Shown: in pieces, positions 1 through 64,000 of the stretch
Position numbering within the stretch: the first letter of the stretch is position 1
Layout of the letters: each line of letters opens with the position of its first letter
NCBI GenBank assembly: GCA_015069165.1
Contig: SVJD01000003.1
Coordinates: forward strand, 1 to 64,000
Length of the DNA stretch: 64,000 bases
Origin: Oscillospiraceae bacterium
GTDB lineage: Bacteria > Bacillota > Clostridia > UBA1212 > UBA1255
Direction of reading: 5' to 3'
The notes under the pieces: generated by a model
What the model saw: only the letters and a program-made list of their open reading frames with translations
Database searches by the model: none
Told to the model about the DNA's origin: nothing
Made by a program: the position numbers and the translations under genes

Positions 1-4
1 CGAG

Positions 5-799
5 GTGAAACATATGTCATTATTCAAATTCTTTCACTCAACCAAAACGCTCGAAGAAGATATTCAAAGAGAAAAAGATTGTATTTTAAGAATTAAGCAA
101 GCAGTTAGCCAAAAATGTGGCATTGATGAGTTTATAGATTATGATGAGTTTACTGTCGCTTTTGCAGGCTCAAAAGATAATATGGAGTTGTTGCTTGAAA
201 TTTGCACGCAAAAATGTGACGGCAAAAAGTATTTATATGCTTCACTAGACGACGAGGTGTCGTGGCAAGAGTGGGATTTCGACAACCTAGATGAATTTGA
301 AAACAATATTATTGACCATATCGCAAATAGAGTAAATCGTACAATTAAAACAGTAACAGAAGTTAAAAATAAAAGCTTTAGAATTGCGTCCTATTATTTA
401 GATGAAAATGGCGAATGGATATGTTTTGAAGACCATAGTTCAGATAGTAAATGGTTTTGTTTTATTACTTCTCACTTGACCGAAACGAACGAAACAATAA
501 AGACATACAAGCTGCAAACAAGTGTTTCTTGGGATGACAAATACAAAAAATTGGATTTAGCACAGGGTAAACTGCAAACCATTTGTGATGATGACCAAGA
601 TATGTTGCTCATCACTTATGAAGACGGTATGCAAATAGATGTCGGCTATATTAAAGAGGATAAAACATACTACATCACAGTTGTGAAAGATGATACAATT
701 GAATCTTGGAACAATCCACTTGGAGAATTTGCAACTACCGAAAAATCTAAATTGTCAACCGAATTGCAAAAAGCAATCTACAAATTCCGTAATATCTAA
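5..799 (+). CDS. hypothetical protein
   Basis: 264-aa ORF in the supplied track; no family recognised. Confidence 0.6.
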   Translation: MKHMSLFKFFHSTKTLEEDIQREKDCILRIKQAVSQKCGIDEFIDYDEFTVAFAGSKDNMELLLEICTQKCDGKKYLYASLDDEVSWQEWDFDNLDEFENNIIDHIANRVNRTIKTVTEVKNKSFRIASYYLDENGEWICFEDHSSDSKWFCFITSHLTETNETIKTYKLQTSVSWDDKYKKLDLAQGKLQTICDDDQDMLLITYEDGMQIDVGYIKEDKTYYITVVKDDTIESWNNPLGEFATTEKSKLSTELQKAIYKFRNI

Positions 800-917
800 C
801 CACAAAAGCGAGGAGTCTGTGAAAAAAAGTCTGTAAAAGTTTAAAAGAAATGTCTTCTGTGATAAAATAAAAAACATAGGAGGCCTTTAATTTTAGAAAG
901 TTTTCTTTCAACCTTTT

Positions 918-1031
918 GAACATATTTATCATTATCTATCACCTTTTAAAAAACGTTTAATCAATTCAATGACTGCCGTAGTCTTTCCAAAACCCGCAGG
1001 AGGATCTAACAAAAACAATCCACGTTTTACC
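918..1031 (-). pseudogene. remnant of a P-loop helicase/ATPase N-terminus
   Basis: Minus-strand reading gives KRGLFLLDPPAGFGKTTAVIELIKRFLKGDR followed by a stop; GFGKTT is a Walker A motif with no downstream domain. Confidence 0.5.
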
Positions 1032-1243
1032 TCGTTTATTATCAAACTTTTATCTTATTTATTATACTTGTTTCTTGTAAGCATATTAGCTTTTCTATTG
1101 GTACTACTGTTGTCTTTCTTATATCCAGATGCAATATACTGTTTAATTGCAGAAATTGATTCTGCTGTTTCTGTATTGATCACATTATGTTTCTCTTTTC
1201 TCTTATTTTTTTGTTTACTGCGTACCAAATATCGACTTAACGC

Positions 1244-1756
1244 TTACTCACCAATATCATTTAGTATCTCGCTGATTTGAGAGAACACACTCAGTGCATC
1301 ATCAAAGCTCTGCTGTTCGTCAGTATATAGCAATTCTTTGTGTAAGTTCTCATATGTCGAGCGAACCTGATCGTTGAGATAATGTTTCCAGACACCGAAA
1401 TTATAAGTACCTGTCGGATCGTATTCTTGGCTTATATTACGCTTTTCAAGGTAATAAGAGTCTGTCTGCTTGGTAATATCAATTAAGCGTTTGAGCTCGT
1501 CCTTGTCAGTTTCATCAATGCCCAAGAATGTCAAATCAATATCCTCGGAAAAACGTTCAATGGAACCGGGATAACATTTACTTAGTGATGTACCACCTTT
1601 GAACACGCATTTCTCTACATATTCGCTGTCTGCCAAGTTCTTCAAAAGCAAAACGATATAGTAATCACGCTCGATGGCAGACTCCGGCAAATGCTTATCT
1701 GCTGCAACTATGGATATTAAATCTCTAAACTCAGTTGTAAATTCGTGTAGCCTCAT
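1244..1756 (-). CDS. AbiEii/AbiGii-type nucleotidyltransferase toxin, short (170 aa), possibly internally deleted
   Basis: FKGGTSLSKCY...IERFSEDIDLTF nucleotidyltransferase motifs; much shorter than usual members; overlaps the antitoxin ORF. Confidence 0.8.
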   Translation of the reverse strand: MRLHEFTTEFRDLISIVAADKHLPESAIERDYYIVLLLKNLADSEYVEKCVFKGGTSLSKCYPGSIERFSEDIDLTFLGIDETDKDELKRLIDITKQTDSYYLEKRNISQEYDPTGTYNFGVWKHYLNDQVRSTYENLHKELLYTDEQQSFDDALSVFSQISEILNDIGE

Positions 1757-2438
1757 ACAGCTCCTCCATCATGGGATGTTTATATTCTGACAGGGATGAC
1801 AAATATTCGTTGAGATTATTATCTACATTGTAATAGTTCAAAATTTCCCTAAAAAAAGAAATGGTCGATTTCTTGTACTTTTTAGCAGAAACGATTTTCT
1901 CAAATGCACCGGCATTAAAAGATTCTGCCAACTGTTCCGTATATGCAAGAAATGCAGAATAGTTGATATCTTGTATCTCATTAAAGTTTTGCAAAACTTC
2001 TAATCCGTGAATCATACTTGTAATTTCTTTGGAGAATTCCAACGGCACCTGGTGAACAACAACGTTTCGAATTGACTTTGTTAATCCCTCAAGAGCAGAC
2101 GACATAACGGTTATATTTTTCGATATCTGTGTTGTTAAATTCAAAGCATTGTACAGTGAATAGCCGACTACCGTGCCTGATTCATTTTCGGTAAAGGCAG
2201 ATATGATTTCTTTTTCCGATGGCGGAACGATTCCGTACTTGTTCACCTTAGGCAAGTGATACGTACCTTTCGCAATTTTAACGAGTTCTCCCGATTCACA
2301 CAGTCTCTGAAGTGTTTTATAATACGCTGCCTCACCTATCTGTCCGGATAATTTTTCTCTATATAGTTTACTAGCAACAATCAACTCATTTTCTTTAAAC
2401 TCGGCAAGAGCATTTTTTACAATCGGATTGCTTTTCAT
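1731..2438 (-). CDS. AbiEi-like antitoxin (DUF6088-type)
   Basis: Winged-HTH-like N-terminus (LYREKLSGQIGEAAYYKTLQRLCESGELVKIAKGTYHLP) and position directly upstream of the AbiEii-like gene. Confidence 0.8.
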   Translation of the reverse strand: MKSNPIVKNALAEFKENELIVASKLYREKLSGQIGEAAYYKTLQRLCESGELVKIAKGTYHLPKVNKYGIVPPSEKEIISAFTENESGTVVGYSLYNALNLTTQISKNITVMSSALEGLTKSIRNVVVHQVPLEFSKEITSMIHGLEVLQNFNEIQDINYSAFLAYTEQLAESFNAGAFEKIVSAKKYKKSTISFFREILNYYNVDNNLNEYLSSLSEYKHPMMEELYEATRIYN

Positions 2439-2475
2439 TTGTTCCGCACCTCCCTTACAAAACTCCTTCGTTATT

Positions 2476-2504
2476 ATCTTATTAAAAGAACTTCATTTTG
2501 TCAA
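2476..2504 (-). promoter_or_regulatory. promoter of the AbiE-like operon (TTGACA-17-TAAGAT)
   Basis: Minus strand: TTGACA at 2504-2499, 17-nt spacer, TAAGAT at 2481-2476. Confidence 0.65.
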
Positions 2505-2526
2505 GTAAAATCAATTTTTACTTGAC
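2500..2526. promoter_or_regulatory. perfect inverted repeat GTCAAGTAAAA-tcaat-TTTTACTTGAC overlapping the -35, candidate AbiEi operator
   Basis: 11-bp perfect arms read directly; a further half-site ACTTGAC lies at 2571-2577. Confidence 0.65.
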
Positions 2527-2597
2527 AATAATTAATGATTACTTTGTTATAATACCCAAAACAAAACAAAACTTGACAATCTACGTATTTCTTTATC

Positions 2598-2697
2598 TAC
2601 AACAACGCAGAATGTGCACTTTACGCACATTATAAAACAGTTCACTTTTTTCACACTGCAAAAATTGCCCGTGTTAAAGCAAAATTAACTCAATCAA
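2598..2697 (+). repeat. imperfect direct repeat, left copy, flanking the ATPase gene
   Basis: TACAACAACGCAGAATGTGCACTTTACGCACATTATAAA... aligns to 4243-4340; contains the hairpin ATGTGC-actttac-GCACAT. Confidence 0.7.
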
Positions 2698-4097
2698 TAC
2701 ATATCCTCTAAGGCAATCAATTTCACTTCGCCTTTTTTCTCTAATGCCTTTAGACCTTCTGTAAATCCACCTTTAGAGAAAATATAATAATGATATGTTT
2801 TTCCTTTTCCAAATACAGCAGCATATTTTTTCAGTAGCTCGAATTCGTCTACACCGATTGCTTCGTTTCTAAATTTACATGAACCTATCAAATATTCATT
2901 TTTATTGTCAGTACTACCTACTAAATCAATCTGAACTTGCTTTTTTTCTACGGAATCTGTTCCCCACCATTGTCCGATATCTACTATTTGAAAACCAAGT
3001 TCGTCTGCATAATAAAGCAAATAATCACTACACATTTTTTCAAAAATCAGACCCATATAGTCATTTAGACATGCTTTCACTGCTTTATCATATATCTTTT
3101 CCATTCTACCTGATGCAATCGGTGTCATGTTATTAGGCACAAATCTATACCAAAATCTAAAGAATGGGTCTGCAATGCTATATATGGTTTTCTTTCCCGG
3201 CTTTTCAGTCATAGGTGTTTCCTTCTTCAGAATACCTAAATTGATAAGCACACTCAAATACTTCGAGCACGGTCCGGTTTCAATTCCGGTTTTAGTGCTA
3301 ATCTCATTCATATGAGAAGCACCTTCTGCTATTGCAGTAATTACGGAATTATATACGGCTGGTTCTCTAAGCTCCTGTTTCAACAAATTTGCCGGCTCTT
3401 CAAACAAATATGCCGATCGATCAAAGAAGTTTTCTAACAATGCATTATCAAAATCACCTTGTACATTCAGCTTATTAATATAGTGCGGGATTCCGCCTGT
3501 TACTCCATAAACAAATGCATTTGTTACATTATCCAATTCCGGATTAAAAACCGCTGTTTCTTTATATGTGAGAGGTTCTATCTTAAACTGCCCTGTTCTT
3601 CTTCCATAAAGCGGACTTTGATAACCGAGCACCTGATTTTCCATAAAACTCATAGACGAACCACATAAAATCAAAAACAACTTACTGTCTTTCCAAGTAT
3701 GGTCAATCAAATGTTGTATCCTTGAAGAAATAGATGGATATGACTTAGCTAAATATGGATATTCATCAATAACAAATACAATTCTCTCATTCTCTGCCAA
3801 TCGTGTAATTTCATTCAACGCACTATCAAACGAATTGTATTCAGGAGCGTCTGTCGCATCCGGTTGATTATACGTATAGATGGCTCTGGAAAGAGTCTTT
3901 AAGTTATCTTTTGCGGTTCCCTCCAAAAGAGCCGAAAAAAACACTGTAGGCTTACCTTTACAAAATTCATTTATTATTGTTGTCTTACCCACACGACGTC
4001 TTCCATAAATAACAATACATTCAAAATTCCCGGCGTCATATCTTTTATTTAATTTACGAAGCTCTTCATTTCTACAATAAAACATAATTCCCTCCAA
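2694..4097 (-). CDS. ATP-binding protein, archaeal-ATPase/DUF234 type
   Basis: YGRRRVGKTTIINEF Walker A, FVIDEYPYLA Walker B, CGSSMSFME; C-terminal DUF234-like nuclease-fold region (DLVGSTDNKNEYLIGSCKF). Confidence 0.85.
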   Translation of the reverse strand: MEGIMFYCRNEELRKLNKRYDAGNFECIVIYGRRRVGKTTIINEFCKGKPTVFFSALLEGTAKDNLKTLSRAIYTYNQPDATDAPEYNSFDSALNEITRLAENERIVFVIDEYPYLAKSYPSISSRIQHLIDHTWKDSKLFLILCGSSMSFMENQVLGYQSPLYGRRTGQFKIEPLTYKETAVFNPELDNVTNAFVYGVTGGIPHYINKLNVQGDFDNALLENFFDRSAYLFEEPANLLKQELREPAVYNSVITAIAEGASHMNEISTKTGIETGPCSKYLSVLINLGILKKETPMTEKPGKKTIYSIADPFFRFWYRFVPNNMTPIASGRMEKIYDKAVKACLNDYMGLIFEKMCSDYLLYYADELGFQIVDIGQWWGTDSVEKKQVQIDLVGSTDNKNEYLIGSCKFRNEAIGVDEFELLKKYAAVFGKGKTYHYYIFSKGGFTEGLKALEKKGEVKLIALEDMY

Positions 4098-4110
4098 GTA
4101 AGCCTTATTT

Positions 4111-4140
4111 TACTATCTCGCGAGTTACTATCTTACGAGT
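4111..4140. promoter_or_regulatory. two tandem 15-mers (ACTCGTAAGATAGTA / ACTCGCGAGATAGTA), candidate operator
   Basis: Plus strand TACTATCTCGCGAGT TACTATCTTACGAGT, immediately downstream of the -10 of the ATPase promoter. Confidence 0.6.
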
Positions 4141-4143
4141 ATA

Positions 4144-4172
4144 ATTATATTTTTATTATATCCAAATGTCAA
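4144..4172 (-). promoter_or_regulatory. exact consensus promoter TTGACA-17-TATAAT for the ATPase gene
   Basis: Minus strand TTGACA (4172-4167), 17-nt spacer, TATAAT (4149-4144). Confidence 0.75.
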
Positions 4173-4242
4173 TAATATATTGTTATTGTCATTAAAATAA
4201 GTCTACGGAATCCCGGCACGCTACCCCACTACAGCATAAATT

Positions 4243-4340
4243 TACAGCAATACAGAATGTGCACTTTGCGCACATAATAAAGTAACCCATTTTGCCCATA
4301 GTGCAAAATTTGCCTGTGTTAAAGGAAATTTAAATCAATC
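4243..4340 (+). repeat. imperfect direct repeat, right copy, flanking the ATPase gene
   Basis: TACAGCAATACAGAATGTGCACTTTGCGCACATAATAAA... matches 2598-2697. Confidence 0.7.
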
Positions 4341-4649
4341 ACAAAACAAATACTGTTTAAAAAATTATATTCTTACTATCTTTACATGAAAAGTATTCCG
4401 TACAAACAGCCCCCTTTCACTGTGACAGAGCCATAAGTACCCAAAGTAAGAGATATACTAACTGAAGGAGTAATTACTATTATACAGGCGACTTTGAAAT
4501 TTCATTCTTATATCATTGCTTGAAAGCCTGCTTCCCTATTGTTGTCAAACGGAAGATGCTGCGAAGCTCATACTTATAATGTTATACAGAGAATAATGAA
4601 AAAAACAATTATTAATCTATTACATCCGACACAGCATACTTATTTTTTC

Positions 4650-5501
4650 CTATATTTTTTTCATCAACATTTGTATATCATCTTTTGATTTAGCAATTAT
4701 CAGTTGTGGAATATCCCAATTAAAGTAGTCTTGGTTTATTTTCTTTACAAATCGATCTTCAATTAAAAGTGATTTGTTTTTAAATTGTCGTGAAAACTCA
4801 CTATTTGAATAAACAGCTGTAATTCGAGGCGTCAACGGAATCCGTGCCATAAAAAACTCTTCTGTACTACAATTGTATCCTACTGGACAATCGCTAGTCA
4901 CAAAATTTCTTGATTTTGTGACAAAGAAAGAGAGATTCAAATTCAATAAATTACCTGTAATTTTTTTAGTTATCCCATCTTCAGTAGGAGACAAAAATAT
5001 TTTTTGCTGAGACAATTCTACAAGTGGCCGAATATTACCCAAATTCATTTCCCTTAACAAATTATCGATCTCTATTATTTCTTTATTTTGTAATAAATCT
5101 AAAGTTTCATCTTCGTCGATAAAACTATTGACTACAAAAAAATTCCTTGATATAAAATTAGCCACCATAGATGCCAATACTTCTTTTTCTTTTAAAGTAC
5201 ATATCAAAGCTGTTTTGTCTAAATTAATTAGACATTTATCTACAATACTACGCAAAACAGTACTGTATTCTCTTTCTATCATAGAAAACATTTTCTCAAT
5301 TTCATTTGGAAGTATAAATTTATTTTTTCCATGCGAAGCTTGCACTTCATATCCATAATCTTTAAAGCAAATGTCCTTAGGATGCGCAGAAAATTGTTTA
5401 CCATCGTTTTTTCTATAACAACATAGCATACCATTTTCACCTGCAAACTGTTTCAAGTAAAATTGCGGAACAAAATGCTGTTTTTTAGTGATGTTTATCA
5501 T
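4650..5501 (-). CDS. DUF4238-like protein
   Basis: N-terminal KKQHFVPQFYLKQFA, characteristic of DUF4238. Confidence 0.8.
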   Translation of the reverse strand: MINITKKQHFVPQFYLKQFAGENGMLCCYRKNDGKQFSAHPKDICFKDYGYEVQASHGKNKFILPNEIEKMFSMIEREYSTVLRSIVDKCLINLDKTALICTLKEKEVLASMVANFISRNFFVVNSFIDEDETLDLLQNKEIIEIDNLLREMNLGNIRPLVELSQQKIFLSPTEDGITKKITGNLLNLNLSFFVTKSRNFVTSDCPVGYNCSTEEFFMARIPLTPRITAVYSNSEFSRQFKNKSLLIEDRFVKKINQDYFNWDIPQLIIAKSKDDIQMLMKKI

Positions 5502-5578
5502 ATAATTGCATCACCCCCTTATACAAGCGTCACAACTTCAATGTTTTATCAACTGGTTGATATTTTAATGTATTTCAA

Positions 5579-6964
5579 TCATTTATTCTCTCGTTCACCA
5601 AAATATGCAGGAAGAAAAAGCTCTTCTACAACAAAAGAATGCTCAATAATAATATATTTCTCCCCATCCGATGTTTCTTCCTCTTCTATTTTAGTTTTGT
5701 AATTAGGATTAGTATTAAATTTACATTTTACACTATAACTATTTCCTTTCATATCTTGCAGAATTAACTGAATCGAATCAAGTGGTGCAATCAACGTTAT
5801 GTATGAGTTATTACGAATCTCAATTTGACATGTTTTTCCTTTTTCAATTAATTTTCCGGGGAAAGAATAAACATTATTATTCACATTCACACTACTGAAA
5901 ATAATATTTGTTTCAGATACGTTTTTTATTCCGAAAGAAGAAATTCGAACAGCATATGATTTATTATCTTTAAAATACTGTCTATCACTCAATTTATTGA
6001 AATCAAAATATTTTATAAATGGTATTTCTACATATTCATCATATAAAACTTCAGAGACTAATTTTATATATGGTACATTCTTTATCCGTTCTTCCTCTTT
6101 ACGTTCAGATTTAATACGTTTTAAATCCTCTTGTCGTTTATCATTTGAGTCTTTTATAGTCCATGCAACACCAGCAAGGGTAATTCCTCCACCAAGCAAA
6201 GCAGAATATACAGATACAAAAGCTTCAAAAGCTTTCCCTTTCAAACCGCACCAATTAATATAGTATGGAAATGTAATTGTAATAACTGAGCCCCAAAATA
6301 TAATGCCTATAATACTACTAACTATTTTTTCCGGTTTCTTAGGTTTATACACAAACTGATGTATATACAGTGCAATTGCAACTAAATAGGTAAGCCCAAA
6401 GCAGAATGCATAACACAAACTTGCAGGTTCAATGTTCCCAATACTCTCATTTAACGCCGAAAGTATAAAAGAAAGAACTGCAAGAGAAGTCAATACTACG
6501 GGAGTATTTTCTTGTCCAAATGATTTTTTAAAGAGTACTCTTATGCTCGCAAAAAGTTCAACAAATATAGTTATAAACAATGCTCGTCCTATAAAAAAAG
6601 CTTTAAATCCCCAAAGCTTATAGTCAAAAATTGCTAAAACATTGATTATTTCAGTAACAATCAACGGGGAAATATACAAAATATCATAATAATACTTTTT
6701 CTCATTTTTGCTTTTTTTTATAGAGTTGACAATAACTAATACATATAAAGCAACACCACATAGCATCGAACCACAAACCATTATTATTTTTAACCATGAC
6801 AAGTCAAAAAAAGCATTGGATATAGGAAGTGTTAAAGAATAAATACTAAACAAGAACAATGTAACAACAAATATTAGCTCCAAATACTTTTTATTTATCT
6901 TTTCCCAATGCTTCAACCGCCTTCCCATACAATGATTACGTTTCGACCAATCTTTATTAGGCAT
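5579..6964 (-). CDS. multi-TM membrane protein with a charged linker and a C-terminal beta-rich cytoplasmic domain
   Basis: Several hydrophobic N-terminal segments, then GGGITLAGVAWTIKDSNDKRQEDLKRIKSERKEEER and a beta-rich tail; 2-nt gap to the upstream DUF262 gene. Confidence 0.7.
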   Translation of the reverse strand: MPNKDWSKRNHCMGRRLKHWEKINKKYLELIFVVTLFLFSIYSLTLPISNAFFDLSWLKIIMVCGSMLCGVALYVLVIVNSIKKSKNEKKYYYDILYISPLIVTEIINVLAIFDYKLWGFKAFFIGRALFITIFVELFASIRVLFKKSFGQENTPVVLTSLAVLSFILSALNESIGNIEPASLCYAFCFGLTYLVAIALYIHQFVYKPKKPEKIVSSIIGIIFWGSVITITFPYYINWCGLKGKAFEAFVSVYSALLGGGITLAGVAWTIKDSNDKRQEDLKRIKSERKEEERIKNVPYIKLVSEVLYDEYVEIPFIKYFDFNKLSDRQYFKDNKSYAVRISSFGIKNVSETNIIFSSVNVNNNVYSFPGKLIEKGKTCQIEIRNNSYITLIAPLDSIQLILQDMKGNSYSVKCKFNTNPNYKTKIEEEETSDGEKYIIIEHSFVVEELFLPAYFGERENK

Positions 6965-6966
6965 AA

Positions 6967-8739
6967 TTACAACCTCATAAACGCTTTCTTAATAATCTGT
7001 GCCATCAAAACTCTTCTCTTGCTCAAAAATTCCAAATAATCCATTGATTCAAAATTTTCAGGCAAAGCGTGATTTTCACAATGAGTTTTAAACTCTTCTC
7101 CAAGTTTCTCTTTATATCTCTCAATATATTTTATTGGTGCATCATCCGAAATATCAATGTTTGTCACATAATCCAGATACGTAAAGTTCGCTGCTTGATT
7201 TCTGTCACGGTCAGAATTATATCCAATTTGTGACAAATAGTTTTTCGGAAAGATATGGTGCTTATCAATAGCATTTTTTGTTCCACTTGTCCCCGGCAAC
7301 AAATGTGTAGTTAAAGCACTGGTACTGAAAAGCATTGGATTATTAAGCACTATTTGAGAAGCGATATACCCATTCCAAACAGGCGAAATTGCCGAAGAAG
7401 TATTCAACTCATTAGGCAATGTCACATTAAAATAATCATCAGTAAATCTACCTGAAATAATTCTCTCCAGATAATCAATAAAATCATCAGCCGTATGTAT
7501 ACTTCTTAAATCCGCAAATTGTTTTTCTACCTCTGATTCCGTAGAACCTGTATAGAAATATGTAATAGCTGACATAAAAAACCATTTACTGATAATCTGA
7601 TTTAATCGAACAGAATCCACATTGTATTCTAACTTACCAATCAAATAAAGAACATAACTAAACACTACAGCATTTGAAGAAGCAACAATCTTGTTACTTA
7701 CATATCCAGCATTAGAAACACAGTTCAAAAATCCGTGCCAATTATTAAGATTCATTACATTTTCAAGCGCATTTTTGAATATTGTAAGATTTTGTGTTCT
7801 GGTTTCATCTGAATACTTACCTGTTTCCAAATTTTTACCACGCAGAAGCATATATGCATATCTAAGCCTTGCTCTGTGAAAACCGACACCAACGGCCATA
7901 CGAACTAAATGTTGTGGATCAATTTCCATAATATTGTTGTAAGATGTACCATCCTTCGGAATTCTTGACTCAAGACAAAACTCTGTTATTTTATCATGCA
8001 CATCCTTCTCATAGACAGCAATCAAAGTTTGAATAAAGTTATTCTCATTCAAATTCTGTCCACCGGAATTTACACGAACAAAAATATCTGCCACATCTTG
8101 TTCATCTGCATTTACAGAAATTTCTAAAGTAGGAAGTGAAAAATCTTCTAAACCGAGAAGATCATTAAGACTATCTTCAATCAAATCTTGTTCTTCGTCA
8201 GTCAATTCAGATTCACCTTTTTTTATTCTTGCATCATTCAAATCATTGATATATGCACGACGAAATTTTGTGAAAGAGTTGTTTTCCTTTGCCAAAAACA
8301 CATCACTAATTTTGGTTACCCATTCCTTATCACGGTCAATCGCAGTTGTCCAAACAGCAAATTCTCTGTTCAATGGATTATAACTAATTTTTATTTCTCT
8401 TTCAGAATAACTTTTATCTTTTACCTTGACTCCATACATCGCTGCAACAAGAGCTGTCAATCTCTGTTGACCATCAATAACTAATTCTTTAGGTTCTTCA
8501 TAAATTTTCTTATTACCGCCAATAGAATTTTTCTTCTCATCATAATCAGCCGGAGACTCCCACAACATCACATATCCAATAGGATAACCGCGAAGCATAG
8601 AATCAAAAAGATCTCTAACCTTATTATCTTGCCATACAAAAGGCCTCTGCAAGTCAGGTAAACCGATTTTTCCAATTCTAACATCGTCAACAAGATTCTT
8701 AACTTTACTTGGAATATTGGTAAATAACTCTTTTCCCAT
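6967..8739 (-). CDS. DUF262/DUF1524 (GmrSD-like) protein
   Basis: LPDLQRPFVWQDNKVRDLFDSMLRGYPIG and VIDGQQRLTAL (DUF262/ParB-like); C-terminal DKHHIFPKNYL (HNH/DUF1524-like). Confidence 0.88.
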   Translation of the reverse strand: MGKELFTNIPSKVKNLVDDVRIGKIGLPDLQRPFVWQDNKVRDLFDSMLRGYPIGYVMLWESPADYDEKKNSIGGNKKIYEEPKELVIDGQQRLTALVAAMYGVKVKDKSYSEREIKISYNPLNREFAVWTTAIDRDKEWVTKISDVFLAKENNSFTKFRRAYINDLNDARIKKGESELTDEEQDLIEDSLNDLLGLEDFSLPTLEISVNADEQDVADIFVRVNSGGQNLNENNFIQTLIAVYEKDVHDKITEFCLESRIPKDGTSYNNIMEIDPQHLVRMAVGVGFHRARLRYAYMLLRGKNLETGKYSDETRTQNLTIFKNALENVMNLNNWHGFLNCVSNAGYVSNKIVASSNAVVFSYVLYLIGKLEYNVDSVRLNQIISKWFFMSAITYFYTGSTESEVEKQFADLRSIHTADDFIDYLERIISGRFTDDYFNVTLPNELNTSSAISPVWNGYIASQIVLNNPMLFSTSALTTHLLPGTSGTKNAIDKHHIFPKNYLSQIGYNSDRDRNQAANFTYLDYVTNIDISDDAPIKYIERYKEKLGEEFKTHCENHALPENFESMDYLEFLSKRRVLMAQIIKKAFMRL

Positions 8740-8757
8740 AATGTATCCTTTCGCCCA

Positions 8758-11721
8758 TTATTTCCTATTAAGCTCTCTATAAAGCATACTTGCCAATGCA
8801 AACATAATCGCATTGTACTTGCTCTTGTTTTGGAACAAAGAAGTAAATGCTTCCGTTTGTTCCACATAACTGTCTTGTGCAACCTCATCAAAAATTTTCG
8901 GAAAAATACTTTCCACAAAAACTTGAGGATCAGAAGTTTGTGCAACTTTTTGTAATTTTTTATTTACTTTCAACTTATCATGCAGAGCATAGAGAAGAAC
9001 CCTGTCCGCGTCACTAAAATCACCTGCAAAAAGTTCATTTATTTTTTTGATTACTTCCTCTAAAGGTTCTTTTTGCTCTGGAACTGCCCTTCCTTTGCTT
9101 TCCGCAGGTTCATAAACACCTGACTGATTTTGCAAAACGATGTCGCCCTTAAATGTTTGTTTTAATTTATAAAACTCCAATTTCAAAGCACCTTCAAGAT
9201 CAATCATCTGCACTGTTTCAGGAGGTATTAACTTCAAAAGATACGAACAGAATACATATTCTTTTTGCATATCAGCATCAAACATACGGCATACCTGAGA
9301 AATATAGCCATACCACTTGATAAACGAACGAAGCTGTCTTCTGAAATTATATCGCTCATCTGGTGCCAAATTATTGTATCTGTCAGAAACAGGTTTTAAT
9401 GCAGATGTCATCTTACCCATCATTGTAGCATCTTGTTTTTTATCCGAATAATAAACATTGCAGAAAGATTCAATATCATTAAAAGAATAAATGTTATAAT
9501 CATGAATTTCTTTCTGTAGTTTATAAATCAAATCAACATTAACTTCTTGAGAAAGAGATGTTTCCTGATAGAAAGGTTGGAACGCTTCTCGTATATCATC
9601 TGCTGTATTTACAAAATCCAATATAAAAGTATCGTTCTTTCCTGTACAAATTCGATTTAATCTCGAAAGAGTTTGTACACACTTCACACCACGAAGTTTT
9701 TTATCAACAATCATTGTGTGAAGCAGAGGTTCATCAAACCCTGTCTGATATTTTTCCGCAACGATAAGTACATTAAAATTGTCATGAAACTCTCCCTTGG
9801 TTTGTTCTTCAGAAATATGAGAACCATCTTTACGAACATTCAGACTTGTCTCTGTATGTTCAGCCCCACCATCTTTAATAGAACCTGAGAACGCTACTAA
9901 AATATCAACATCATTATAACCTTTTTCTTCAATATATCTCTTCACCTCATGGTAATATCTAACGGCCGCCAAACGAGAAGAAGTAACGACCATCATCTTA
10001 CCTTTGCCACCTATCGCTTTTGAGGTAGTAGAACGGAATGTTTCAACAATAATCTGGGACTTCTGCGAAATATTATATGGGTGTAACTCTTCAAAACGAC
10101 GAATCACTTTTGCAGCACGAGAAGCCGGCACTTCTGGGTTATCCGGAATAGTCTTTGCAATCTTAAAACACGTATGATATGTCATATAATTTTGCAAAAC
10201 ATCCATTATAAACCCTTCTTCGATAGCCTGTTTCATAGAATACACATGAAATGGGTGAAAAGAACCATCTGCGTATTCTGTACCAAACATCTCCAAAGTT
10301 TGTCCTTTAGGTGTTGCTGTAAAGGCTAAGAAAGAAAGATTTTTATGTCTACCCTGTACAATCATTTCCTGTATAAGCCTATCAGTTTTATCAAATTCTT
10401 CTAACTTTCCTTCTATTTCAGCGTACTCTCTAAGAGCTTCTTCTGTATCAGCTAAAGCCGTTTTTAGTTTTATAGCAGATTTACCGGTTTGTGATGAATG
10501 TGCCTCATCAACAATAACAGCAAAACCCTTACCCTTCGTATCCTCAACTTCAGAGTAAATCACAGGGAATTTCTGCAATGTGGTAACAATGATTCTGCTA
10601 CCGTTATTGATAGCATCTCTAAGGTCTTTGGATGTCTTACCTTCGCCAATGGTTTCAACCGTACCAAGGGTATGGTCAAAGGAAGAAATGGTATCCTGCA
10701 ACTGTCTGTCAAGCACGGTACGGTCAGTAACGATGATTACAGATGAAAACACGGGTTTGTTATTCTCGTCATGAAGCGAAGCTAAACGATAAGACGTCCA
10801 TGCAATGGAGTTGGACTTGCCCGAGCCTGCACTATGCTGAATCAAGTAATTAATACCCGTTCCATGCTCGCGCACATCGGCAATGAGCTTGCGCACAACG
10901 TCGAGCTGATGAAAACGTGGAAAAATAAGTATCTTATTATCTTTGCAATGGATGAACTTTTGAATGATATCCAGAGCACTGTCCTTTTGCAGTACATTTT
11001 CCCACAGATATGCGGTGGGATAGCCGTTGGGGTTAGCAGGGTTGCCCTTGCCGCCGTCATTGCCTGCACCATTAGAGCCTTGGTTAAAGGGCAGGAAGTA
11101 TGTATCACCCTTTGCCAGCTTCGTGGTCATAAACACGTCGGTGTGGTCAACGCAGAAATAGGCAAGGATACGCTTATTAAACTGGAAGCAAAGTTCTCTC
11201 GGGTCACGGTCGTACATCCATTGTGTCTTGGCGTTGTCCACGTTCTGACCAGTGTACTGGTTTTTTAATTCCAGAGCAAAGACAGGAATACCGTTGAACA
11301 CAAGAATCATATCAACCGACTTTTTGTTGTCTGCCGAGTAATGCCACTGACGAACAACGTTACAAACGTTCTGCTCGTAAAGAGCGGAAGCGGTCTTGTT
11401 CAGGTGGGATTCCGGCTTGAAATAGCACACACGGAATGAAATGCCCCTGTGCTTGAAGCCGTGGCGCAGTACCGATATCAGACCGTTTGAGTCGCAGGCG
11501 TTGTTAAACGCGACGCAGAACTTTTTTACAGGGTCGCTCTGGCAGGTGTTCTCAAAGCGAGCCCACTCCCTCGGCTGAGTCGCCTTGATAAAACCTATAA
11601 AGGTATTGACGTAAAGCCCCACGCTCGGGTCGTATGTATCTGTTGTCTTTGTATAACCTCCTTGCTCGTTTAGTAAGAAGGACTCTATGTCCTCTTCAAA
11701 GCGTTTTTCGGTTGTAATCAT
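8758..11721 (-). CDS. hsdR: type I restriction endonuclease subunit R
   Basis: PD-ExK-like PVFALELKNQ, QHSAGSGKSNSIAW, VIVDEAHSS, FTATPKG; 987 aa. Confidence 0.95.
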   Translation of the reverse strand: MITTEKRFEEDIESFLLNEQGGYTKTTDTYDPSVGLYVNTFIGFIKATQPREWARFENTCQSDPVKKFCVAFNNACDSNGLISVLRHGFKHRGISFRVCYFKPESHLNKTASALYEQNVCNVVRQWHYSADNKKSVDMILVFNGIPVFALELKNQYTGQNVDNAKTQWMYDRDPRELCFQFNKRILAYFCVDHTDVFMTTKLAKGDTYFLPFNQGSNGAGNDGGKGNPANPNGYPTAYLWENVLQKDSALDIIQKFIHCKDNKILIFPRFHQLDVVRKLIADVREHGTGINYLIQHSAGSGKSNSIAWTSYRLASLHDENNKPVFSSVIIVTDRTVLDRQLQDTISSFDHTLGTVETIGEGKTSKDLRDAINNGSRIIVTTLQKFPVIYSEVEDTKGKGFAVIVDEAHSSQTGKSAIKLKTALADTEEALREYAEIEGKLEEFDKTDRLIQEMIVQGRHKNLSFLAFTATPKGQTLEMFGTEYADGSFHPFHVYSMKQAIEEGFIMDVLQNYMTYHTCFKIAKTIPDNPEVPASRAAKVIRRFEELHPYNISQKSQIIVETFRSTTSKAIGGKGKMMVVTSSRLAAVRYYHEVKRYIEEKGYNDVDILVAFSGSIKDGGAEHTETSLNVRKDGSHISEEQTKGEFHDNFNVLIVAEKYQTGFDEPLLHTMIVDKKLRGVKCVQTLSRLNRICTGKNDTFILDFVNTADDIREAFQPFYQETSLSQEVNVDLIYKLQKEIHDYNIYSFNDIESFCNVYYSDKKQDATMMGKMTSALKPVSDRYNNLAPDERYNFRRQLRSFIKWYGYISQVCRMFDADMQKEYVFCSYLLKLIPPETVQMIDLEGALKLEFYKLKQTFKGDIVLQNQSGVYEPAESKGRAVPEQKEPLEEVIKKINELFAGDFSDADRVLLYALHDKLKVNKKLQKVAQTSDPQVFVESIFPKIFDEVAQDSYVEQTEAFTSLFQNKSKYNAIMFALASMLYRELNRK

Positions 11722-13616
11722 TGGTCAACCTCCTTGATAATTGTGTGCTTGCCATAACCTTTTGGAACAATATTATTTTTTTTCATGCTTTCGATTGCTC
11801 GAAGCCAAACTTCTTTAGAGAATCGTTTCTTGCTATCATTCCAGTTAGTCAGCACCTCGACAACGATATCCTCATCAGTAAACTGTTTTTTATCAATGAT
11901 AAAATCATTCCATGCGCCATATAGCGTTGCAATTATTTCTGCTTTCTCAAGAGAATAGTTTTTAAAGACATCGATAATTCTTTCAATTTCCTCGTTGTAA
12001 TCGGAGAAATAACGCTCATAGTATTTCTTATACTTGCTCATATCTTTTTGAGGCTTGTAAGAAACACCGTAGCTTGAAGTATTGACATAAAACCATTTGT
12101 TAGCATGGCTGATAATCTTTTCACATTCATAGATAGAACTATCAAGAGGTCCAGCAGCTTCACGATGATACTCTGTGTCAAAGTCAAATCCAAGACTATA
12201 CTCAATGGTAAAAAGCATCTTTTCCAATTTGACACGCCCCATAAAACTTACATTGGAATCCAAAATCTTAGACATCAATATAGCTTGTGCAAAACGAGCC
12301 TTGTTTGTAGTAAGGACTGCTGGGAAATACGGATAAACGACAGTAACTGTTTGTTCTGACTCCGTAGTAATATCTTTCTTCCCTGTAACATATTCATAAA
12401 TCACGGACTTTTTGTAAGTTTCCATTTCAGCGAGAAGAGCAGTTTTCTTTTCAATCAATGCATCAATCTCAGAACATTTCTTTTCAAGATATTCTGTTAT
12501 CTCCATTTGTTCTTCCACGGAAGGAAGGGCAAACTTCAACAGTTTAAGTCCGTCCCAGTTTAAGCCTTGACGAACACCTGCACCCATTCCATAAAAACCT
12601 TTGCACAAATCAAAAGAATGTAAATAGTAGTATAAATACAGCGGTGTATTTGCACTCTGGTTTCTAAGTGTGAGATAAGCAGATGTCACAATTCCTCGCT
12701 CGTTAGCAAGTCCTACTCTCAAACTGGTCTGGTCGTTTTGTAAGTCAGTTAATCTGAGGACAATATCATCTTTCTCAATGATGTTGTAACTGTCAAAACT
12801 TTCAGGGAGTAGACCACCAACAGCATCTATGTTTCTTCTTTTAATCTTGCCATAACTAAGAGAAAGTAAGTTTTGCTCAACAAGACCTTCGTTTTTCTTC
12901 TTAACTTGTTTGAACATTTGGAATGCAACTTTAATATTCCAATCAGCAGGAATCTCGCCAATCCACTCAATACCTGAATCCTTCATAAGCCTATCACCAC
13001 GGATTCCTTTGGTGATTGCATCAACTACAATTGATTGTTTGAGTTTTGTATATTCTTCTATTGTCGCTTTAGTCTTTGCGATAACAGAGTCAATTTCAGC
13101 ACATACCTTAGTTAGGTATTTTGCTATTCTTGCTTGCTCTTCAAGTGTGGGTTCAGGAATAGAAATTCTTTTCATATCCTGCCAATTTGTAGTCCAAAGG
13201 TCATCTACAATACCGTGTCCCCATTTATAGAATTCATCAGAGAACATTGTGGAATGAAATAACCAGTCATAATATTCAGGGTTCATTTCATCCCTCGGAC
13301 ACATGATTGTGTTGATAAGTGATACTGAACCATCATAAGCGGATATTCCGCAAGAACCTCTTCTGTCAGAACGACTATTGATTGCGAAATCTCCTTTACA
13401 CACTAACTTTCTATCATCGTGAGCATCGGTTTTCGCTGCTGTTGCCAACTGAGGAACAATGCCTTTCATTGTAACAGATAGTGGTGGATATTCTGTATCA
13501 CTAACTTTTGTTTTTCGCTCTGTATATTGAGTACCGATTCGCACGATATTCCAATCAGCAGGAATCTCGCCAATCCACTCAATACCTGAATCTTTCATTT
13601 CTCTTGCCATAATCAA
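11718..13616 (-). CDS. hsdS: type I restriction specificity subunit S with about 200-aa C-terminal extension
   Basis: Two TRD halves each starting KDSGIEWIGEIPADWNI; 4-nt overlaps with hsdR and hsdM; extra C-terminal region after the second TRD. Confidence 0.93.
   Translation of the reverse strand: MIMAREMKDSGIEWIGEIPADWNIVRIGTQYTERKTKVSDTEYPPLSVTMKGIVPQLATAAKTDAHDDRKLVCKGDFAINSRSDRRGSCGISAYDGSVSLINTIMCPRDEMNPEYYDWLFHSTMFSDEFYKWGHGIVDDLWTTNWQDMKRISIPEPTLEEQARIAKYLTKVCAEIDSVIAKTKATIEEYTKLKQSIVVDAITKGIRGDRLMKDSGIEWIGEIPADWNIKVAFQMFKQVKKKNEGLVEQNLLSLSYGKIKRRNIDAVGGLLPESFDSYNIIEKDDIVLRLTDLQNDQTSLRVGLANERGIVTSAYLTLRNQSANTPLYLYYYLHSFDLCKGFYGMGAGVRQGLNWDGLKLLKFALPSVEEQMEITEYLEKKCSEIDALIEKKTALLAEMETYKKSVIYEYVTGKKDITTESEQTVTVVYPYFPAVLTTNKARFAQAILMSKILDSNVSFMGRVKLEKMLFTIEYSLGFDFDTEYHREAAGPLDSSIYECEKIISHANKWFYVNTSSYGVSYKPQKDMSKYKKYYERYFSDYNEEIERIIDVFKNYSLEKAEIIATLYGAWNDFIIDKKQFTDEDIVVEVLTNWNDSKKRFSKEVWLRAIESMKKNNIVPKGYGKHTIIKEVDQ
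12934..12986. repeat. 53-bp direct repeat inside hsdS (start of TRD2)
   Basis: ATATTCCAATCAGCAGGAATCTCGCCAATCCACTCAATACCTGAATCCTTCAT; one mismatch to 13546-13598. Confidence 0.9.
13546..13598. repeat. 53-bp direct repeat inside hsdS (start of TRD1)
   Basis: ATATTCCAATCAGCAGGAATCTCGCCAATCCACTCAATACCTGAATCTTTCAT; one mismatch to 12934-12986. Confidence 0.9.
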
Positions 13617-15361
13617 TCCCCCTTATGCAACAGTGTTTTAAGGGAAACCGCAATTTCATCTTCCAAACCAATAATTCTGGAAAGAATATCATCAGCAACT
13701 TCGGGTGTCTGATATTCATAGAAATATCTGGTCATCGGAATTTCGTATCCAACCTTGGTCTTAGTCTTATCAATCCAAGCATCAGGAGCATAAGGAAGAA
13801 TCTCGCGAGTAAAATAAGCATCAATATCTTCTTCAATCGGAACATTCTCTGTATCACGGAGAGAAGCATCTGCAACCTTCTTGCCCTTTTTCAAAACAGG
13901 TTTACCGTTTTCGTCAAGTAAAGGTTGTTCAATCACGATTTTGTTGTAACCGAATTCAACTGCATCAAAAATCTTAGATTCGCAGTAGATGCCGTTCTTA
14001 TCGCCAAAGATACCTTCGGTAAACTCACCGTATGCCTTTACGATAAGCTCACGGCAATAGTCAGTGATATCGTTTCTCTTTGTTCCGATGGATTTTCTGC
14101 GCGCCTCGTAGCAGTGGGAAGCATCAATAAGCTGAACTTTGCCTGCACGATAGCCGGGCTTGTCCTTGGAAAGCACCCAGATATATGTACTGATACCCGT
14201 GTTCATAAACTGGTCGGTGGAAAGCTGAATAATGGCATCAAGCCAGTCGTTTTCAAGAATATACTGACGAATGTTAGAAGGACCCGAGCCTGCGTCACCT
14301 GAGAACAAGGGAGAACCGTTCTGAATAATTGCCATTTTGCCATCATCAGCAAGTTTTGCCAGACCGTTAAGAACAAACAACTGCTGACCATCAGAAATCT
14401 TAGGAAGTCCTGGTGCAAAGCGACCTGCTTCACCGAGTTTCGCTTCTGCTTCAACTGCCTTTTGTTCTCTCTTCCAGTCAATGCCGAAAGGCGGGTTGGA
14501 GATGATACGGTCAAACTTGTATCCCTTAAACTGGTCTTCGGAAAGGGTATCACCGAATCGCATATTGTTAGGGTCGCCACCACGAATCATCATATCTGCC
14601 TTTGCGATAGCAAAAGTGGAAGGGTTGAATTCCTGACCGAAGCAAGTAACGGTTGCATCTTCATCAAGTGCATGGATTCTCTCTTCCATACAAGACAGCA
14701 TCTGAGAAGTTCCCATTGCCATATCGTAAACGGTAAAGTTCTGACCGTTGAAATTTGTATCAGACAGCAGAATGTCGGTCATCAGATAGATAATGTCTCT
14801 GGATGTGAAGTGTGCTCCTGCTTCTTCGCCATAGGATTCGTTGAATCTGCGAACAAGGTCTTCAAACACATAACCGCAGTCAACAGCAGAAACCTTATCT
14901 GCACCGAGGTATCCCTTAGGTGAATTGAATTCTTTAATTACAAGGTAGAGGGTGTTGCTCTCCACCATTCTTTTGATAATATTGTCAAAGTCAAACTTGG
15001 ACAGAACATCCTGAACATTGCCGGAGAAACCTGCAAGGTAGTCCTTGAAGTTTGCTTCAATGTTCTCAGGGTCTGCAAGCAGAGTTTCAAATGTGTATTT
15101 GGATGTGTTGTAGAACTGGTATCCAGATGCACGAGTCAGGAAACCGTCAACGACTTCCAGATTCTTGACCTTCTCATAGGTTTCCAGAACCTTACTATGG
15201 GTCGGAAGCAGACAGTCGTGGAATCTCTTAACTACAGTCATCGGAAGGATGACCAGACCGTATTCGTGGGGTTTGAAAGGTCCGGCAAGGTGATTCGCCA
15301 CATTCCAAATGACGGTTGACTTCTCTGATATATTGGTACCAACATTAGTAATTGCACTCAT
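13613..15361 (-). CDS. hsdM: type I restriction-modification DNA methylase subunit M
   Basis: AGAHFTSRDIIYLM, VYDMAMGTSQML, FDRIISNPPFGIDW (NPPF motif); likely start MSAITNVGTNISEKS inside the longer ORF 13613-15394. Confidence 0.95.
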   Translation of the reverse strand: MSAITNVGTNISEKSTVIWNVANHLAGPFKPHEYGLVILPMTVVKRFHDCLLPTHSKVLETYEKVKNLEVVDGFLTRASGYQFYNTSKYTFETLLADPENIEANFKDYLAGFSGNVQDVLSKFDFDNIIKRMVESNTLYLVIKEFNSPKGYLGADKVSAVDCGYVFEDLVRRFNESYGEEAGAHFTSRDIIYLMTDILLSDTNFNGQNFTVYDMAMGTSQMLSCMEERIHALDEDATVTCFGQEFNPSTFAIAKADMMIRGGDPNNMRFGDTLSEDQFKGYKFDRIISNPPFGIDWKREQKAVEAEAKLGEAGRFAPGLPKISDGQQLFVLNGLAKLADDGKMAIIQNGSPLFSGDAGSGPSNIRQYILENDWLDAIIQLSTDQFMNTGISTYIWVLSKDKPGYRAGKVQLIDASHCYEARRKSIGTKRNDITDYCRELIVKAYGEFTEGIFGDKNGIYCESKIFDAVEFGYNKIVIEQPLLDENGKPVLKKGKKVADASLRDTENVPIEEDIDAYFTREILPYAPDAWIDKTKTKVGYEIPMTRYFYEYQTPEVADDILSRIIGLEDEIAVSLKTLLHKGD

Positions 15362-15412
15362 AATTAATGTTTCCCGCTTTCCTGTATTATGCATCGTGTT
15401 ATGTAAATCAGT

Positions 15413-15431
15413 AACAATTCAAATAATTGTT
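15413..15431. promoter_or_regulatory. perfect inverted repeat AACAATT-caaat-AATTGTT upstream of hsdM
   Basis: 7-bp perfect arms in the AT-rich leader of the hsd operon. Confidence 0.4.
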
Positions 15432-15757
15432 GCAATTCTGTTTATATAAATTTTATATTTAAATATCTTTATCAAAATTATTCTATCACATTTTTCCACT
15501 TTTTCCAATATTTTCTAACTTTCCCACACTTCCATCCATTCGCCCCTTCACAACTCCTTCTCAACGCCCATTCCCGCCTTTTCCGCCATTCGCCCTGTTT
15601 GGCCGCCTGTGGAGCGAAAATCAGGCTTTTAATTCCGAAACGTCAGCTTTCTTTCGAATATTTTGTAAGCAATCAACTTTTTCACAAAAACACCTTGGAT
15701 TTTCCCCCTCTTAAAATACATATAAGCGTAAAGTCTTTTTGAAAGGAGAATTTAATA

Positions 15758-15901
15758 TTGTCAACAGAAAACTTAAAAACCGTTAGCAAAGCCCAGCTCT
15801 TGGAGCTAAACTTGTCACCAACAAACTACATAATCAAAGGATTGATTCCCCAAAGCTTCCACATTTTAGCCTTACTACCAAAGAACCGGAAAATCAAATA
15901 A
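15758..15901 (+). pseudogene. truncated RepA/DUF3987-like AAA ATPase N-terminus, mobile-element remnant
   Basis: TTG start with GAAAGGAG upstream; LSTENLKTVSKAQLLELNLSPTNYIIKGLIPQSFHILALLPKNRKIK* resembles the N-terminus of RepA-like ATPases up to a degenerate Walker A. Confidence 0.55.
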
Positions 15902-16442
15902 TATTTTTAACCAACACAACCGCAGCCGCTATCAATGCTGAAATAATCACTATACCCACTGCCGTTACACAGCCTTTGGGCATTCCGGATTTTTTCTTAC
16001 TGTCCCTTTTAGCTTTTGTCGCTCTCCTTGCAGGTGTTTTTGCACCGGTTTTAGCCGCTGCTTTCGATGAAACTTTTGTCGGAATTTTAGATAACGTCTT
16101 ACGCGAAGCAGTTGCTTTTTGTACGGAACGTCTTCTGACTGCCTTATGATACATTGTTAAAGGGTCTTTTTGATGCATGATGCGAATATAAAAATCGTCA
16201 ATCCATTTAACGTCGGTGGAAGTAGTCATGTTTTTTTCAGTAGCATCAGGATTGTGGGCAATTTGATTTCGTACCCAGCGATAATGCTTAAGCTTCTTTA
16301 AATCTTCATTCCATGTACTTACATGAAGCGATCCCATAGGAGTATTATTCATTTCATCTATGTATGCAGTGATGCGTTTATCGTCATTCATGACCTCGCC
16401 GCAAAGCTTTTCAAGTCGCTTGTATGAATCTAAAAATCCCAT
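15894..16442 (-). CDS. hypothetical protein with a basic linker and C-terminal TM segment
   Basis: 182 aa; MGFLDSYKRLEKLCGEVMN...; Lys/Arg-rich region then GCVTAVGIVIISALIAAAVVLV. Confidence 0.7.
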   Translation of the reverse strand: MGFLDSYKRLEKLCGEVMNDDKRITAYIDEMNNTPMGSLHVSTWNEDLKKLKHYRWVRNQIAHNPDATEKNMTTSTDVKWIDDFYIRIMHQKDPLTMYHKAVRRRSVQKATASRKTLSKIPTKVSSKAAAKTGAKTPARRATKAKRDSKKKSGMPKGCVTAVGIVIISALIAAAVVLVKNII

Positions 16443-16891
16443 AAAACACCCTCCTCAAAACAAGAAGTCGCAAGGCTTTCCAGAATTTTTATAACATCTG
16501 CATCATCAAGGGAAATTTCACATTCTCCGTTTTTCATCAAAATCATCACCTGAAACGTTGCACCGTCATGGGTTGACTCCAACATTGTATAGGGATAGCC
16601 CAAGCTGGTGCAGGTATATCCTTTCCATAAATTCCCTCTCAATTCAAAGGACTCTATCTCACAAACATTATCGTAAAATGACCTTGTAGAAATATAAATC
16701 TCATTTTTTCCGTAAAAGCAAATGGTAATTCCTGCTTTTGTGAAAATGTCCATTTCCGTTTGAGCACCCTTATAGATATGCAACTTTTTCGAAGTCACTT
16801 TTCCTCCGGAATCGCTACCACAAAAAAGCTTCCAACCAAACGGCACAAACACGTGGAGAACTCCGTTATCAAAAAATTCGCCGTTCATCAT
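16430..16891 (-). CDS. hypothetical protein
   Basis: Probable start MMNGEFFDNGVLHVFVPFGW, 4-nt overlap with the upstream gene. Confidence 0.65.
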   Translation of the reverse strand: MMNGEFFDNGVLHVFVPFGWKLFCGSDSGGKVTSKKLHIYKGAQTEMDIFTKAGITICFYGKNEIYISTRSFYDNVCEIESFELRGNLWKGYTCTSLGYPYTMLESTHDGATFQVMILMKNGECEISLDDADVIKILESLATSCFEEGVLWDF

Positions 16892-17487
16892 GCCCAAGGG
16901 TCTTCTGAAACGGGCACACGAATATCTGAAAGACATTGAATTTCATTCATAAACCATTGTCCCGTCGAAGGTTTTTTACGTAACTTTATCTGTCGCATAT
17001 TATCGGCGCCGCCACTCTTAAGCCAAAGAACTGCCCAACCGTCATTATCAAAAGAATAAGGATTCTCGTGAACAACAATAGTATAGGGCAACGAGGGTGT
17101 ATAACCATTTTCAGGCGTTGCTCCGTTAAAGAAGGAAAACGGTTTGTAATATTTGTCGGTCAATCTTTCATTTATAAACTGTTTTTCATAAGGACTGACA
17201 TCAACAGGCCCTTTCAAGAAGTTCAGCATTTCGATAACTGCATCGGGGTTTTTCTCGTACTGACAAAGTGCAAGGATAGTCAACGCCGTTGTTTTAAAAG
17301 GAGTATCCAACGATGCTTCGGGCAATGCCTGAAGTTCGGAAACATTTGTAGGAAGTGAAGCAAAAGTGAAAGTTTCGCTTCTGTTTTTTCCTTTTCCAAT
17401 CGCCGCAACACCATCATTTATTACCTTTGATGTTTCTTTCTTTAATGTAGATTCTGCTGCTCTTTTTAGAGAATCAAATATACCCAT
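16888..17487 (-). CDS. DUF6935-like hypothetical protein
   Basis: MGIFDSLKRAAESTLKKETSKVIND...; family name from memory. Confidence 0.65.
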   Translation of the reverse strand: MGIFDSLKRAAESTLKKETSKVINDGVAAIGKGKNRSETFTFASLPTNVSELQALPEASLDTPFKTTALTILALCQYEKNPDAVIEMLNFLKGPVDVSPYEKQFINERLTDKYYKPFSFFNGATPENGYTPSLPYTIVVHENPYSFDNDGWAVLWLKSGGADNMRQIKLRKKPSTGQWFMNEIQCLSDIRVPVSEDPWA

Positions 17488-17502
17488 CTTTATACCTCCT
17501 GT

Positions 17503-17982
17503 TTATTCCGCTTTTACATATCTGACAGTAATAAAATTAATGAAGCTGTCATCATCGGCAACCTTAGCCCAACCGTCGTCACTCATATCCGTGCCGACTT
17601 CGATCCAAAGCTCCCCGTTTCTTTCTTCCCAAGTCTTCGGGTCGTCGATTATCATACCGTCACAGAGCTTAATCTCCCCCGCCGATACCGCTTCATCAAT
17701 TTCCGCTTGAGTAACTCCGTCGGGCAAAGGCATAAGCATATACAGTGCACCGTCGGCACAAACTTCTATTTGCATTCCCACCATCTGTCTGCGTTCGCGA
17801 CGCTCATCTGCAACAGCTTCTTCGTCCGATTCATCGACATAGGTCATAGGTGAGTTCAGGTATTCCTCAGCATTCAAATAGACCAATTCGTTTTCATCAT
17901 TAAGTGTTCCTATGGAATGAAACTTCCATCTGCCTACGTAGTTCATATTATCGCCTCCTGATAAATATATTATTTTAAACAT
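17503..17982 (-). CDS. hypothetical protein
   Basis: 159-aa acidic ORF in the co-directional cassette; MNYVGRWKFHSIG may be the true start. Confidence 0.65.
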   Translation of the reverse strand: MFKIIYLSGGDNMNYVGRWKFHSIGTLNDENELVYLNAEEYLNSPMTYVDESDEEAVADERRERRQMVGMQIEVCADGALYMLMPLPDGVTQAEIDEAVSAGEIKLCDGMIIDDPKTWEERNGELWIEVGTDMSDDGWAKVADDDSFINFITVRYVKAE

Positions 17983-18591
17983 TCATAAAAACTGCACTCC
18001 GCGATTAAAAAGCTTAACAAGCTCTTGTATAGCCTCTTCAGTCAAAAAATTATCCTGATTGTTGTAAGCATAAATACTTTCCCCTGAAGCGTACCGCACA
18101 TTCAAATGTATCCCGTAATCACCGGGAAGCCCTTCAACCTTATAACTCATGCCGTTATACCGGACAATGTCATATTTATTTACAATGCACTGCAGAGTGT
18201 TCATAAAGCTATGGTCTGCCCGAAAAACACGTTTTTCTCCGGTATCCAAAACATGATAAGTCCCTTTTACTGCTCCGTTCTCAAGATTTGCCCAAAGCTG
18301 ATAAATATGGTTTCCTATCTCGTCCCAACCGTCGGCATCTAATGTAGAAAACCAACAATTAAAGGAAACAATCTGTGTCGAACCGATAGTTTTAGGTGCA
18401 TCGTAGTTTGTATTATCCCGAACTCCTCCGTCTTCTTCAATCTCGTCGGACGCTGCTTTTTCGGTACGACGAGAGAGCCGAAAAAGCGGACATCGAAGCC
18501 TACATTTCTTATATCTCACAAAAATACCCCCAAGCAAATCTTTAACATCAGCTCGATTTCGAACTAAATCCAAACAGTAACTTTTCAACAC
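17983..18591 (-). CDS. hypothetical protein
   Basis: 202-aa ORF; start uncertain. Confidence 0.55.
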   Translation of the reverse strand: MLKSYCLDLVRNRADVKDLLGGIFVRYKKCRLRCPLFRLSRRTEKAASDEIEEDGGVRDNTNYDAPKTIGSTQIVSFNCWFSTLDADGWDEIGNHIYQLWANLENGAVKGTYHVLDTGEKRVFRADHSFMNTLQCIVNKYDIVRYNGMSYKVEGLPGDYGIHLNVRYASGESIYAYNNQDNFLTEEAIQELVKLFNRGVQFL

Positions 18592-18726
18592 CTATAATTA
18601 AACTTGATTGTAACATATCATAACTGTAAACGCAAGATATTATATGTAGCCTCTGCTTTTTTGAATTTTTAACAACAAATAAATCATAACAATTTCCGAA
18701 AAACGGACAGAAAATACATAAAAAAA

Positions 18727-18761
18727 CTGCCCGAAAACCCAAAATCCGGATTTTCGGACAG
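18727..18761 (-). terminator. Rho-independent terminator downstream of tRNA-Ser
   Basis: Minus strand CTGTCCGAAAATCCGGATTTTGGGTTTTCGGGCAG followed by TTTTTTT. Confidence 0.75.
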
Positions 18762-18765
18762 AATA

Positions 18766-18857
18766 TGGCGGAGACGGTGGGATTCGAACCCACGGACGGT
18801 TTTAGGCCGTCAAACGATTTCGAGTCGTTCTCGTTATGACCACTTCGATACGTCTCC
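18766..18857 (-). tRNA. tRNA-Ser(CGA), CCA encoded
   Basis: GGAGACG...CGTCTCC acceptor stem, anticodon loop CTCGAAA, variable arm, T-arm GGTTCGAATCC, GCCA end. Confidence 0.95.
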
Positions 18858-18960
18858 GTAACTTATATACCGACGGCGATTATATCATGATAACTGCCTT
18901 TTATCAAGCAGATTTTAATCGACCGTCGGCACTTTTAATCTGTAACAAAACACTTATATG

Positions 18961-19413
18961 TTAAAAAATCAACTGAATTGTCGAAATGGCCGCATAAGAT
19001 GTTTTCCCATAAAGATCTAATGTTGCTCCGGACAAACCCATAAAAAAGCCAACAAGAAATGAAAGAACATAAAACACAGTCAATGCGATACCAAGCCAAA
19101 GACCTGCAATCGAAAGCCCTCTGCCGATTTTAGCTTTTCCTTCCAAAACACCATTATTAAGCATTTTAAAATTCTTAGCTTTGCTAAAACCTATGCAAGC
19201 AAAAATAATACCCAAAAATCCCGTCAAATATGCACATACAAGACTGATTATACCCCAAGACAAAGCAGAACTTGCAGCTCTGTTTATTAATTCTTTATTC
19301 GCCGAATCAACAACAGGCTCTGCTGCTTGGCAAACTTCCTGAGTTTGCGTACCGCACGCACTGCAAACTTGCTCTCCATCATCAATATTTGCTCCGCAAT
19401 TATTACAAAACAT
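18961..19413 (-). CDS. zinc-ribbon + DUF4190-like membrane protein
   Basis: MFCNNCGANIDDGEQVCSACGTQ then two TM segments. Confidence 0.8.
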   Translation of the reverse strand: MFCNNCGANIDDGEQVCSACGTQTQEVCQAAEPVVDSANKELINRAASSALSWGIISLVCAYLTGFLGIIFACIGFSKAKNFKMLNNGVLEGKAKIGRGLSIAGLWLGIALTVFYVLSFLVGFFMGLSGATLDLYGKTSYAAISTIQLIF

Positions 19414-19457
19414 AATTTTCCCTCCTACATATATACCAAGAATTTATCATTTACAAA

Positions 19458-19958
19458 TTAAAATAACATTTTAACAGCAGTCATTGCAGTATAATAATAT
19501 TCATCATACAAATCATACTCCACAGGCTCGCCGAAAACAGCAGCAAGCACGATAATTCCGATATATAAAGCCAAAATTATTGTCATTCCGATACCAAACC
19601 AAAGACCGCCGATTGAAAGACCTCTGCCAACTTTAGCCTTGCCTTCCAAAACACCGTTGTTTAAATATTTAAACTTATTTGCTTTGCTGATTCCGACACA
19701 GCCGAAAATGATACCCAAAAATCCTGTTCCATACGCAAACACAAGACTAAGTATACCCCAAGTCAAAGCTGAACCGGCAACTTCATCAGCCATCGCCTTG
19801 CGCACGGGGTCAACCTCAGGCTCTGCCTGATATACCACTTGCCCCATTACAGGCTGTTGTACCGCATCTTGAGAATTTTCTTGCAAAATTTGAGTGCCGC
19901 ACACACCGCAAAATCTCGCATCGCCAACAATTTGTGTTCCGCAATTACTACAAAACAT
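19458..19958 (-). CDS. zinc-ribbon + DUF4190-like membrane protein, tandem paralog
   Basis: MFCSNCGTQIVGDARFCGVCGTQ; closely similar to 18961-19413. Confidence 0.8.
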   Translation of the reverse strand: MFCSNCGTQIVGDARFCGVCGTQILQENSQDAVQQPVMGQVVYQAEPEVDPVRKAMADEVAGSALTWGILSLVFAYGTGFLGIIFGCVGISKANKFKYLNNGVLEGKAKVGRGLSIGGLWFGIGMTIILALYIGIIVLAAVFGEPVEYDLYDEYYYTAMTAVKMLF

Positions 19959-19977
19959 AATTCTTCCCTCCTAAAAA

Positions 19978-20994
19978 TTATACTGATTCACACAAAAGAC
20001 ACTGCTGACCTATTTCAAAATTCTCCCAAAGGAAATTTTTAATAACAGCATCATACTTTTGCGTGTCAAGAGACCTCAACATAGAATGAGTTCCCTCATC
20101 AAACCAAACAAAAGTTTTTTTATCACTTCCGCAAATATTATACATCTTTTCCGCATATTCAGGCAAGGAAAAAATATCTCGCCTGCCGTGCATCATAAGA
20201 ATCGGCTTATCAAGGCTGCCTATAACATCAATAGGACCGTATTTCATAGAGTGATTCGTGTAACGCTTCATCCACATATCAATCAAATCCAACATAAACA
20301 CAGTCGGCTTCTTTCTCTCCACAAGATGTGCTTTCATTATATTGTTAAAATTAGAAAACATTCCGTCTGTCACTATAGCCGAAATATATTCGGGACAATC
20401 CGCAGACGTAATCGCGTGCATTCCGCCGGCAGCACCGATGCAAATACCATGCAAAATTATGTTTTTAACACCGTATTTCACGTGCACAAACTCCGCCCAC
20501 GCAATTATATCCTTACTTTCTTCAAAACCGCACGTACTGAATTCTCCGTCACTCAAACCGTGAGAACGCGGATCAATCACAAGCACATCACAGCCGCTTT
20601 CCGCATACGGAGGCGCGAAATAATATGAATAGCACAAACTTTCCGACCTGCCCGGTAAAATAATAACGCACTGCTCACCGCCAAATTTATAATACTCTCC
20701 GTAAAGGTTGAGTCCATCGTTCATAATATGTACCGGCTCCATTCTTGCCACATTTTCACGGTGCCAATTCATCCCTTCGGAATAAAGCTCGATGTAATCC
20801 AGTTCGTCCGTTGACGGCGCTCTTCCCCACTTGCCTGTTTTATTGCGGCTCAACACCGAAACATATACGCAATACGAGGCTACAAAAAACGACAAAACTC
20901 CCACAAACAAGCCGAAAGCCGTAGCAAAAACTGCAATTTTAAGCCCCAGATCTATCGAATATTCAGAAAATTCCCAAATATTTGTAAAAAACAT
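19978..20994 (-). CDS. alpha/beta hydrolase
   Basis: DPRSHGLSDG, LHGICIGAAGGMHA nucleophile elbow, MMHGRRD, DEGTHSML. Confidence 0.85.
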   Translation of the reverse strand: MFFTNIWEFSEYSIDLGLKIAVFATAFGLFVGVLSFFVASYCVYVSVLSRNKTGKWGRAPSTDELDYIELYSEGMNWHRENVARMEPVHIMNDGLNLYGEYYKFGGEQCVIILPGRSESLCYSYYFAPPYAESGCDVLVIDPRSHGLSDGEFSTCGFEESKDIIAWAEFVHVKYGVKNIILHGICIGAAGGMHAITSADCPEYISAIVTDGMFSNFNNIMKAHLVERKKPTVFMLDLIDMWMKRYTNHSMKYGPIDVIGSLDKPILMMHGRRDIFSLPEYAEKMYNICGSDKKTFVWFDEGTHSMLRSLDTQKYDAVIKNFLWENFEIGQQCLLCESV

Positions 20995-21008
20995 TGCGTC
21001 CCCCTTTA

Positions 21009-21641
21009 TTATTTGCCGCCAAGCTCTTTAAGCTGTTTTCTTAAAGACAATGCTTTATTATAAACTATTTCATTTAACGCCACAATCTCTTCTTTTGTGG
21101 GATTTTTTGACGAACAATAATCTGATAAATTTATTGGCTTTCCTATGATTATATGCGCCTGCTTAAAAAAACCGTAATTTCCGTCTGTGATTATCGGCAC
21201 AATCGGCGCTCCCGCACGAAGCGCAATCATAATATAGCTCGGTTTAAATTTATCCATTTCCCCGTCATCGGTGTTATGTCCTTCCGGGAAAATCTGAACT
21301 AATTCTCCCCTTTTTATGACCTCTGCGCTTTCATCAATAAAACGCATACTTTTCATTATACGGTCGCACTTTATTCCTCCGAAACACTTCATGCCCCACG
21401 CCACAAACTTGTTGCTGTATGCCATTTCGGAAGCAACTACGTTCAATCTTCTGGGCAGCAGCAAAAACATATTAAGCACATAATCAAACATATTATAGTG
21501 ATTCGAAATTACCAGCGCGCCGCCTTTAATTTTTTTGCCTTGCACCGCTCTATCCTCATAATATGTTTTGCGCTTAAACAAAAGCCACTGTATGGGGTAT
21601 GCATTTATAATCGCGTACCATCTGAAAAAGTCATATATCAT
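21009..21641 (-). CDS. lysophospholipid/1-acyl-glycerol-3-phosphate acyltransferase (PlsC family)
   Basis: ISNHYNMFDYV (NHxxxxD) and FPEGHNTDDGEM. Confidence 0.88.
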   Translation of the reverse strand: MIYDFFRWYAIINAYPIQWLLFKRKTYYEDRAVQGKKIKGGALVISNHYNMFDYVLNMFLLLPRRLNVVASEMAYSNKFVAWGMKCFGGIKCDRIMKSMRFIDESAEVIKRGELVQIFPEGHNTDDGEMDKFKPSYIMIALRAGAPIVPIITDGNYGFFKQAHIIIGKPINLSDYCSSKNPTKEEIVALNEIVYNKALSLRKQLKELGGK

Positions 21642-23599
21642 TTAAGTTTTTCTCCTACAATTCTTTCCAGGTCATTCAAATTATACGCAAACTCATCTGT
21701 TTCAAACTCCAAGGTAACTCCGAGTTGCTCGTCGATTTCGCTTACAACTGTAAAGTAATCAAGGCTTGTGCCGCCTAAATCTTTTATAAAATGTCCTGTA
21801 TTGGTAATTTTTTCCTCAGGAAGATTTAACGCCTCAGAAAGAATTCTTCTTAACTGTTTTTTTAATTCGGAATCGTTTTCAAATCCCTCGTTTTTAATTT
21901 CCTCAATAGACTCAAACAATTTCACATTGCCGTTTTCAATGTTTCTTTTTACCCTTGCGCGACTTACTTTTATGTCATTTTCTGCCATAACCGCATCCGT
22001 TGTGTAATATACTCTTTGTATTTTATACGCCCCCGGAAGCTTTTTCTCGCAAAGTTTTATCTCTTTTTCCAAAATTTCTCTGTCATCACGAATCATATTC
22101 TCATCAATTTGAACAACAAGAAGCAGATTCTCCATTTTTTCATCGCCTATAACGCAGAAACATTTCGCTCCCGGCAATTCAAAAAAGCTTTCCGCAAAAT
22201 CAGGATTAAGATTCTCACCGTTTTCACTTATAACTATATCTGATTTTCTTCCTTGCAAATAGTATTTGCCGTCAGAACTTACACTCACCACATCGCCTGT
22301 ATTAAACCATTCTTCATTTTCAATAAGCGTTCCGTCAACAATCATCTTTTTGCAAATAGAATCACCCTTTACCAAAAGTACATTGCTGTTATCAACTTTT
22401 AACTCTATGGATTCAAACGGTTTTCCTACTGAAACAGGCACTTTTTCTTTAGGTTTTTTAGCAAAATCCGCCGTAACAATACCGATTTCACTCATTCCGT
22501 AACCGCTCACCAAGTGATATCCCAACGCATTTATCATATTCATCGAAGATTCTTTCAAGGCGCTGCCGCCGGAAATGCAGAATTTAACGCTATCTCCAAA
22601 AACTTTCTCGCGAACTTCTTTAAAAATCTTTGCAGCAAAATGCTCTCCCAACTTCGGGAATAAGTTCTGAACTTTAAGTGAAAGAGCCATACCTTTCGAA
22701 AATTTCTGCTGAGTTTTTTCATCTCTTTGAGCAACTTCACGCAAAACGGTTTTCTCTATGGTATGCCACAAAAGAGGCACCGCGAAAACATGAGTCACGC
22801 CGTGAACTCTGACTGTTCGCATAAGCGTTTCGGGTGCAAGATTTTCAGAAAAAACTATGATTGCTCCAAAGAAAGAAAGCCACAAATACATAGCTTCAAA
22901 ACCGAAAATATGATAAAGCGGCAACATTGCAAAAGACTTAATTTTGCCGTTAAAAGACCTGCCTATTGCATTATTCCATGAAAGTGCTTGCCAACTGTTA
23001 AATATTTGCATTGAAATTTCCAACCCCGTATATATGCAAATTTTTTCTTTAAGCGTTGTGCCGCTGGTTGTAAGCGCAATTTCATTTCCGAAAGAAGAAA
23101 AATTTACCGACGAAATATTTTGTCCGCTCTTTTCAAGTTCCCCATAAAATAATATTGAAAGTCCCTCGTAATCAGCACTTTTTTTGGTGCAAATAACTTG
23201 TTCCACACCTAAAGTTTTCATCATTGACACGCTTGCCGTTGTCGGCTGAAGTAAATTAACAAGAAAAGGTTTATTTCCGCTCATGAGTATAGCCCAAAAA
23301 GTTATAAGCCACTCTACACTGTTTTCGCCCGAAAGACCTATAAATTCCCCCGTACATTTTGCCTCACAGGAAATAGCCTTCGCCACGCAATTAACTTTTT
23401 CTCTTATTTCATCATAAGTAAACTCTTTAATTTCAATACCGTTTGATGTCATAAAAGATGTTTCTGCCATTACCATATCTCTGAAAAATACAATATTGTA
23501 AATATCTTCAAAAGTCTTGTTGCTCTCTTGAAGCTTTTTACACTCGTTTTTTACAAATTTTTTCAGCAAATGTATATTCTCGTAAGGGTTTTTACTCAT
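21638..23599 (-). CDS. AMP-binding acyl-CoA/acyl-ACP synthetase with C-terminal acyl carrier domain
   Basis: EIALTTSGTTLKEK, SGYGMSEIGIV, NTGDVVSV; C-terminal DLGGTSLDYFTVVSEIDEQLGV carrier motif. Confidence 0.88.
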   Translation of the reverse strand: MSKNPYENIHLLKKFVKNECKKLQESNKTFEDIYNIVFFRDMVMAETSFMTSNGIEIKEFTYDEIREKVNCVAKAISCEAKCTGEFIGLSGENSVEWLITFWAILMSGNKPFLVNLLQPTTASVSMMKTLGVEQVICTKKSADYEGLSILFYGELEKSGQNISSVNFSSFGNEIALTTSGTTLKEKICIYTGLEISMQIFNSWQALSWNNAIGRSFNGKIKSFAMLPLYHIFGFEAMYLWLSFFGAIIVFSENLAPETLMRTVRVHGVTHVFAVPLLWHTIEKTVLREVAQRDEKTQQKFSKGMALSLKVQNLFPKLGEHFAAKIFKEVREKVFGDSVKFCISGGSALKESSMNMINALGYHLVSGYGMSEIGIVTADFAKKPKEKVPVSVGKPFESIELKVDNSNVLLVKGDSICKKMIVDGTLIENEEWFNTGDVVSVSSDGKYYLQGRKSDIVISENGENLNPDFAESFFELPGAKCFCVIGDEKMENLLLVVQIDENMIRDDREILEKEIKLCEKKLPGAYKIQRVYYTTDAVMAENDIKVSRARVKRNIENGNVKLFESIEEIKNEGFENDSELKKQLRRILSEALNLPEEKITNTGHFIKDLGGTSLDYFTVVSEIDEQLGVTLEFETDEFAYNLNDLERIVGEKLK

Positions 23600-23613
23600 A
23601 TAGAATCCTCTTT

Positions 23614-24963
23614 TTACTTTTTATCTGTTTTCTCTTCCTTGCCCATCATAATGACTTTCTTAGGTAAAAAGAAAGTTAAAACGAATGCTAACATACACGC
23701 TGCTGCCACAATAATCGTCATATATGAAATGTATCCTTTTCTTTTCAAATACACCAAAATTACACTGGAAGCAAGACCCGTTGCCACTCCTTCAAAAAGT
23801 CCCTGTACCGCAAAATACATCGACGCAATATTACGTCCGATTTTTTTACTTTCTTCTGCAGCCAAGAAAGAAGGCACAGTATATGACACCGAGAAGAACG
23901 CACCAATTGAGAAAGAAACCAATAGTCCGCAGAACATTGCAAGAGGAAGCAAAATACTTTTCGGAACATTATTACAGAAAAACATTATTGACATTCCCAC
24001 AGAAAATACCAAAAGAACGTATCTGTAACCGAATCCCAATCCCTTTTTTTGTACCACTTTACTGTAAAGGGGCATTGTAAACGGAACAGGAGCAAAAGCA
24101 GAAGCCATTACAAAAGTCATATTTATGCCTGCGGTTGAGAAAAATTCATTTATTCCGCTTAAAAAGAGTTGTAAACCAACATTCATTATAGCCGCAACAA
24201 ACATCCAGAATATAAGAGTTTTATTCTTGAAAGAGCATGACAAAGCTGTGGCAAGCGTAAGTTTATCTTTAACTTTATTTTCTGTTTGTTCTTCCGGCAC
24301 TTCGCCTTTTTTGTAAGCTTTTTCCTTTAATAATACCATCGGAATCATCATAGTCAAAGACAGCGGCATAAATATCAAAGCTACTGTTCTTATATTCATT
24401 TTCAAACTTATGAAAACAGGCAACAAAGCAAATCCCAATATAAAATAAATAACATCACATACAGATTTTACATTTGATAAAAACAGCAAATCACTTTCTG
24501 TTTCCGTAACTTCGGAAAAAGTAGCATAATATGCAAGCATTGTCATCGTATAAAAAAGATAAAACAAGCCAAGTAAAACCGCAAACCAAACAGTATTTCT
24601 TACCGTTGCCCCATCATCGGGAATAAATAAAAACAACACATAAGTTATAAGCATCGGTATAAATCCCATAAGAATGGCAGGTTTTCTTCTTCCCCATTTT
24701 GTTCTTAAATTGTCAATAAACGGTGACATAGGAACATCTATCAAGCCATCAAAAACTTTTGTTGCAAAAGCAAGAATACTCCAAAGTGCCGCAATTACTA
24801 ATGTTTTGTCACTATAGGTCCAAAATCCGACATCTACTTTTTTAAAACCCTCTATGATAAGCGCACTGCACAAGTATGTACCTACTATCAAGTTAAGCAT
24901 ATTAACGCCTACACCCGAGCAACCATACAACAAAAGACGGCTTCTTTTTGTGATTTTTTCCAT
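23614..24963 (-). CDS. MFS transporter, GPH/MelB-like (MFS_2) type
   Basis: ATKVFDGLIDVPMSPFIDNLRTKWGRRKPAILMG signature; multiple TM segments. Confidence 0.85.
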   Translation of the reverse strand: MEKITKRSRLLLYGCSGVGVNMLNLIVGTYLCSALIIEGFKKVDVGFWTYSDKTLVIAALWSILAFATKVFDGLIDVPMSPFIDNLRTKWGRRKPAILMGFIPMLITYVLFLFIPDDGATVRNTVWFAVLLGLFYLFYTMTMLAYYATFSEVTETESDLLFLSNVKSVCDVIYFILGFALLPVFISLKMNIRTVALIFMPLSLTMMIPMVLLKEKAYKKGEVPEEQTENKVKDKLTLATALSCSFKNKTLIFWMFVAAIMNVGLQLFLSGINEFFSTAGINMTFVMASAFAPVPFTMPLYSKVVQKKGLGFGYRYVLLVFSVGMSIMFFCNNVPKSILLPLAMFCGLLVSFSIGAFFSVSYTVPSFLAAEESKKIGRNIASMYFAVQGLFEGVATGLASSVILVYLKRKGYISYMTIIVAAACMLAFVLTFFLPKKVIMMGKEEKTDKK

Positions 24964-24997
24964 AATACTCTTTCTCCTTTTTCAATTACAATCTCGA

Positions 24998-26632
24998 TTA
25001 TTCCAAAGATACGGATAAATCGTAAATAGTTTCCTCTGTAGGTATTTTACATACCTCTGTATAAATGTATTTTTCTCGTATTGATTCTTCAATGTATTCC
25101 AATTGCTTTGCAGAAACATTTAAGCCGTAAAACAAATTGACTATGCTCTTTTCGTCCTTTTTCATAGCTTCGTCAATTGCGTTCCATGCAGTTTCTTCCA
25201 AAATTTTACCTGCCGCCAAAATACCGTTATCATCTATTACGATATAGTCGTTGGCTTGTATTTTTACATCTGAGTATGTCATGGTTTTTACAGATTTGGC
25301 AATTTTTACTGTATAAACCTCTGAAATGGCATCATTTACAGCTTCGATCAAAGCTTCGATATTTTCCTCGTCATAATCAATTATCGCCAATGCAGAATAA
25401 CATTTGGCAATGTCTTTACAACCAATTACCGTTACTTTAGCTTTCTCATAAAGTTTTGCCGCCTGCATTGCCGCCAAAACAGTATTGGCATTATTGGGAA
25501 ATACAAATATTTCCGTGGCGGAAACTTTTTCCATCGCTCTTATATAATCCTCTGACGAAACATTTTCATTGCTTATAAGTACCGCATCTGCGCCCATTTC
25601 GATGAAAGTTCTGCCCAAAAGTCTGTCAGGTGCCACTGCAACTACGGCAAAACTGTATTCTCCCCTTTTTGCCGCAACTAAAATTTCTTTTTGCTTTTCT
25701 GTATGTTGAACTGACATATTTTCAATCTTCACAGACAAAAACTCACCGAATTTATGGCAAAACTCCAATACTTTTTCAGGTGTGATACTGTGTATGTGAA
25801 CTCTTACTTTGCTGTCATCAAAAGAAGTTACCACAGAATCTCCCAATTTTGACAATTCTTCTTTAAAACCATCTTTGTCAAAATCTTCCATAATACCCAA
25901 CTTGTCATCGGTAAGCTGTATGAGGCACTCCGTACAATAACCGTAAAAAATACTCTGCCTGTTAAAGTCAGCATAATTTACATAATTGCCTTTTATTTCC
26001 TCTTTTGCCAAATCCAATTCTTCTCCGTCCAGGTATTTTTTTACACCTTCAAAGAAATAAACAATTCCTGCTCCGCCGCTGTCCACAACACCGGCATCTT
26101 TTAAAACGGGTAATAATTCAGGAGTGTTTTCAAGTGAAATTTTCGCTTGTTTCAAAAAAACATCGACTATATCATTTATGCTCTCTATTTCAGGCAAATT
26201 TTCTTTAACTGCCTGCGTAGCTTCTCTTATAACTGTTAAAATAGTACCCTCAGACGGCACCGCAACTGCTTCATACGCTGCATTTACACCTTTTTCCAAT
26301 GCGCATGAAAACAACTCAATATCAACATTCTCGGAAGTGGAAAAATATTCCGAAATGCCCTTAAAAAATTGCGACGAGATAACACCCGAATTTCCTCTTG
26401 CCCCGAAAACTATTGCTTGTGCAAATTTTTTCGCCACGGGAGCAATATCCTCTCCCGCATCTTCAATCGCCTTCAAGCCGTTTTTTACGGTCATAACAAG
26501 ATTTGTTCCCGTATCACCATCAGGCACCGGGAAAACATTAAGGCTGTTTAACAAGTCGCAATGTATTTCAAGATTACGAACGCCGTAATCTATCATATTT
26601 TTATAACAAATACCGTTTATTCTCTCTATCAT
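24998..26632 (-). CDS. DAK2-domain fatty acid kinase subunit (FakA/YloV-like)
   Basis: LNVFPVPDGDTGTNLVMTVKNG, GARGNSGVISSQF, DSGGAGIVYFFEG. Confidence 0.88.
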   Translation of the reverse strand: MIERINGICYKNMIDYGVRNLEIHCDLLNSLNVFPVPDGDTGTNLVMTVKNGLKAIEDAGEDIAPVAKKFAQAIVFGARGNSGVISSQFFKGISEYFSTSENVDIELFSCALEKGVNAAYEAVAVPSEGTILTVIREATQAVKENLPEIESINDIVDVFLKQAKISLENTPELLPVLKDAGVVDSGGAGIVYFFEGVKKYLDGEELDLAKEEIKGNYVNYADFNRQSIFYGYCTECLIQLTDDKLGIMEDFDKDGFKEELSKLGDSVVTSFDDSKVRVHIHSITPEKVLEFCHKFGEFLSVKIENMSVQHTEKQKEILVAAKRGEYSFAVVAVAPDRLLGRTFIEMGADAVLISNENVSSEDYIRAMEKVSATEIFVFPNNANTVLAAMQAAKLYEKAKVTVIGCKDIAKCYSALAIIDYDEENIEALIEAVNDAISEVYTVKIAKSVKTMTYSDVKIQANDYIVIDDNGILAAGKILEETAWNAIDEAMKKDEKSIVNLFYGLNVSAKQLEYIEESIREKYIYTEVCKIPTEETIYDLSVSLE

Positions 26633-26647
26633 GTGTTTATATCGCTA

Positions 26648-27592
26648 TTATTTTCCTACAATTTTGTTCATTACTTCTTTCTCAGCAACAAGATCCTCGG
26701 AAATTTCGTCGCCCAAATAATATGCGCAAACCATTCCGGGGCCTATGTTCGTTCCGCTGCCGCAAAATACATCTCCAACAAACACTTTTTTAGGTTTCAA
26801 CTGCTCTTCTATCATCTGTCCCAAAGTTTGTGCATACATTTCTCTACCGCTGTGCGTTACAATTATGTATGAATTTTCGATGTCCTTTGCTGTTTCTTTT
26901 ATATATTTCACTGTTATATCAAGAGCTTTTTTGATTCCTTTTGCCTTGGTAAGAACTGTTACGTATCCGTTACTGTTGCAATCTCCCATAGGTTTCACGC
27001 CTGCAAAACTTCCCATGATTGCCTTGCCCGTAGATATGCGTCCCCTTCTTGCAACAAACATAAGGTCATCAATGGGGCCCATCTGATGAACTGTATTCTT
27101 GTTTGCTTCAAGCCAATCTATAATCTCTTTGAATGATTTGCCGTTTTTTCGCATTTCTGCCGCCTGACACACGAGCATTCCGAAGCCGCCTGATGTTCTG
27201 TATGAGTCAAACGCATAAATTTCGCTGTCGGGATAATCTTTTTTTATTCTCTCACACGCAGTGTGCGCACTGTTAAAAGTAGAGCTTACTTTGGAAGAAA
27301 CCGACATACTGAGAACTTTGCGTCCTTCTTTTATGTGTTTTTCAAAAATAACATAATATTCGTCAGGGCTCAAAGGCGATGTTGATATTTTAACTTTCGT
27401 TCCCGAAAGGTCTTTATAAAAGCTTTCGCGGTCAATGTTTGACCAATCAAGCTTCGACATTATTTCTCTGCCGTCACTGAAATGTACGTGACCTTGAATG
27501 TACTCCTCAATTCCGAAATACGCTCTTAATTCCGGAGAAAGGTCACAATTTATATCTGCTAAAATTACCATTTTTTCTGCGCTATTTTCCAT
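26648..27592 (-). CDS. DegV family protein (FakB-like)
   Basis: TSPLSPDEYYVIFE, DSYRTSGGFGMLVC, AGVKPMGDCN. Confidence 0.88.
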   Translation of the reverse strand: MENSAEKMVILADINCDLSPELRAYFGIEEYIQGHVHFSDGREIMSKLDWSNIDRESFYKDLSGTKVKISTSPLSPDEYYVIFEKHIKEGRKVLSMSVSSKVSSTFNSAHTACERIKKDYPDSEIYAFDSYRTSGGFGMLVCQAAEMRKNGKSFKEIIDWLEANKNTVHQMGPIDDLMFVARRGRISTGKAIMGSFAGVKPMGDCNSNGYVTVLTKAKGIKKALDITVKYIKETAKDIENSYIIVTHSGREMYAQTLGQMIEEQLKPKKVFVGDVFCGSGTNIGPGMVCAYYLGDEISEDLVAEKEVMNKIVGK

Positions 27593-27672
27593 AAAATCTC
27601 ACCCTATATAAAAGAACTTTATACGGCGAAATTCTACCATATCAGAGCTTATAAATCAACCCTGCACAAAGT

Positions 27673-28248
27673 TCAACCTTTGAATATACTGCAAAAAACA
27701 ATACCCAATCCTGCTGAAATCAGTATAATTTGTATAGCAGAAAGTTTCTTTTTTAACACTTTTAAAGATACAATATAAACTGCCGCTACCAGCGCAAAAA
27801 GAGCTGCGGCAACCCAATCAAAGCTAAATGACACAATGCCCGCAAAGCCTATATTTTTAAATAAAAGAGATACTCCTGTTGCCAAAATAAGCGCTGCAAT
27901 TACAGGTTTTACTCCCCTTATAAAACCTTTAAAGAATTTATTTTCTGTAAGATTTTTAAGCACTGCGGCAATTAAAAGTATTATTAAAAACGAAGGTAAA
28001 ACCACTGCGAGTGTTGCACAAAAACTTCCGAAAATGCCACCTTGCAGTGAACCTATATATGTTGCCATATTTACTGCAATCGGTCCCGGTGTAGACTCAC
28101 ACACACCGATAAGCTCATAAAATTCCGCAGAAGTAAGCCAACCGTTATTTACAGCAGCATCCTCTACAAGGGGAATCATTGCAAATCCGCCGCCGAAAGT
28201 AAACAATCCTATCTTGAAAAACTCGAAAAATAATTCCAAATAAATCAT
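27673..28248 (-). CDS. chrA: chromate transporter, short ChrA family (copy 1)
   Basis: FFKIGLFTFGGGFAMIPL, ESTPGPIAVNMATYIG. Confidence 0.9.
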   Translation of the reverse strand: MIYLELFFEFFKIGLFTFGGGFAMIPLVEDAAVNNGWLTSAEFYELIGVCESTPGPIAVNMATYIGSLQGGIFGSFCATLAVVLPSFLIILLIAAVLKNLTENKFFKGFIRGVKPVIAALILATGVSLLFKNIGFAGIVSFSFDWVAAALFALVAAVYIVSLKVLKKKLSAIQIILISAGLGIVFCSIFKG

Positions 28249-28811
28249 TGTTTACCTCCATTTTTGCCAATACCGATTAAAGCGTAAGCAACAATTCCGA
28301 CAATGCCACCGATTATGATATAGAAAACAGAACTAAACGAAACGGCTAACACATCAAAAAGTATCATCGTCACAAAAACTGCTCCAAAACAAATCAAAGG
28401 AAGCGGTTTCTTTTCAACTTTTTTAAGCAAATCAACACCTGCTCTTAAAATTAAAAAAGCAACTGCCGCTTTGATTCCCACAAAAGCATAAGCCACATAT
28501 TTATTATTCATAAATCCTTCCAAGAAAAGGGAGATTATGAAAATTATTACAAACGAGGGTAATACCACTCCGCAAGTAGCCGCAACGCTTCCCAAAACGC
28601 CTCTTTTTTTATATCCCACATACGTTGCCATATTTATGGCAATAGGTCCGGGGGTAGACTCAGCGATAGCAATTATTTCGGTAAGCTCATCATCGGTAAG
28701 CCATCCCTCTTTTGCCACAATATACTCTTTAATCTGCACAATCATGGCATATCCGCCGCCAAACGTAAACAAACCTATCTTAAAAAAAGTCAAAAAAAGC
28801 TTAAAAATCAT
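28245..28811 (-). CDS. chrA: chromate transporter, short ChrA family (copy 2)
   Basis: FFKIGLFTFGGGYAMIVQ, ESTPGPIAINMATYVG; 4-nt overlap with copy 1. Confidence 0.9.
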   Translation of the reverse strand: MIFKLFLTFFKIGLFTFGGGYAMIVQIKEYIVAKEGWLTDDELTEIIAIAESTPGPIAINMATYVGYKKRGVLGSVAATCGVVLPSFVIIFIISLFLEGFMNNKYVAYAFVGIKAAVAFLILRAGVDLLKKVEKKPLPLICFGAVFVTMILFDVLAVSFSSVFYIIIGGIVGIVAYALIGIGKNGGKQ

Positions 28812-30220
28812 ACTTTATATAACTCCGTTGACAAATATCTGTCCCCTGTATCAGGAAGTAATACAACTATTTTTTTATTGGCATTTTCAGGTCTTTTTGC
28901 CACTTCAATAGCTGCCCAAAGAGCCGCACCCGAAGATATTCCCACTAAAAAGCCTTCTTTTTTACCAATCAATCTTGCTGCCTCAAATGAAGCTTCGTCT
29001 GAAACTGTAATAATTTCATCATAAATTCCTGTATTTAACACTTTTGGTATAAATCCTGCTCCGATTCCCTGTATTTTATGAGCACCTGCCACACCTTTAG
29101 AAAGGAACGCAGAAGATTCAGGCTCTACAGCTATAATTTTAACTTCCGGCTTTTTTGACTTCAAATATTCTCCTACACCTGTAATAGTGCCGCCGGTACC
29201 CACTCCCGCAACAAAAACATCCACTTCGCCGGCAGTGTCTCTGTAAATTTCCGGCCCTGTGGTTTCAAAATGAGCTTTCGCATTTGCCGGGTTGTCAAAC
29301 TGTCCGGGAATAAATGCATTCGGAATTTCTTTTGCCAATTCTTCCGCTTTTTCGATTGCTCCTTTCATGCCCTTTGCGCCCGGTGTAAGCACAAGTTCCG
29401 CACCGTACGCTTTCATCAAAGTGCACCTTTCCTCCGACATACTGTCAGGCATAACAATTATAACTCTGTAACCCTTAGCTCCTGCCACAGCCGCAAGGCC
29501 GATACCTGTATTTCCGCTTGTAGGCTCTATTATGACGGAATTTTCGTTTATAACTCCGCGTTCTTCTGCATCTTGTATCATTTTAAGTGCAACTCTGTCT
29601 TTTGCCGAACCTGCAGGATTAAAATATTCCGGCTTTGCATAAATTTCAGCACTTAAATTGTATTCTTTTTCAATTTTTGTAAGCTCGACCAAAGGAGTAT
29701 TTCCTACAAGCTGTTCTATTGAAGTATAAATTTTACCGTTTTTTGTTTTTTCTTCTGCTCCGTATTTGACAACCATAGCCACAAATAAAATAACAACTCC
29801 CAAAAGTATTCCTATGTAATTGCTTTCTGTGAAAAACGACGGAAACTCTTTCCCGCAAAGAACGTAAATTATAGTAATAACAGAAGCTGTAATTATGGGA
29901 TGTAACAAAGCGTGTACACCCAGCTCTTTAAGCTCTTTCGCACCTTCTTCTGTATACGGCGTGCCTTCGTGAATTTCATGGCTTAAATATTTCGAAACAA
30001 ACAAAAGCAATATTCCGTTTGCCGCAAAATGTACCAAATGCTCCAGTGCGTGGGTAATAAGTTCCATATCAATGGCCTTAGAACCATGTGTAAACACCTC
30101 TTTACCCACAACAAACAGCTCGTATGCCGCACCTAAGAAAAACATACTTATTACAACTAAAACAACGACTTTTGCAACTTTAATAACCTTTTGTATTATA
30201 TTCAGAAATTTCATATCCAT
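28808..30220 (-). CDS. cysteine synthase with N-terminal DUF2975-like membrane domain
   Basis: About 160 residues with hydrophobic segments, then SIEQLVGNTPLVEL...NPAGSAKDRVA...EPTSGNTGIG; the ORF opens at 30337 but the likely start is MDMKFLNII. Confidence 0.88.
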   Translation of the reverse strand: MDMKFLNIIQKVIKVAKVVVLVVISMFFLGAAYELFVVGKEVFTHGSKAIDMELITHALEHLVHFAANGILLLFVSKYLSHEIHEGTPYTEEGAKELKELGVHALLHPIITASVITIIYVLCGKEFPSFFTESNYIGILLGVVILFVAMVVKYGAEEKTKNGKIYTSIEQLVGNTPLVELTKIEKEYNLSAEIYAKPEYFNPAGSAKDRVALKMIQDAEERGVINENSVIIEPTSGNTGIGLAAVAGAKGYRVIIVMPDSMSEERCTLMKAYGAELVLTPGAKGMKGAIEKAEELAKEIPNAFIPGQFDNPANAKAHFETTGPEIYRDTAGEVDVFVAGVGTGGTITGVGEYLKSKKPEVKIIAVEPESSAFLSKGVAGAHKIQGIGAGFIPKVLNTGIYDEIITVSDEASFEAARLIGKKEGFLVGISSGAALWAAIEVAKRPENANKKIVVLLPDTGDRYLSTELYKV

Positions 30221-30360
30221 GCTCCATAATTTTTTGATAAAATACGGTGCAATTATATTCTTTTTTAATACCGTTGTAAAGTTGTATAAACAGCAAGACA
30301 GCATCAAATCAGTCTTGGGGTTTCGAAAATCTACCACACACCTTTCTTATAGAAAAAAAC

Positions 30361-30727
30361 AATCAGCGGCGCGGTGCCTTTTGTCTCGTTTTTCGTTTTG
30401 AGACAAAACCCCCAACCAGCGACGCGGTACTTTTTGTCTCGTTTTTCGTTTTGAGACAAAACCCTCAATCAGCGACGCGGTTTTTTTGTCTCGTTTTTCA
30501 TTTTGAGACAAAACCCCCAACCAGCGGCGCGGTGCTTTTTGTCTCGTTTTTCATTTTGAGACAAAACCCCCAATCAGCGGCGCGGTGCTTTTTGTCTCGT
30601 TTTTCATTTTGAGACAAAACCCCCAATCAGCGACGCGGTTTTTTTGTCTCGTTTTTCATTTTGAGACAAAACCCCCAATCAGCGACGCGGTTTTTTTGTC
30701 TCGTTTTTCATTTTGAGACAAAACCCC
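30361..30727. repeat. seven-unit tandem repeat, period 52/53 bp, each unit with hairpin TTTTGTCTC-12 nt-GAGACAAAA
   Basis: Unit starts at 30361, 30414, 30467, 30519, 30572, 30625, 30677; consensus AAYCAGCGRCGCGGTgcTTTTTGTCTCGTTTTTCRTTTTGAGACAAAACCCCC. Confidence 0.95.
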
Positions 30728-30775
30728 GCTCCATCTACTGCTTTTTACAATTATTACTTTATCACTTTTAGGAGA

Positions 30776-30793
30776 GACGGGAGGGCTCCCGTC
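30776..30793 (+). terminator. perfect hairpin GACGGGAG-gg-CTCCCGTC, terminator-like in + orientation
   Basis: 8-bp perfect arms followed by CTTATTTT. Confidence 0.45.
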
Positions 30794-30838
30794 CTTATTT
30801 TAAAAATCCTAAGATTTATTTTACACTATCAAACAGCA

Positions 30839-30880
30839 AAACCCACGCCGCATTAAAGTAGTATGCCGTGGCGTGGGTTT
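30839..30880 (-). terminator. hairpin terminator downstream of the sigma factor gene
   Basis: AAACCCACGCC ... GGCGTGGGTTT, 11-bp arms. Confidence 0.65.
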
Positions 30881-30907
30881 CACTAATGAAAGAAGAGAGA
30901 AAAAGTA

Positions 30908-31834
30908 TTATCTATAGGCTCTGAGAGCCTCTGCTTTTACTGAAGTACGCAATTTTTTCATTGCAAGTGTTTCTATTTGACGCACTCTTTCTCTTGTAAT
31001 GCCCAAATCCTTGCCGATTTCCTCAAGAGTTTTCGCAGGCATTCCGTCAAGTCCAAAGCGCGCTTTTATAATGTATGATTCCCTTTCTTCAAGCCTTGCA
31101 AGAACATCATTTACAGTTTCGCAAAGCATTTTTTGATTCGTTTCTTCATACACAGGGTCAGCAGATTCGCCGAAAGGAATGAAATCCATAATTTCCGTAT
31201 CACTGTCATCATTCACAACAGTATTTAACGAAACAACATTTCTGTCCAGCGATTTAAATACATCGTATTCTTTTTTCGAAATATTCACACGCTGCGCAAC
31301 TTCCTCAAAAGAAGGTTCTCTGCCGTTTTCCTCGCAAAAAATTCTTATAGCCCTTGAAAGCGAAACAAAACGCTCACTCATATGAACCGGAACACGAATA
31401 GAACTTTCGTTATCGAAAATGTGGCGTATTATGCTTTGCTTGATCCACCAACTGGCATACGTGCTGAAAGCATAACCTTTGTCAACCTCGAATTTATCAA
31501 CGGCTCTCATAAGACCGATATTCCCCGCTTGCACCAAATCCATAATCGGTTCTTCTGCCCTGTATGCTTTCTTTATACTTTTTGCATATTTAACAACAAG
31601 ACGAAGATTATGTTCAACAACAACATCATGTGCGGCTTTATCACCTGATTCTATTCTCTTAAAAAGCGTTTTGATCTCATCGTCAGTAAGAAGCTCATAT
31701 CTGCCGATTTCACGAAGATACTGTTTTAAAGAATCGGTATCTCCCATACTCTGCATGGCATCTGCCTCCGGAATATCACTGTTTGAGTAAGAATATTCAT
31801 TCAACATATAAAATCCTCCTTTGTTAAAGTACAC
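30908..31834 (-). CDS. RNA polymerase sigma-70 factor, RpoD/SigA-like
   Basis: DLVQAGNIGLMRAVDKFEVDKGYAFSTYASWWIKQSI and TLEEIGKDLGITRERVRQIETLAMKKLR; 308-aa ORF, start uncertain. Confidence 0.93.
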   Translation of the reverse strand: MYFNKGGFYMLNEYSYSNSDIPEADAMQSMGDTDSLKQYLREIGRYELLTDDEIKTLFKRIESGDKAAHDVVVEHNLRLVVKYAKSIKKAYRAEEPIMDLVQAGNIGLMRAVDKFEVDKGYAFSTYASWWIKQSIIRHIFDNESSIRVPVHMSERFVSLSRAIRIFCEENGREPSFEEVAQRVNISKKEYDVFKSLDRNVVSLNTVVNDDSDTEIMDFIPFGESADPVYEETNQKMLCETVNDVLARLEERESYIIKARFGLDGMPAKTLEEIGKDLGITRERVRQIETLAMKKLRTSVKAEALRAYR

Positions 31835-31918
31835 GACTATTATATTATGAACCTAATAAAAAAATCATATTCATGTCCTTAACTCTTTAATAAATAAATA
31901 TAAAAAATTTATAAAAAA

Positions 31919-31945
31919 AAGCTGCCTTTTACTAAAGACAGCTTC
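31919..31945 (-). terminator. Rho-independent terminator after the SSB-like gene
   Basis: Minus strand AAGCTGTCTTTAGTAAAAGGCAGCTTTTTTT. Confidence 0.75.
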
Positions 31946-31972
31946 AAATTATCAACATTTGTCCGATTTATT

Positions 31973-32671
31973 TTATTCTTGCACCGCAGTCACCGCAAAC
32001 TCTTCACTTGGAGTTTCCTGCTCCGATGCCATTTCGTTTTCTCTGTTAATTTCTATCTGCGACACCGAAACCTCGTATGCCACTTTTTCTATTACCGTAC
32101 CATCCTCAAATTTTTTCTCGTACTTACGGCTCTGCATCCTTCCCGTCACTCTCACATTTTCTCCGACGGAACGCTTGCCGCAAAATCTGGCATTTCGTCC
32201 CCATGATATGCACGGAATGTAATCTGATTTATTATATGAGCGGTTTACCGCCAACAAAAAGTCCGTTATTTCTCTGTTAAAAGGAGTCTTGCGATATACC
32301 GGCTTTTTGCAAATGAATCCGTCAAGTACCACAATATTTTTATCCGATTCAAGCGACTGTCCGTCTTCAAAGAATATTATATCTCGCGCAAAAACAGTAA
32401 GCATTAACTTTGTGGAGCCGTCAGGCTGCATTGCGTTATATGAACGAAATTGACCATCAACTTCTATGTATCTGCCGATTTCGTATTCAGAAAAATCAGC
32501 AAGTCTTTCTGATACCGTAACAGGAATAACATCATAACTGTTACTTAATCTATCGACTTTTATGTCAAAATAATAAAAAGCCTCGCCATATATTTCGTGC
32601 CCGAAAACGGGTTTATTTACGATGACACCCGACACAGTTGCCACATTGCTTTCGCCTCTGCCGTTTACCAC
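31973..32671 (-). CDS. single-stranded DNA-binding protein-like with two OB-type regions
   Basis: SGVIVNKPVFGHEIYGEAFYYFDIKVDR and LDGFICKKPVYRKTPFNREITDFLLAVNRSY...GENVRVTGRMQSRKYEKK. Confidence 0.8.
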   Translation of the reverse strand: MVNGRGESNVATVSGVIVNKPVFGHEIYGEAFYYFDIKVDRLSNSYDVIPVTVSERLADFSEYEIGRYIEVDGQFRSYNAMQPDGSTKLMLTVFARDIIFFEDGQSLESDKNIVVLDGFICKKPVYRKTPFNREITDFLLAVNRSYNKSDYIPCISWGRNARFCGKRSVGENVRVTGRMQSRKYEKKFEDGTVIEKVAYEVSVSQIEINRENEMASEQETPSEEFAVTAVQE

Positions 32672-32822
32672 AATCTACACCTCTTGCATTTCATAAGTAT
32701 CTTGCGCACGATTTACTTTTTGTAAATACTGCGTTTACACTAAAGTATATGTGTGTTATATACCATATATAACCACCGTCCGCAAATTATATTATATAAA
32801 AACGATTATTGCAACAAAAAAG

Positions 32823-33596
32823 TTATTTTTTTCGCTGTACTCCGTTATTATCTATATAAAAATCATCTGTATAAATGAGTTCTGACACCTTTATAAATTT
32901 ATAATCTTGCTTGAGCAGTGTTTCAATCACTTCCGGCAAAACCTTTGCTGTGTGTTTCGTATCGTTGTGAAAAAGCAGTATACTGCCGGATTCCGTTCTG
33001 CCGATAACACGATTTAAAATATTGTCGTAAGTCATTGTATCTTTCCAATCAATGGAATCTACCGACCATTTTATATTGTACATTCCGCGTTCCCGGGCAA
33101 GGTCAAGAACCGTTTCCGTAATATCGCCCGACGGTGCTCTGTAAAGCTGCGGCTTAACACCTATGACTTTTTCAACTGCATCATTACATTTATCTATTTC
33201 CTCTGCCAATTGCGTTTTAGAAGATTTCGAAGGCAATTTGTGTGAATACGAGTGATTTCCTATTTCGTGTCCTCGGTCGTAAATCATTTTAAGCTCTTTC
33301 GGGTTCTTTTCTGCCCACGTTCCGAGAACGAAAAAGCTTGCTTTTATTTTATAATAATCAAGCGTATCGAGAATTTCTTCTATATCATCTGCTCCCCACG
33401 CGCAATTTATGGTGAGCGCAATTTCCCTGTTTTCATTATCGGTACAATAAATCGGAAGCTTTGCCGACGATAAAGCCGCGGCATTTTGCGCTACGGAATC
33501 ACTTATGTGCAAGAGTCCCATGACTACCGCAATCAAAATAAGAACTGCCAATATAAACAACTTACTCCTTGCATGGCGTATGTATGTAACTTTCAT
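32823..33596 (-). CDS. polysaccharide deacetylase, PdaB/PgdA-like
   Basis: INCAWGADD, HEIGNHSYSHKLP, LYRAPSGD, ILLFHNDTKHT. Confidence 0.88.
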   Translation of the reverse strand: MKVTYIRHARSKLFILAVLILIAVVMGLLHISDSVAQNAAALSSAKLPIYCTDNENREIALTINCAWGADDIEEILDTLDYYKIKASFFVLGTWAEKNPKELKMIYDRGHEIGNHSYSHKLPSKSSKTQLAEEIDKCNDAVEKVIGVKPQLYRAPSGDITETVLDLARERGMYNIKWSVDSIDWKDTMTYDNILNRVIGRTESGSILLFHNDTKHTAKVLPEVIETLLKQDYKFIKVSELIYTDDFYIDNNGVQRKK

Positions 33597-33786
33597 AGTA
33601 TCACCTACTGCGTTTTTGTAATAAATATGTATATTGGCAGTAAATTATGTATGATTAATATTTCATATAAAGCCCCCTCGTAATGAAAATTTTCGCTATA
33701 TATAGTTATTCCTTGTATATAGTTATTCCTTTTAAAAGAATTATCATATTATTAAACCCGTGTCAAATGTCAACATAAGCCGGACG

Positions 33787-33935
33787 GTGTCAAGTTATTC
33801 TTGGGATTTCGGAAATTTTTTTGCACGCCCTATTTTTACACGAGAACTCCCTTAGCAGCACTTTCTGTCCCGTTTTTAATTTCGAGACGAAAATCCGAAA
33901 TGGCGAGTGACATTTTCTGTCCCGTTTTCATTTTT
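33787..33935 (+). repeat. diverged partial relative of the 30361-30727 repeat
   Basis: ACTTTCTGTCCCGTTTTTAATTTCGAGACGAAAATCC and TTTTCTGTCCCGTTTTCATTTTT resemble the array core; upstream TCAAGTTATTCTTGGGATTTCGGAAA resembles TCAAATCAGTCTTGGGGTTTCGAAAA at 30304. Confidence 0.6.
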
Positions 33936-34048
33936 CAACTTAATTTACAATAACAAAATACAAAAAAGCAACACACATGTCGCAAAGTTGTCACATAATC
34001 CGTGTATAATGTTTAATGCAAAAACAAAAAACGAAAGAAGGTTTTTTT

Positions 34049-35419
34049 ATGATAGATAATAATACAGAAATACAACAAACTTCTTTACAACAAGATAACC
34101 TTGAAAAAACATATCCTTCATATTATGAAAGTAAAAGTATAAACGAAGAAGTAAATATAACCAACAATATAAACGAAGATAAATCTAAAGACAAAAAACA
34201 ATGGAGTACGGTTAAAATAATAGTACTTTGCTTAGTATGTTCTCTTTTAAGCGCTGCTGTCTCGGCAGGCGTTTTTGCAATTTCTCAAAACAAAAACAAC
34301 AATAACGGCTTCGAATATTATCCTATAGGTAATACCGATGATAATACCGATGATGACAAAGAAAATAATTCTGCCAACGAAAGCAATACCGGAACATCAC
34401 AAGATATTACAATTAATGTAGAAAACGTTTCCTCTCCGGCTACTGCTGTGGCAAAAAAAGTCAGTCCTTCAATTGTGGGAATACGTGTTACTACCATAAC
34501 GAATTACGGCCCATACGGTAATTACGAATCAAGCGGAGAAGGTTCGGGAGTAATTTATACGAATGATGGTTATATCATAACAAATTACCATGTAATAGAA
34601 GAAATGGTTACTTCTTCCGGAGAAAACAATCCTAATTCAACACTTACGGTGTATCTCAATCAAGATACATCAAAAAGTTACGAAGCAAAAGTCATCGGTT
34701 ACGAGCAAAGTGCCGACCTTGCCGTAATAAAAATCGAAGCTACAGGACTTACTGCAGTAGAAATAGGAGATTCAGACAGTATAAGTGTCGGTGATATTGC
34801 AATTGCCATAGGCAACCCGGGCGGACTTGATTTCATGGGTTCAATAAGCCAAGGAATAATAAGCGGTTTGGACAGAAGCCTTCAATCAGAAGACTCTTAC
34901 GAGAATTTGGATTTAATACAAACGGATGCCGCAATAAATCCCGGAAATTCCGGCGGTGCACTTTGCGATAAAAACGGCAAATTAATAGGAATCAACAGCG
35001 TAAAACTTGTTGAAACAGGTTATGAAAGTATGGGTTTTGCAATACCGTCAAATGATGTAGTCAGAATTTGCAACGATGTTATACAAAACGGAAATTCAGC
35101 AAGCGTGTATTTGGGGTTGGAATTTAACGAAAACTTTACTGCCGAGAGCTTGGAAAGACAAGGTTATCCCGGCGGAATCGTTGTCAGCAGTGTTTCAAAA
35201 GACAGTCCTGCGTATGTTGCCGGATTCGAGACAGATGATATTCTCGTAAGTTTTAACGATCAAGAAATAAGAACCACAAGTGACTTGATTCTCGCTAAAA
35301 AGCAATGCAAACCGGGAGATACGGTTAATGCAAAAGTATACCGTTTAACATTGGAAAGATATGGTTTTAGCCAAAAATGGGTAGGAAACTATATTGATAT
35401 CACCATCACTTTTGATTAA
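34049..35419 (+). CDS. HtrA/DegP-like trypsin-family serine protease with TM and PDZ domain
   Basis: NYHVIEE (His), SADLAVIKI (Asp), NPGNSGGALCD (Ser), PDZ-like tail; start after GAAAGAAGG. Confidence 0.92.
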   Translation: MIDNNTEIQQTSLQQDNLEKTYPSYYESKSINEEVNITNNINEDKSKDKKQWSTVKIIVLCLVCSLLSAAVSAGVFAISQNKNNNNGFEYYPIGNTDDNTDDDKENNSANESNTGTSQDITINVENVSSPATAVAKKVSPSIVGIRVTTITNYGPYGNYESSGEGSGVIYTNDGYIITNYHVIEEMVTSSGENNPNSTLTVYLNQDTSKSYEAKVIGYEQSADLAVIKIEATGLTAVEIGDSDSISVGDIAIAIGNPGGLDFMGSISQGIISGLDRSLQSEDSYENLDLIQTDAAINPGNSGGALCDKNGKLIGINSVKLVETGYESMGFAIPSNDVVRICNDVIQNGNSASVYLGLEFNENFTAESLERQGYPGGIVVSSVSKDSPAYVAGFETDDILVSFNDQEIRTTSDLILAKKQCKPGDTVNAKVYRLTLERYGFSQKWVGNYIDITITFD

Positions 35420-35525
35420 AAGTTTAATTTTATTTTGATTTGAAATTAAATTTTCATTGCTATAAACAACGCAGAGTGGTATACTCTCTCTACGGGAGTA
35501 CCGTTTTATATAAGGAGAGATTATT

Positions 35526-35927
35526 TTGGAAAAAACAGTTCTCGTATGGATAACAAATCCTGCGGCGTGTGAACTTATAGTAAGAGCCGGAAAGAAGATT
35601 TCAGACGAGCTTGAAGCTGAGCTTATGGTTGCCAGTATTCAACGTAAAATCAGAGACGATTGGGAATCAACCGTAACAGATTTAGAAGCACTCAGTAATG
35701 CTTCACGAAAAGTAAACGCAGAGCTTACGGTTATATATTCCGACAATACATTTGAAGCCGCAGTGAAAACTGTCCGCGACGTTAAACCTATCGCAATGGT
35801 AACGGGTGTACCCGGTAATTTAAATAAAAACCTTTTCATAGAGCAACTGCAAAAATTTGACAACACAGTGCCTATTTACACTATTGATTCTCGCGGAAAC
35901 GCGTTAAAATTATCCCAAAATACATAA
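35526..35927 (+). CDS. universal-stress-protein-like/KdpD-like small protein
   Basis: 133 aa, TTG start after AAGGAGAG; tentative fold assignment. Confidence 0.55.
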   Translation: MEKTVLVWITNPAACELIVRAGKKISDELEAELMVASIQRKIRDDWESTVTDLEALSNASRKVNAELTVIYSDNTFEAAVKTVRDVKPIAMVTGVPGNLNKNLFIEQLQKFDNTVPIYTIDSRGNALKLSQNT

Positions 35928-35936
35928 GGTGGATTT

Positions 35937-36617
35937 ATGATGAACAAACCGATTTACATTGCTTTCGAAGGAATTGACGGCAGCGGTAAGAGCGTACAAT
36001 TCAATTTGTTAAAAGATTTATTATTAAAGAAGAACAAAGCCGTAGGTGTTCTCGATTTTCCCGACTACGACTCTTTTATCGGCAAAGAAATAGGCCGTTT
36101 ACTCTCCGGCAAAGACAAAGTAACAGCGGCAGATTTGGACCCTCGTTCCATGTCTTTATGGTACGCAGTAGACAGATTGAATGCTTTTAAAAAATTTGAC
36201 GAATCACAATATGAAATCGTCCTCATGAATCGCTCCACAATGGCAAATGCCGCATATCAAGGCACAAGAAGTGACGATGCAAAAGAATTGGCACAATGGG
36301 TTTACGACCTTGAATTTACAACTTTGGGAATTCCGAAACCCGATGTATTCTTTATATTTGACATACCCACTTCCCTCTCCCGTAAAAATGTGGCAAAAAA
36401 GGGTTTTCGCGGTTATGTTGGCGACGATGCCGATGTATACGAAAAAGACGTTGCATTCCTCGAAAATGTCCGTAAAGGTTATCTTACCTGCGCCGAATTT
36501 TACCCCGGCAGCGTAGTTCTCAATTGTGCCGATGAAAACGAAGAAATGCGACCCATAGCAGAAATTTCCGCCGATGTGGTTCGCATTTTAAAAGACCGAT
36601 TCAATATAGAGTTTTAA
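35937..36617 (+). CDS. tmk: thymidylate kinase-like
   Basis: IAFEGIDGSGKSVQFNLLKDLL P-loop; DVFFIFDIPTSLS. Confidence 0.85.
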   Translation: MMNKPIYIAFEGIDGSGKSVQFNLLKDLLLKKNKAVGVLDFPDYDSFIGKEIGRLLSGKDKVTAADLDPRSMSLWYAVDRLNAFKKFDESQYEIVLMNRSTMANAAYQGTRSDDAKELAQWVYDLEFTTLGIPKPDVFFIFDIPTSLSRKNVAKKGFRGYVGDDADVYEKDVAFLENVRKGYLTCAEFYPGSVVLNCADENEEMRPIAEISADVVRILKDRFNIEF

Positions 36618-36629
36618 TAATTATAAATT

Positions 36630-37604
36630 TTATTTATCAAACGAATATTTAGCAGCCAACAACGTAGCCTCAATCATACTTATGTTTGAGGCTTTTCCTG
36701 TCCACGCAATGTCAAAAGCAGTACCGTGGTCAACGGAAGTTCTCAAATACGGCATAGAATGAGTAAGAGCTATCGTTCTTTCAAAATCAAGCGTTTTTGT
36801 AGCAATGTGGCCTTGGTCGTGGTACAAAGAAAGCACCGCACGGTATTTTCCCATATACGCTTGATAAAATACGGAATCCGCACTTATGGGGCCTGCTACG
36901 TCAAAACCCTCTTTTTTCATTTCTTCCACTGCAGGCGCAATAATTTCCGTTTCTTCATTTCCGAAAAGTCCGTGCTCGCCGCTGTGAGGATTTAAACCTG
37001 CAACAGCTAAAATGCCCTTAGGTGCATTTATTTTATCAAGTGCCTCACTGCATCTTATTATATAATCTTTGATTTTTTCTGCCGTAATTGCAGAAATAGC
37101 ATTCGATAACGAAAGATGGCGCGTTAAAAAGAACACTCTCAATCCCCTTGTTTCAAACATAGTAAGAGGATCTTTTGTGCCGGTAAGTGCCGCATAAATC
37201 TCTGTATGACCTATAAAAGGTACTCCTGCCGCCTTTAATGCTTCTTTATTTATAGGAGCTGTAGCAACACTGTCGGCTTTTCCCTGCGTGCAAAGCTGAT
37301 GAGAAACTTTTATGCAATCAAAAGCCGCCTGACCTGCAAAATCACAAACCTTGCCGGCCGTTTTCGGAGTAATTTTGCCGTTACAAGGCACATGATATAT
37401 AAACTCCGCATATTTGCCCATAAAATGTTTAATCCCCATCTTAATCGCAGCCTGCTCCAAAATGTCTGCATCACCAATAAGAATCGGTCTGCATTTTGAG
37501 TGAACATTTCTGTCAGTGAGGGTTTTTACCGTTATCTCAGGGCCAATGCCGCAAGGGTCACCCATTGTCATTGCAATTACTTTTTTGTCGGAATTTTTCG
37601 CCAT
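36630..37604 (-). CDS. pdxA: 4-hydroxythreonine-4-phosphate dehydrogenase
   Basis: MTMGDPCGIGPEITVKTL, GHTEIYAALTG, SLYHDQGHIATKTL, SVDHGTAFDIAWTGKA. Confidence 0.92.
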   Translation of the reverse strand: MAKNSDKKVIAMTMGDPCGIGPEITVKTLTDRNVHSKCRPILIGDADILEQAAIKMGIKHFMGKYAEFIYHVPCNGKITPKTAGKVCDFAGQAAFDCIKVSHQLCTQGKADSVATAPINKEALKAAGVPFIGHTEIYAALTGTKDPLTMFETRGLRVFFLTRHLSLSNAISAITAEKIKDYIIRCSEALDKINAPKGILAVAGLNPHSGEHGLFGNEETEIIAPAVEEMKKEGFDVAGPISADSVFYQAYMGKYRAVLSLYHDQGHIATKTLDFERTIALTHSMPYLRTSVDHGTAFDIAWTGKASNISMIEATLLAAKYSFDK

Positions 37605-39136
37605 AACATTTCGCTCCATTTTTGATTCCTGAACATTGTAACAATCAAAATTAAAACAGTCAAGCAAACAAAAGAGCCGCTTAGTAATAAATGTAAAAAA
37701 CTGTTATTTATAGGAAAATATTTTGTAAATTCAACCGCCGGAATACAAGCAAGTGCTATGACTGTCGGTTTTAAAATCCAATTACGTAAATTTACGGCAA
37801 GACCGGTAATTTTTATTATAAAACAAAGGTTCATTATAACTGTTACCGCCATGCTGATAATACTTCCCCAAATGTACGCATCTATTCCGTAAATCGGCAC
37901 ACCAAACCATATAAAACCGATTGTAATTATGTATCCGGCAACAGCCGTAACAAGCGAAAAAGTCTGTTTACCGAGTCCGTTTATAATTCCTATCATAATT
38001 TGCTCTACATACATAAAAATGCAGCAATATGACATTTTTTTGAGTATTATGCCTACCCCCTGGTTAGGATAAAGAAAATCTCCGCCTTGAACTCCCAACG
38101 TAAAATACAATCCAAAAAATACAAAACCTAACAAAAAGCCTATATTAAGGCATTTAGATATTCTGTGATTTGCCAATTTGTAATTTTTTACAGAAATGGC
38201 ACCTGAAACGGCAGGCACAAGAGTCGTTGCAACAGATGAAGTAATAAGTGTGGGAAAAGCAATCAAAGGCATAGCCATTCCCGATATTCTTCCCAATGTT
38301 TCTATTCCTTGCGTATAATTTAAACCTCCTGCAATAAAACGCATAGGTAAAATTACTGTTTCTATCATTCCCAAAAAAGATATTGCCAAACGATTTACAG
38401 AAATGGGAAGAGAGCTTTTAACTATGTATTTAGCCGCATCTGATTTTGAAAGAGTGGGTTTTTCTTTTGATTTTTCACGCAAAAACGCAATACCAACCAC
38501 TACCAGATTTGCCATTTCACCAAACGCTGCAGAAGTGGTTGCTATTGCACAGGCATAAGCAAGATTACTTCCGGCGATTCTGTTTGCAACAAAGAAAATC
38601 ACACCTATTCTGACGATTTGTTCCGCAATTTGAGAAAAAGCAGTAGGAGTTACATTCGAAGAACCATAGAAATAGCCTTTTATTGCTGAAGCAGAAGCAA
38701 CAATCGGTATACACGGTGCCAGCATTATAAGAGAATAATAAGCTCTTTCATCACCCAAAAGTTTTACTGAGATAACTTTTGCGAAAATCGACAAAAACAC
38801 CGCACATATCGTGCCTGCAATCAAAAGTATTAAAAATGCAGTTTTAGCTGCAACAAGAGCGTTTTTATTACGTCCCCTTGCCTTTTCTTTAGCCGTAAGT
38901 CCGGAAACGCTGATAGATACGCCGGCTGTCAAAGTGAGTATTATAAGGCTGTATACAGGCGATGCGAGCTGAAAAAGTCCCATGCCCTCCGCGCCTAAAA
39001 TGTTAGACATATATATTCTGTTTGCAAAACCTAAAATACGTACTATAAATGCGGCGGCCATAAGTTTAAATGCGCCGGCTTGATATGTTTCTTTTTTCAA
39101 AAAACAAAACCATCTTCCATAACTCGTTATATACAA
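37577..39136 (-). CDS. polysaccharide flippase, MATE/MVF type (SpoVB-like)
   Basis: FKLMAAAFIVRILGFANRIYMSNILGAEGMGLFQLA; many TM segments. Confidence 0.85.
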   Translation of the reverse strand: MYITSYGRWFCFLKKETYQAGAFKLMAAAFIVRILGFANRIYMSNILGAEGMGLFQLASPVYSLIILTLTAGVSISVSGLTAKEKARGRNKNALVAAKTAFLILLIAGTICAVFLSIFAKVISVKLLGDERAYYSLIMLAPCIPIVASASAIKGYFYGSSNVTPTAFSQIAEQIVRIGVIFFVANRIAGSNLAYACAIATTSAAFGEMANLVVVGIAFLREKSKEKPTLSKSDAAKYIVKSSLPISVNRLAISFLGMIETVILPMRFIAGGLNYTQGIETLGRISGMAMPLIAFPTLITSSVATTLVPAVSGAISVKNYKLANHRISKCLNIGFLLGFVFFGLYFTLGVQGGDFLYPNQGVGIILKKMSYCCIFMYVEQIMIGIINGLGKQTFSLVTAVAGYIITIGFIWFGVPIYGIDAYIWGSIISMAVTVIMNLCFIIKITGLAVNLRNWILKPTVIALACIPAVEFTKYFPINNSFLHLLLSGSFVCLTVLILIVTMFRNQKWSEMLWRKIPTKK

Positions 39137-39138
39137 GT

Positions 39139-40362
39139 TTATGCAGATTCTTGGTTGTTATTCTCTTCTTTTGTTTTTTGTATGAGTTCTGATATCCACG
39201 CCATTGCAAAGCCTACTATAAAGCCTCCGAAATGCGCCCAGTTGTTTATATCCGGCATTGTAAGGCCCACAAGCAGGTTATATCCTACTATAGCAATAAT
39301 TGTTATACAGTTGGCAGTTCTGCGGAAAAATTTGGAATTTTTGCCAATGAACATTCTGTAGCAAAGTACACCGCCGATTCCCATTATTGCGCCGGAAGCA
39401 CCTAACGACATAATGCTTATATCCATACATAAATATGTCAGCAAGCTGCCCACAAAACCGGTAACCAAATAAATCAAACAATAATGAAATTTCGAATAAA
39501 AACCGCGCAATATACGGCTTATTAAAACAAGCATAACCATATTTCCCGCCAAATGGCTGAAATCTGCATGAAGAAATGTTGAAATAATCATTCTCCACCA
39601 TTCGCCCTGCGCTACAAGCTCGTTATATTGAGCCCCGAAATTTTCAATTGGTTTTATGTCCGCTATTAACCAAAACAGTAAATCAATTACAAATATGGTA
39701 ACATTAATTGCCACAATTGCAATCATGGGCACAAGGAGTCCAAATCTTTCCTTTTTTGTTCTCAGGTCATTGAGATTGGTTTTAACAGAAGACCTCTTAA
39801 TATTTGTCCATTCTTTGCGCTTGTCTTTGTCCATTTTTATGGCAACGGAAGTACTGTCGAGCAACTTTTTCAGACTCTTGTCCTGTACCTTTCCGCCGCC
39901 TACTTTAAAGTAAACACTTCTGTTGAAATCTACGATTATGAATTCCGTCAGAACTCTTGCACGCATATTTTCATCCAACTGCTCTTTGAGAAAAAGACCG
40001 AAATCGCTGTTTTGCGGGTCGGAAAAATCCACCACAAAAATGAATGTTTTTAACCCGCCGTGCATAACATTTGTACCTGCAGGTGCTTCACGGAGCCCAT
40101 TCATCATAGCTGAAATCGTCTCTCTGTCGGAGCTCGGAATTACATACAAAAACTGAACGGCATTCATGTCGCGTTTATAGAGCCATCCTTGCGGATGAAG
40201 GGTATAAAACGCATCATGGGAAGCAGAAACCGCCAGCCATTCAGCATAACTTGAAATATTTTCTTTTATATTTTGAGCATTATTGGAATCAACCACGTCT
40301 AACGTATCCACCGCCGCGTTTATTTTCACTTTGTCTTTTAACGTCAATAAGGCGTTCTTCAC
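39139..40362 (-). CDS. rhomboid family intramembrane serine protease with N-terminal soluble domain
   Basis: HADFSHLAGNMVML, LGASGAIMGIGG (Ser), NNWAHFGGFIVGF (His). Confidence 0.88.
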   Translation of the reverse strand: MKNALLTLKDKVKINAAVDTLDVVDSNNAQNIKENISSYAEWLAVSASHDAFYTLHPQGWLYKRDMNAVQFLYVIPSSDRETISAMMNGLREAPAGTNVMHGGLKTFIFVVDFSDPQNSDFGLFLKEQLDENMRARVLTEFIIVDFNRSVYFKVGGGKVQDKSLKKLLDSTSVAIKMDKDKRKEWTNIKRSSVKTNLNDLRTKKERFGLLVPMIAIVAINVTIFVIDLLFWLIADIKPIENFGAQYNELVAQGEWWRMIISTFLHADFSHLAGNMVMLVLISRILRGFYSKFHYCLIYLVTGFVGSLLTYLCMDISIMSLGASGAIMGIGGVLCYRMFIGKNSKFFRRTANCITIIAIVGYNLLVGLTMPDINNWAHFGGFIVGFAMAWISELIQKTKEENNNQESA

Positions 40363-40828
40363 TAAGTTTCATATATTTTGAAAGTCTGTCTTCAAAATTA
40401 TCCGAAGAAGCTCCTTTGAGAGAATCGAATTCCGGAGGCGGTTGCATAAACAAATCTTGTTTTGAAGCTTTCGGTTCTTCAAATCTTTGAGCTTTGTGCT
40501 TTTTTGGTTTGTCGGAATTTTTTTCCTGCTGCTTTGTGTTTTCCTTTGAAGGAGTTTTAAGTACGTTGATATTTGTGTCTCCGTTTTCGAGCAATATCTC
40601 GTCTGCTTTCTTCATGGACAATCTTTTTTTGCCATCATGATCTGTTGCCAAAGCAACTACGCGAACTTGCTGTCCGACCGTTAAAAATTCATTGACATCT
40701 TTTACAAAATTTTTGGAAATCTCAGAAATATGTACAAGACCTGTTGAGCCATCCTCTAAAGAAACAAAAGCTCCGAAACTCATAATAGCGGAAACTGAGC
40801 CGCTTACAACTTCATTTACACCCGACAT
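40289..40828 (-). CDS. S1 RNA-binding domain protein (YabR-like)
   Basis: GSVSAIMSFGAFVSLEDGSTGLVHISEISKNFVKDVNEFLTVGQQVRV. Confidence 0.9.
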   Translation of the reverse strand: MSGVNEVVSGSVSAIMSFGAFVSLEDGSTGLVHISEISKNFVKDVNEFLTVGQQVRVVALATDHDGKKRLSMKKADEILLENGDTNINVLKTPSKENTKQQEKNSDKPKKHKAQRFEEPKASKQDLFMQPPPEFDSLKGASSDNFEDRLSKYMKLSEERLIDVKRQSENKRGGGYVRRG

Positions 40829-40871
40829 AAAAAAACGGATTCATCCTCTCTTACTAAATATGTGATTTATT

Positions 40872-41153
40872 TCATTCGTTTTTCACGAATACAGTTTCAT
40901 CACTTTTTACATATCCAAGCCTCTCACGAGCTTTTTCCTCTATATACTCGTCTGTACCCATCATAGACTTTTCTTCTTCAAGCATAGCTATTTGTTGCTC
41001 AACTTGTTTTATGTCTTCTTTCAAGTCGGAATTTTTTTCTATGTTGCGGTCAAGCAAACTCTGTTGCGCCACTATCAAAGCAATAAGCGCTACAGCCAAG
41101 GCTGCAAATATTAAATTGTGTAAATTAAATATTTTCTTCACAGTATACACCAC
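40872..41153 (-). CDS. septum formation initiator, DivIC/FtsB family
   Basis: Single TM, coiled coil, YIEEKARERLGYVKSDETVFV. Confidence 0.9.
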   Translation of the reverse strand: MVYTVKKIFNLHNLIFAALAVALIALIVAQQSLLDRNIEKNSDLKEDIKQVEQQIAMLEEEKSMMGTDEYIEEKARERLGYVKSDETVFVKNE

Positions 41154-41191
41154 TTATCTTTTGTAATAAAAAACACAATAATTATATACGA

Positions 41192-41554
41192 TTATTTGAA
41201 TTTCGTAAATACTTTTTTGGGTATTTCTACAAATATTTTATAAAGAATTTTGAAAAAAATATGTAAAATTATGCCAATTACCCGCCCGGGGAGCAAAAAG
41301 TATATAAAAACGCCCGCAAGCGTTCCGAGAAAACAATAACTGCGCACTTCTCCGCCGGCGAATACGTATATTCCGACTGTAAAAATACAAAAAGCAGCAA
41401 CGGCAAAAAGCACATCTGTTATTTGCGCCACGATAAAATCAAACCTATTGCCCGTATTTTTGAATGCAATTCTAAAGGCGCGAAACACGCTGAAAATAAA
41501 GCCGATGACAATTCCAACTGCCCCCATAAGTAAGAATACTTTGCCTTGTATCAC
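41192..41554 (-). CDS. yabQ: spore cortex biosynthesis protein YabQ
   Basis: TM-rich 120 aa between yabP and divIC in conserved order. Confidence 0.8.
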   Translation of the reverse strand: MIQGKVFLLMGAVGIVIGFIFSVFRAFRIAFKNTGNRFDFIVAQITDVLFAVAAFCIFTVGIYVFAGGEVRSYCFLGTLAGVFIYFLLPGRVIGIILHIFFKILYKIFVEIPKKVFTKFK

Positions 41555-41838
41555 CTGAATATTCTCCCAACAATTCCTTTTTTTGCCTTAACTGTATCTT
41601 CGTACTCACAACTGTAAATATAACCATTAACTACCAGTTCATGCTGTTCGAGGCTGAGGCGCGCTATTTTAAGTCCCTCTCCCCTTATTAGCATCTTCCC
41701 AAGCTCCGTATCAATGTCCACAAACGTCTCATCAAAACCGATTATGTCGTTTACTCCCGTCACTCTGATTTTTTCTCTGTTCTGAATATTTAAATCCTGC
41801 CCGTTAAGTTTTGCGGGAACTTTGCCTATTTCACCCAT
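41551..41838 (-). CDS. yabP: sporulation protein YabP
   Basis: RVTGVNDIIGFDETFVDIDTELGKMLIRGEGLKIARLSLEQHELVVNGYI. Confidence 0.88.
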   Translation of the reverse strand: MGEIGKVPAKLNGQDLNIQNREKIRVTGVNDIIGFDETFVDIDTELGKMLIRGEGLKIARLSLEQHELVVNGYIYSCEYEDTVKAKKGIVGRIFR

Positions 41839-41933
41839 AAAATTGCTCCAAAAAAGCTTCGTTACAATATTTATATAGCTGTAAGGCTCGTTTTATGCTA
41901 TACTTTATGGGCATTTGTTTTGCGGAGGATATT

Positions 41934-43472
41934 ATGAAAAAAAATGACATTATTCATATTACAATAACAGATTTGGCAGAAGATGGCAGCGGTATCGGCA
42001 GGCACGAAAACATGGTGGTATTTTGCCGCGGAATGCTTATAGGCGAATCCGGCGAAGTGCGTATTATTAAAGTTACCAAGTCGTATTGCGTTGCGAAACT
42101 TTTGAAATTAACTTCTGCTTCTTCGCAAAGAATAGAGCCCCCCTGCTGTGAAAATTTCGCTAAAGGTTGCGGCGGTTGCACATTTTGTCATTTAAGTTAT
42201 GCAGGACAGTTGATGTACAAAGAAAGGCGTGTTGTCGATTGCATCGAGAGAATCGGAGGTTTTGATAATGTTGCGGAAATTTTGAAGCCTATTATACCTG
42301 CAGAAAATACCCAACATTACAGAAATAAGTCAATTTATCCTTTTGCAATAAACGAAAAGAACAAAAAAGAAGTCATTTGCGGCTTCTATGCCCCCGCTTC
42401 TCACAGAGTTATTCCGATTCCGCCGGATTCCAAATGCGGTCTGGAAAATGATTTAAGCGCCGAAATTCGTCGTTTTACAACTAAATTCGCAAATCTGCAT
42501 AAAATCAGTGTATACAATGAAGAAACCGGCAGCGGAATTTTGCGTGCTTTGATGGTTCGAACAAACCGCACAGCTACAGAAGCAATGACCATACTCGTTT
42601 TAAATTGCCAAAAAGCTCCCTATTGGGCTGATAAATACGCCGCCGAGCTTACTGAAATGTTGCCCGATGTGATTTCTGTTTATTTGTCTTTTAATACCAG
42701 AAATACCAATGTAGTTTTAAGTAATGATATGCAATTAGTATTGGGAAAAGAGACAATTTCTGACAAAATAGGAAATTTCGACGGTGCACCTGTTTTTGAA
42801 ATTTCCCCCTTATCTTTTTACCAAGTAAATCCAAATCAAACAGAACGTTTATATAATGCGGTGTATAATGTTTTTCCTAAAGATATTTTGACAAGCAAGC
42901 CAAATCAAGGAAAATGTTTGATATACGATATTTACTGCGGCATAGGAACTATAGGCCTTTATTTAATGTCACGCATTAAAAACAAAAACACATTCCTCGT
43001 AGGAGTTGAATATGTAGATTCCGCCGTAAAAAATGCACGCAAAAATGCAAAATCAAACGGATTCGATTCAAACTCAGAATTCTTCTGCGGAGATGCCTCA
43101 TTGGTAACTCCGGAAGTTCTTTCCAAATATGGAAAACCCTCCGTGATAATACTTGACCCTCCCCGAAAAGGCTGTGATTCATCTTTAATCGAAACTGTAC
43201 TCTCTGCCGGTGCTGATTACATCATATACGTTTCTTGCAACCCTGCCACGCTCGCCCGTGATATGAAGTTGCTGTGCAGTGAAAAAGAAATTGAAAGCGA
43301 AAGCGAAAATGGCAACAACAAAAGCTGTTACGTATGTGAAAGTATTCAGCCGGTAGATATGTTTCCGCAAAGCAGCCATGTTGAGACGGTAGTCTGTTTA
43401 AGTCGGAAAGATGTCCACGAGCGAATTAAGTTCGATGTGAATGTTGAGGAATTGATGGAAAATTCGAATTGA
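41934..43472 (+). CDS. rlmD: 23S rRNA (uracil-C5)-methyltransferase, RlmD/TrmA family
   Basis: GCGGCTFCHLSYAGQLMYK, YDIYCGIGTIGLYL, LDPPRKGCD, YVSCNPATLARD; MKKNDI start. Confidence 0.92.
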   Translation: MKKNDIIHITITDLAEDGSGIGRHENMVVFCRGMLIGESGEVRIIKVTKSYCVAKLLKLTSASSQRIEPPCCENFAKGCGGCTFCHLSYAGQLMYKERRVVDCIERIGGFDNVAEILKPIIPAENTQHYRNKSIYPFAINEKNKKEVICGFYAPASHRVIPIPPDSKCGLENDLSAEIRRFTTKFANLHKISVYNEETGSGILRALMVRTNRTATEAMTILVLNCQKAPYWADKYAAELTEMLPDVISVYLSFNTRNTNVVLSNDMQLVLGKETISDKIGNFDGAPVFEISPLSFYQVNPNQTERLYNAVYNVFPKDILTSKPNQGKCLIYDIYCGIGTIGLYLMSRIKNKNTFLVGVEYVDSAVKNARKNAKSNGFDSNSEFFCGDASLVTPEVLSKYGKPSVIILDPPRKGCDSSLIETVLSAGADYIIYVSCNPATLARDMKLLCSEKEIESESENGNNKSCYVCESIQPVDMFPQSSHVETVVCLSRKDVHERIKFDVNVEELMENSN

Positions 43473-43500
43473 TAAACTGAATTCAACAGAGGAATGTTTT

Positions 43501-43986
43501 ATGATAAGAAAAGTAAACGAACAAGAACTTTCTAACTGCGTAAACGTAATAAAAGAAAGCTTTATTACAGTTGCAAATGATTTTGGTTTTACTATTGAGA
43601 ATGCACCAAGATTTACCGCATTTGCAACAACAGAAGATAGATTAAAGTGGCATTTTTTAGGAGAACACAGACCCATGTATGCATTTTTTGATAAGGACAC
43701 TATCGTGGGGTACTATTCTTTGCTATTACAAGAAAACAACGAATGTGAGTTGAATAATTTATGTGTAATCCCTTCGCATAGACATCAAAAGATAGGGGCA
43801 GAGCTTTTGAAACATGCTTTTGATGTTGCAAAAGAATTGGGATGCAAAACAATGAATATTGGCATTGTGGAGGAAAATCAGGTATTGAGAAAGTGGTATG
43901 AGACATTTGGTTTTGTTCATACCGGAACCCAAAAATTTGATTTTTTCCCTTTCACGTGCGGATATATGAAAAAAAGTTTAGTATGA
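43501..43986 (+). CDS. GNAT family N-acetyltransferase
   Basis: ELNNLCVIPSHRHQKIGAELLKHAFDVAKELGC. Confidence 0.88.
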   Translation: MIRKVNEQELSNCVNVIKESFITVANDFGFTIENAPRFTAFATTEDRLKWHFLGEHRPMYAFFDKDTIVGYYSLLLQENNECELNNLCVIPSHRHQKIGAELLKHAFDVAKELGCKTMNIGIVEENQVLRKWYETFGFVHTGTQKFDFFPFTCGYMKKSLV

Positions 43987-44132
43987 CAAATTTAACATAT
44001 CGAATTCTTGCGGTGGATATCTCATCTAAAGGCATTACAGACGAGACGGTTGTCAAGTTGGTTAGAAAAAAGCCGGACGCATATATCAATATTACTGTTG
44101 ATATGGACGAACTGGATTTGACTGTTTCGTAG
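43983..44132 (+). CDS. short hypothetical ORF overlapping the GNAT stop by 4 nt
   Basis: ATGA overlap; MTNLTYRILAVDISSKGITDETVVKLVRKKPDAYINITVDMDELDLTVS*. Confidence 0.4.
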   Translation: MTNLTYRILAVDISSKGITDETVVKLVRKKPDAYINITVDMDELDLTVS

Positions 44133-44189
44133 GCAAATGACATTTTACTATAGCCTTCGCGCCAGCAGTTACTATTATAGTGGGTCAGC

Positions 44190-44418
44190 TTATTTTTTGT
44201 ATCGTGTAATTCTTGCCCAATTCTTCGGAAAGCCCATTTCTTTTAGCAACTGTTCTTCCGTAAGATGAGGGCATTTTTGAAGAACATCTTTTATTAGAGA
44301 TAGTAGTAACTAATTTCTTCCAACATTTTTCGTGCGAAGTCGGAATCAGGAATATTCAATCCCTTATCGGCTTGCAGTTTATGTAGTTGTTGCTCGTATG
44401 TCATAAATTTCTGTGCCA
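44190..44418 (-). pseudogene. AbiF/Abi_2 family gene with large internal deletion
   Basis: N-terminal MAQKFMTYEQQLHKLQADKGLNIPDSDFARKMLEEISYYYL* plus C-terminal CPHLTEEQLLKEMGFPKNWARITRYKK*; middle missing. Confidence 0.75.
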
Positions 44419-44451
44419 TTTAATGACCTCGCTTTCTTTGGTTATAGGGGT

Positions 44452-44522
44452 AAAAAAAAGGAGCCCACGCATGGACTCCTCCGGCTGTGGGCCCCTCGAG
44501 CATCCACAGCACAACCACTAAG
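44452..44522 (-). ncRNA. candidate abiF-type structured RNA/attenuator upstream of the abiF remnant
   Basis: Minus strand GUGGUUGUGCUGUGGAUGCUCGAGGGGCCCACAGCCGGAGGAGUCCAUGCGUGGGCUCCUUUUUUU; GGGGCCCAC/GUGGGCUCC stem then U-run. Confidence 0.6.
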
Positions 44523-44525
44523 GAT

Positions 44526-44554
44526 AATATACATTATGGACTAATGAAAGTCAA
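44526..44554 (-). promoter_or_regulatory. promoter TTGACT-17-TATATT driving the candidate ncRNA
   Basis: Minus strand TTGACT (44554-44549), 17-nt spacer, TATATT (44531-44526). Confidence 0.5.
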
Positions 44555-44685
44555 ATGAAATTTTTCAATAGTGGCAATGTTATTATATGCGTTGGAAGAG
44601 TGGGTTATACGAAAACAAATTCGCACATTCGTCTTAATTTCGATTCTGATTTATAGTGTAGTTATCAAAAATCAAGGAGGAAATA

Positions 44686-44919
44686 GTGATGACTACATTA
44701 TTTGAACAACAAGGCGGACAATACGAAATGAAGGGAGATTACAAATTACCTTGTGTTACGCTTTTGCAAGATACAAACGATGATATCGGTGTATGGGGAG
44801 AGCGACACAGACGATACCTAAAAGCAAATCATAGGGTACGATATTACAATTTGCTTACTGCTGGAAAACTTAATCATTATCTTTCGGACATCAAGCAACA
44901 AGCCGAGAAGCAGAAGTGA
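44686..44919 (+). pseudogene. TnpV-like transposon-encoded protein, C-terminally truncated
   Basis: TLFEQQGGQYEMKGDYKLPCVTL...IGVWGERHRRYLKANHRVRYYNLLTAGKLNHYLSDIKQQAEKQK*; AAGGAGG RBS. Confidence 0.7.
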
Positions 44920-45144
44920 TTTATATGTGAGATAGAAATATAAAATGCTTAATTCTAGTCATTTTGTTTTATGACTATGAGCAAGCAGACGGAATAGAGA
45001 TAGAACATTTTTCTTTTCTAGTTGGTAAAGATTACACTTTTATGTTATAATATCTAAAAATAAGTGTAGATGAAGCAAAGACAGATTAACGAGCCTATTT
45101 AGAAAGCATCAAGGAGCTCAAATTTTTCGCACTTGGAGACAATA

Positions 45145-45495
45145 ATGACTAATTCTATTCACAACATGAATCTTAACCCTTCCCCTTTTGAAATGATTAA
45201 AAGCGGCAAAAAAACAATAGAGCTTCGTTTATTCGATGAAAAACGCCAGCAAATTAAAGTAAATGACACAATCGTTTTTACTGATACAAAAAGCAAAGAA
45301 AAGCTTACCGCCAAAGTTACAAATTTGTATAAATTTGACAATTTTGAAAAATTGTACAAAACATTGCCACTTTTAAAATGTGGTTATACACCTGACAATG
45401 TAGGCAAAGCGCACTTTTCCGATATGCAGGAATATTATTCTGTGGAAGAACAGGAAAAATATGGTGTAATTGGAATTGAACTTTGTTTGATATAA
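45145..45495 (+). CDS. ASCH domain protein
   Basis: LNPSPFEMIKSGKKTIELRLFDEKRQQIKVNDTIVF. Confidence 0.85.
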   Translation: MTNSIHNMNLNPSPFEMIKSGKKTIELRLFDEKRQQIKVNDTIVFTDTKSKEKLTAKVTNLYKFDNFEKLYKTLPLLKCGYTPDNVGKAHFSDMQEYYSVEEQEKYGVIGIELCLI

Positions 45496-45513
45496 AACAC
45501 GGAGGAAAACAAA

Positions 45514-46164
45514 GTGATAGAAATTACTTCATGGATTAATAATTTTTTACAAGCATTAACTAAAAACTTCGGAAAGCGCGTATATTTCGTCGGACTTCAA
45601 GGAAGTTACGCCAGAGGCGAAGCAACAGGAAAAAGCGATATTGATGTTGTAGTAATACTTGACGAATTGTCTTTTTCGGATATTCATGCATATAATTCTA
45701 TGTTAGATACTCTGCCTCAAAGAGAGCTTATTTGCGGTTTCCTTGCTGGAAAGAAAGAGCTTTTGAATTGGGAACCATCAGATCTTTTCCAGTTTTATTA
45801 CGATACAAAACCAATCAAAGGTAGTCTTGACGAATTGCTCACGCTCATCAAAGAGGATGATATTGAAAGAGCCATAAAAATCGGTGCGTGCAATATATTC
45901 CACGCTTGTGTCCACAATATGCTCTACGAAAAGAACGACGAAATTCTGAAAGGCTTGTATAAATCTGCTTCTTTTGTTATTCAGGCAATCTGTTTTACAC
46001 AAACAGGAAAATATATCAGGCATCAAAAAGAATTGCGCGAACTTGTTTCGCAAGAAGAACAAGTTATTATAGACACTTTCTTAGCTTTAAAAAGCGGCGC
46101 AACGATTAAATTCGACGAAATGTCTGAGAGTTTGTTTAATTGGGTTAAGAATCAAATTTCATAA
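45514..46164 (+). CDS. nucleotidyltransferase domain protein
   Basis: VGLQGSYARGEATGKSDIDVVVILD (GSxxxG...DxD). Confidence 0.8.
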   Translation: MIEITSWINNFLQALTKNFGKRVYFVGLQGSYARGEATGKSDIDVVVILDELSFSDIHAYNSMLDTLPQRELICGFLAGKKELLNWEPSDLFQFYYDTKPIKGSLDELLTLIKEDDIERAIKIGACNIFHACVHNMLYEKNDEILKGLYKSASFVIQAICFTQTGKYIRHQKELRELVSQEEQVIIDTFLALKSGATIKFDEMSESLFNWVKNQIS

Positions 46165-46173
46165 CTATACAAA

Positions 46174-46202
46174 ACAGCCTCCGATATCTCTTCGGAGGCT
46201 GT
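46174..46202. terminator. bidirectional hairpin terminator between convergent genes
   Basis: ACAGCCTCCGA-tatctct-TCGGAGGCTGT followed by CATTTTTT. Confidence 0.85.
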
Positions 46203-46211
46203 CATTTTTTA

Positions 46212-47270
46212 TCAAATATTTACTTCAATCATCTGTTTCTTCTCGTCCGACAAGAACGCGGCTTCGATTACCTGCATTACGCGGCGAACCTCGGCGTGCG
46301 TTACAATCTGCTGTGCTTTGCCATCCATTGCAAGACAGAAATTTCTGTAAAAATCATGCGCATCGCTATTCGGAATTTCCAAATCATACTCATCCAATGT
46401 AAGCGAATCACGAGGAGCCATTGTTTTTGTAATACCGGCAGCGTTTTGCACGGGAGTAACATCTTTCTCTACCCACTTTGTGAGTTTTGCAACGTGGCAT
46501 TTGTGCTTCCAATCAGAAATTATAGCCGAGCCGTTCTCTGCTTGTACATAAAAACGAGGCATTGCAATAAAGTTGTATGTTCCCAATTCTACGCGAGCCG
46601 TTGCACCATCTTCAAAAAATAAATCAAGTTTAAATCCGTCGTCAACTTCTTTGTTTGTAATATGAGAGCATATACAATTAAGGCGAATAATCTTTTGTTT
46701 ATATATCTGAAGCATTTGGTCAATCAAGTGAACACCCCAGTCGAAAATCATTCCGCCGCCGTACGCTTTTTCACATCTCCAGTCACTGGGAATTCCGCGT
46801 GAACCATGCACACGTGATTCTATGGAGAACACTTTGCCAATTTCTCCGCTTTCTGCCAATTGCTTCACAGCAAGGAAATCAACGTCCCAACGTCTGTTTT
46901 GGTGAACAGTAAACAACTTTCCTGACTCATTTGCAGCCGCAATCATTCTGTCAAGAGAAGCCACAGACATTTCCACAGGTTTTTCGCATATAACGTTCTT
47001 ACCTGCCTTCAAAGCCGCTATAACAAGTTCTTCGTGAGAATCATTCGGTGTTGCAATTACAACCGCATCTACTGTAGGGTCAGCAAAAATCGCTTCGTTT
47101 GAAGCATAAACATTTATGCCCTTCTCAGCTGCAGCTTTATTTCTGATATCTCTTATATCATACGTACCTTTAAGGTTACAAACATCACTTGTAAAAATAC
47201 GGTCACAGTGCCAAGCACCCTGACCGCCGTAACCTATTACCGCAATATCTTTCATACTTGCTTGCTCCAA
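46212..47270 (-). CDS. Gfo/Idh/MocA family oxidoreductase
   Basis: VIGYGGQGAWH, VIATPNDSHEELVIAALKAGKNVICEKPVEMS; likely start MKDIAVIGYGG. Confidence 0.9.
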   Translation of the reverse strand: MEQASMKDIAVIGYGGQGAWHCDRIFTSDVCNLKGTYDIRDIRNKAAAEKGINVYASNEAIFADPTVDAVVIATPNDSHEELVIAALKAGKNVICEKPVEMSVASLDRMIAAANESGKLFTVHQNRRWDVDFLAVKQLAESGEIGKVFSIESRVHGSRGIPSDWRCEKAYGGGMIFDWGVHLIDQMLQIYKQKIIRLNCICSHITNKEVDDGFKLDLFFEDGATARVELGTYNFIAMPRFYVQAENGSAIISDWKHKCHVAKLTKWVEKDVTPVQNAAGITKTMAPRDSLTLDEYDLEIPNSDAHDFYRNFCLAMDGKAQQIVTHAEVRRVMQVIEAAFLSDEKKQMIEVNI

Positions 47271-47287
47271 TTTGTTACTTTTAATAA

Positions 47288-47971
47288 TTATCTGTTATTG
47301 ATCAATTTTGTAAGCTCAACAGGCTCAACAATTTTGCCGTCTTTGTAAACACGCATGTTGCCTGATGCAATTTCGTCAATAAGAATGACTTCTCCGTTAT
47401 TGTAGCCAAACTCAAATTTAATATCCCACAAATCAAGACCGATTGTTTTAAGGTCGTCAGCAACGATTTTTGTAATTTTCAAAGTTTGCTCTTTCATGCT
47501 TGCAAACATATCCAAAGACATAACGCCCAAAGCTTCGAGGCCTTCTGCTGTTACCAGCGGATCGCCCTTTTCATCATTTTTAAATGTACACTCAACGTAA
47601 CCGCCTTCTAAAACAGTTCCGTCAGCAATGTACTCACCGTATCTGCGAATGAAGCTTCCTGTTGCAACGAGACGGCATATAACTTCGAGTCCGTGTCCGA
47701 AAACTTTACCGGGAAGAACTTCCATTGTAGCTTCGTCAAGGTTAGCACCAACATAGTGAGTTTTGATGCCTGCTTTTTTAAGAAGCTCGAAATAATAAAT
47801 TGATGTTTGCAAATTAGCTTTGCCGATACCTTCTATTGTAAGACCTACTGAATTTTCGCCGGGATCAAAAACGCCGTCTTTTCCTGTACAGTCGTCTTTG
47901 AATTTAAGCATTACATTGCCATTGTCCAACTCGTAAACGTCTTTTGTTTTACCTTCATAAACCTTTTTCAT
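47288..47971 (-). CDS. purC: phosphoribosylaminoimidazolesuccinocarboxamide synthase
   Basis: [52 protein letters not shown]. Confidence 0.95.
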
Positions 47972-48038
47972 AATAAAAGCTCCTTTCAAGTTATACGCCT
48001 TTGCTGTATAAGTCAAATTCACCGTGATATTTTATCAC

Positions 48039-49223
48039 TTATTTGTTTTTTTGTATATCCTTTTTTTTAATAAATTTATCTTTTTTTGGTTCGTCGATTT
48101 TCTTAAAATATTGATACAAACAACATTCCAAACGACCGTTATAAAGTTTCCTGCGTTTGTCTGCATATCTGCCGAAATACTTTTCAAAAAATTTATTCGA
48201 AGTTATCACAAAAAAAGACCAATCCTCAAAAGTTTTAAAATGTTTACCCATGCCTTTGTACAGCTCTATTGCGTAATTTTCATCTTCAAGACGCTCGCCG
48301 TACGGAGGATTCGTCACTATAAAACCTTGCTGATACCTTGAAGCCGTCTTTGAATAATCCAATTTCTGGAAATGTATACATCCGGCAACACCTGCTTTTT
48401 CGGCATTTTCCTTGGCTTGTTTTAAAGCAAAATAATCAATATCCGAAGCATAAATACGTAAACTCGCTTCTTCGTCGGAAAGCACAGCTTCTTCCGCTTC
48501 TTTACGCACCTTTTTCATTATTGCAGAATCAAAACACGGCCACTTTTCGAAATCAAACTCACGCTTCAATCCCGGCGCAATACGCTTTCCTATCATAGCA
48601 GCTTCTATCGCAATCGTGCCCGAACCGCAAAAAGGATCAAGTAAAGGTCTGTCAGACTTCCATCTGCTTAAATCAATCAAAGAGCACGCCAAAGTTTCTT
48701 TTATAGGCGCTTTAACAGCAAGCTCCCTATAACCTCTTTTGTGAAGTCCCGTACCGGAAGTATCAACCGTAAGAAGCGCAATATCATTCAGAAGCGAAAT
48801 TTCTATTTTAAACAACGGGCCTGTTTCTTCAAACCATTCAACATTGTAAACGCTTTTAAGTCTTTCAACTATCGCTTTTTTTACAATTGCCTGACAATTG
48901 GGAACGCTGTGGAGCGTTGATTTTACAGATTTACCGGAAACCGGAAAACATGCATTCACAGGCAAAAGTTTTTCCCATTCAATAGATTTCGTTCCTTGGA
49001 AAAGTTCTTCAAAAGTTACTGCTTTAAACTCTCCCATATTTATAAACACGCGCTCTGCGCATCTTAAATGCATATTGGCTCTGGCAATCGTTTCAAAATC
49101 GCCCGTAAAATCAATTCTGCCGTTACGCACTTCAACATTCTCGGCACCTAATTTTTTTATCTCATAAGCAGCACAAGATTCAATTCCAAAGGCCGTAGAG
49201 GCGATCAAATTCATCATTTCCAA
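48039..49223 (-). CDS. THUMP-domain rRNA/tRNA (guanine-N2)-methyltransferase (RlmL-like)
   Basis: HKRGYRELAVKAPIKETLACSLI, LDPFCGSGTIAIEAAMIG, FIVTNPPYGERL. Confidence 0.9.
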   Translation of the reverse strand: MEMMNLIASTAFGIESCAAYEIKKLGAENVEVRNGRIDFTGDFETIARANMHLRCAERVFINMGEFKAVTFEELFQGTKSIEWEKLLPVNACFPVSGKSVKSTLHSVPNCQAIVKKAIVERLKSVYNVEWFEETGPLFKIEISLLNDIALLTVDTSGTGLHKRGYRELAVKAPIKETLACSLIDLSRWKSDRPLLDPFCGSGTIAIEAAMIGKRIAPGLKREFDFEKWPCFDSAIMKKVRKEAEEAVLSDEEASLRIYASDIDYFALKQAKENAEKAGVAGCIHFQKLDYSKTASRYQQGFIVTNPPYGERLEDENYAIELYKGMGKHFKTFEDWSFFVITSNKFFEKYFGRYADKRRKLYNGRLECCLYQYFKKIDEPKKDKFIKKKDIQKNK

Positions 49224-49944
49224 ATCCTTTCAAATATTCCGCACACATTTCAGGCACTAAGCTTTCCCATTTACGCCACGTGTCGCTTACATTCTCCCCC
49301 TGCGGAATGCTTTTTAATATAACATTTTCAGGTTTTGTGGGATGTTTCACGGATATCACCGCCGACCACAATGCAGGATATGAAATTTCGCCGTTTGTGA
49401 TGCGTTTTCCGCCATATTTTACATCATCTGCCAACGGATGCGAACTGAATGCAAACTGCGCTCTAATCTGATGTGTGCGCCCCGTAACGGGAATCGCGAA
49501 AACCAAAGTATATTTACCGATTGTGCCGACAACCTCGTACACCAGCACGGATTTTTTACCTCGCGTGCGATCATCGATTACTATATTTTTTCTTTCATCT
49601 TTATAAAGATAATTGCACAAAACTCCGTTTTTTTTATCGATAAACCCTTCCACCAAAGCAAAGTAACCTTTTCGGAACGTTCCGTTTCTCATCTCCGCCG
49701 ATAGCCTTGATGCACCTTTAGATGTTTTTGCAAAAACCATTGTTCCGCCCACATTTCTGTCCAGTCTGTGAACAAGTCCCACAAACGCCTTACCCGGTTT
49801 TTCGTACTTTACACGCAAATACTCACCGATTATAGCGAGCATATCCTCGTCTCGAGCGCAATTTCCGTCTGATTGCGATAAAACGCCTGCAGGCTTTACA
49901 ACACCTATTATGTGATTATCTTCATAAAGAATTTCCAAACTCAT
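49180..49944 (-). CDS. RluA-family pseudouridine synthase
   Basis: LVHRLDRNVGGTMVFAKTSKGASRLS, PVTGRTHQIRAQFAF. Confidence 0.92.
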   Translation of the reverse strand: MSLEILYEDNHIIGVVKPAGVLSQSDGNCARDEDMLAIIGEYLRVKYEKPGKAFVGLVHRLDRNVGGTMVFAKTSKGASRLSAEMRNGTFRKGYFALVEGFIDKKNGVLCNYLYKDERKNIVIDDRTRGKKSVLVYEVVGTIGKYTLVFAIPVTGRTHQIRAQFAFSSHPLADDVKYGGKRITNGEISYPALWSAVISVKHPTKPENVILKSIPQGENVSDTWRKWESLVPEMCAEYLKGFGNDEFDRLYGLWN

Positions 49945-49953
49945 ACCAAAATT

Positions 49954-50847
49954 TTACTTTTCTGCCTTCCACGCAGCATAAGAACCACATGGCAAAAATG
50001 TTCCTTTCATGGAAGATATGGGCAAAAGTATATCACCGTGGTCAATATGACCTTTCTCCTCACTTTGAATATGTTCAGGCAAATGCATTTTTATGAGATT
50101 TGCCGTTACTGTTGATGAAAATCCCGTGGTATAAGAATTAAGCAAGAAGAACAGCGGATTATCGCTTAAAAGCTGCATACATTCTCCCACAAAATCATGG
50201 AGATTGTCTTCCAATTTCCAAACTTCTCCACCCGGTCCTCTGCCGTAAGACGGAGGATCCATCAAAAGCGCATCATATTTGTTACCTCTGCGAATTTCAC
50301 GGGCAACAAATTTAAACGCATCATCAACTATATATCTTATAACATTTCCGCCAAGACCTGAAAGCTCCGCATTTTCGCGCGCCCTTTGAACCATACCTTT
50401 AGATGCATCCACGTGACAAACTTCTGCGCCTGCAGAAGAAGCAGCAATCGTTGCACCGCCTGTATAACCGAAAAGATTTAAAACTTTTACTTTTTCTCCG
50501 CTTGCTGCTCTTTGAGAAATCATTTTTCTCATCCATTCCCAGTTTGCTGCCTGTTCAGGAAAAAGTCCAGTATGTTTAAAGCCTGTAGGCTCTATATAAA
50601 ACTTTAGGTTGTCGTATTCAATTGTCCACTTAGATGGCATATTCTTACAGAAATTCCAAGCACCGCCGCCCGTTTTGCTTCTGTTATACTTCGCGTTTGC
50701 TTTATTCCACAGCTCCGGCTTAACAGGTTTCCATATAACCTGCGGATCAGGGCGCGAAAGAATAACATTTTTCCATCTTTCAAGCTTCATACCGTCGCCG
50801 GCATCCAATATTTCATAATCTTTCCAAAGGTCTGCAATAATGTTCAT
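49954..50847 (-). CDS. class I SAM-dependent methyltransferase, RlmI-like
   Basis: VLNLFGYTGGATIAASSAGAEVCHVDASKGMVQRARENAELSG, LLMDPPSYGRGPGGE. Confidence 0.88.
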   Translation of the reverse strand: MNIIADLWKDYEILDAGDGMKLERWKNVILSRPDPQVIWKPVKPELWNKANAKYNRSKTGGGAWNFCKNMPSKWTIEYDNLKFYIEPTGFKHTGLFPEQAANWEWMRKMISQRAASGEKVKVLNLFGYTGGATIAASSAGAEVCHVDASKGMVQRARENAELSGLGGNVIRYIVDDAFKFVAREIRRGNKYDALLMDPPSYGRGPGGEVWKLEDNLHDFVGECMQLLSDNPLFFLLNSYTTGFSSTVTANLIKMHLPEHIQSEEKGHIDHGDILLPISSMKGTFLPCGSYAAWKAEK

Positions 50848-50865
50848 AATATACCTGCTTTTAAT

Positions 50866-52149
50866 TTATTTACACATTCTGTTAGCAACTTCTTCCGCAA
50901 CTTCCTCAAGCATTCCGTGGTCTTTTGTGAAGTTAAAAATCGTATATCTCGGTCTTATTTTGTATCCGTTTTTAAGACTGGCTCTGAAAACTTCCTCAGA
51001 AACGCCCAATTCCGCCGGTGTAAGCGCACTGCCCGCTTTAGCGTAAATTTCACGAAGGAAATCAGGCTTTGGCGCTTTTACATCCGCAACAACTTCGAAA
51101 CGCTTACTCATTATGTCATACACTTCTGCAGAAGCAATCGAGGCAAGCCCTACGGAATTGCCGTGAAGCGGGTGCGGAATTCCTTTTTCCACTGCATCTA
51201 ATTCCCAATAATGGGAAAGATGGTGCTCACTTCCCGAGGCAGGTCTTGTGTAACCTGTAATTCCCATAGAAATACCTGTGAGTATCAAAGCTTCGTTCAT
51301 TCTCTCTATAGCGGATTCTTCCCTTTTAAAATAAGCTTCTGTATTATCTACGCAAATATTTACGGCGTTTTCAACAAGTTTTGCCGTAATTTCGCAGTAA
51401 TGCTCGTCATTCATGGCTTTTGTGAGCCGCCAGTCGGAAAGTGCTGTGTATTTTCCAACAATATCACCGTATCCCGCTCTGAAAAGCTCATCGGGAGCTG
51501 TCTGCATGATTTTTGTGTCTGCTACAATGCAAGTATGATAATGTGCGTTGTATGTTATTTTGTGTCCGTCAATTACAAAAGCCGCATTCATTGAAGCGTA
51601 ACCATCCATAGACGGAGCCGTGCCTACAACAATTGACTTTCTGCCTGTTTTATATGAAACCAATTTGGTAATATCGCTTATTACGCCGCTGCCCACGCCA
51701 ATCATAAATCCTATTTCGTCTGTAAGATTTACAAGAACAGTACCAAGTGCGTGTTCATTAGGCACAAGCATGTGGTAATTTTTTGTTTCCAATTTTATGA
51801 TTTTTGTTTTATATCCAGCATTTTCCAATACGGAAACTGTTTTCTCGCCGCCGACTTTCCATGTATTGTCATCACAAATCACAAGAATGGTTTTATTCTT
51901 ATTCTCAGGATAATGTTCTAATATTTCAGGAAGTCTTTCAACTGCACCGCTGCCTGACAAAAGGTGTTTCATATCTACACTGTGATGTTTACCGCACACA
52001 CAGTCAAAAGAATAACCGGGCATTTCCTCAATACCCATGTGCAATATTTTTTTTGCATTAGCACAAAATTCATCGGTTAATAAAGAAGGATCTACGGGAA
52101 CGGATTTTTGCCATTCCAAAACAACTTTTTCTTCTTTTTGTTTTTCCAT
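50866..52149 (-). CDS. sn-glycerol-1-phosphate dehydrogenase, AraM/EgsA-like
   Basis: MIGVGSGVISDITKLVSYKTGRKSIVVGTAPSMDGYAS, SGSEHHLSHYWE. Confidence 0.85.
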   Translation of the reverse strand: MEKQKEEKVVLEWQKSVPVDPSLLTDEFCANAKKILHMGIEEMPGYSFDCVCGKHHSVDMKHLLSGSGAVERLPEILEHYPENKNKTILVICDDNTWKVGGEKTVSVLENAGYKTKIIKLETKNYHMLVPNEHALGTVLVNLTDEIGFMIGVGSGVISDITKLVSYKTGRKSIVVGTAPSMDGYASMNAAFVIDGHKITYNAHYHTCIVADTKIMQTAPDELFRAGYGDIVGKYTALSDWRLTKAMNDEHYCEITAKLVENAVNICVDNTEAYFKREESAIERMNEALILTGISMGITGYTRPASGSEHHLSHYWELDAVEKGIPHPLHGNSVGLASIASAEVYDIMSKRFEVVADVKAPKPDFLREIYAKAGSALTPAELGVSEEVFRASLKNGYKIRPRYTIFNFTKDHGMLEEVAEEVANRMCK

Positions 52150-52174
52150 GTCATCACACCTCTTTTAAAAACTA

Positions 52175-52214
52175 AAAAAGGCTTTTTGCGCCGTATGCGA
52201 CAAAAAGCCTTTTT
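52175..52214 (-). terminator. hairpin terminator downstream of tRNA-Pro
   Basis: AAAAAGGCTTTTTG ... CAAAAAGCCTTTTT, 14-bp arms. Confidence 0.8.
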
Positions 52215-52216
52215 GG

Positions 52217-52294
52217 TGGTCGGAGTGACCTGACTTGAACAGGCGACCTCTTGCACCCCAAGCAAGCACTCTAGCCAAACTGAGCTACACCCCG
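52217..52294 (-). tRNA. tRNA-Pro(GGG), CCA encoded
   Basis: CGGGGTG...CACTCCG acceptor, anticodon loop TTGGGGT, T-arm GTTCAAGTC, ACCA end. Confidence 0.93.
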
Positions 52295-52359
52295 AAAACG
52301 CTTGCTATAATATCATACTTTTTATCATCCGTCAATCAGAAATTTTAAATTTTTTCAAA

Positions 52360-53535
52360 TTAACACTGAACAACTTCAATTCCCTCAAAAGCCGCATTTT
52401 CCATTTCAAGGAAATCAGCTTTTGTTTCTTCTTCAAGCAACTCAGAAAGTGACGGTCTTGTTTTAGGATGTTTCGGTGTAAACACCGTACAGCAATCCTC
52501 ATAGGGCAAAATACTTGTATCAAATGTTCCTATTTTGCGCGCAATGGCAACAACTTCCATTTTATCCATTCCTATGAGCGGTCTGAAAACAGGAATATCT
52601 GCTGCATTATCCGTGCAATAAATAGCTTGCATTGTCTGGCTTGCAACCTGACCTACACTTTCCCCTGTTATCAACGCAGAGCAACCGCTTTTTCTTGCAA
52701 CTCTTTCAGCAATTCTCATCATTGATCTTCTCATAATTACCGTAGAAAGTTCTTCGCGGCACTTTTCGTCGATTGCCAACTGAATTTCCGTAAAAGGAAC
52801 AATAAACACTTTCATTCCGCCGCAATATCTGCCGACGATTTTAGCAAGCTCAAGCACCTTATCTTTTGCTCTTTCGCTGGTATAAGGATAGCTGTAAAAA
52901 TGCACAGCGCACAAACTAACGCCTCTTTTTGCAATCATATATCCTGCAACAGGGCTGTCTATTCCGCCGGAAATCAACAAACATCCTTTACCGTTAGAAC
53001 CCGTAGGCATTCCGCCGGGTGCTTCTATAATATCTGTATAAATGTATGTGCTTTCGCGCACTTCGATATACAAAATAAAATCGGGATTATTTACATCAAC
53101 TTTAAGTTTACCTCCGAAACTTTCCAACAAATCTCCGCCTATTTCAGCAGAAATTTGAGGCGACTTCATCGGGAAAGTTTTTAATCCTCTTTTTGTTTCG
53201 ATTTTAAATGTGTACTTATCTTTTCCCGTTGCCATTGCTTTTGCCGCAACTTCTTTTGCCAAAGCAGAAATGGAGTCATATTCTGAATTGGTGACATACG
53301 CAGGGCTTATTGATACAAGGCCGAAAACTCCCGAAAGCATCTCCATTGCTTTTTCAAATTGAAAATCGTCGCTCTCAGGCTCCACAAAATATCTTGACTG
53401 GGACCATCTTACTTTGCACGCACCGCAATCAGAAAGGGCCGCTTTCATATTTCTTGCCAATCTCTGCTCAAATGTACATCTATTGAGTCCTTTTAATGCT
53501 ATTTCGCCGATTCTTGCTAATATAATTCTTTCCAT
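52360..53535 (-). CDS. thiI: tRNA 4-thiouridine synthase
   Basis: GCLLISGGIDSPVAGYMIAKRGVSLCAVHFYSYPYTSERAKDKV, THUMP-like N-terminus. Confidence 0.95.
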   Translation of the reverse strand: MERIILARIGEIALKGLNRCTFEQRLARNMKAALSDCGACKVRWSQSRYFVEPESDDFQFEKAMEMLSGVFGLVSISPAYVTNSEYDSISALAKEVAAKAMATGKDKYTFKIETKRGLKTFPMKSPQISAEIGGDLLESFGGKLKVDVNNPDFILYIEVRESTYIYTDIIEAPGGMPTGSNGKGCLLISGGIDSPVAGYMIAKRGVSLCAVHFYSYPYTSERAKDKVLELAKIVGRYCGGMKVFIVPFTEIQLAIDEKCREELSTVIMRRSMMRIAERVARKSGCSALITGESVGQVASQTMQAIYCTDNAADIPVFRPLIGMDKMEVVAIARKIGTFDTSILPYEDCCTVFTPKHPKTRPSLSELLEEETKADFLEMENAAFEGIEVVQC

Positions 53536-53536
53536 T

Positions 53537-55417
53537 TTACCTCGATCCTTTTCTTCGTCCGTAAAGCTTTTTAACTTCAGCGCAGATTACTTTTGCAGCA
53601 AATTCTGCTTGTTCTTTTGTGTTTTGGTACGTAAAACTTATTCTTATCGCACCGTCTATCACGTTATTGTTGTACCCCATTGCTGTCAGTGTGGGGCTTC
53701 TGTCTTTTTTATGAGATGAGCACGCCGAGCCAACGGAAATATACACGCCTTTTTGCTCCACGCTGTGTTGAATCACTTCTGCTCTAAGTCCCGGAAATGC
53801 CACATTTAATACATACGGGCAAGTGTCTTCGCTCGAAATTATAACACACGCTCTTATTTCTTCTTGAAGTGTTTGTCTGAAAATATTATTTAATTCTCTG
53901 ACAGTATTTTCATTTTCTGCCAAATTGTGGCAAGCTTTTTCTGCTATCAACGCAAAACCTGCTATAGCCGGCAAATTTTCCGTACCTGAGCGCAAACCTT
54001 TTTCCTGACCGCCTCCGCAAAGCAGGGGCGCGATTCTGATTCCGCTCTTAATGTATAAGAAGCCTACACCTCTGGGACCGTGTATTTTGTGTGCGCTGGT
54101 GCTTATCATATCAACTCCCAGCTCTTTAATACGAACGGGGATTTTGCCGTAACTTTGCACGCAGTCGGAATGCACAATAACATTAGGATTTATTGTTCTC
54201 GCTATTGCCGAAATCTCTTTTAACGGCTGAATTGCGCCCGTTTCACTGTTTACGTGCATTACGGAAACTATTGCCGTATCAGCTGTTATTGCGCCTTTCA
54301 AAGCGTCTAAATCCACAATTCCCATATTATTTACAGGTAAGCGTTCAACCTGATAACCGCTTTTTTCAAGAAAAGCAGCCGTTTCGCCTACGGACGGATG
54401 CTCTGTAGATGATATTAAAATTTTCTTTCCTGCTCTAGGATTAGCTTCTAAATATCCCCTTAATGCCCAGTTATTGCTTTCTGTGGCACAAGCTGTAAAA
54501 TAAATTTCTTTATCTGTTGCACCTATTGTTTCTGCAATTTTTTTACGAGCCTCTGTAAGTTTTCTCTCAGCTTCAAGTCCCATGTGATGAAGAGACGAAG
54601 GGTTGCCGTAAAGGAATTTTACAATATCGCACATTTCTTCCGTAACGCTGTCGTCTTGCCTTGTAGTTGCGCTGTTATCGAAATAATACGTTTGGCTCTT
54701 AATTTTTTCTTCTTGGTATATTTTATACAAATCGGGGCGCTTTTGCATAGTGCGTTTTTCTGCCGTCGCGACTTGCCATTTTTCTATTTCGTCGTGTTTG
54801 CCCGAAAGCAATATCTCGGGAATCTTTTTCCCCTCAATCTCTGCCGGGCGTGTATATTGCGGATATTCCAAAAGCAAACCGGTGTGGGATTCTTTTTCTG
54901 CTGAACCTTCTGCCAAAACGCCGGGAATAAGTCTTGCTATACAGTCTGCCACCGCCATAGCAGGTATTTCGCCGCCTGTCAGCACGAAATCTCCCAAAGA
55001 TACTTCTTCATCCACAAATTCTTCCAATACTCTCTCGTCTACACCTTCATAATGTCCGCAGAGTATCATTATGTGTTCTTTTTGCACGAGTTGTTGTGCT
55101 TTTTTTTGATTAAAGGGTTTACCTTGCGGCGACATATATATTACGTATGGTTTTTCTGAATTGTCGCCTTGCGCAGATGCTTCTGCTGAAAGTGCACGAA
55201 TACAATCTGCTATAGGTTGATATGCCATAACCAAGCCCGGGCCGCCGCTGTACGGATAATCGTCAACTTTACCCTGCTTGTTGGTCGTATACTTTCTGAT
55301 TTGATGACAGTTAAGAGTTAAAAGTCCCTTTGAAACTGCTCTTGCTATTATGCTTTCTTGAAACGCAGCTCCCACCATATCGGGAAAAAGCGTCAAAATG
55401 TCAATTTTATTAGTCAC
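53537..55417 (-). CDS. fusion: tRNA (guanine-N1-)-methyltransferase TrmD + cysteine desulfurase (NifS/IscS-like)
   Basis: TrmD motifs (ILTLFPDM, DDYPYSGGPGLVM, LCGHYEGVDERV, LGDFVLTGGE) followed in frame by YYFDNSATT...STSAHKIHGPRGVGFLY...SVGSACSS. Confidence 0.93.
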   Translation of the reverse strand: MTNKIDILTLFPDMVGAAFQESIIARAVSKGLLTLNCHQIRKYTTNKQGKVDDYPYSGGPGLVMAYQPIADCIRALSAEASAQGDNSEKPYVIYMSPQGKPFNQKKAQQLVQKEHIMILCGHYEGVDERVLEEFVDEEVSLGDFVLTGGEIPAMAVADCIARLIPGVLAEGSAEKESHTGLLLEYPQYTRPAEIEGKKIPEILLSGKHDEIEKWQVATAEKRTMQKRPDLYKIYQEEKIKSQTYYFDNSATTRQDDSVTEEMCDIVKFLYGNPSSLHHMGLEAERKLTEARKKIAETIGATDKEIYFTACATESNNWALRGYLEANPRAGKKILISSTEHPSVGETAAFLEKSGYQVERLPVNNMGIVDLDALKGAITADTAIVSVMHVNSETGAIQPLKEISAIARTINPNVIVHSDCVQSYGKIPVRIKELGVDMISTSAHKIHGPRGVGFLYIKSGIRIAPLLCGGGQEKGLRSGTENLPAIAGFALIAEKACHNLAENENTVRELNNIFRQTLQEEIRACVIISSEDTCPYVLNVAFPGLRAEVIQHSVEQKGVYISVGSACSSHKKDRSPTLTAMGYNNNVIDGAIRISFTYQNTKEQAEFAAKVICAEVKKLYGRRKGSR

Positions 55418-55418
55418 G

Positions 55419-55994
55419 TTAATCTTCGCCTTCGATTTCTTGCGTGTTTGATTCGTAGATTTCTCTGAGTCCGGGTATTAAATTTACCGTAATCTCACCT
55501 TTTTCGATATCTACGTCTTTAATAACTTCACCGATTGCCGGCAACCACATTGATTTTTTTGAATCTGAATCTTTTGGCGTTACTTCGTATATATCATTAG
55601 CGCCTGTGAATTGAACTTCAGTTAATGTACCGAGAACTTCCCCGTCTTGTGTTTTTACCGTACAACCAACCAAATCACCTACAAAATATGAATCCTTAGG
55701 TAATTTAACTGCTTTTTCTCTCGGTATTTCTAAAAACATACCACGGAATTTCTCTGCTTTATCTCTGTCATCTACTCCGCAAAGCTTAAGCAATACTACA
55801 TTTCCCGCCGGTGTTGCGGATAAAACTTTATAATTAGTGACCTCGGCTCCTTTACGCCCGCCCCTTTTAGGTACAACATCTACCTCTGTCAGAGAGCAAA
55901 AACGAATGGGATTATCGGTCAAAGGCAACACCTTAAGTGCGCCCTTGACTCCATGAACACTAACAATTTCACCGATTCTTATTCTTTCCAGCAA
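55419..55994 (-). CDS. rimM: 16S rRNA processing protein RimM
   Basis: IGEIVSVHGVKGALKVLPLTDNPIRF; PRC-barrel-like C-terminus. Confidence 0.93.
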   Translation of the reverse strand: MLERIRIGEIVSVHGVKGALKVLPLTDNPIRFCSLTEVDVVPKRGGRKGAEVTNYKVLSATPAGNVVLLKLCGVDDRDKAEKFRGMFLEIPREKAVKLPKDSYFVGDLVGCTVKTQDGEVLGTLTEVQFTGANDIYEVTPKDSDSKKSMWLPAIGEVIKDVDIEKGEITVNLIPGLREIYESNTQEIEGED

Positions 55995-56019
55995 AATTCA
56001 ATGCCCTCCCGAAAGTTGA

Positions 56020-56247
56020 TTATACAATATCAACAAAAACCATTTTCGGCATATTGCGCGAAGCTGCCTTTGTTACTGTACGAAGTGATTTTGCAATCTT
56101 TCCTTCTCTTCCTATAACTTGGCCTTTATCTTCTTCTGCAACCGTAACCTTATACGTAATACTCTTTTCAGTTTCTTCTTCCTCGACAACTACTTGCTCG
56201 GGATGATCAACCAATTGACGTACTACAATTTCCAAGAAATCTTTCAT
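56020..56247 (-). CDS. khpA: KH-domain RNA-binding protein KhpA (YlqC)
   Basis: VAEEDKGQVIGREGKIAKSLRTVTKAA. Confidence 0.92.
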   Translation of the reverse strand: MKDFLEIVVRQLVDHPEQVVVEEEETEKSITYKVTVAEEDKGQVIGREGKIAKSLRTVTKAASRNMPKMVFVDIV

Positions 56248-56282
56248 TGTAATGCTCCATTCCTTTAATTTATGCGATTACC

Positions 56283-56522
56283 TTAAGCTTCTTGAGCTTT
56301 CTTTATCAAAGCTTTAACGGTATCTGTAGGCTGTGCGCCGTTTTTAATCCAGTAATTTGCACGCTCGATATCAATTTTAATTTCAGCGGGATCTACCAAG
56401 GGATTGTATGTTCCGATTTCTTCGATAAATCTGCCATCTCTTGCGTATTTAGATTCTGCAACTACTACTCTGTAAAAAGGTGCTTTCTTTGCGCCGATTC
56501 TTCTAAGTCTGATTTTTACCAT
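56283..56522 (-). CDS. rpsP: 30S ribosomal protein S16
   Basis: [42 protein letters not shown]. Confidence 0.97.
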
Positions 56523-56553
56523 TTTCCTTTCACCTCCGGTAATTTATCTATAT

Positions 56554-57900
56554 TTACATAAAAATATTTGGCATCTTGCCGCCGAACATTTTTCTGCCAA
56601 TACCTTTTCCGCCTTTGCCGCCAAGTTTTTTCATCATGACGCGCATATCAGCAAATTGCTTCATAAGTCTGTTTATATCTTGAACCGTTGTACCGCTGCC
56701 GGCAGCAATTCTTTTTCTTCTGCTGGCATCAAGTATATCGGGATTTCTGCGTTCTTTTTTTGTCATTGATCTGATGATAGCTTCAACTCTCACCATTTGT
56801 TTTTCGTCAATGTCGTCTTCGTTAATCTGGCCCACACCGGGAAGAAGCTTTAACAAGCCACCTATGCCGCCCATCTTTTTTATCTGTTGAAGCTGTTCAA
56901 GAAAATCATCCAGAGTAAATGTCTGTGTCATAATTTTCTTTTCCAAATCTTGGGCTTGCTTCTCGTCGTACATCTCAACGGCTTTATCTATAAGAGTAAG
57001 CACGTCGCCCATACCGAGAATTCTGTCTGCCATTCTTTTGGGATAAAATATCTCAAAATCGTTTATCTTTTCTCCGCTTGAAGCAAATTTTACAGGTTTT
57101 CCTGTTATTGCTCGTACGGAAAGTGCCGCACCGCCGCGAGTATCACTGTCTAATTTTGAAAGTATGATACCTGTTACATCAAGTCGGTCATTAAATGTTT
57201 GTGCAACATTTGCAGCTTCCTGACCTGTCATAGCATCTATTACAAGCATAATCTCTGCCGGATTAACTTCTGCTTTAATCTCGTCAAGCTCATCCATAAG
57301 ATCATCGTCAATTTGAAGTCGACCTGCCGTATCGACGATAACCACGTCATGCATATTTCTTATTGCATATTTAATAGCATTTTTCGCAATTGTTGCTGCT
57401 TTTACTTGTGAGCCTTCCTCATAAACGGGAATATCAATCTGCTTTCCGAGAACTTGGAGCTGTGTGATAGCTGCCGGTCTGTATATATCGCAGGCTACCA
57501 TCATAGGTTTTCTGCCTTGTTTTCTCAAATGTGCCGCAAGTTTAGCTGTTGCAGTCGTTTTACCTGTACCTTGAAGACCTACCATCATAACTACATTAGG
57601 CGGTGTCTTTGAAAGGTCGAGTTTATAGTCCTCCGCACCCAAAAGCTCTGTAAGCTCGTCATCAACGATTTTTACTATTTGCTGTCCGGGAGACAAACTC
57701 TCAAGAACTTCCTGACCTACTGCCTTTTCGGAAACTTTTGCAATAAAGTCTTTTACAACTTTATAGTTTACATCTGCTTCCAAAAGTGCCAAACGAATCT
57801 CGCGCATAAAGTCTTTAACGTCTTTTTCTGTAACGCGTGTTTGTCCTTTTAATTTTTTTATTGTAGCTTGCAGCTTTGCGGATAAGCTTTCAAATGCCAT
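56554..57900 (-). CDS. ffh: signal recognition particle protein
   Basis: MVGLQGTGKTTATAKLAAHLRKQGRKPMMVACDIYRPAA, DTAGRLQIDDDLMDEL, Met-rich M domain. Confidence 0.97.
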   Translation of the reverse strand: MAFESLSAKLQATIKKLKGQTRVTEKDVKDFMREIRLALLEADVNYKVVKDFIAKVSEKAVGQEVLESLSPGQQIVKIVDDELTELLGAEDYKLDLSKTPPNVVMMVGLQGTGKTTATAKLAAHLRKQGRKPMMVACDIYRPAAITQLQVLGKQIDIPVYEEGSQVKAATIAKNAIKYAIRNMHDVVIVDTAGRLQIDDDLMDELDEIKAEVNPAEIMLVIDAMTGQEAANVAQTFNDRLDVTGIILSKLDSDTRGGAALSVRAITGKPVKFASSGEKINDFEIFYPKRMADRILGMGDVLTLIDKAVEMYDEKQAQDLEKKIMTQTFTLDDFLEQLQQIKKMGGIGGLLKLLPGVGQINEDDIDEKQMVRVEAIIRSMTKKERRNPDILDASRRKRIAAGSGTTVQDINRLMKQFADMRVMMKKLGGKGGKGIGRKMFGGKMPNIFM

Positions 57901-57914
57901 ATTCTTAACCTCGA

Positions 57915-58274
57915 TTAGATTTTTGTTATAACTTCTAACAGATTTTTATCAATCTGCTCCAACATGTAAAGATTTCCGTGTTTAAGCTCGCTTCTGTCTA
58001 TGAGCTGCAAATCTTCTTGTATGTTTTTTAATCCTTTTTTTATTTCACAAAATCGAGACATAAGCCCCAATTTTTCTTCATATTCCGTAAGCACTGCGCG
58101 TCCTCTTTTTATAAAGTCGTGAACGCCTTGTCTGCTTATACCGATTTCATCTGCAATTTCTGACAAACTCAAATCTTGGTTGTAGTGCAAATCCATGCAT
58201 TTATACTGACTATCAGTTAAAAGTTGTCCGTAAAAATCGAGCAACATACTAATTTCGTAAATATCTTCAGCCAT
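57915..58274 (-). CDS. ylxM: YlxM-family DNA-binding protein
   Basis: LLDFYGQLLTDSQYKCMDLHYNQDLSLSEIADEIGISRQGVHDFIKR, upstream of ffh. Confidence 0.92.
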   Translation of the reverse strand: MAEDIYEISMLLDFYGQLLTDSQYKCMDLHYNQDLSLSEIADEIGISRQGVHDFIKRGRAVLTEYEEKLGLMSRFCEIKKGLKNIQEDLQLIDRSELKHGNLYMLEQIDKNLLEVITKI

Positions 58275-58504
58275 GATTTTTCCCTTTCTCAAAAATTACC
58301 GGAACACCCGTTTTGATGTAAAGCAAATGTTCTTTACAGAGAATACAACAAACGGCCCTGCTTGTCAACATTTTTTTGTAAAATTTTATAAATTTTCTCA
58401 TTTTTTAAAGCGACAAAGTTAATCTCTTTTTTATACAAAACGCCTACGTAGACTTCATATCCGCAAGTCGTAGTTTTGCAATAGACATTATATAAAGTTG
58501 AAAG

Positions 58505-58531
58505 GAGACACTTCCTTACGTAGTGTCTCCC
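58505..58531. terminator. perfect hairpin GGAGACACT-tccttacgt-AGTGTCTCC
   Basis: 9-bp perfect arms in an intergenic gap. Confidence 0.5.
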
Positions 58532-58543
58532 TCTGGTCCCTTT

Positions 58544-58891
58544 TCATTGAATAAACTTAGCTCGGAAAGAATATACAAGATTCCTCCATCCATTTTGATC
58601 TACCATCAAACCTGCGATTCTTGCCAAAACAAATAACGAAAGGGTAATTACTTTTTCCGTTCTCGTCATTTTATTAGATTTAACAGTTTTTACAATAATT
58701 AATATATCTATTATAAAAATTGCCAATAAAAGTAAAATACCTAAAGGAATAAACATTATTCCATCGGGGTTATTTCCAACACCTTTTGTAACATTAAATG
58801 CAATCGCAATAAACACTGGTACGTAAACTCCGGAAAGCCACCCATACACTACACACAAAATAGTTCTAAGTATAATTTTAAGTTTCTGCAT
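58544..58891 (-). CDS. small hypothetical membrane protein
   Basis: 115 aa with several hydrophobic segments. Confidence 0.6.
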   Translation of the reverse strand: MQKLKIILRTILCVVYGWLSGVYVPVFIAIAFNVTKGVGNNPDGIMFIPLGILLLLAIFIIDILIIVKTVKSNKMTRTEKVITLSLFVLARIAGLMVDQNGWRNLVYSFRAKFIQ

Positions 58892-58903
58892 AACTACCCC
58901 CTG

Positions 58904-59020
58904 TTAATTACCGGTATTTTTTAAAAATTTTGTAATACTCTCTGCACCGTTTATGCCTAATACCTTAGCTTCGGTAAGGTCACGAATAAACAAACCGATT
59001 TTGCAATCCTTTAAATGCAA
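58904..59020 (-). CDS. short 38-aa ORF with strong RBS
   Basis: GGAGGT 8 nt before TTG; LHLKDCKIGLFIRDLTEAKVLGINGAESITKFLKNTGN*; TATAAT further upstream. Confidence 0.35.
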   Translation of the reverse strand: MHLKDCKIGLFIRDLTEAKVLGINGAESITKFLKNTGN

Positions 59021-59162
59021 ACAAAGTTACCTCCGCTCATATCATGTTTAAATTATACCACAAAAGATGCTACATTCTTACCTTCTGTAGATATGTAACC
59101 TCTTTCTTCTCTGGCGGTTTTTTCACAGTCCTTATTTAGATTTTATTATCTGCTTATTTCAC

Positions 59163-59354
59163 TCAAACATTTTTTATAGCAAAATCTTTTTTTAATTCAG
59201 CCTCAACCATTTCTGCTGAATAAATTCTGCCGGCTTTTATATCGTCAATGCCTTTGTCTATAGCTTCATCAAATTGTTCTTTCGTAAGAGTTTTATACGC
59301 AACCAGCTCTGTTCCCGGCAATTTCATTTCAAACGGAATACCTCTTTGCAGCAC
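59163..59354 (-). pseudogene. RelB/DinJ-like antitoxin C-terminal fragment
   Basis: LQRGIPFEMKLPG...LTKEQFDEAIDKGIDDIKAGRIYSAEMVEAELKKDFAIKNV; DNA-binding N-terminus missing. Confidence 0.55.
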
Positions 59355-59374
59355 AATCTGTTTACAATGTCAAA

Positions 59375-60031
59375 TTATACCATTTTTTCCTGTTTAACTT
59401 TTTTGTCAATTACATGGCGAGATGCCAATTCAGTATGAATATCATCAAGTGAAATTCCCATTTCTACCATAAGTACCATTACATGATAAGCAAGGTCAGC
59501 AATTTCATAAATTGTCTCTTTTTTGTCATTTCCTTTACCTGCAACGATAACTTCCGTGCACTCCTCGCCTACTTTTTTCAAAATTTTATCAATGCCTTTT
59601 TCAAAAAGATATGTTGTATAAGAACCTTCTTTTTTATTAATTTTACGGCCAATAAGCATTTCCATAAGGCTGTTTAATGTAAACTCACTTATTTCGTCAC
59701 TTTCGCAAACATCTTTATGGAAGCAAGAATCCTCTCCCGTATGGCAGGCAGGTCCTTCCTTTTTTACCACTACTTGTAAAGCGTCCATATCACAATCAGC
59801 TGTAATTCTTACTATATTTTGGAAATTTCCGGAAGTTTCGCCTTTACGCCAAAGCTCTTGTCTTGATCTTGACCAGAAACAAGTACGGCCTTCTTTTATG
59901 CTGATTTCAAGGCTTTCTCTGTTCATATAAGCCAATGTAAGCAATTTACCTGTATCAGACTCCGTTACAACTGCCGGAATAAGTCCTTTTTCGTCAAATT
60001 TTAAATTATCCAAATTAAAATCACAAATCAT
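59375..60031 (-). CDS. hisIE: bifunctional phosphoribosyl-AMP cyclohydrolase/phosphoribosyl-ATP pyrophosphatase
   Basis: [63 protein letters not shown]. Confidence 0.95.
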
Positions 60032-60063
60032 TTTTATTACCTCTCTATATAAAATTTTATTCT

Positions 60064-60825
60064 TTAAATTCTTCTTACATTTATTCCCTCTGCTGCCAAT
60101 TTATCTTTCAAGTCAGCAATTTTTATCTCTCCGAAATGGAAAACAGAAGCAGCCAAACCTGCATCAACTTTAGGCAATTTTTTGAACAACTCAACAAAAT
60201 CATCCATCGAGCCGGCTCCGCCGGATGCTATTACCGGCACCGATACAGTATTGCATACTTTTTCCAAAAGTTCCAAATCAAAACCTTCTTTTACGCCGTC
60301 AGTATCCATACTGTTTACAACAATTTCGCCTGCGCCTAAATCAACACATCTTTTTATCCAGTCAAGAGCTTCCATTCCTGTATTTTCTCTGCCGCCTTTG
60401 GCAAACACACGGAAAACTCCGTCAACTCTTTTCACATCTGCCGAAAGAACCACGCACTGGTCACCGTATCGTTTCGCCGCATCTTCTATAATCTGCGGAT
60501 TTCTTATCGCTCCTGAATTCACAGAAACTTTGTCAGCACCGCATTTGAGAACTCTGTCAAAATCTTCCACCGAATTTATAGCGCCGCCAACAGTAAGCGG
60601 TATAAAAATCTTGCTTGCAACTTCACGAAGTATGTCTGTAAAAAGGCCTCTGCCCTCTGCCGAAGCGGTAATATCATAAAAAACAAGCTCATCAGCTCCG
60701 CAATTGCTGTAATATTCCGCAAGCTCAACGGGAGAATTAACATCTCTGAGCCCTGCAAAATTTACACCTTTTACCACTCGGCCGTTTTTAACATCAAGGC
60801 ACGGAATGATTCTTTTTGTTATCAT
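60064..60825 (-). CDS. hisF: imidazole glycerol phosphate synthase subunit HisF
   Basis: [38 protein letters not shown]. Confidence 0.97.
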
Positions 60826-61547
60826 AATTTGCCTCCTTTGGCAGCTTCAAGAGCTTCTTTAAGGTCAATAGCTCCGGTGTAAATCGCTTTGCCCAAAATT
60901 GCCCCGTAAACATCCAGTTTTGCCAATGCTTTTACATCATCAATCGTCGAAACGCCGCCTGACGCTATTATGTTCATTTTAAATTCTTTTTGAAGCTGTG
61001 CATAAAGTTCTCTGTTAGTTCCTTGCATTGCACCATCACGGCTTATGTCTGTGCAAATAATTGTCTGCACTCCCAAATCTTCCATTTTTTTGCAAAAGTC
61101 TCTAAAATCTACGTCAGAAATTTCTGTCCAGCCGTTTACAGCAACTTTACCTGCGTTAATATCTATTCCGACTGCGATTTTCTCTCTGTAAGCAGATACA
61201 GCTTTTTCCAAAAATACCGGATCTTTGAGTGCCGCCGTTCCCAATATAACACGGCTGACACCTATATCAAGATACTTTTTAACAACTTCCATCGAGCGAA
61301 TACCGCCGCCGAGTTCTGCTGTCAATCCTGTAGCTTTTACAATTTTTTCTACTGACGAAATGTTAACTGTTTCGCCTGTTTTTGCACCTTCCAAATCTAC
61401 AAGGTGTATATATTCTGCACCGCAATCCGCAAAATACTTTGCCACTTTCTCCGGTGCATCGGAATACTCTGTCATTTGCGCGTAATCACCTTTAAAAAGT
61501 CTGACTGCACAACCGTGATGTAAATCTATTGCCGGTAAAATTACCAT
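60822..61547 (-). CDS. hisA: ProFAR isomerase HisA
   Basis: ILPAIDLHHGCAVRLFKGDYAQMTEYSDAP. Confidence 0.97.
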   Translation of the reverse strand: MVILPAIDLHHGCAVRLFKGDYAQMTEYSDAPEKVAKYFADCGAEYIHLVDLEGAKTGETVNISSVEKIVKATGLTAELGGGIRSMEVVKKYLDIGVSRVILGTAALKDPVFLEKAVSAYREKIAVGIDINAGKVAVNGWTEISDVDFRDFCKKMEDLGVQTIICTDISRDGAMQGTNRELYAQLQKEFKMNIIASGGVSTIDDVKALAKLDVYGAILGKAIYTGAIDLKEALEAAKGGKL

Positions 61548-61587
61548 ATTTTTCCTCCGAATAAATTATTAATCCTCTTTAAATCTA

Positions 61588-62205
61588 TTAAAGCTCACAA
61601 AAAGCTTTTAAAATACTAAGTCCTGTTTTGCCGCTTTTTTCGGGATGGAACTGTGTTCCGTAAACATTTTCAAACTCCACCGAAGCCGTAATGTCAGCAC
61701 CATATTCCGTATAAGCACTCACATATTCAGCACAATCCGCACCGTAATACGAATGTACAAAATATACGTGTTCGCCGGGTTCTACATACTTATAGAGCTT
61801 GCTTTTTTCCTTATTTTCCGGAAATTGTAAAGAATTCCAGCCGATATGAGGAACTTTCAAATCACTGCCAATAACGGGTGCAAGCGGTTTCACGTTACCC
61901 GGAATAAGATTAAGGCCGTCATGTTCGCCGTATTCGTAGCTCTTTGTCAAAAGCATCTGCATTCCGAGGCAAATTCCCAAAAGCGGCTTGCCTTTTTTTG
62001 CTTCTTCTATGACAACTTTGTACATTCCGGTTTCTTTAAGGGCCTTTGCCGCATCGGAAAAAGCGCCTACACCGGGCAAAATAAGTCTGTCCGCATCTGC
62101 GATTTTTTGTTTATCCGAAGTCACTGTAACGTCCTGACCGATAAATTTGAAAGATGATGTGAGCGAAAACAAGTTTCCTACTCCGTAGTCGATAATTACG
62201 GGCAT
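61588..62205 (-). CDS. hisH: imidazole glycerol phosphate synthase subunit HisH
   Basis: IDYGVGNLFSL, LLGICLGMQML, GTQFHPEKSG. Confidence 0.96.
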   Translation of the reverse strand: MPVIIDYGVGNLFSLTSSFKFIGQDVTVTSDKQKIADADRLILPGVGAFSDAAKALKETGMYKVVIEEAKKGKPLLGICLGMQMLLTKSYEYGEHDGLNLIPGNVKPLAPVIGSDLKVPHIGWNSLQFPENKEKSKLYKYVEPGEHVYFVHSYYGADCAEYVSAYTEYGADITASVEFENVYGTQFHPEKSGKTGLSILKAFCEL

Positions 62206-62798
62206 TACAGCACCCCTTTCGTTGACGGAATTTCGTCCGGATTCTCGCTGTTGATTTTCAATGCTTCTTTTAATGTTCTTCCGAGAGCCTTGAACATTCC
62301 TTCCAAAATATGGTGACCGTTAGAGCCTGCAAGCTGTTTTATGTGAAGTGTAATCGGGAAATTTCTTACAAAAGCAAGCATAAACTCCTCTCCCAATTCT
62401 GTATCAAAACTGCCAACTTTTTCAGGCAAATTTTCAAGTTGGTAAGAAAGGTAACTTCTTCCTGAAATGTCAACTGCGGTCAAAATCAGAGCTTCGTCCA
62501 TAGGGAGAATTATGTGTGCGTATCTGTTTATACCCTTAAAATCCCCTGCGGCATCTGCAAAAGCTTTGCCCAAGCAAATTCCTATATCCTCTACGCTGTG
62601 GTGATCGTCAACATTTATGTCACCGTCACATTTAACATAAAGATTAAATCTTCCATGTTTGGCAAAAAGTGTCAACATATGATCCATAAAACCGCAACCT
62701 GTATTTACATCTGCCTCTCCTTTGCCGTCTATGCAAAGCTTAAGCTCTATTTTGGTTTCTGCTGTATTTCTTTTAATTTCTGATGTGCGAGTTTCCAT
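62205..62798 (-). CDS. hisB: imidazoleglycerol-phosphate dehydratase
   Basis: GCGFMDHMLTLFAKH, DDHHSVEDIGICLGKA, KQLAGSNGHHILEG. Confidence 0.97.
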   Translation of the reverse strand: METRTSEIKRNTAETKIELKLCIDGKGEADVNTGCGFMDHMLTLFAKHGRFNLYVKCDGDINVDDHHSVEDIGICLGKAFADAAGDFKGINRYAHIILPMDEALILTAVDISGRSYLSYQLENLPEKVGSFDTELGEEFMLAFVRNFPITLHIKQLAGSNGHHILEGMFKALGRTLKEALKINSENPDEIPSTKGVL

Positions 62799-62939
62799 TT
62801 TCGCTTATCCTCCCATAAAATTCCTTTTCATTAAACTTTTGTAAAGTATCTTTGAAACTTTACCTGAATTTTTCTGAAAAGTCACCTGTTTTTTCTGAAT
62901 TGTCTATAAAACACTTCTGATACTTGTGTGAAATACCTC

Positions 62940-63995
62940 TTATAATATTTCTCTGACAGCATCTAAAAGCTTATCCATTTGCTCCTTTGTCCCCACTGTT
63001 ATTCTGACAAAATCTTTAATGCGTTCTTTTGAAAAGTGTCTGACAAGTATTCCTTTGTCTTTCAATTTTTTATAAAGAGTTTCACCATCGATTTTTCCAT
63101 TTTTGGCAAATATAAAATTGCTCTTTGAATCCGTAAAATCAAAACCAAGCTTTTCAAGCTCCGACTTTGTATATTCTCTGACTTCAACTATCTTTTTGCA
63201 ATTATCTGCGTAATAATCGTTATCTTTTATTGCGGCAATTCCTGCCAAATTTGTAAGTCTGTTTATGCTGTAAGGATTGGTTGAATATTTAATCTTGTTT
63301 AAATCCTCTATAATCGCTTCACTTGCAATTGCAAATCCCAATCTTGCACCTGCCATAGAGCGTGATTTTGAATACGTCATAACAGTTATCAAATTATCAT
63401 ATTTCTTCGTAAGATTTACACTGCTTTCGGCTCCGAAATCCACATACGCTTCATCTATAAGCACAATATTGTCCTTATTACTTTCGCAAATTTTGCTTAT
63501 TTGTTCAAGCGACAGTGTAAGTCCCGTCGGTGCATTTGGATTTGCTATGAATACATTTTTGTTTATACCGATATAGTCTTCTGCATTTACAGAAAAGTCA
63601 GATTTTAACGGAATTTCCACATACGGAACGCCGTGAAGCTCTGCGTAAACTCTATAAAATCCATAGCTTATATCGGGAAAAGCCGCATTGGAATTTTTAC
63701 CGCAAAATGCCATAAATGCAAATGAAAGTATATCATCAGAACCATTTCCTACAAATACATTTTTTGCCAAAACACCGTAATGCTTTGCTATAGTTTCTCT
63801 AAGCTCCTTACATTCCGGATCAGGGTATAAATTAAGCTGACTTACAGCATCTTGATTTACTGCTTCCAAAACACCTTTCGACGGCGGAAACGGAGACTCA
63901 TTTGTATTCAGTTTTATATACTTTTTATCCTGCGGTTGCTCTCCCGGCGTATACGCCTCCAACCGGCAAAATTTTTCATTCAAAAATCTACTCAT
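62940..63995 (-). CDS. hisC: histidinol-phosphate aminotransferase
   Basis: KLNTNESPFPPS, NPNAPTG, DEAYVDFG, TYSKSRSMAGARLGFAI. Confidence 0.93.
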   Translation of the reverse strand: MSRFLNEKFCRLEAYTPGEQPQDKKYIKLNTNESPFPPSKGVLEAVNQDAVSQLNLYPDPECKELRETIAKHYGVLAKNVFVGNGSDDILSFAFMAFCGKNSNAAFPDISYGFYRVYAELHGVPYVEIPLKSDFSVNAEDYIGINKNVFIANPNAPTGLTLSLEQISKICESNKDNIVLIDEAYVDFGAESSVNLTKKYDNLITVMTYSKSRSMAGARLGFAIASEAIIEDLNKIKYSTNPYSINRLTNLAGIAAIKDNDYYADNCKKIVEVREYTKSELEKLGFDFTDSKSNFIFAKNGKIDGETLYKKLKDKGILVRHFSKERIKDFVRITVGTKEQMDKLLDAVREIL

Positions 63996-64000
63996 TTTTT

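Follow-up and report, generated by a model that had tools for sequence, protein, structure and literature searches.

A six-gene operon on the minus strand of the window, between positions 4650 and 15394, is probably a type I restriction–modification (RM) operon whose HsdR belongs to a widespread family and which serves as a landing platform for further, independent defence cargo, here a GmrSD-type nuclease, a DUF4238 protein and a transmembrane (TM) accessory. The window is the whole stretch of 64,000 nucleotides that was analysed, at positions 1 to 64,000 of contig SVJD01000003.1 of an Oscillospiraceae bacterium (GCA_015069165.1). The gene content, the gene order and the motifs were directly established, together with the recurrence of hsdMSR-DUF262 without the remaining genes. 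The GC content of the genes is 0.435 in hsdM, 0.372 in hsdS, 0.398 in hsdR, 0.335 in the DUF262 gene, 0.298 in the TM gene and 0.292 in the DUF4238 gene. This fall from 0.435 to 0.292 along the operon is more readily explained by separate acquisition of the genes, step by step, than by joint evolution of all six as one machine. The only unusual parts of the operon are the near-orphan membrane protein and a tail on HsdS. The analysis flags two unstudied parts, namely a rare RM-linked membrane protein family with a C-terminal module that recurs in prophages, and the tail, tentatively Panacea-like, of a type I specificity subunit.

In the proposed mechanism, HsdM and HsdS would modify a bipartite host site by adenine methylation, and invading DNA without this mark would be cut by HsdMSR. 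The DUF262/His-Me protein would be a GmrSD-type (type IV-like), NTP-dependent nuclease, which most likely cuts modified-base DNA that escapes the type I enzyme; this specificity of the DUF262 clade is borrowed from distant relatives. The DUF4238 protein would act as an independent single-gene anti-phage protein, and the 461-aa protein would be the product of a membrane-anchored accessory cargo gene. The substrates, as well as the function given to the TM protein, are predicted ones.

Gene organization of the operon

The original prediction described six minus-strand genes with short overlaps and gaps, and all of these were borne out by the ORF positions in the window. The hsdM gene was correctly recognised, but its ORF extends upstream to 15394; the ATG at the proposed start, 15361, lies inside this ORF, 33 nt further on, and is an alternative start. 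HsdM (13613..15394, minus strand, 593 aa), a type I N6-adenine methyltransferase, matches the Pfam families N6_Mtase (4.2e-52) and HsdM_N (3e-19) and has an NPPF motif. The specificity subunit HsdS (11718..13616, minus strand, 632 aa; Methylase_S, 3.9e-11; PADLOC Specificity_I, 2.6e-98) consists of two target-recognition halves and an additional C-terminal domain of ~200 aa. In the restriction/translocation subunit HsdR (8758..11721, minus strand, 987 aa; SWI2_SNF2, 2.2e-23; T1R_D3-like, 5.1e-12; HSDR_N, 2e-8), the ExK, Walker A and DEAH motifs are all intact. The three subunits of a type I RM system are therefore present together with intact motifs. The hsdM/hsdS and hsdS/hsdR pairs each overlap by 4 nt, and the following gaps are 18 nt between hsdR and the DUF262 gene, 2 nt between the DUF262 and TM genes, and 77 nt between the TM and DUF4238 genes.

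In promoter and terminator scans, which perform at or near chance level, no terminator-like site was found on the operon strand in any intergenic gap, and the nearest one is located at 4275-4257, beyond the DUF4238 gene. The operon is presumably co-transcribed. The contig is 87 kb long and the window starts at its first base; the assembly, of 1.9 Mb, is fragmented. Downstream of the operon, at 1244-4097 on the minus strand, there are AbiEi/AbiEii-like genes and a gene for an ATPase with DUF234, which matches the PADLOC candidate PDC-S27; the AbiEii-like product has only 170 aa and is perhaps truncated. These neighbours indicate that the operon sits in a defence island.

GmrSD-type protein and its coupling to type I RM

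The protein encoded at 6967..8739 (minus strand, 590 aa) had been labelled DUF262/DUF1524. The DUF262 part of the label holds, as the protein matches GmrSD_N (3.4e-32) and PADLOC HEC-05 (1.3e-34) and has the QR, DGQQR and FxxxN motifs of the GmrSD N-terminal domain; its only match in the PDB sequence search is 7p9k, a DUF262 protein. The DUF1524 part requires correction, because Pfam GmrSD_C does not match at an E-value of 0.1, and the putative nuclease part is recognised instead from a His-Me-finger motif, HHIFPK...N...N. As for conservation, PDLQRPFVW, DGQQR, FVRVN, HHIFPK and the residues N514, N518 and N527 are invariant in 35/35 relatives.

A scan of ~85,000 species genomes gave 39 relatives of this protein, mostly 56–88% identical in their best segments, 38 of which have a recognisable DUF262 ORF. 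Type I RM subunits were found within five genes in 14 of the 38 loci, which is a lower bound, many of the contigs being short. An automated HMM count had given 17 of 38, with adjoining subunits in 13, and three of the 17 were discounted on our own reading. Rejected as type I HsdR matches were a type III Mod-Res pair (L034), a DEAD/PLD helicase (L052) and a match judged similar to the latter (L024). At L034 and L049, a DUF262 gene of the same clade comes after type III Mod-Res genes, which indicates that the partnership of this clade is not limited to type I RM.

The closest parallels in gene order are L042 and L043, where hsdM-hsdS-hsdR is followed after 24 nt by the DUF262 gene, as in the window, and the next genes are all on the opposite strand. 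Their products are 60–61% (HsdM), 58% (HsdR) and 60–61% (DUF262) identical to those of the window. GmrSD genes embedded in type I operons recur at L042, L043, L050, L053, L055, L026, L019/L033 and other loci. In a genome of the same genus (G004), a 66%-identical DUF262 gene has a Fic gene on one side and a different hsdR on the other, and neither the TM protein nor DUF4238 adjoins it. The proposed coupling of a type I RM to a GmrSD-like protein is thus real and recurrent, and it has already been published. Judged by gene order and sequence similarity, hsdMSR with DUF262 is a recurrent module, and the window adds one more example to those already known.

Among the defence genes that adjoin GmrSD, those of type I RM are the commonest, and RloF has been pointed to in this context (Machnicka et al., PMC4619093). 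The layering of a type I RM with a type IV-like enzyme is supported here and is an already known pattern. TgvAB, which acts on modified phages and whose anti-phage activity does not need HsdR cutting (PMC11411939), resembles the window in that a type I RM operon contains genes of the GmrSD family, with both the DGQQR and the His-Me motifs. However, TgvAB consists of two proteins encoded between the RM genes, whereas the window has one fused protein after hsdR, in addition to the TM and DUF4238 proteins. RloF (R-linked ORF F) of the Campylobacter jejuni type I loci, as described in the accounts that cite it (Miller 2005, cited in PMC4619093 and PMC11411939), is likewise a DUF262 gene linked to hsdR/hsdS; by these accounts it is located between hsdS and hsdR, unlike the DUF262 gene of the window, and the likeness is drawn from these descriptions. 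BrxU and the PADLOC systems HEC-05 and HEC-06 share with the window a single DUF262 + His-Me protein, HEC-05 being the best PADLOC match, but they are embedded in BREX or Hma clusters and not in type I RM, and the alignment covers mostly the N-terminal domain.

DUF4238 protein and other cargo of the HsdR family

HsdR relatives were surveyed in 16 other genomes and several plasmids, and the attached genes differ, or nothing obvious is attached. The cargo includes DUF262 genes of other clades (L107, L109, L111, L115 and L119), DUF4238 (L081), RhuM (L118) and Fic-like genes (L116 and L117). The survey adds further evidence for one HsdR family as a platform of rotating cargo, comprising GmrSD, DUF4238, RhuM, an ATPase/HNH pair, ADP-ribosylglycohydrolase and Fic.

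The ATPase/HNH pair was observed in a related RM system on the Ketogulonicigenium plasmid pYP1 (L139:4039-5983), where genes for an AAA ATPase and for a 'retron system putative HNH endonuclease' separate hsdS from hsdR. The ADP-ribosylglycohydrolase genes come after hsdR in related operons of type I (L105:10791-11666 and L107:11669-12580).

The last gene of the operon (4650..5501, minus strand, 283 aa) encodes a DUF4238 protein, which matches PF14022 (2e-29) with 103.3 bits against a curated cut-off of 27. The family is above its cut-off in 8 of 245 class-level genomes, the genome of the window among them. DUF4238 was shown by experiment to be a single-gene defence against T7 (Rousset et al. 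2022, PMC9122126). That system belongs to the same Pfam family above the curated cut-off, and the window protein would by analogy be an anti-phage protein, resistance alone being known from another member. The published DUF4238 is a stand-alone gene in P2-like phage hotspots, whereas that of the window closes an RM operon. At L081 (G115), a DUF4238 relative is located between hsdS and hsdR of the nearest homologue of the RM system (HsdM 80% and HsdR 67% identical), and this operon has no TM protein. Its position inside the L081 operon indicates that DUF4238 associates with this RM family independently, as DUF262 does.

The TM and DUF4238 genes might instead have been acquired as one separate block downstream of a complete hsdMSR-DUF262 operon, with no functional tie except read-through transcription. 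Their base composition (GC 0.29–0.30, GC3 0.22–0.24) differs from that of the upstream genes (GC 0.34–0.43), a 77-nt leader precedes the DUF4238 gene, DUF4238 works alone elsewhere (PMC9122126), and the L042 and L043 operons end after DUF262. However, L081 has DUF4238 without a TM protein, and a viral-collection locus, L064, has a TM relative without an adjoining DUF4238. The two genes therefore seem to be drawn to the platform separately, which makes their arrival as a block unlikely and agrees with the reading of the operon as a platform for independent cargo.

Membrane protein

The TM protein (5579..6964, minus strand, 461 aa) has ~7-9 hydrophobic helices, a GGxxTLxGVxWTI motif, a basic linker and a beta-rich tail, as judged from hydropathy and motifs, and matches no Pfam or PADLOC family above cut-off. 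Searches with the single sequence in two genome draws (146 and 391 genomes), with profiles in 245 and 150 genomes and with the L064 relative as a query in 140 genomes gave no convincing relative; these draws overlap one another. Likewise, tblastn against plasmids and phages and pattern scans of genome and viral contigs gave no relative beyond L064. Single-sequence HMMER misses the similarity between the TM protein and L064, which means that other distant relatives could have escaped detection. A match in G241 was rejected as lying inside an FAD-dependent oxidoreductase-like ORF, and matches in G498, G474 and G445 were rejected as short, marginal and mostly stop-interrupted.

The sole distant relative is encoded at L064:17-1237 on a viral-collection contig (406 aa, same topology) and is 27% identical over 171 aa, with a pairwise E-value of 2e-8. 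Its stop overlaps the start of hsdR by 4 nt, and hsdR is followed after 14 nt by the DUF262 gene. The L064 HsdR is 48% identical to that of the window, and the DUF262 gene product is a 603-aa GmrSD_N protein. This locus was retrieved via its DUF262 gene and hence does not provide an unbiased count of neighbours.

The original prediction paired the DUF262 and TM proteins as a sensor/nuclease and a membrane effector, which would act as a back-up once the RM is breached. In the form considered here, blocking of the type I system would also be a trigger, much as PrrC guards EcoPrrI. A conserved pair was not observed, as the TM protein is absent beside all 38 close DUF262 relatives (0/38) and complete hsdMSR-DUF262 operons, such as L042 and L043, exist without it; what stands is the single distant case of L064, in which hsdR separates the two genes. 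By sequence similarity, the association is one of two operons, not of a conserved pair. The DUF262 protein also has a nuclease motif of its own and does not depend on an effector in the membrane. The 2-nt spacing of the DUF262 and TM genes, and the presence at L064 of the same three partners in another order, count in favour of the back-up model and against the platform reading; they give a hint of more than random cargo. That an effector can guard an RM system is known from PrrC (PMC12707154), and EcoPrrI and the window both have an accessory effector gene tied to a type I RM operon. However, PrrC is an anticodon nuclease, the window contains no such gene, and the parallel is conceptual only. 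The sensor–effector model is thus a thinly supported conjecture based on two operons, and we consider it quite unlikely. Should the membrane protein indeed respond when the RM system is inhibited, it would represent a novel type of RM guard.

A membrane gene that merely hitch-hikes, unrelated to defence, would agree with the lack of a known family and with the low confidence of the structure model (mean pLDDT 46.5 from 8 aligned sequences). This explanation appears very unlikely, considering that the L064 relative sits inside an RM operon and that the GGxxTLxGVxWTI motif, the basic linker and the beta tail recur in prophage-type proteins beside a repressor or near an Abi-type protein. From these sequence features, the TM protein is best read as a composite, with several helices in its N-terminal region and, in its C-terminal half, a module that resembles one of prophage accessory genes. 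As part of the platform's cargo, it is most likely a membrane-anchored accessory with an anti-phage or phage-exclusion role and not an obligate partner of DUF262.

The proteins with this module were observed on the viral contigs L123-L130. They have one or two TM helices, the GGxxTLxGVxWTI motif and a basic linker, to which most of them add a beta-like tail, and match no named family; one is encoded beside a phage repressor and another near an Abi-type gene. Membrane genes adjoining DUF262 at L022, L027 and L037 are unrelated to the TM protein, those of L027 and L037 resembling ordinary transporters. A further membrane protein, of 497 aa (L054:7203-8693), without a Pfam match and also unrelated, comes from a type I operon whose last gene is a DUF262 relative; the gene for this protein separates hsdM from hsdS.

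C-terminal tail of HsdS

The C-terminal extension of HsdS (residues ~425-632; 11721-12344, minus strand) is distantly like YwgA/SocA/Panacea-type proteins. This tail of ~200 aa is missing from every intact related HsdS seen (~374-478 aa), and aligns with the C-termini of other long PADLOC HsdS/HsdM models. It matches a Tunicatimonas plasmid protein (1e-18), and a profile of two tail sequences reaches a YwgA-like protein (1.6e-7), which in turn scores 19.5 bits against SocA_Panacea, below the cut-off of 25.7. The tail itself does not match PF13274 even at an E-value of 10, nor was a Panacea match found in the PDB sequence search; a single-sequence structure model was unusable (pLDDT 36.8). 'Panacea-like' is therefore a lead from remote similarity and not a statement of membership.

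Toxins that act on membranes are among those that Panacea antitoxins can neutralise (PMC8832971). On this basis, the HsdS tail could silence the 461-aa protein as a membrane toxin while the RM complex is intact, and inhibition of the complex by a phage would free the toxin, so that the specificity subunit would double as an antitoxin and the operon would be a self-guarding RM. We regard this reading as highly improbable, and the reading of the operon as a platform for independent cargo is retained.

A further feature of hsdS is a 53-nt direct repeat, 98% identical, at 12934-12986 and 13546-13598. The two copies are 612 nt apart at the starts of the hsdS halves, and the repeat is a possible site for recombination between the target-recognition domains.

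Follow-up and report, generated by a model that had tools for sequence, protein, structure and literature searches.

A conserved in-frame fusion of TrmD with a thiI-linked cysteine desulfurase in an order of Clostridia

Does the open reading frame at 53537-55417 encode one protein in which a tRNA methyltransferase passes into a cysteine desulfurase and, if so, what might such a protein do? Within the stretch of DNA analyzed (64,000 nucleotides, hereafter the window), a single frame of 626 codons holds both domains as defined by Pfam, tRNA_m1G_MT (PF01746, residues 26-228, 192 bits) followed by Aminotran_5 (PF00266, residues 245-604, 250 bits). This bears out the initial annotation, in which a complete TrmD was read in frame into a complete NifS/IscS-like enzyme. 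The junction in the window reads ...KRPDLYKIYQEEKIKSQ-T-YYFDNSATT..., at about 54,690, and the segment around KIKSQTYYFDNSATTR spans the passage from TrmD to desulfurase. It had also been noted that no Met is available there for an independent start. In the window frame, ATG, GTG and TTG are indeed absent from the 16 codons upstream of DNSATT, and the nearest in-frame candidates, a TTG at -17 and an ATG at -23, both lie within the conserved TrmD C-terminus. The region 53537-55417 is a genuine single-frame TrmD-desulfurase fusion. No paper describing such a protein was found in the open-access literature, and the fusion is a real, conserved and apparently undescribed join of two known enzymes. 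Its parts and the neighboring genes are listed in Table 1.

Table 1. Features of the fusion gene and its operon, in window coordinates
Feature	Positions	Strand	Details and basis
trmD::nifZ fusion gene	53537..55417	-	626 aa, GTG start, TAA stop
TrmD (tRNA m1G37 methyltransferase) part, residues 1-235 (approximate)	54713..55417	-	Pfam/NCBIfam match, motifs
Linker, residues 236-243 (EEKIKSQT)	54689..54712	-	Alignment and structure model
Group I cysteine desulfurase (NifZ-type) part, residues 244-626 (start approximate)	53540..54688	-	Pfam/NCBIfam, structure search, tree
Cys566, putative persulfide cysteine in VGSACSS	53720..53722	-	Invariant in 24/24
Lys444, putative PLP lysine in SAHKIHGP	54086..54088	-	Invariant in 24/24
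thiI (tRNA U8 4-thiouridine synthase), 391 aa, without rhodanese domain	52360..53535	-	Pfam/NCBIfam, adjacency in relatives
rimM, directly upstream of the fusion	55419..55994	-	
KH-domain RNA-binding protein (khpA-like)	56020..56247	-	
rpsP (ribosomal protein S16)	56283..56522	-	
ffh (signal recognition particle protein)	56554..57900	-	

A search of related genomes recovers the fusion, in one frame and with no internal stops, in families f1, f3, f4 and f6 of the order, from 27 of 31 genomes examined. All fused copies align at the junction as KRPDLYxxY-(linker)-Y(F/L)DNSATT. Most of the genomes are multi-contig drafts, the publicly named ones being metagenome assemblies; in G012 and G026 a contig end truncates the fused copy past the junction, and the copy of G009 is truncated at its start. 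The two publicly named fused loci are DBVV01000070.1 (L032, 'Mageeibacillus sp. UBA1255') and SVJA01000014.1 (L033, 'Oscillospiraceae bacterium SIG423'). A chicken-gut genus has been placed in GTDB family UBA1255, order UBA1212 (PMC8035907), and the order that carries the fusion, a little-studied one of gut- and rumen-type Clostridia, is probably UBA1212 as named in GTDB R95.

The exceptions fall into three kinds. Two genomes of family f5 (G019 and G021) keep trmD and nifS as separate genes with a 4-nt overlap (ATGA) and the gene order trmD-desulfurase-thiI. To illustrate, locus L030 of this family has, on the minus strand, trmD at 2634-3341, nifS at 1489-2637 and thiI 11 nt further. In the family f2 genome G016, trmD is on a different contig and the desulfurase-thiI pair is present. 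G029, which is 69% complete, returned neither a fusion match nor a full-length ThiI; the fusion locus is probably missing from that assembly. Beyond the order, we applied a threshold of E <= 1e-125, a score that no separate desulfurase reached. In a class-wide sample of 391 genomes only the 14 sampled members of the fused clade pass it and none of the 377 others do, and in a phylum-wide sample of 398 genomes the window's own genome passes alone, with none among the 397 others. One further candidate, the TrmD of UBA5905 (L094), at first seemed to enter a desulfurase; its frame stops after the TrmD tail, and it was rejected.

The TrmD half scores well above the NCBIfam cut-offs over residues 4-231/238, with 292 bits against NF000648 (cut-off 220) and 284 against TIGR00088 (cut-off 195). 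Its GDxVxTGGE motif and Arg162 are invariant across 24 fused sequences. Residue 176 is Glu in the fusion and Asp in some solved TrmDs; Glu is also present in the TrmD-Tm1570 protein of Calditerrivibrio, which has been shown to be active (PMC11187310). Since the fused genomes, the window's own included, yielded no further TrmD and the motifs are kept, the fusion, as what appears to be the cell's only TrmD, must serve the predicted m1G37 methylation.

The fusion gene sits closely packed between rimM, whose stop is followed after 1 nt by the GTG of the fusion, and thiI. The initial annotation was right in naming thiI as the next gene downstream, but not in placing it 2 nt away, as a single nucleotide separates the TAA (53537-53539) from the ATG at 53535. 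By Pfam, the window ThiI is the short form, with ferredoxin-like, THUMP and PP-loop domains and no rhodanese. The gene is just downstream in 27 of 27 fused genomes, in 2 cases on a contig that starts with the desulfurase C-terminus. A longer gap, of roughly 90-240 nt, is seen in genus g11 of family f4 (L020, L021, L023, L025 and L026), where the tight coupling with thiI is relaxed and the fusion kept. The usual gene after trmD is rplS. In the window genome rplS lies elsewhere, on contig C26 (L180, G000:C26:27530-27862), and thiI occupies its usual place in the operon. Adjoining thiI, at 50866-52149 of the window, is a 427-aa protein whose 212-bit match to NF002022, short of the cut-off, relates it to glycerol-1-phosphate dehydrogenase.

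The desulfurase half has the features of a group I (NifS/IscS) cysteine desulfurase, namely the fold, the PLP lysine, the His/Asp/Gln residues and a Cys in an SGSAC-type loop. His340, Asp418, Gln421, Lys444 and Cys566, to which functions are ascribed by analogy with known group I enzymes, are invariant in all 24 fused sequences. Among solved structures the best relative is 1ECX, a NifS-like protein that Foldseek matches at 40% identity with a TMt of 0.95. With 378.9 bits against NifS TIGR03402 (cut-off 530.75) and 298.3 against IscS TIGR02006 (cut-off 643.2), this half lies below the NCBIfam equivalog cut-offs, and by these profile scores it belongs to the superfamily group of NifS and IscS, outside both equivalogs. 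In a tree of 109 desulfurases the fused part clusters with thiI-linked enzymes from Clostridia and Bacilli. Among its nearest named free-standing relatives, 71 of 76 have thiI immediately downstream, and none of the 76 loci has trmD nearby. This grouping, together with a position right before a thiI that lacks the rhodanese domain, marks the half as NifZ-type. In Bacillus subtilis the nifZ gene lies just before thiI, and NifZ passes its sulfur straight to a ThiI that has no rhodanese (PMC5372745); because arrangement, domain content and phylogeny are the same here, ThiI is the most likely acceptor, and the desulfurase half, a putative donor, probably feeds sulfur to its neighbor. Two kinds of record met along the way deserve a cautious reading. 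A contig labeled Methanobrevibacter (L089, CACXWH010000033.1) carries a Bacillota-like desulfurase with no thiI nearby and is probably a binning error, and several short 'phage' records (H1-H5, such as OR849075.1 and PQ520060.1) carry bacterial-type cysteine desulfurases and are likely host DNA.

The explanation that we favor, with good confidence, is a bifunctional TrmD-NifZ protein that would be the only TrmD of the cell and a NifZ-type donor to the adjacent ThiI, and that would have a single origin from an overlapped operon. In such a protein the N-terminal part would methylate N1 of tRNA G37, and the C-terminal part would mobilize the sulfur of cysteine, forming a persulfide on Cys566, and pass it on to the rhodanese-less ThiI next door for the formation of s4U8. 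From the sequence comparisons we infer that each half is active, with ThiI as the main sulfur acceptor.

As to origin, a single branch (91/98) sets all 26 fused sequences apart in the tree built on the TrmD half, and in the 109-desulfurase tree the fused parts form one group (SH-aLRT 87) with the split f5 genes as their sister (99). The fusion appears to have arisen once, the branch support for this being good, if below maximal. The ATGA-overlapped trmD-desulfurase-thiI arrangement of f5 looks like the pre-fusion state, and the simplest reading would have a trmD-nifZ-thiI operon with ATGA translational coupling come first and a single fusion later. An ancestor with a rimM-trmD-nifZ-thiI operon, its trmD and nifZ overlapping by ATGA, would have undergone a small frame change that removed the trmD stop and left one fused gene. 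Strictly, the f5 genes might instead be a fused gene that was split again later.

Such an origin bears on whether the two activities are coupled at all. A neutral account, to which we give an even chance, holds that a stop was lost in the ATGA-overlapped operon, that the two enzymes still work independently, and that the harmless fusion persists because a stop, a ribosome-binding site and a start would all have to arise anew for its reversal. This account competes with functional coupling only, not with the fusion itself, and the confidence placed in it overlaps that in the bifunctional protein. The overlapping pair of the f5 sister family, which a small indel would turn into a fused gene, speaks for it. 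So does the linker, which is short and variable in sequence and in length (the same throughout f1, with one residue more in f4, fewer residues in f6 and 16 more in f3). TrmD and cysteine desulfurase are both homodimers in known structures. The AlphaFold2 model of the fusion (24 fused sequences; mean pLDDT 80.5, pTM 0.61) shows no confident packing of the TrmD domain against the desulfurase domain, again as neutrality would have it; its last TrmD helix (228-241) runs straight into the first desulfurase strand (244-246), so that the modeled connection is short. Against neutrality, no reversion was detected across four families, though a nonsense mutation and a start could split the gene. Persistence alone is nevertheless compatible with a neutral fusion, and so does not decide against it.

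Had the fusion been selected, TrmD might hold the tRNA while the NifZ half charges ThiI, in a TrmD-NifZ-ThiI complex that channels or coordinates m1G37 and s4U8, or the join might tie SAM methylation capacity to cysteine/sulfur status; we consider this scenario quite doubtful. A shared function in the broader sense, such as tethered sulfur delivery or the coordination of m1G37 with s4U8, is plausible, and the neutral reading is at least as likely as functional coupling. The initial proposal that one polypeptide links G37 methylation with sulfur supply for s4U8 is thus well supported as a genetic fact, given the conservation, the NifZ type and the adjacency of thiI, while the functional linkage is only plausible.

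A different destination for the sulfur, which we think somewhat unlikely, would make the desulfurase half a general sulfur hub for MnmA (s2U34) and Fe-S clusters, with ThiI not its main partner. Full or partial MnmA occurs in all fused genomes, and in 12 of the 27 (G000-G003, G005-G007, G009, G014, G018, G024 and G028), including that of the window, no second group I desulfurase was found, as expected of a hub; incomplete assemblies may explain part of these missing copies. Three class V aminotransferases are encoded in the window genome, namely the fusion, a 363-aa protein that is perhaps SerC, and a gene of a different family (TIGR01977, on contig C27) that is the sole other desulfurase-like gene there. 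Against a hub, the other 15 of the 27 fused genomes do carry a second group I copy, which lies beside mnmA in G004, G011 and G013, and both phylogeny and neighborhood group the desulfurase half with thiI-linked NifZ. In addition, all 29 readable MnmA sequences of the order (L142-L170) carry TPNPCxxC, with or without a second IscS-like gene; they belong to the CxxC-C type, a class for which an Fe-S cluster has been reported, and may draw sulfur differently (PMC8584467). The idea of a distinct three-Cys MnmA in the genomes without a second desulfurase was rejected, CxxC being present in every readable sequence.

It is improbable that the halves of the bifunctional protein are separated, by proteolysis of the linker or by a rare start (ATT or ACG near the junction), into two ordinary enzymes. 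Both codons occur near the junction in the window, but they are unconserved within the genus, where CTG, CTT or CAG replace ATT. No conserved ATG, GTG or TTG was found near the junction across the 27 fused genomes, and a conserved internal start was rejected. The linker is moreover in frame, and its pN/pS within the genus (0.08-0.25 over 17 linker codons) is close to that of both domains, which argues that it is translated in the fusion frame; by this measure it is under purifying selection. As for an indel at 54,690-54,710, the window genome, at 88.7% completeness, is a draft in 61 contigs, but a sequencing or assembly artefact has a virtually nil chance and is refuted by the same in-frame junction in 26 other, separately assembled genomes, whose fusion proteins are 51-85% identical to that of the window.

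Among known systems, the NifZ-ThiI pair of B. subtilis (PMC5372745) is alike in that the gene for a group I desulfurase directly precedes a thiI lacking the rhodanese part. The window desulfurase differs in having no start of its own, being the C-terminal half of a TrmD protein, and in lying within an ffh-rpsP-khpA-rimM operon. A second enzyme domain C-terminal to TrmD is also found in TrmD-Tm1570 (PF01746-PF09936; Calditerrivibrio nitroreducens, PDB 8B1N), an active homodimer (PMC11187310), from which it follows that a C-terminal extension of TrmD is tolerated. The partner there is a SPOUT methyltransferase of unknown target, whereas here it is a PLP-dependent cysteine desulfurase; by Pfam, the fusion has no PF09936 match and its C-terminal part is PF00266. 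Like the stand-alone TrmDs with structures from Staphylococcus aureus, Haemophilus influenzae and E. coli, the TrmD half is a full-length domain with conserved motifs and a score above the NCBIfam cut-off, but it is fused where those are normally single-domain proteins. TrmD is a universal bacterial enzyme, single-domain in the vast majority of organisms (PMC11187310), and here a whole lineage has it solely as a fusion to a sulfur-mobilizing PLP enzyme. The fusion offers a natural test of coordination between chemically different tRNA modifications at positions 8 and 37, and of the way in which a single chain can accommodate two homodimeric enzymes. NCBIfam cut-offs name the protein TrmD alone, the desulfurase part falling below all listed desulfurase cut-offs. 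The desulfurase would consequently escape annotation, and pathway reconstructions could score the sulfur donor of ThiI as absent.
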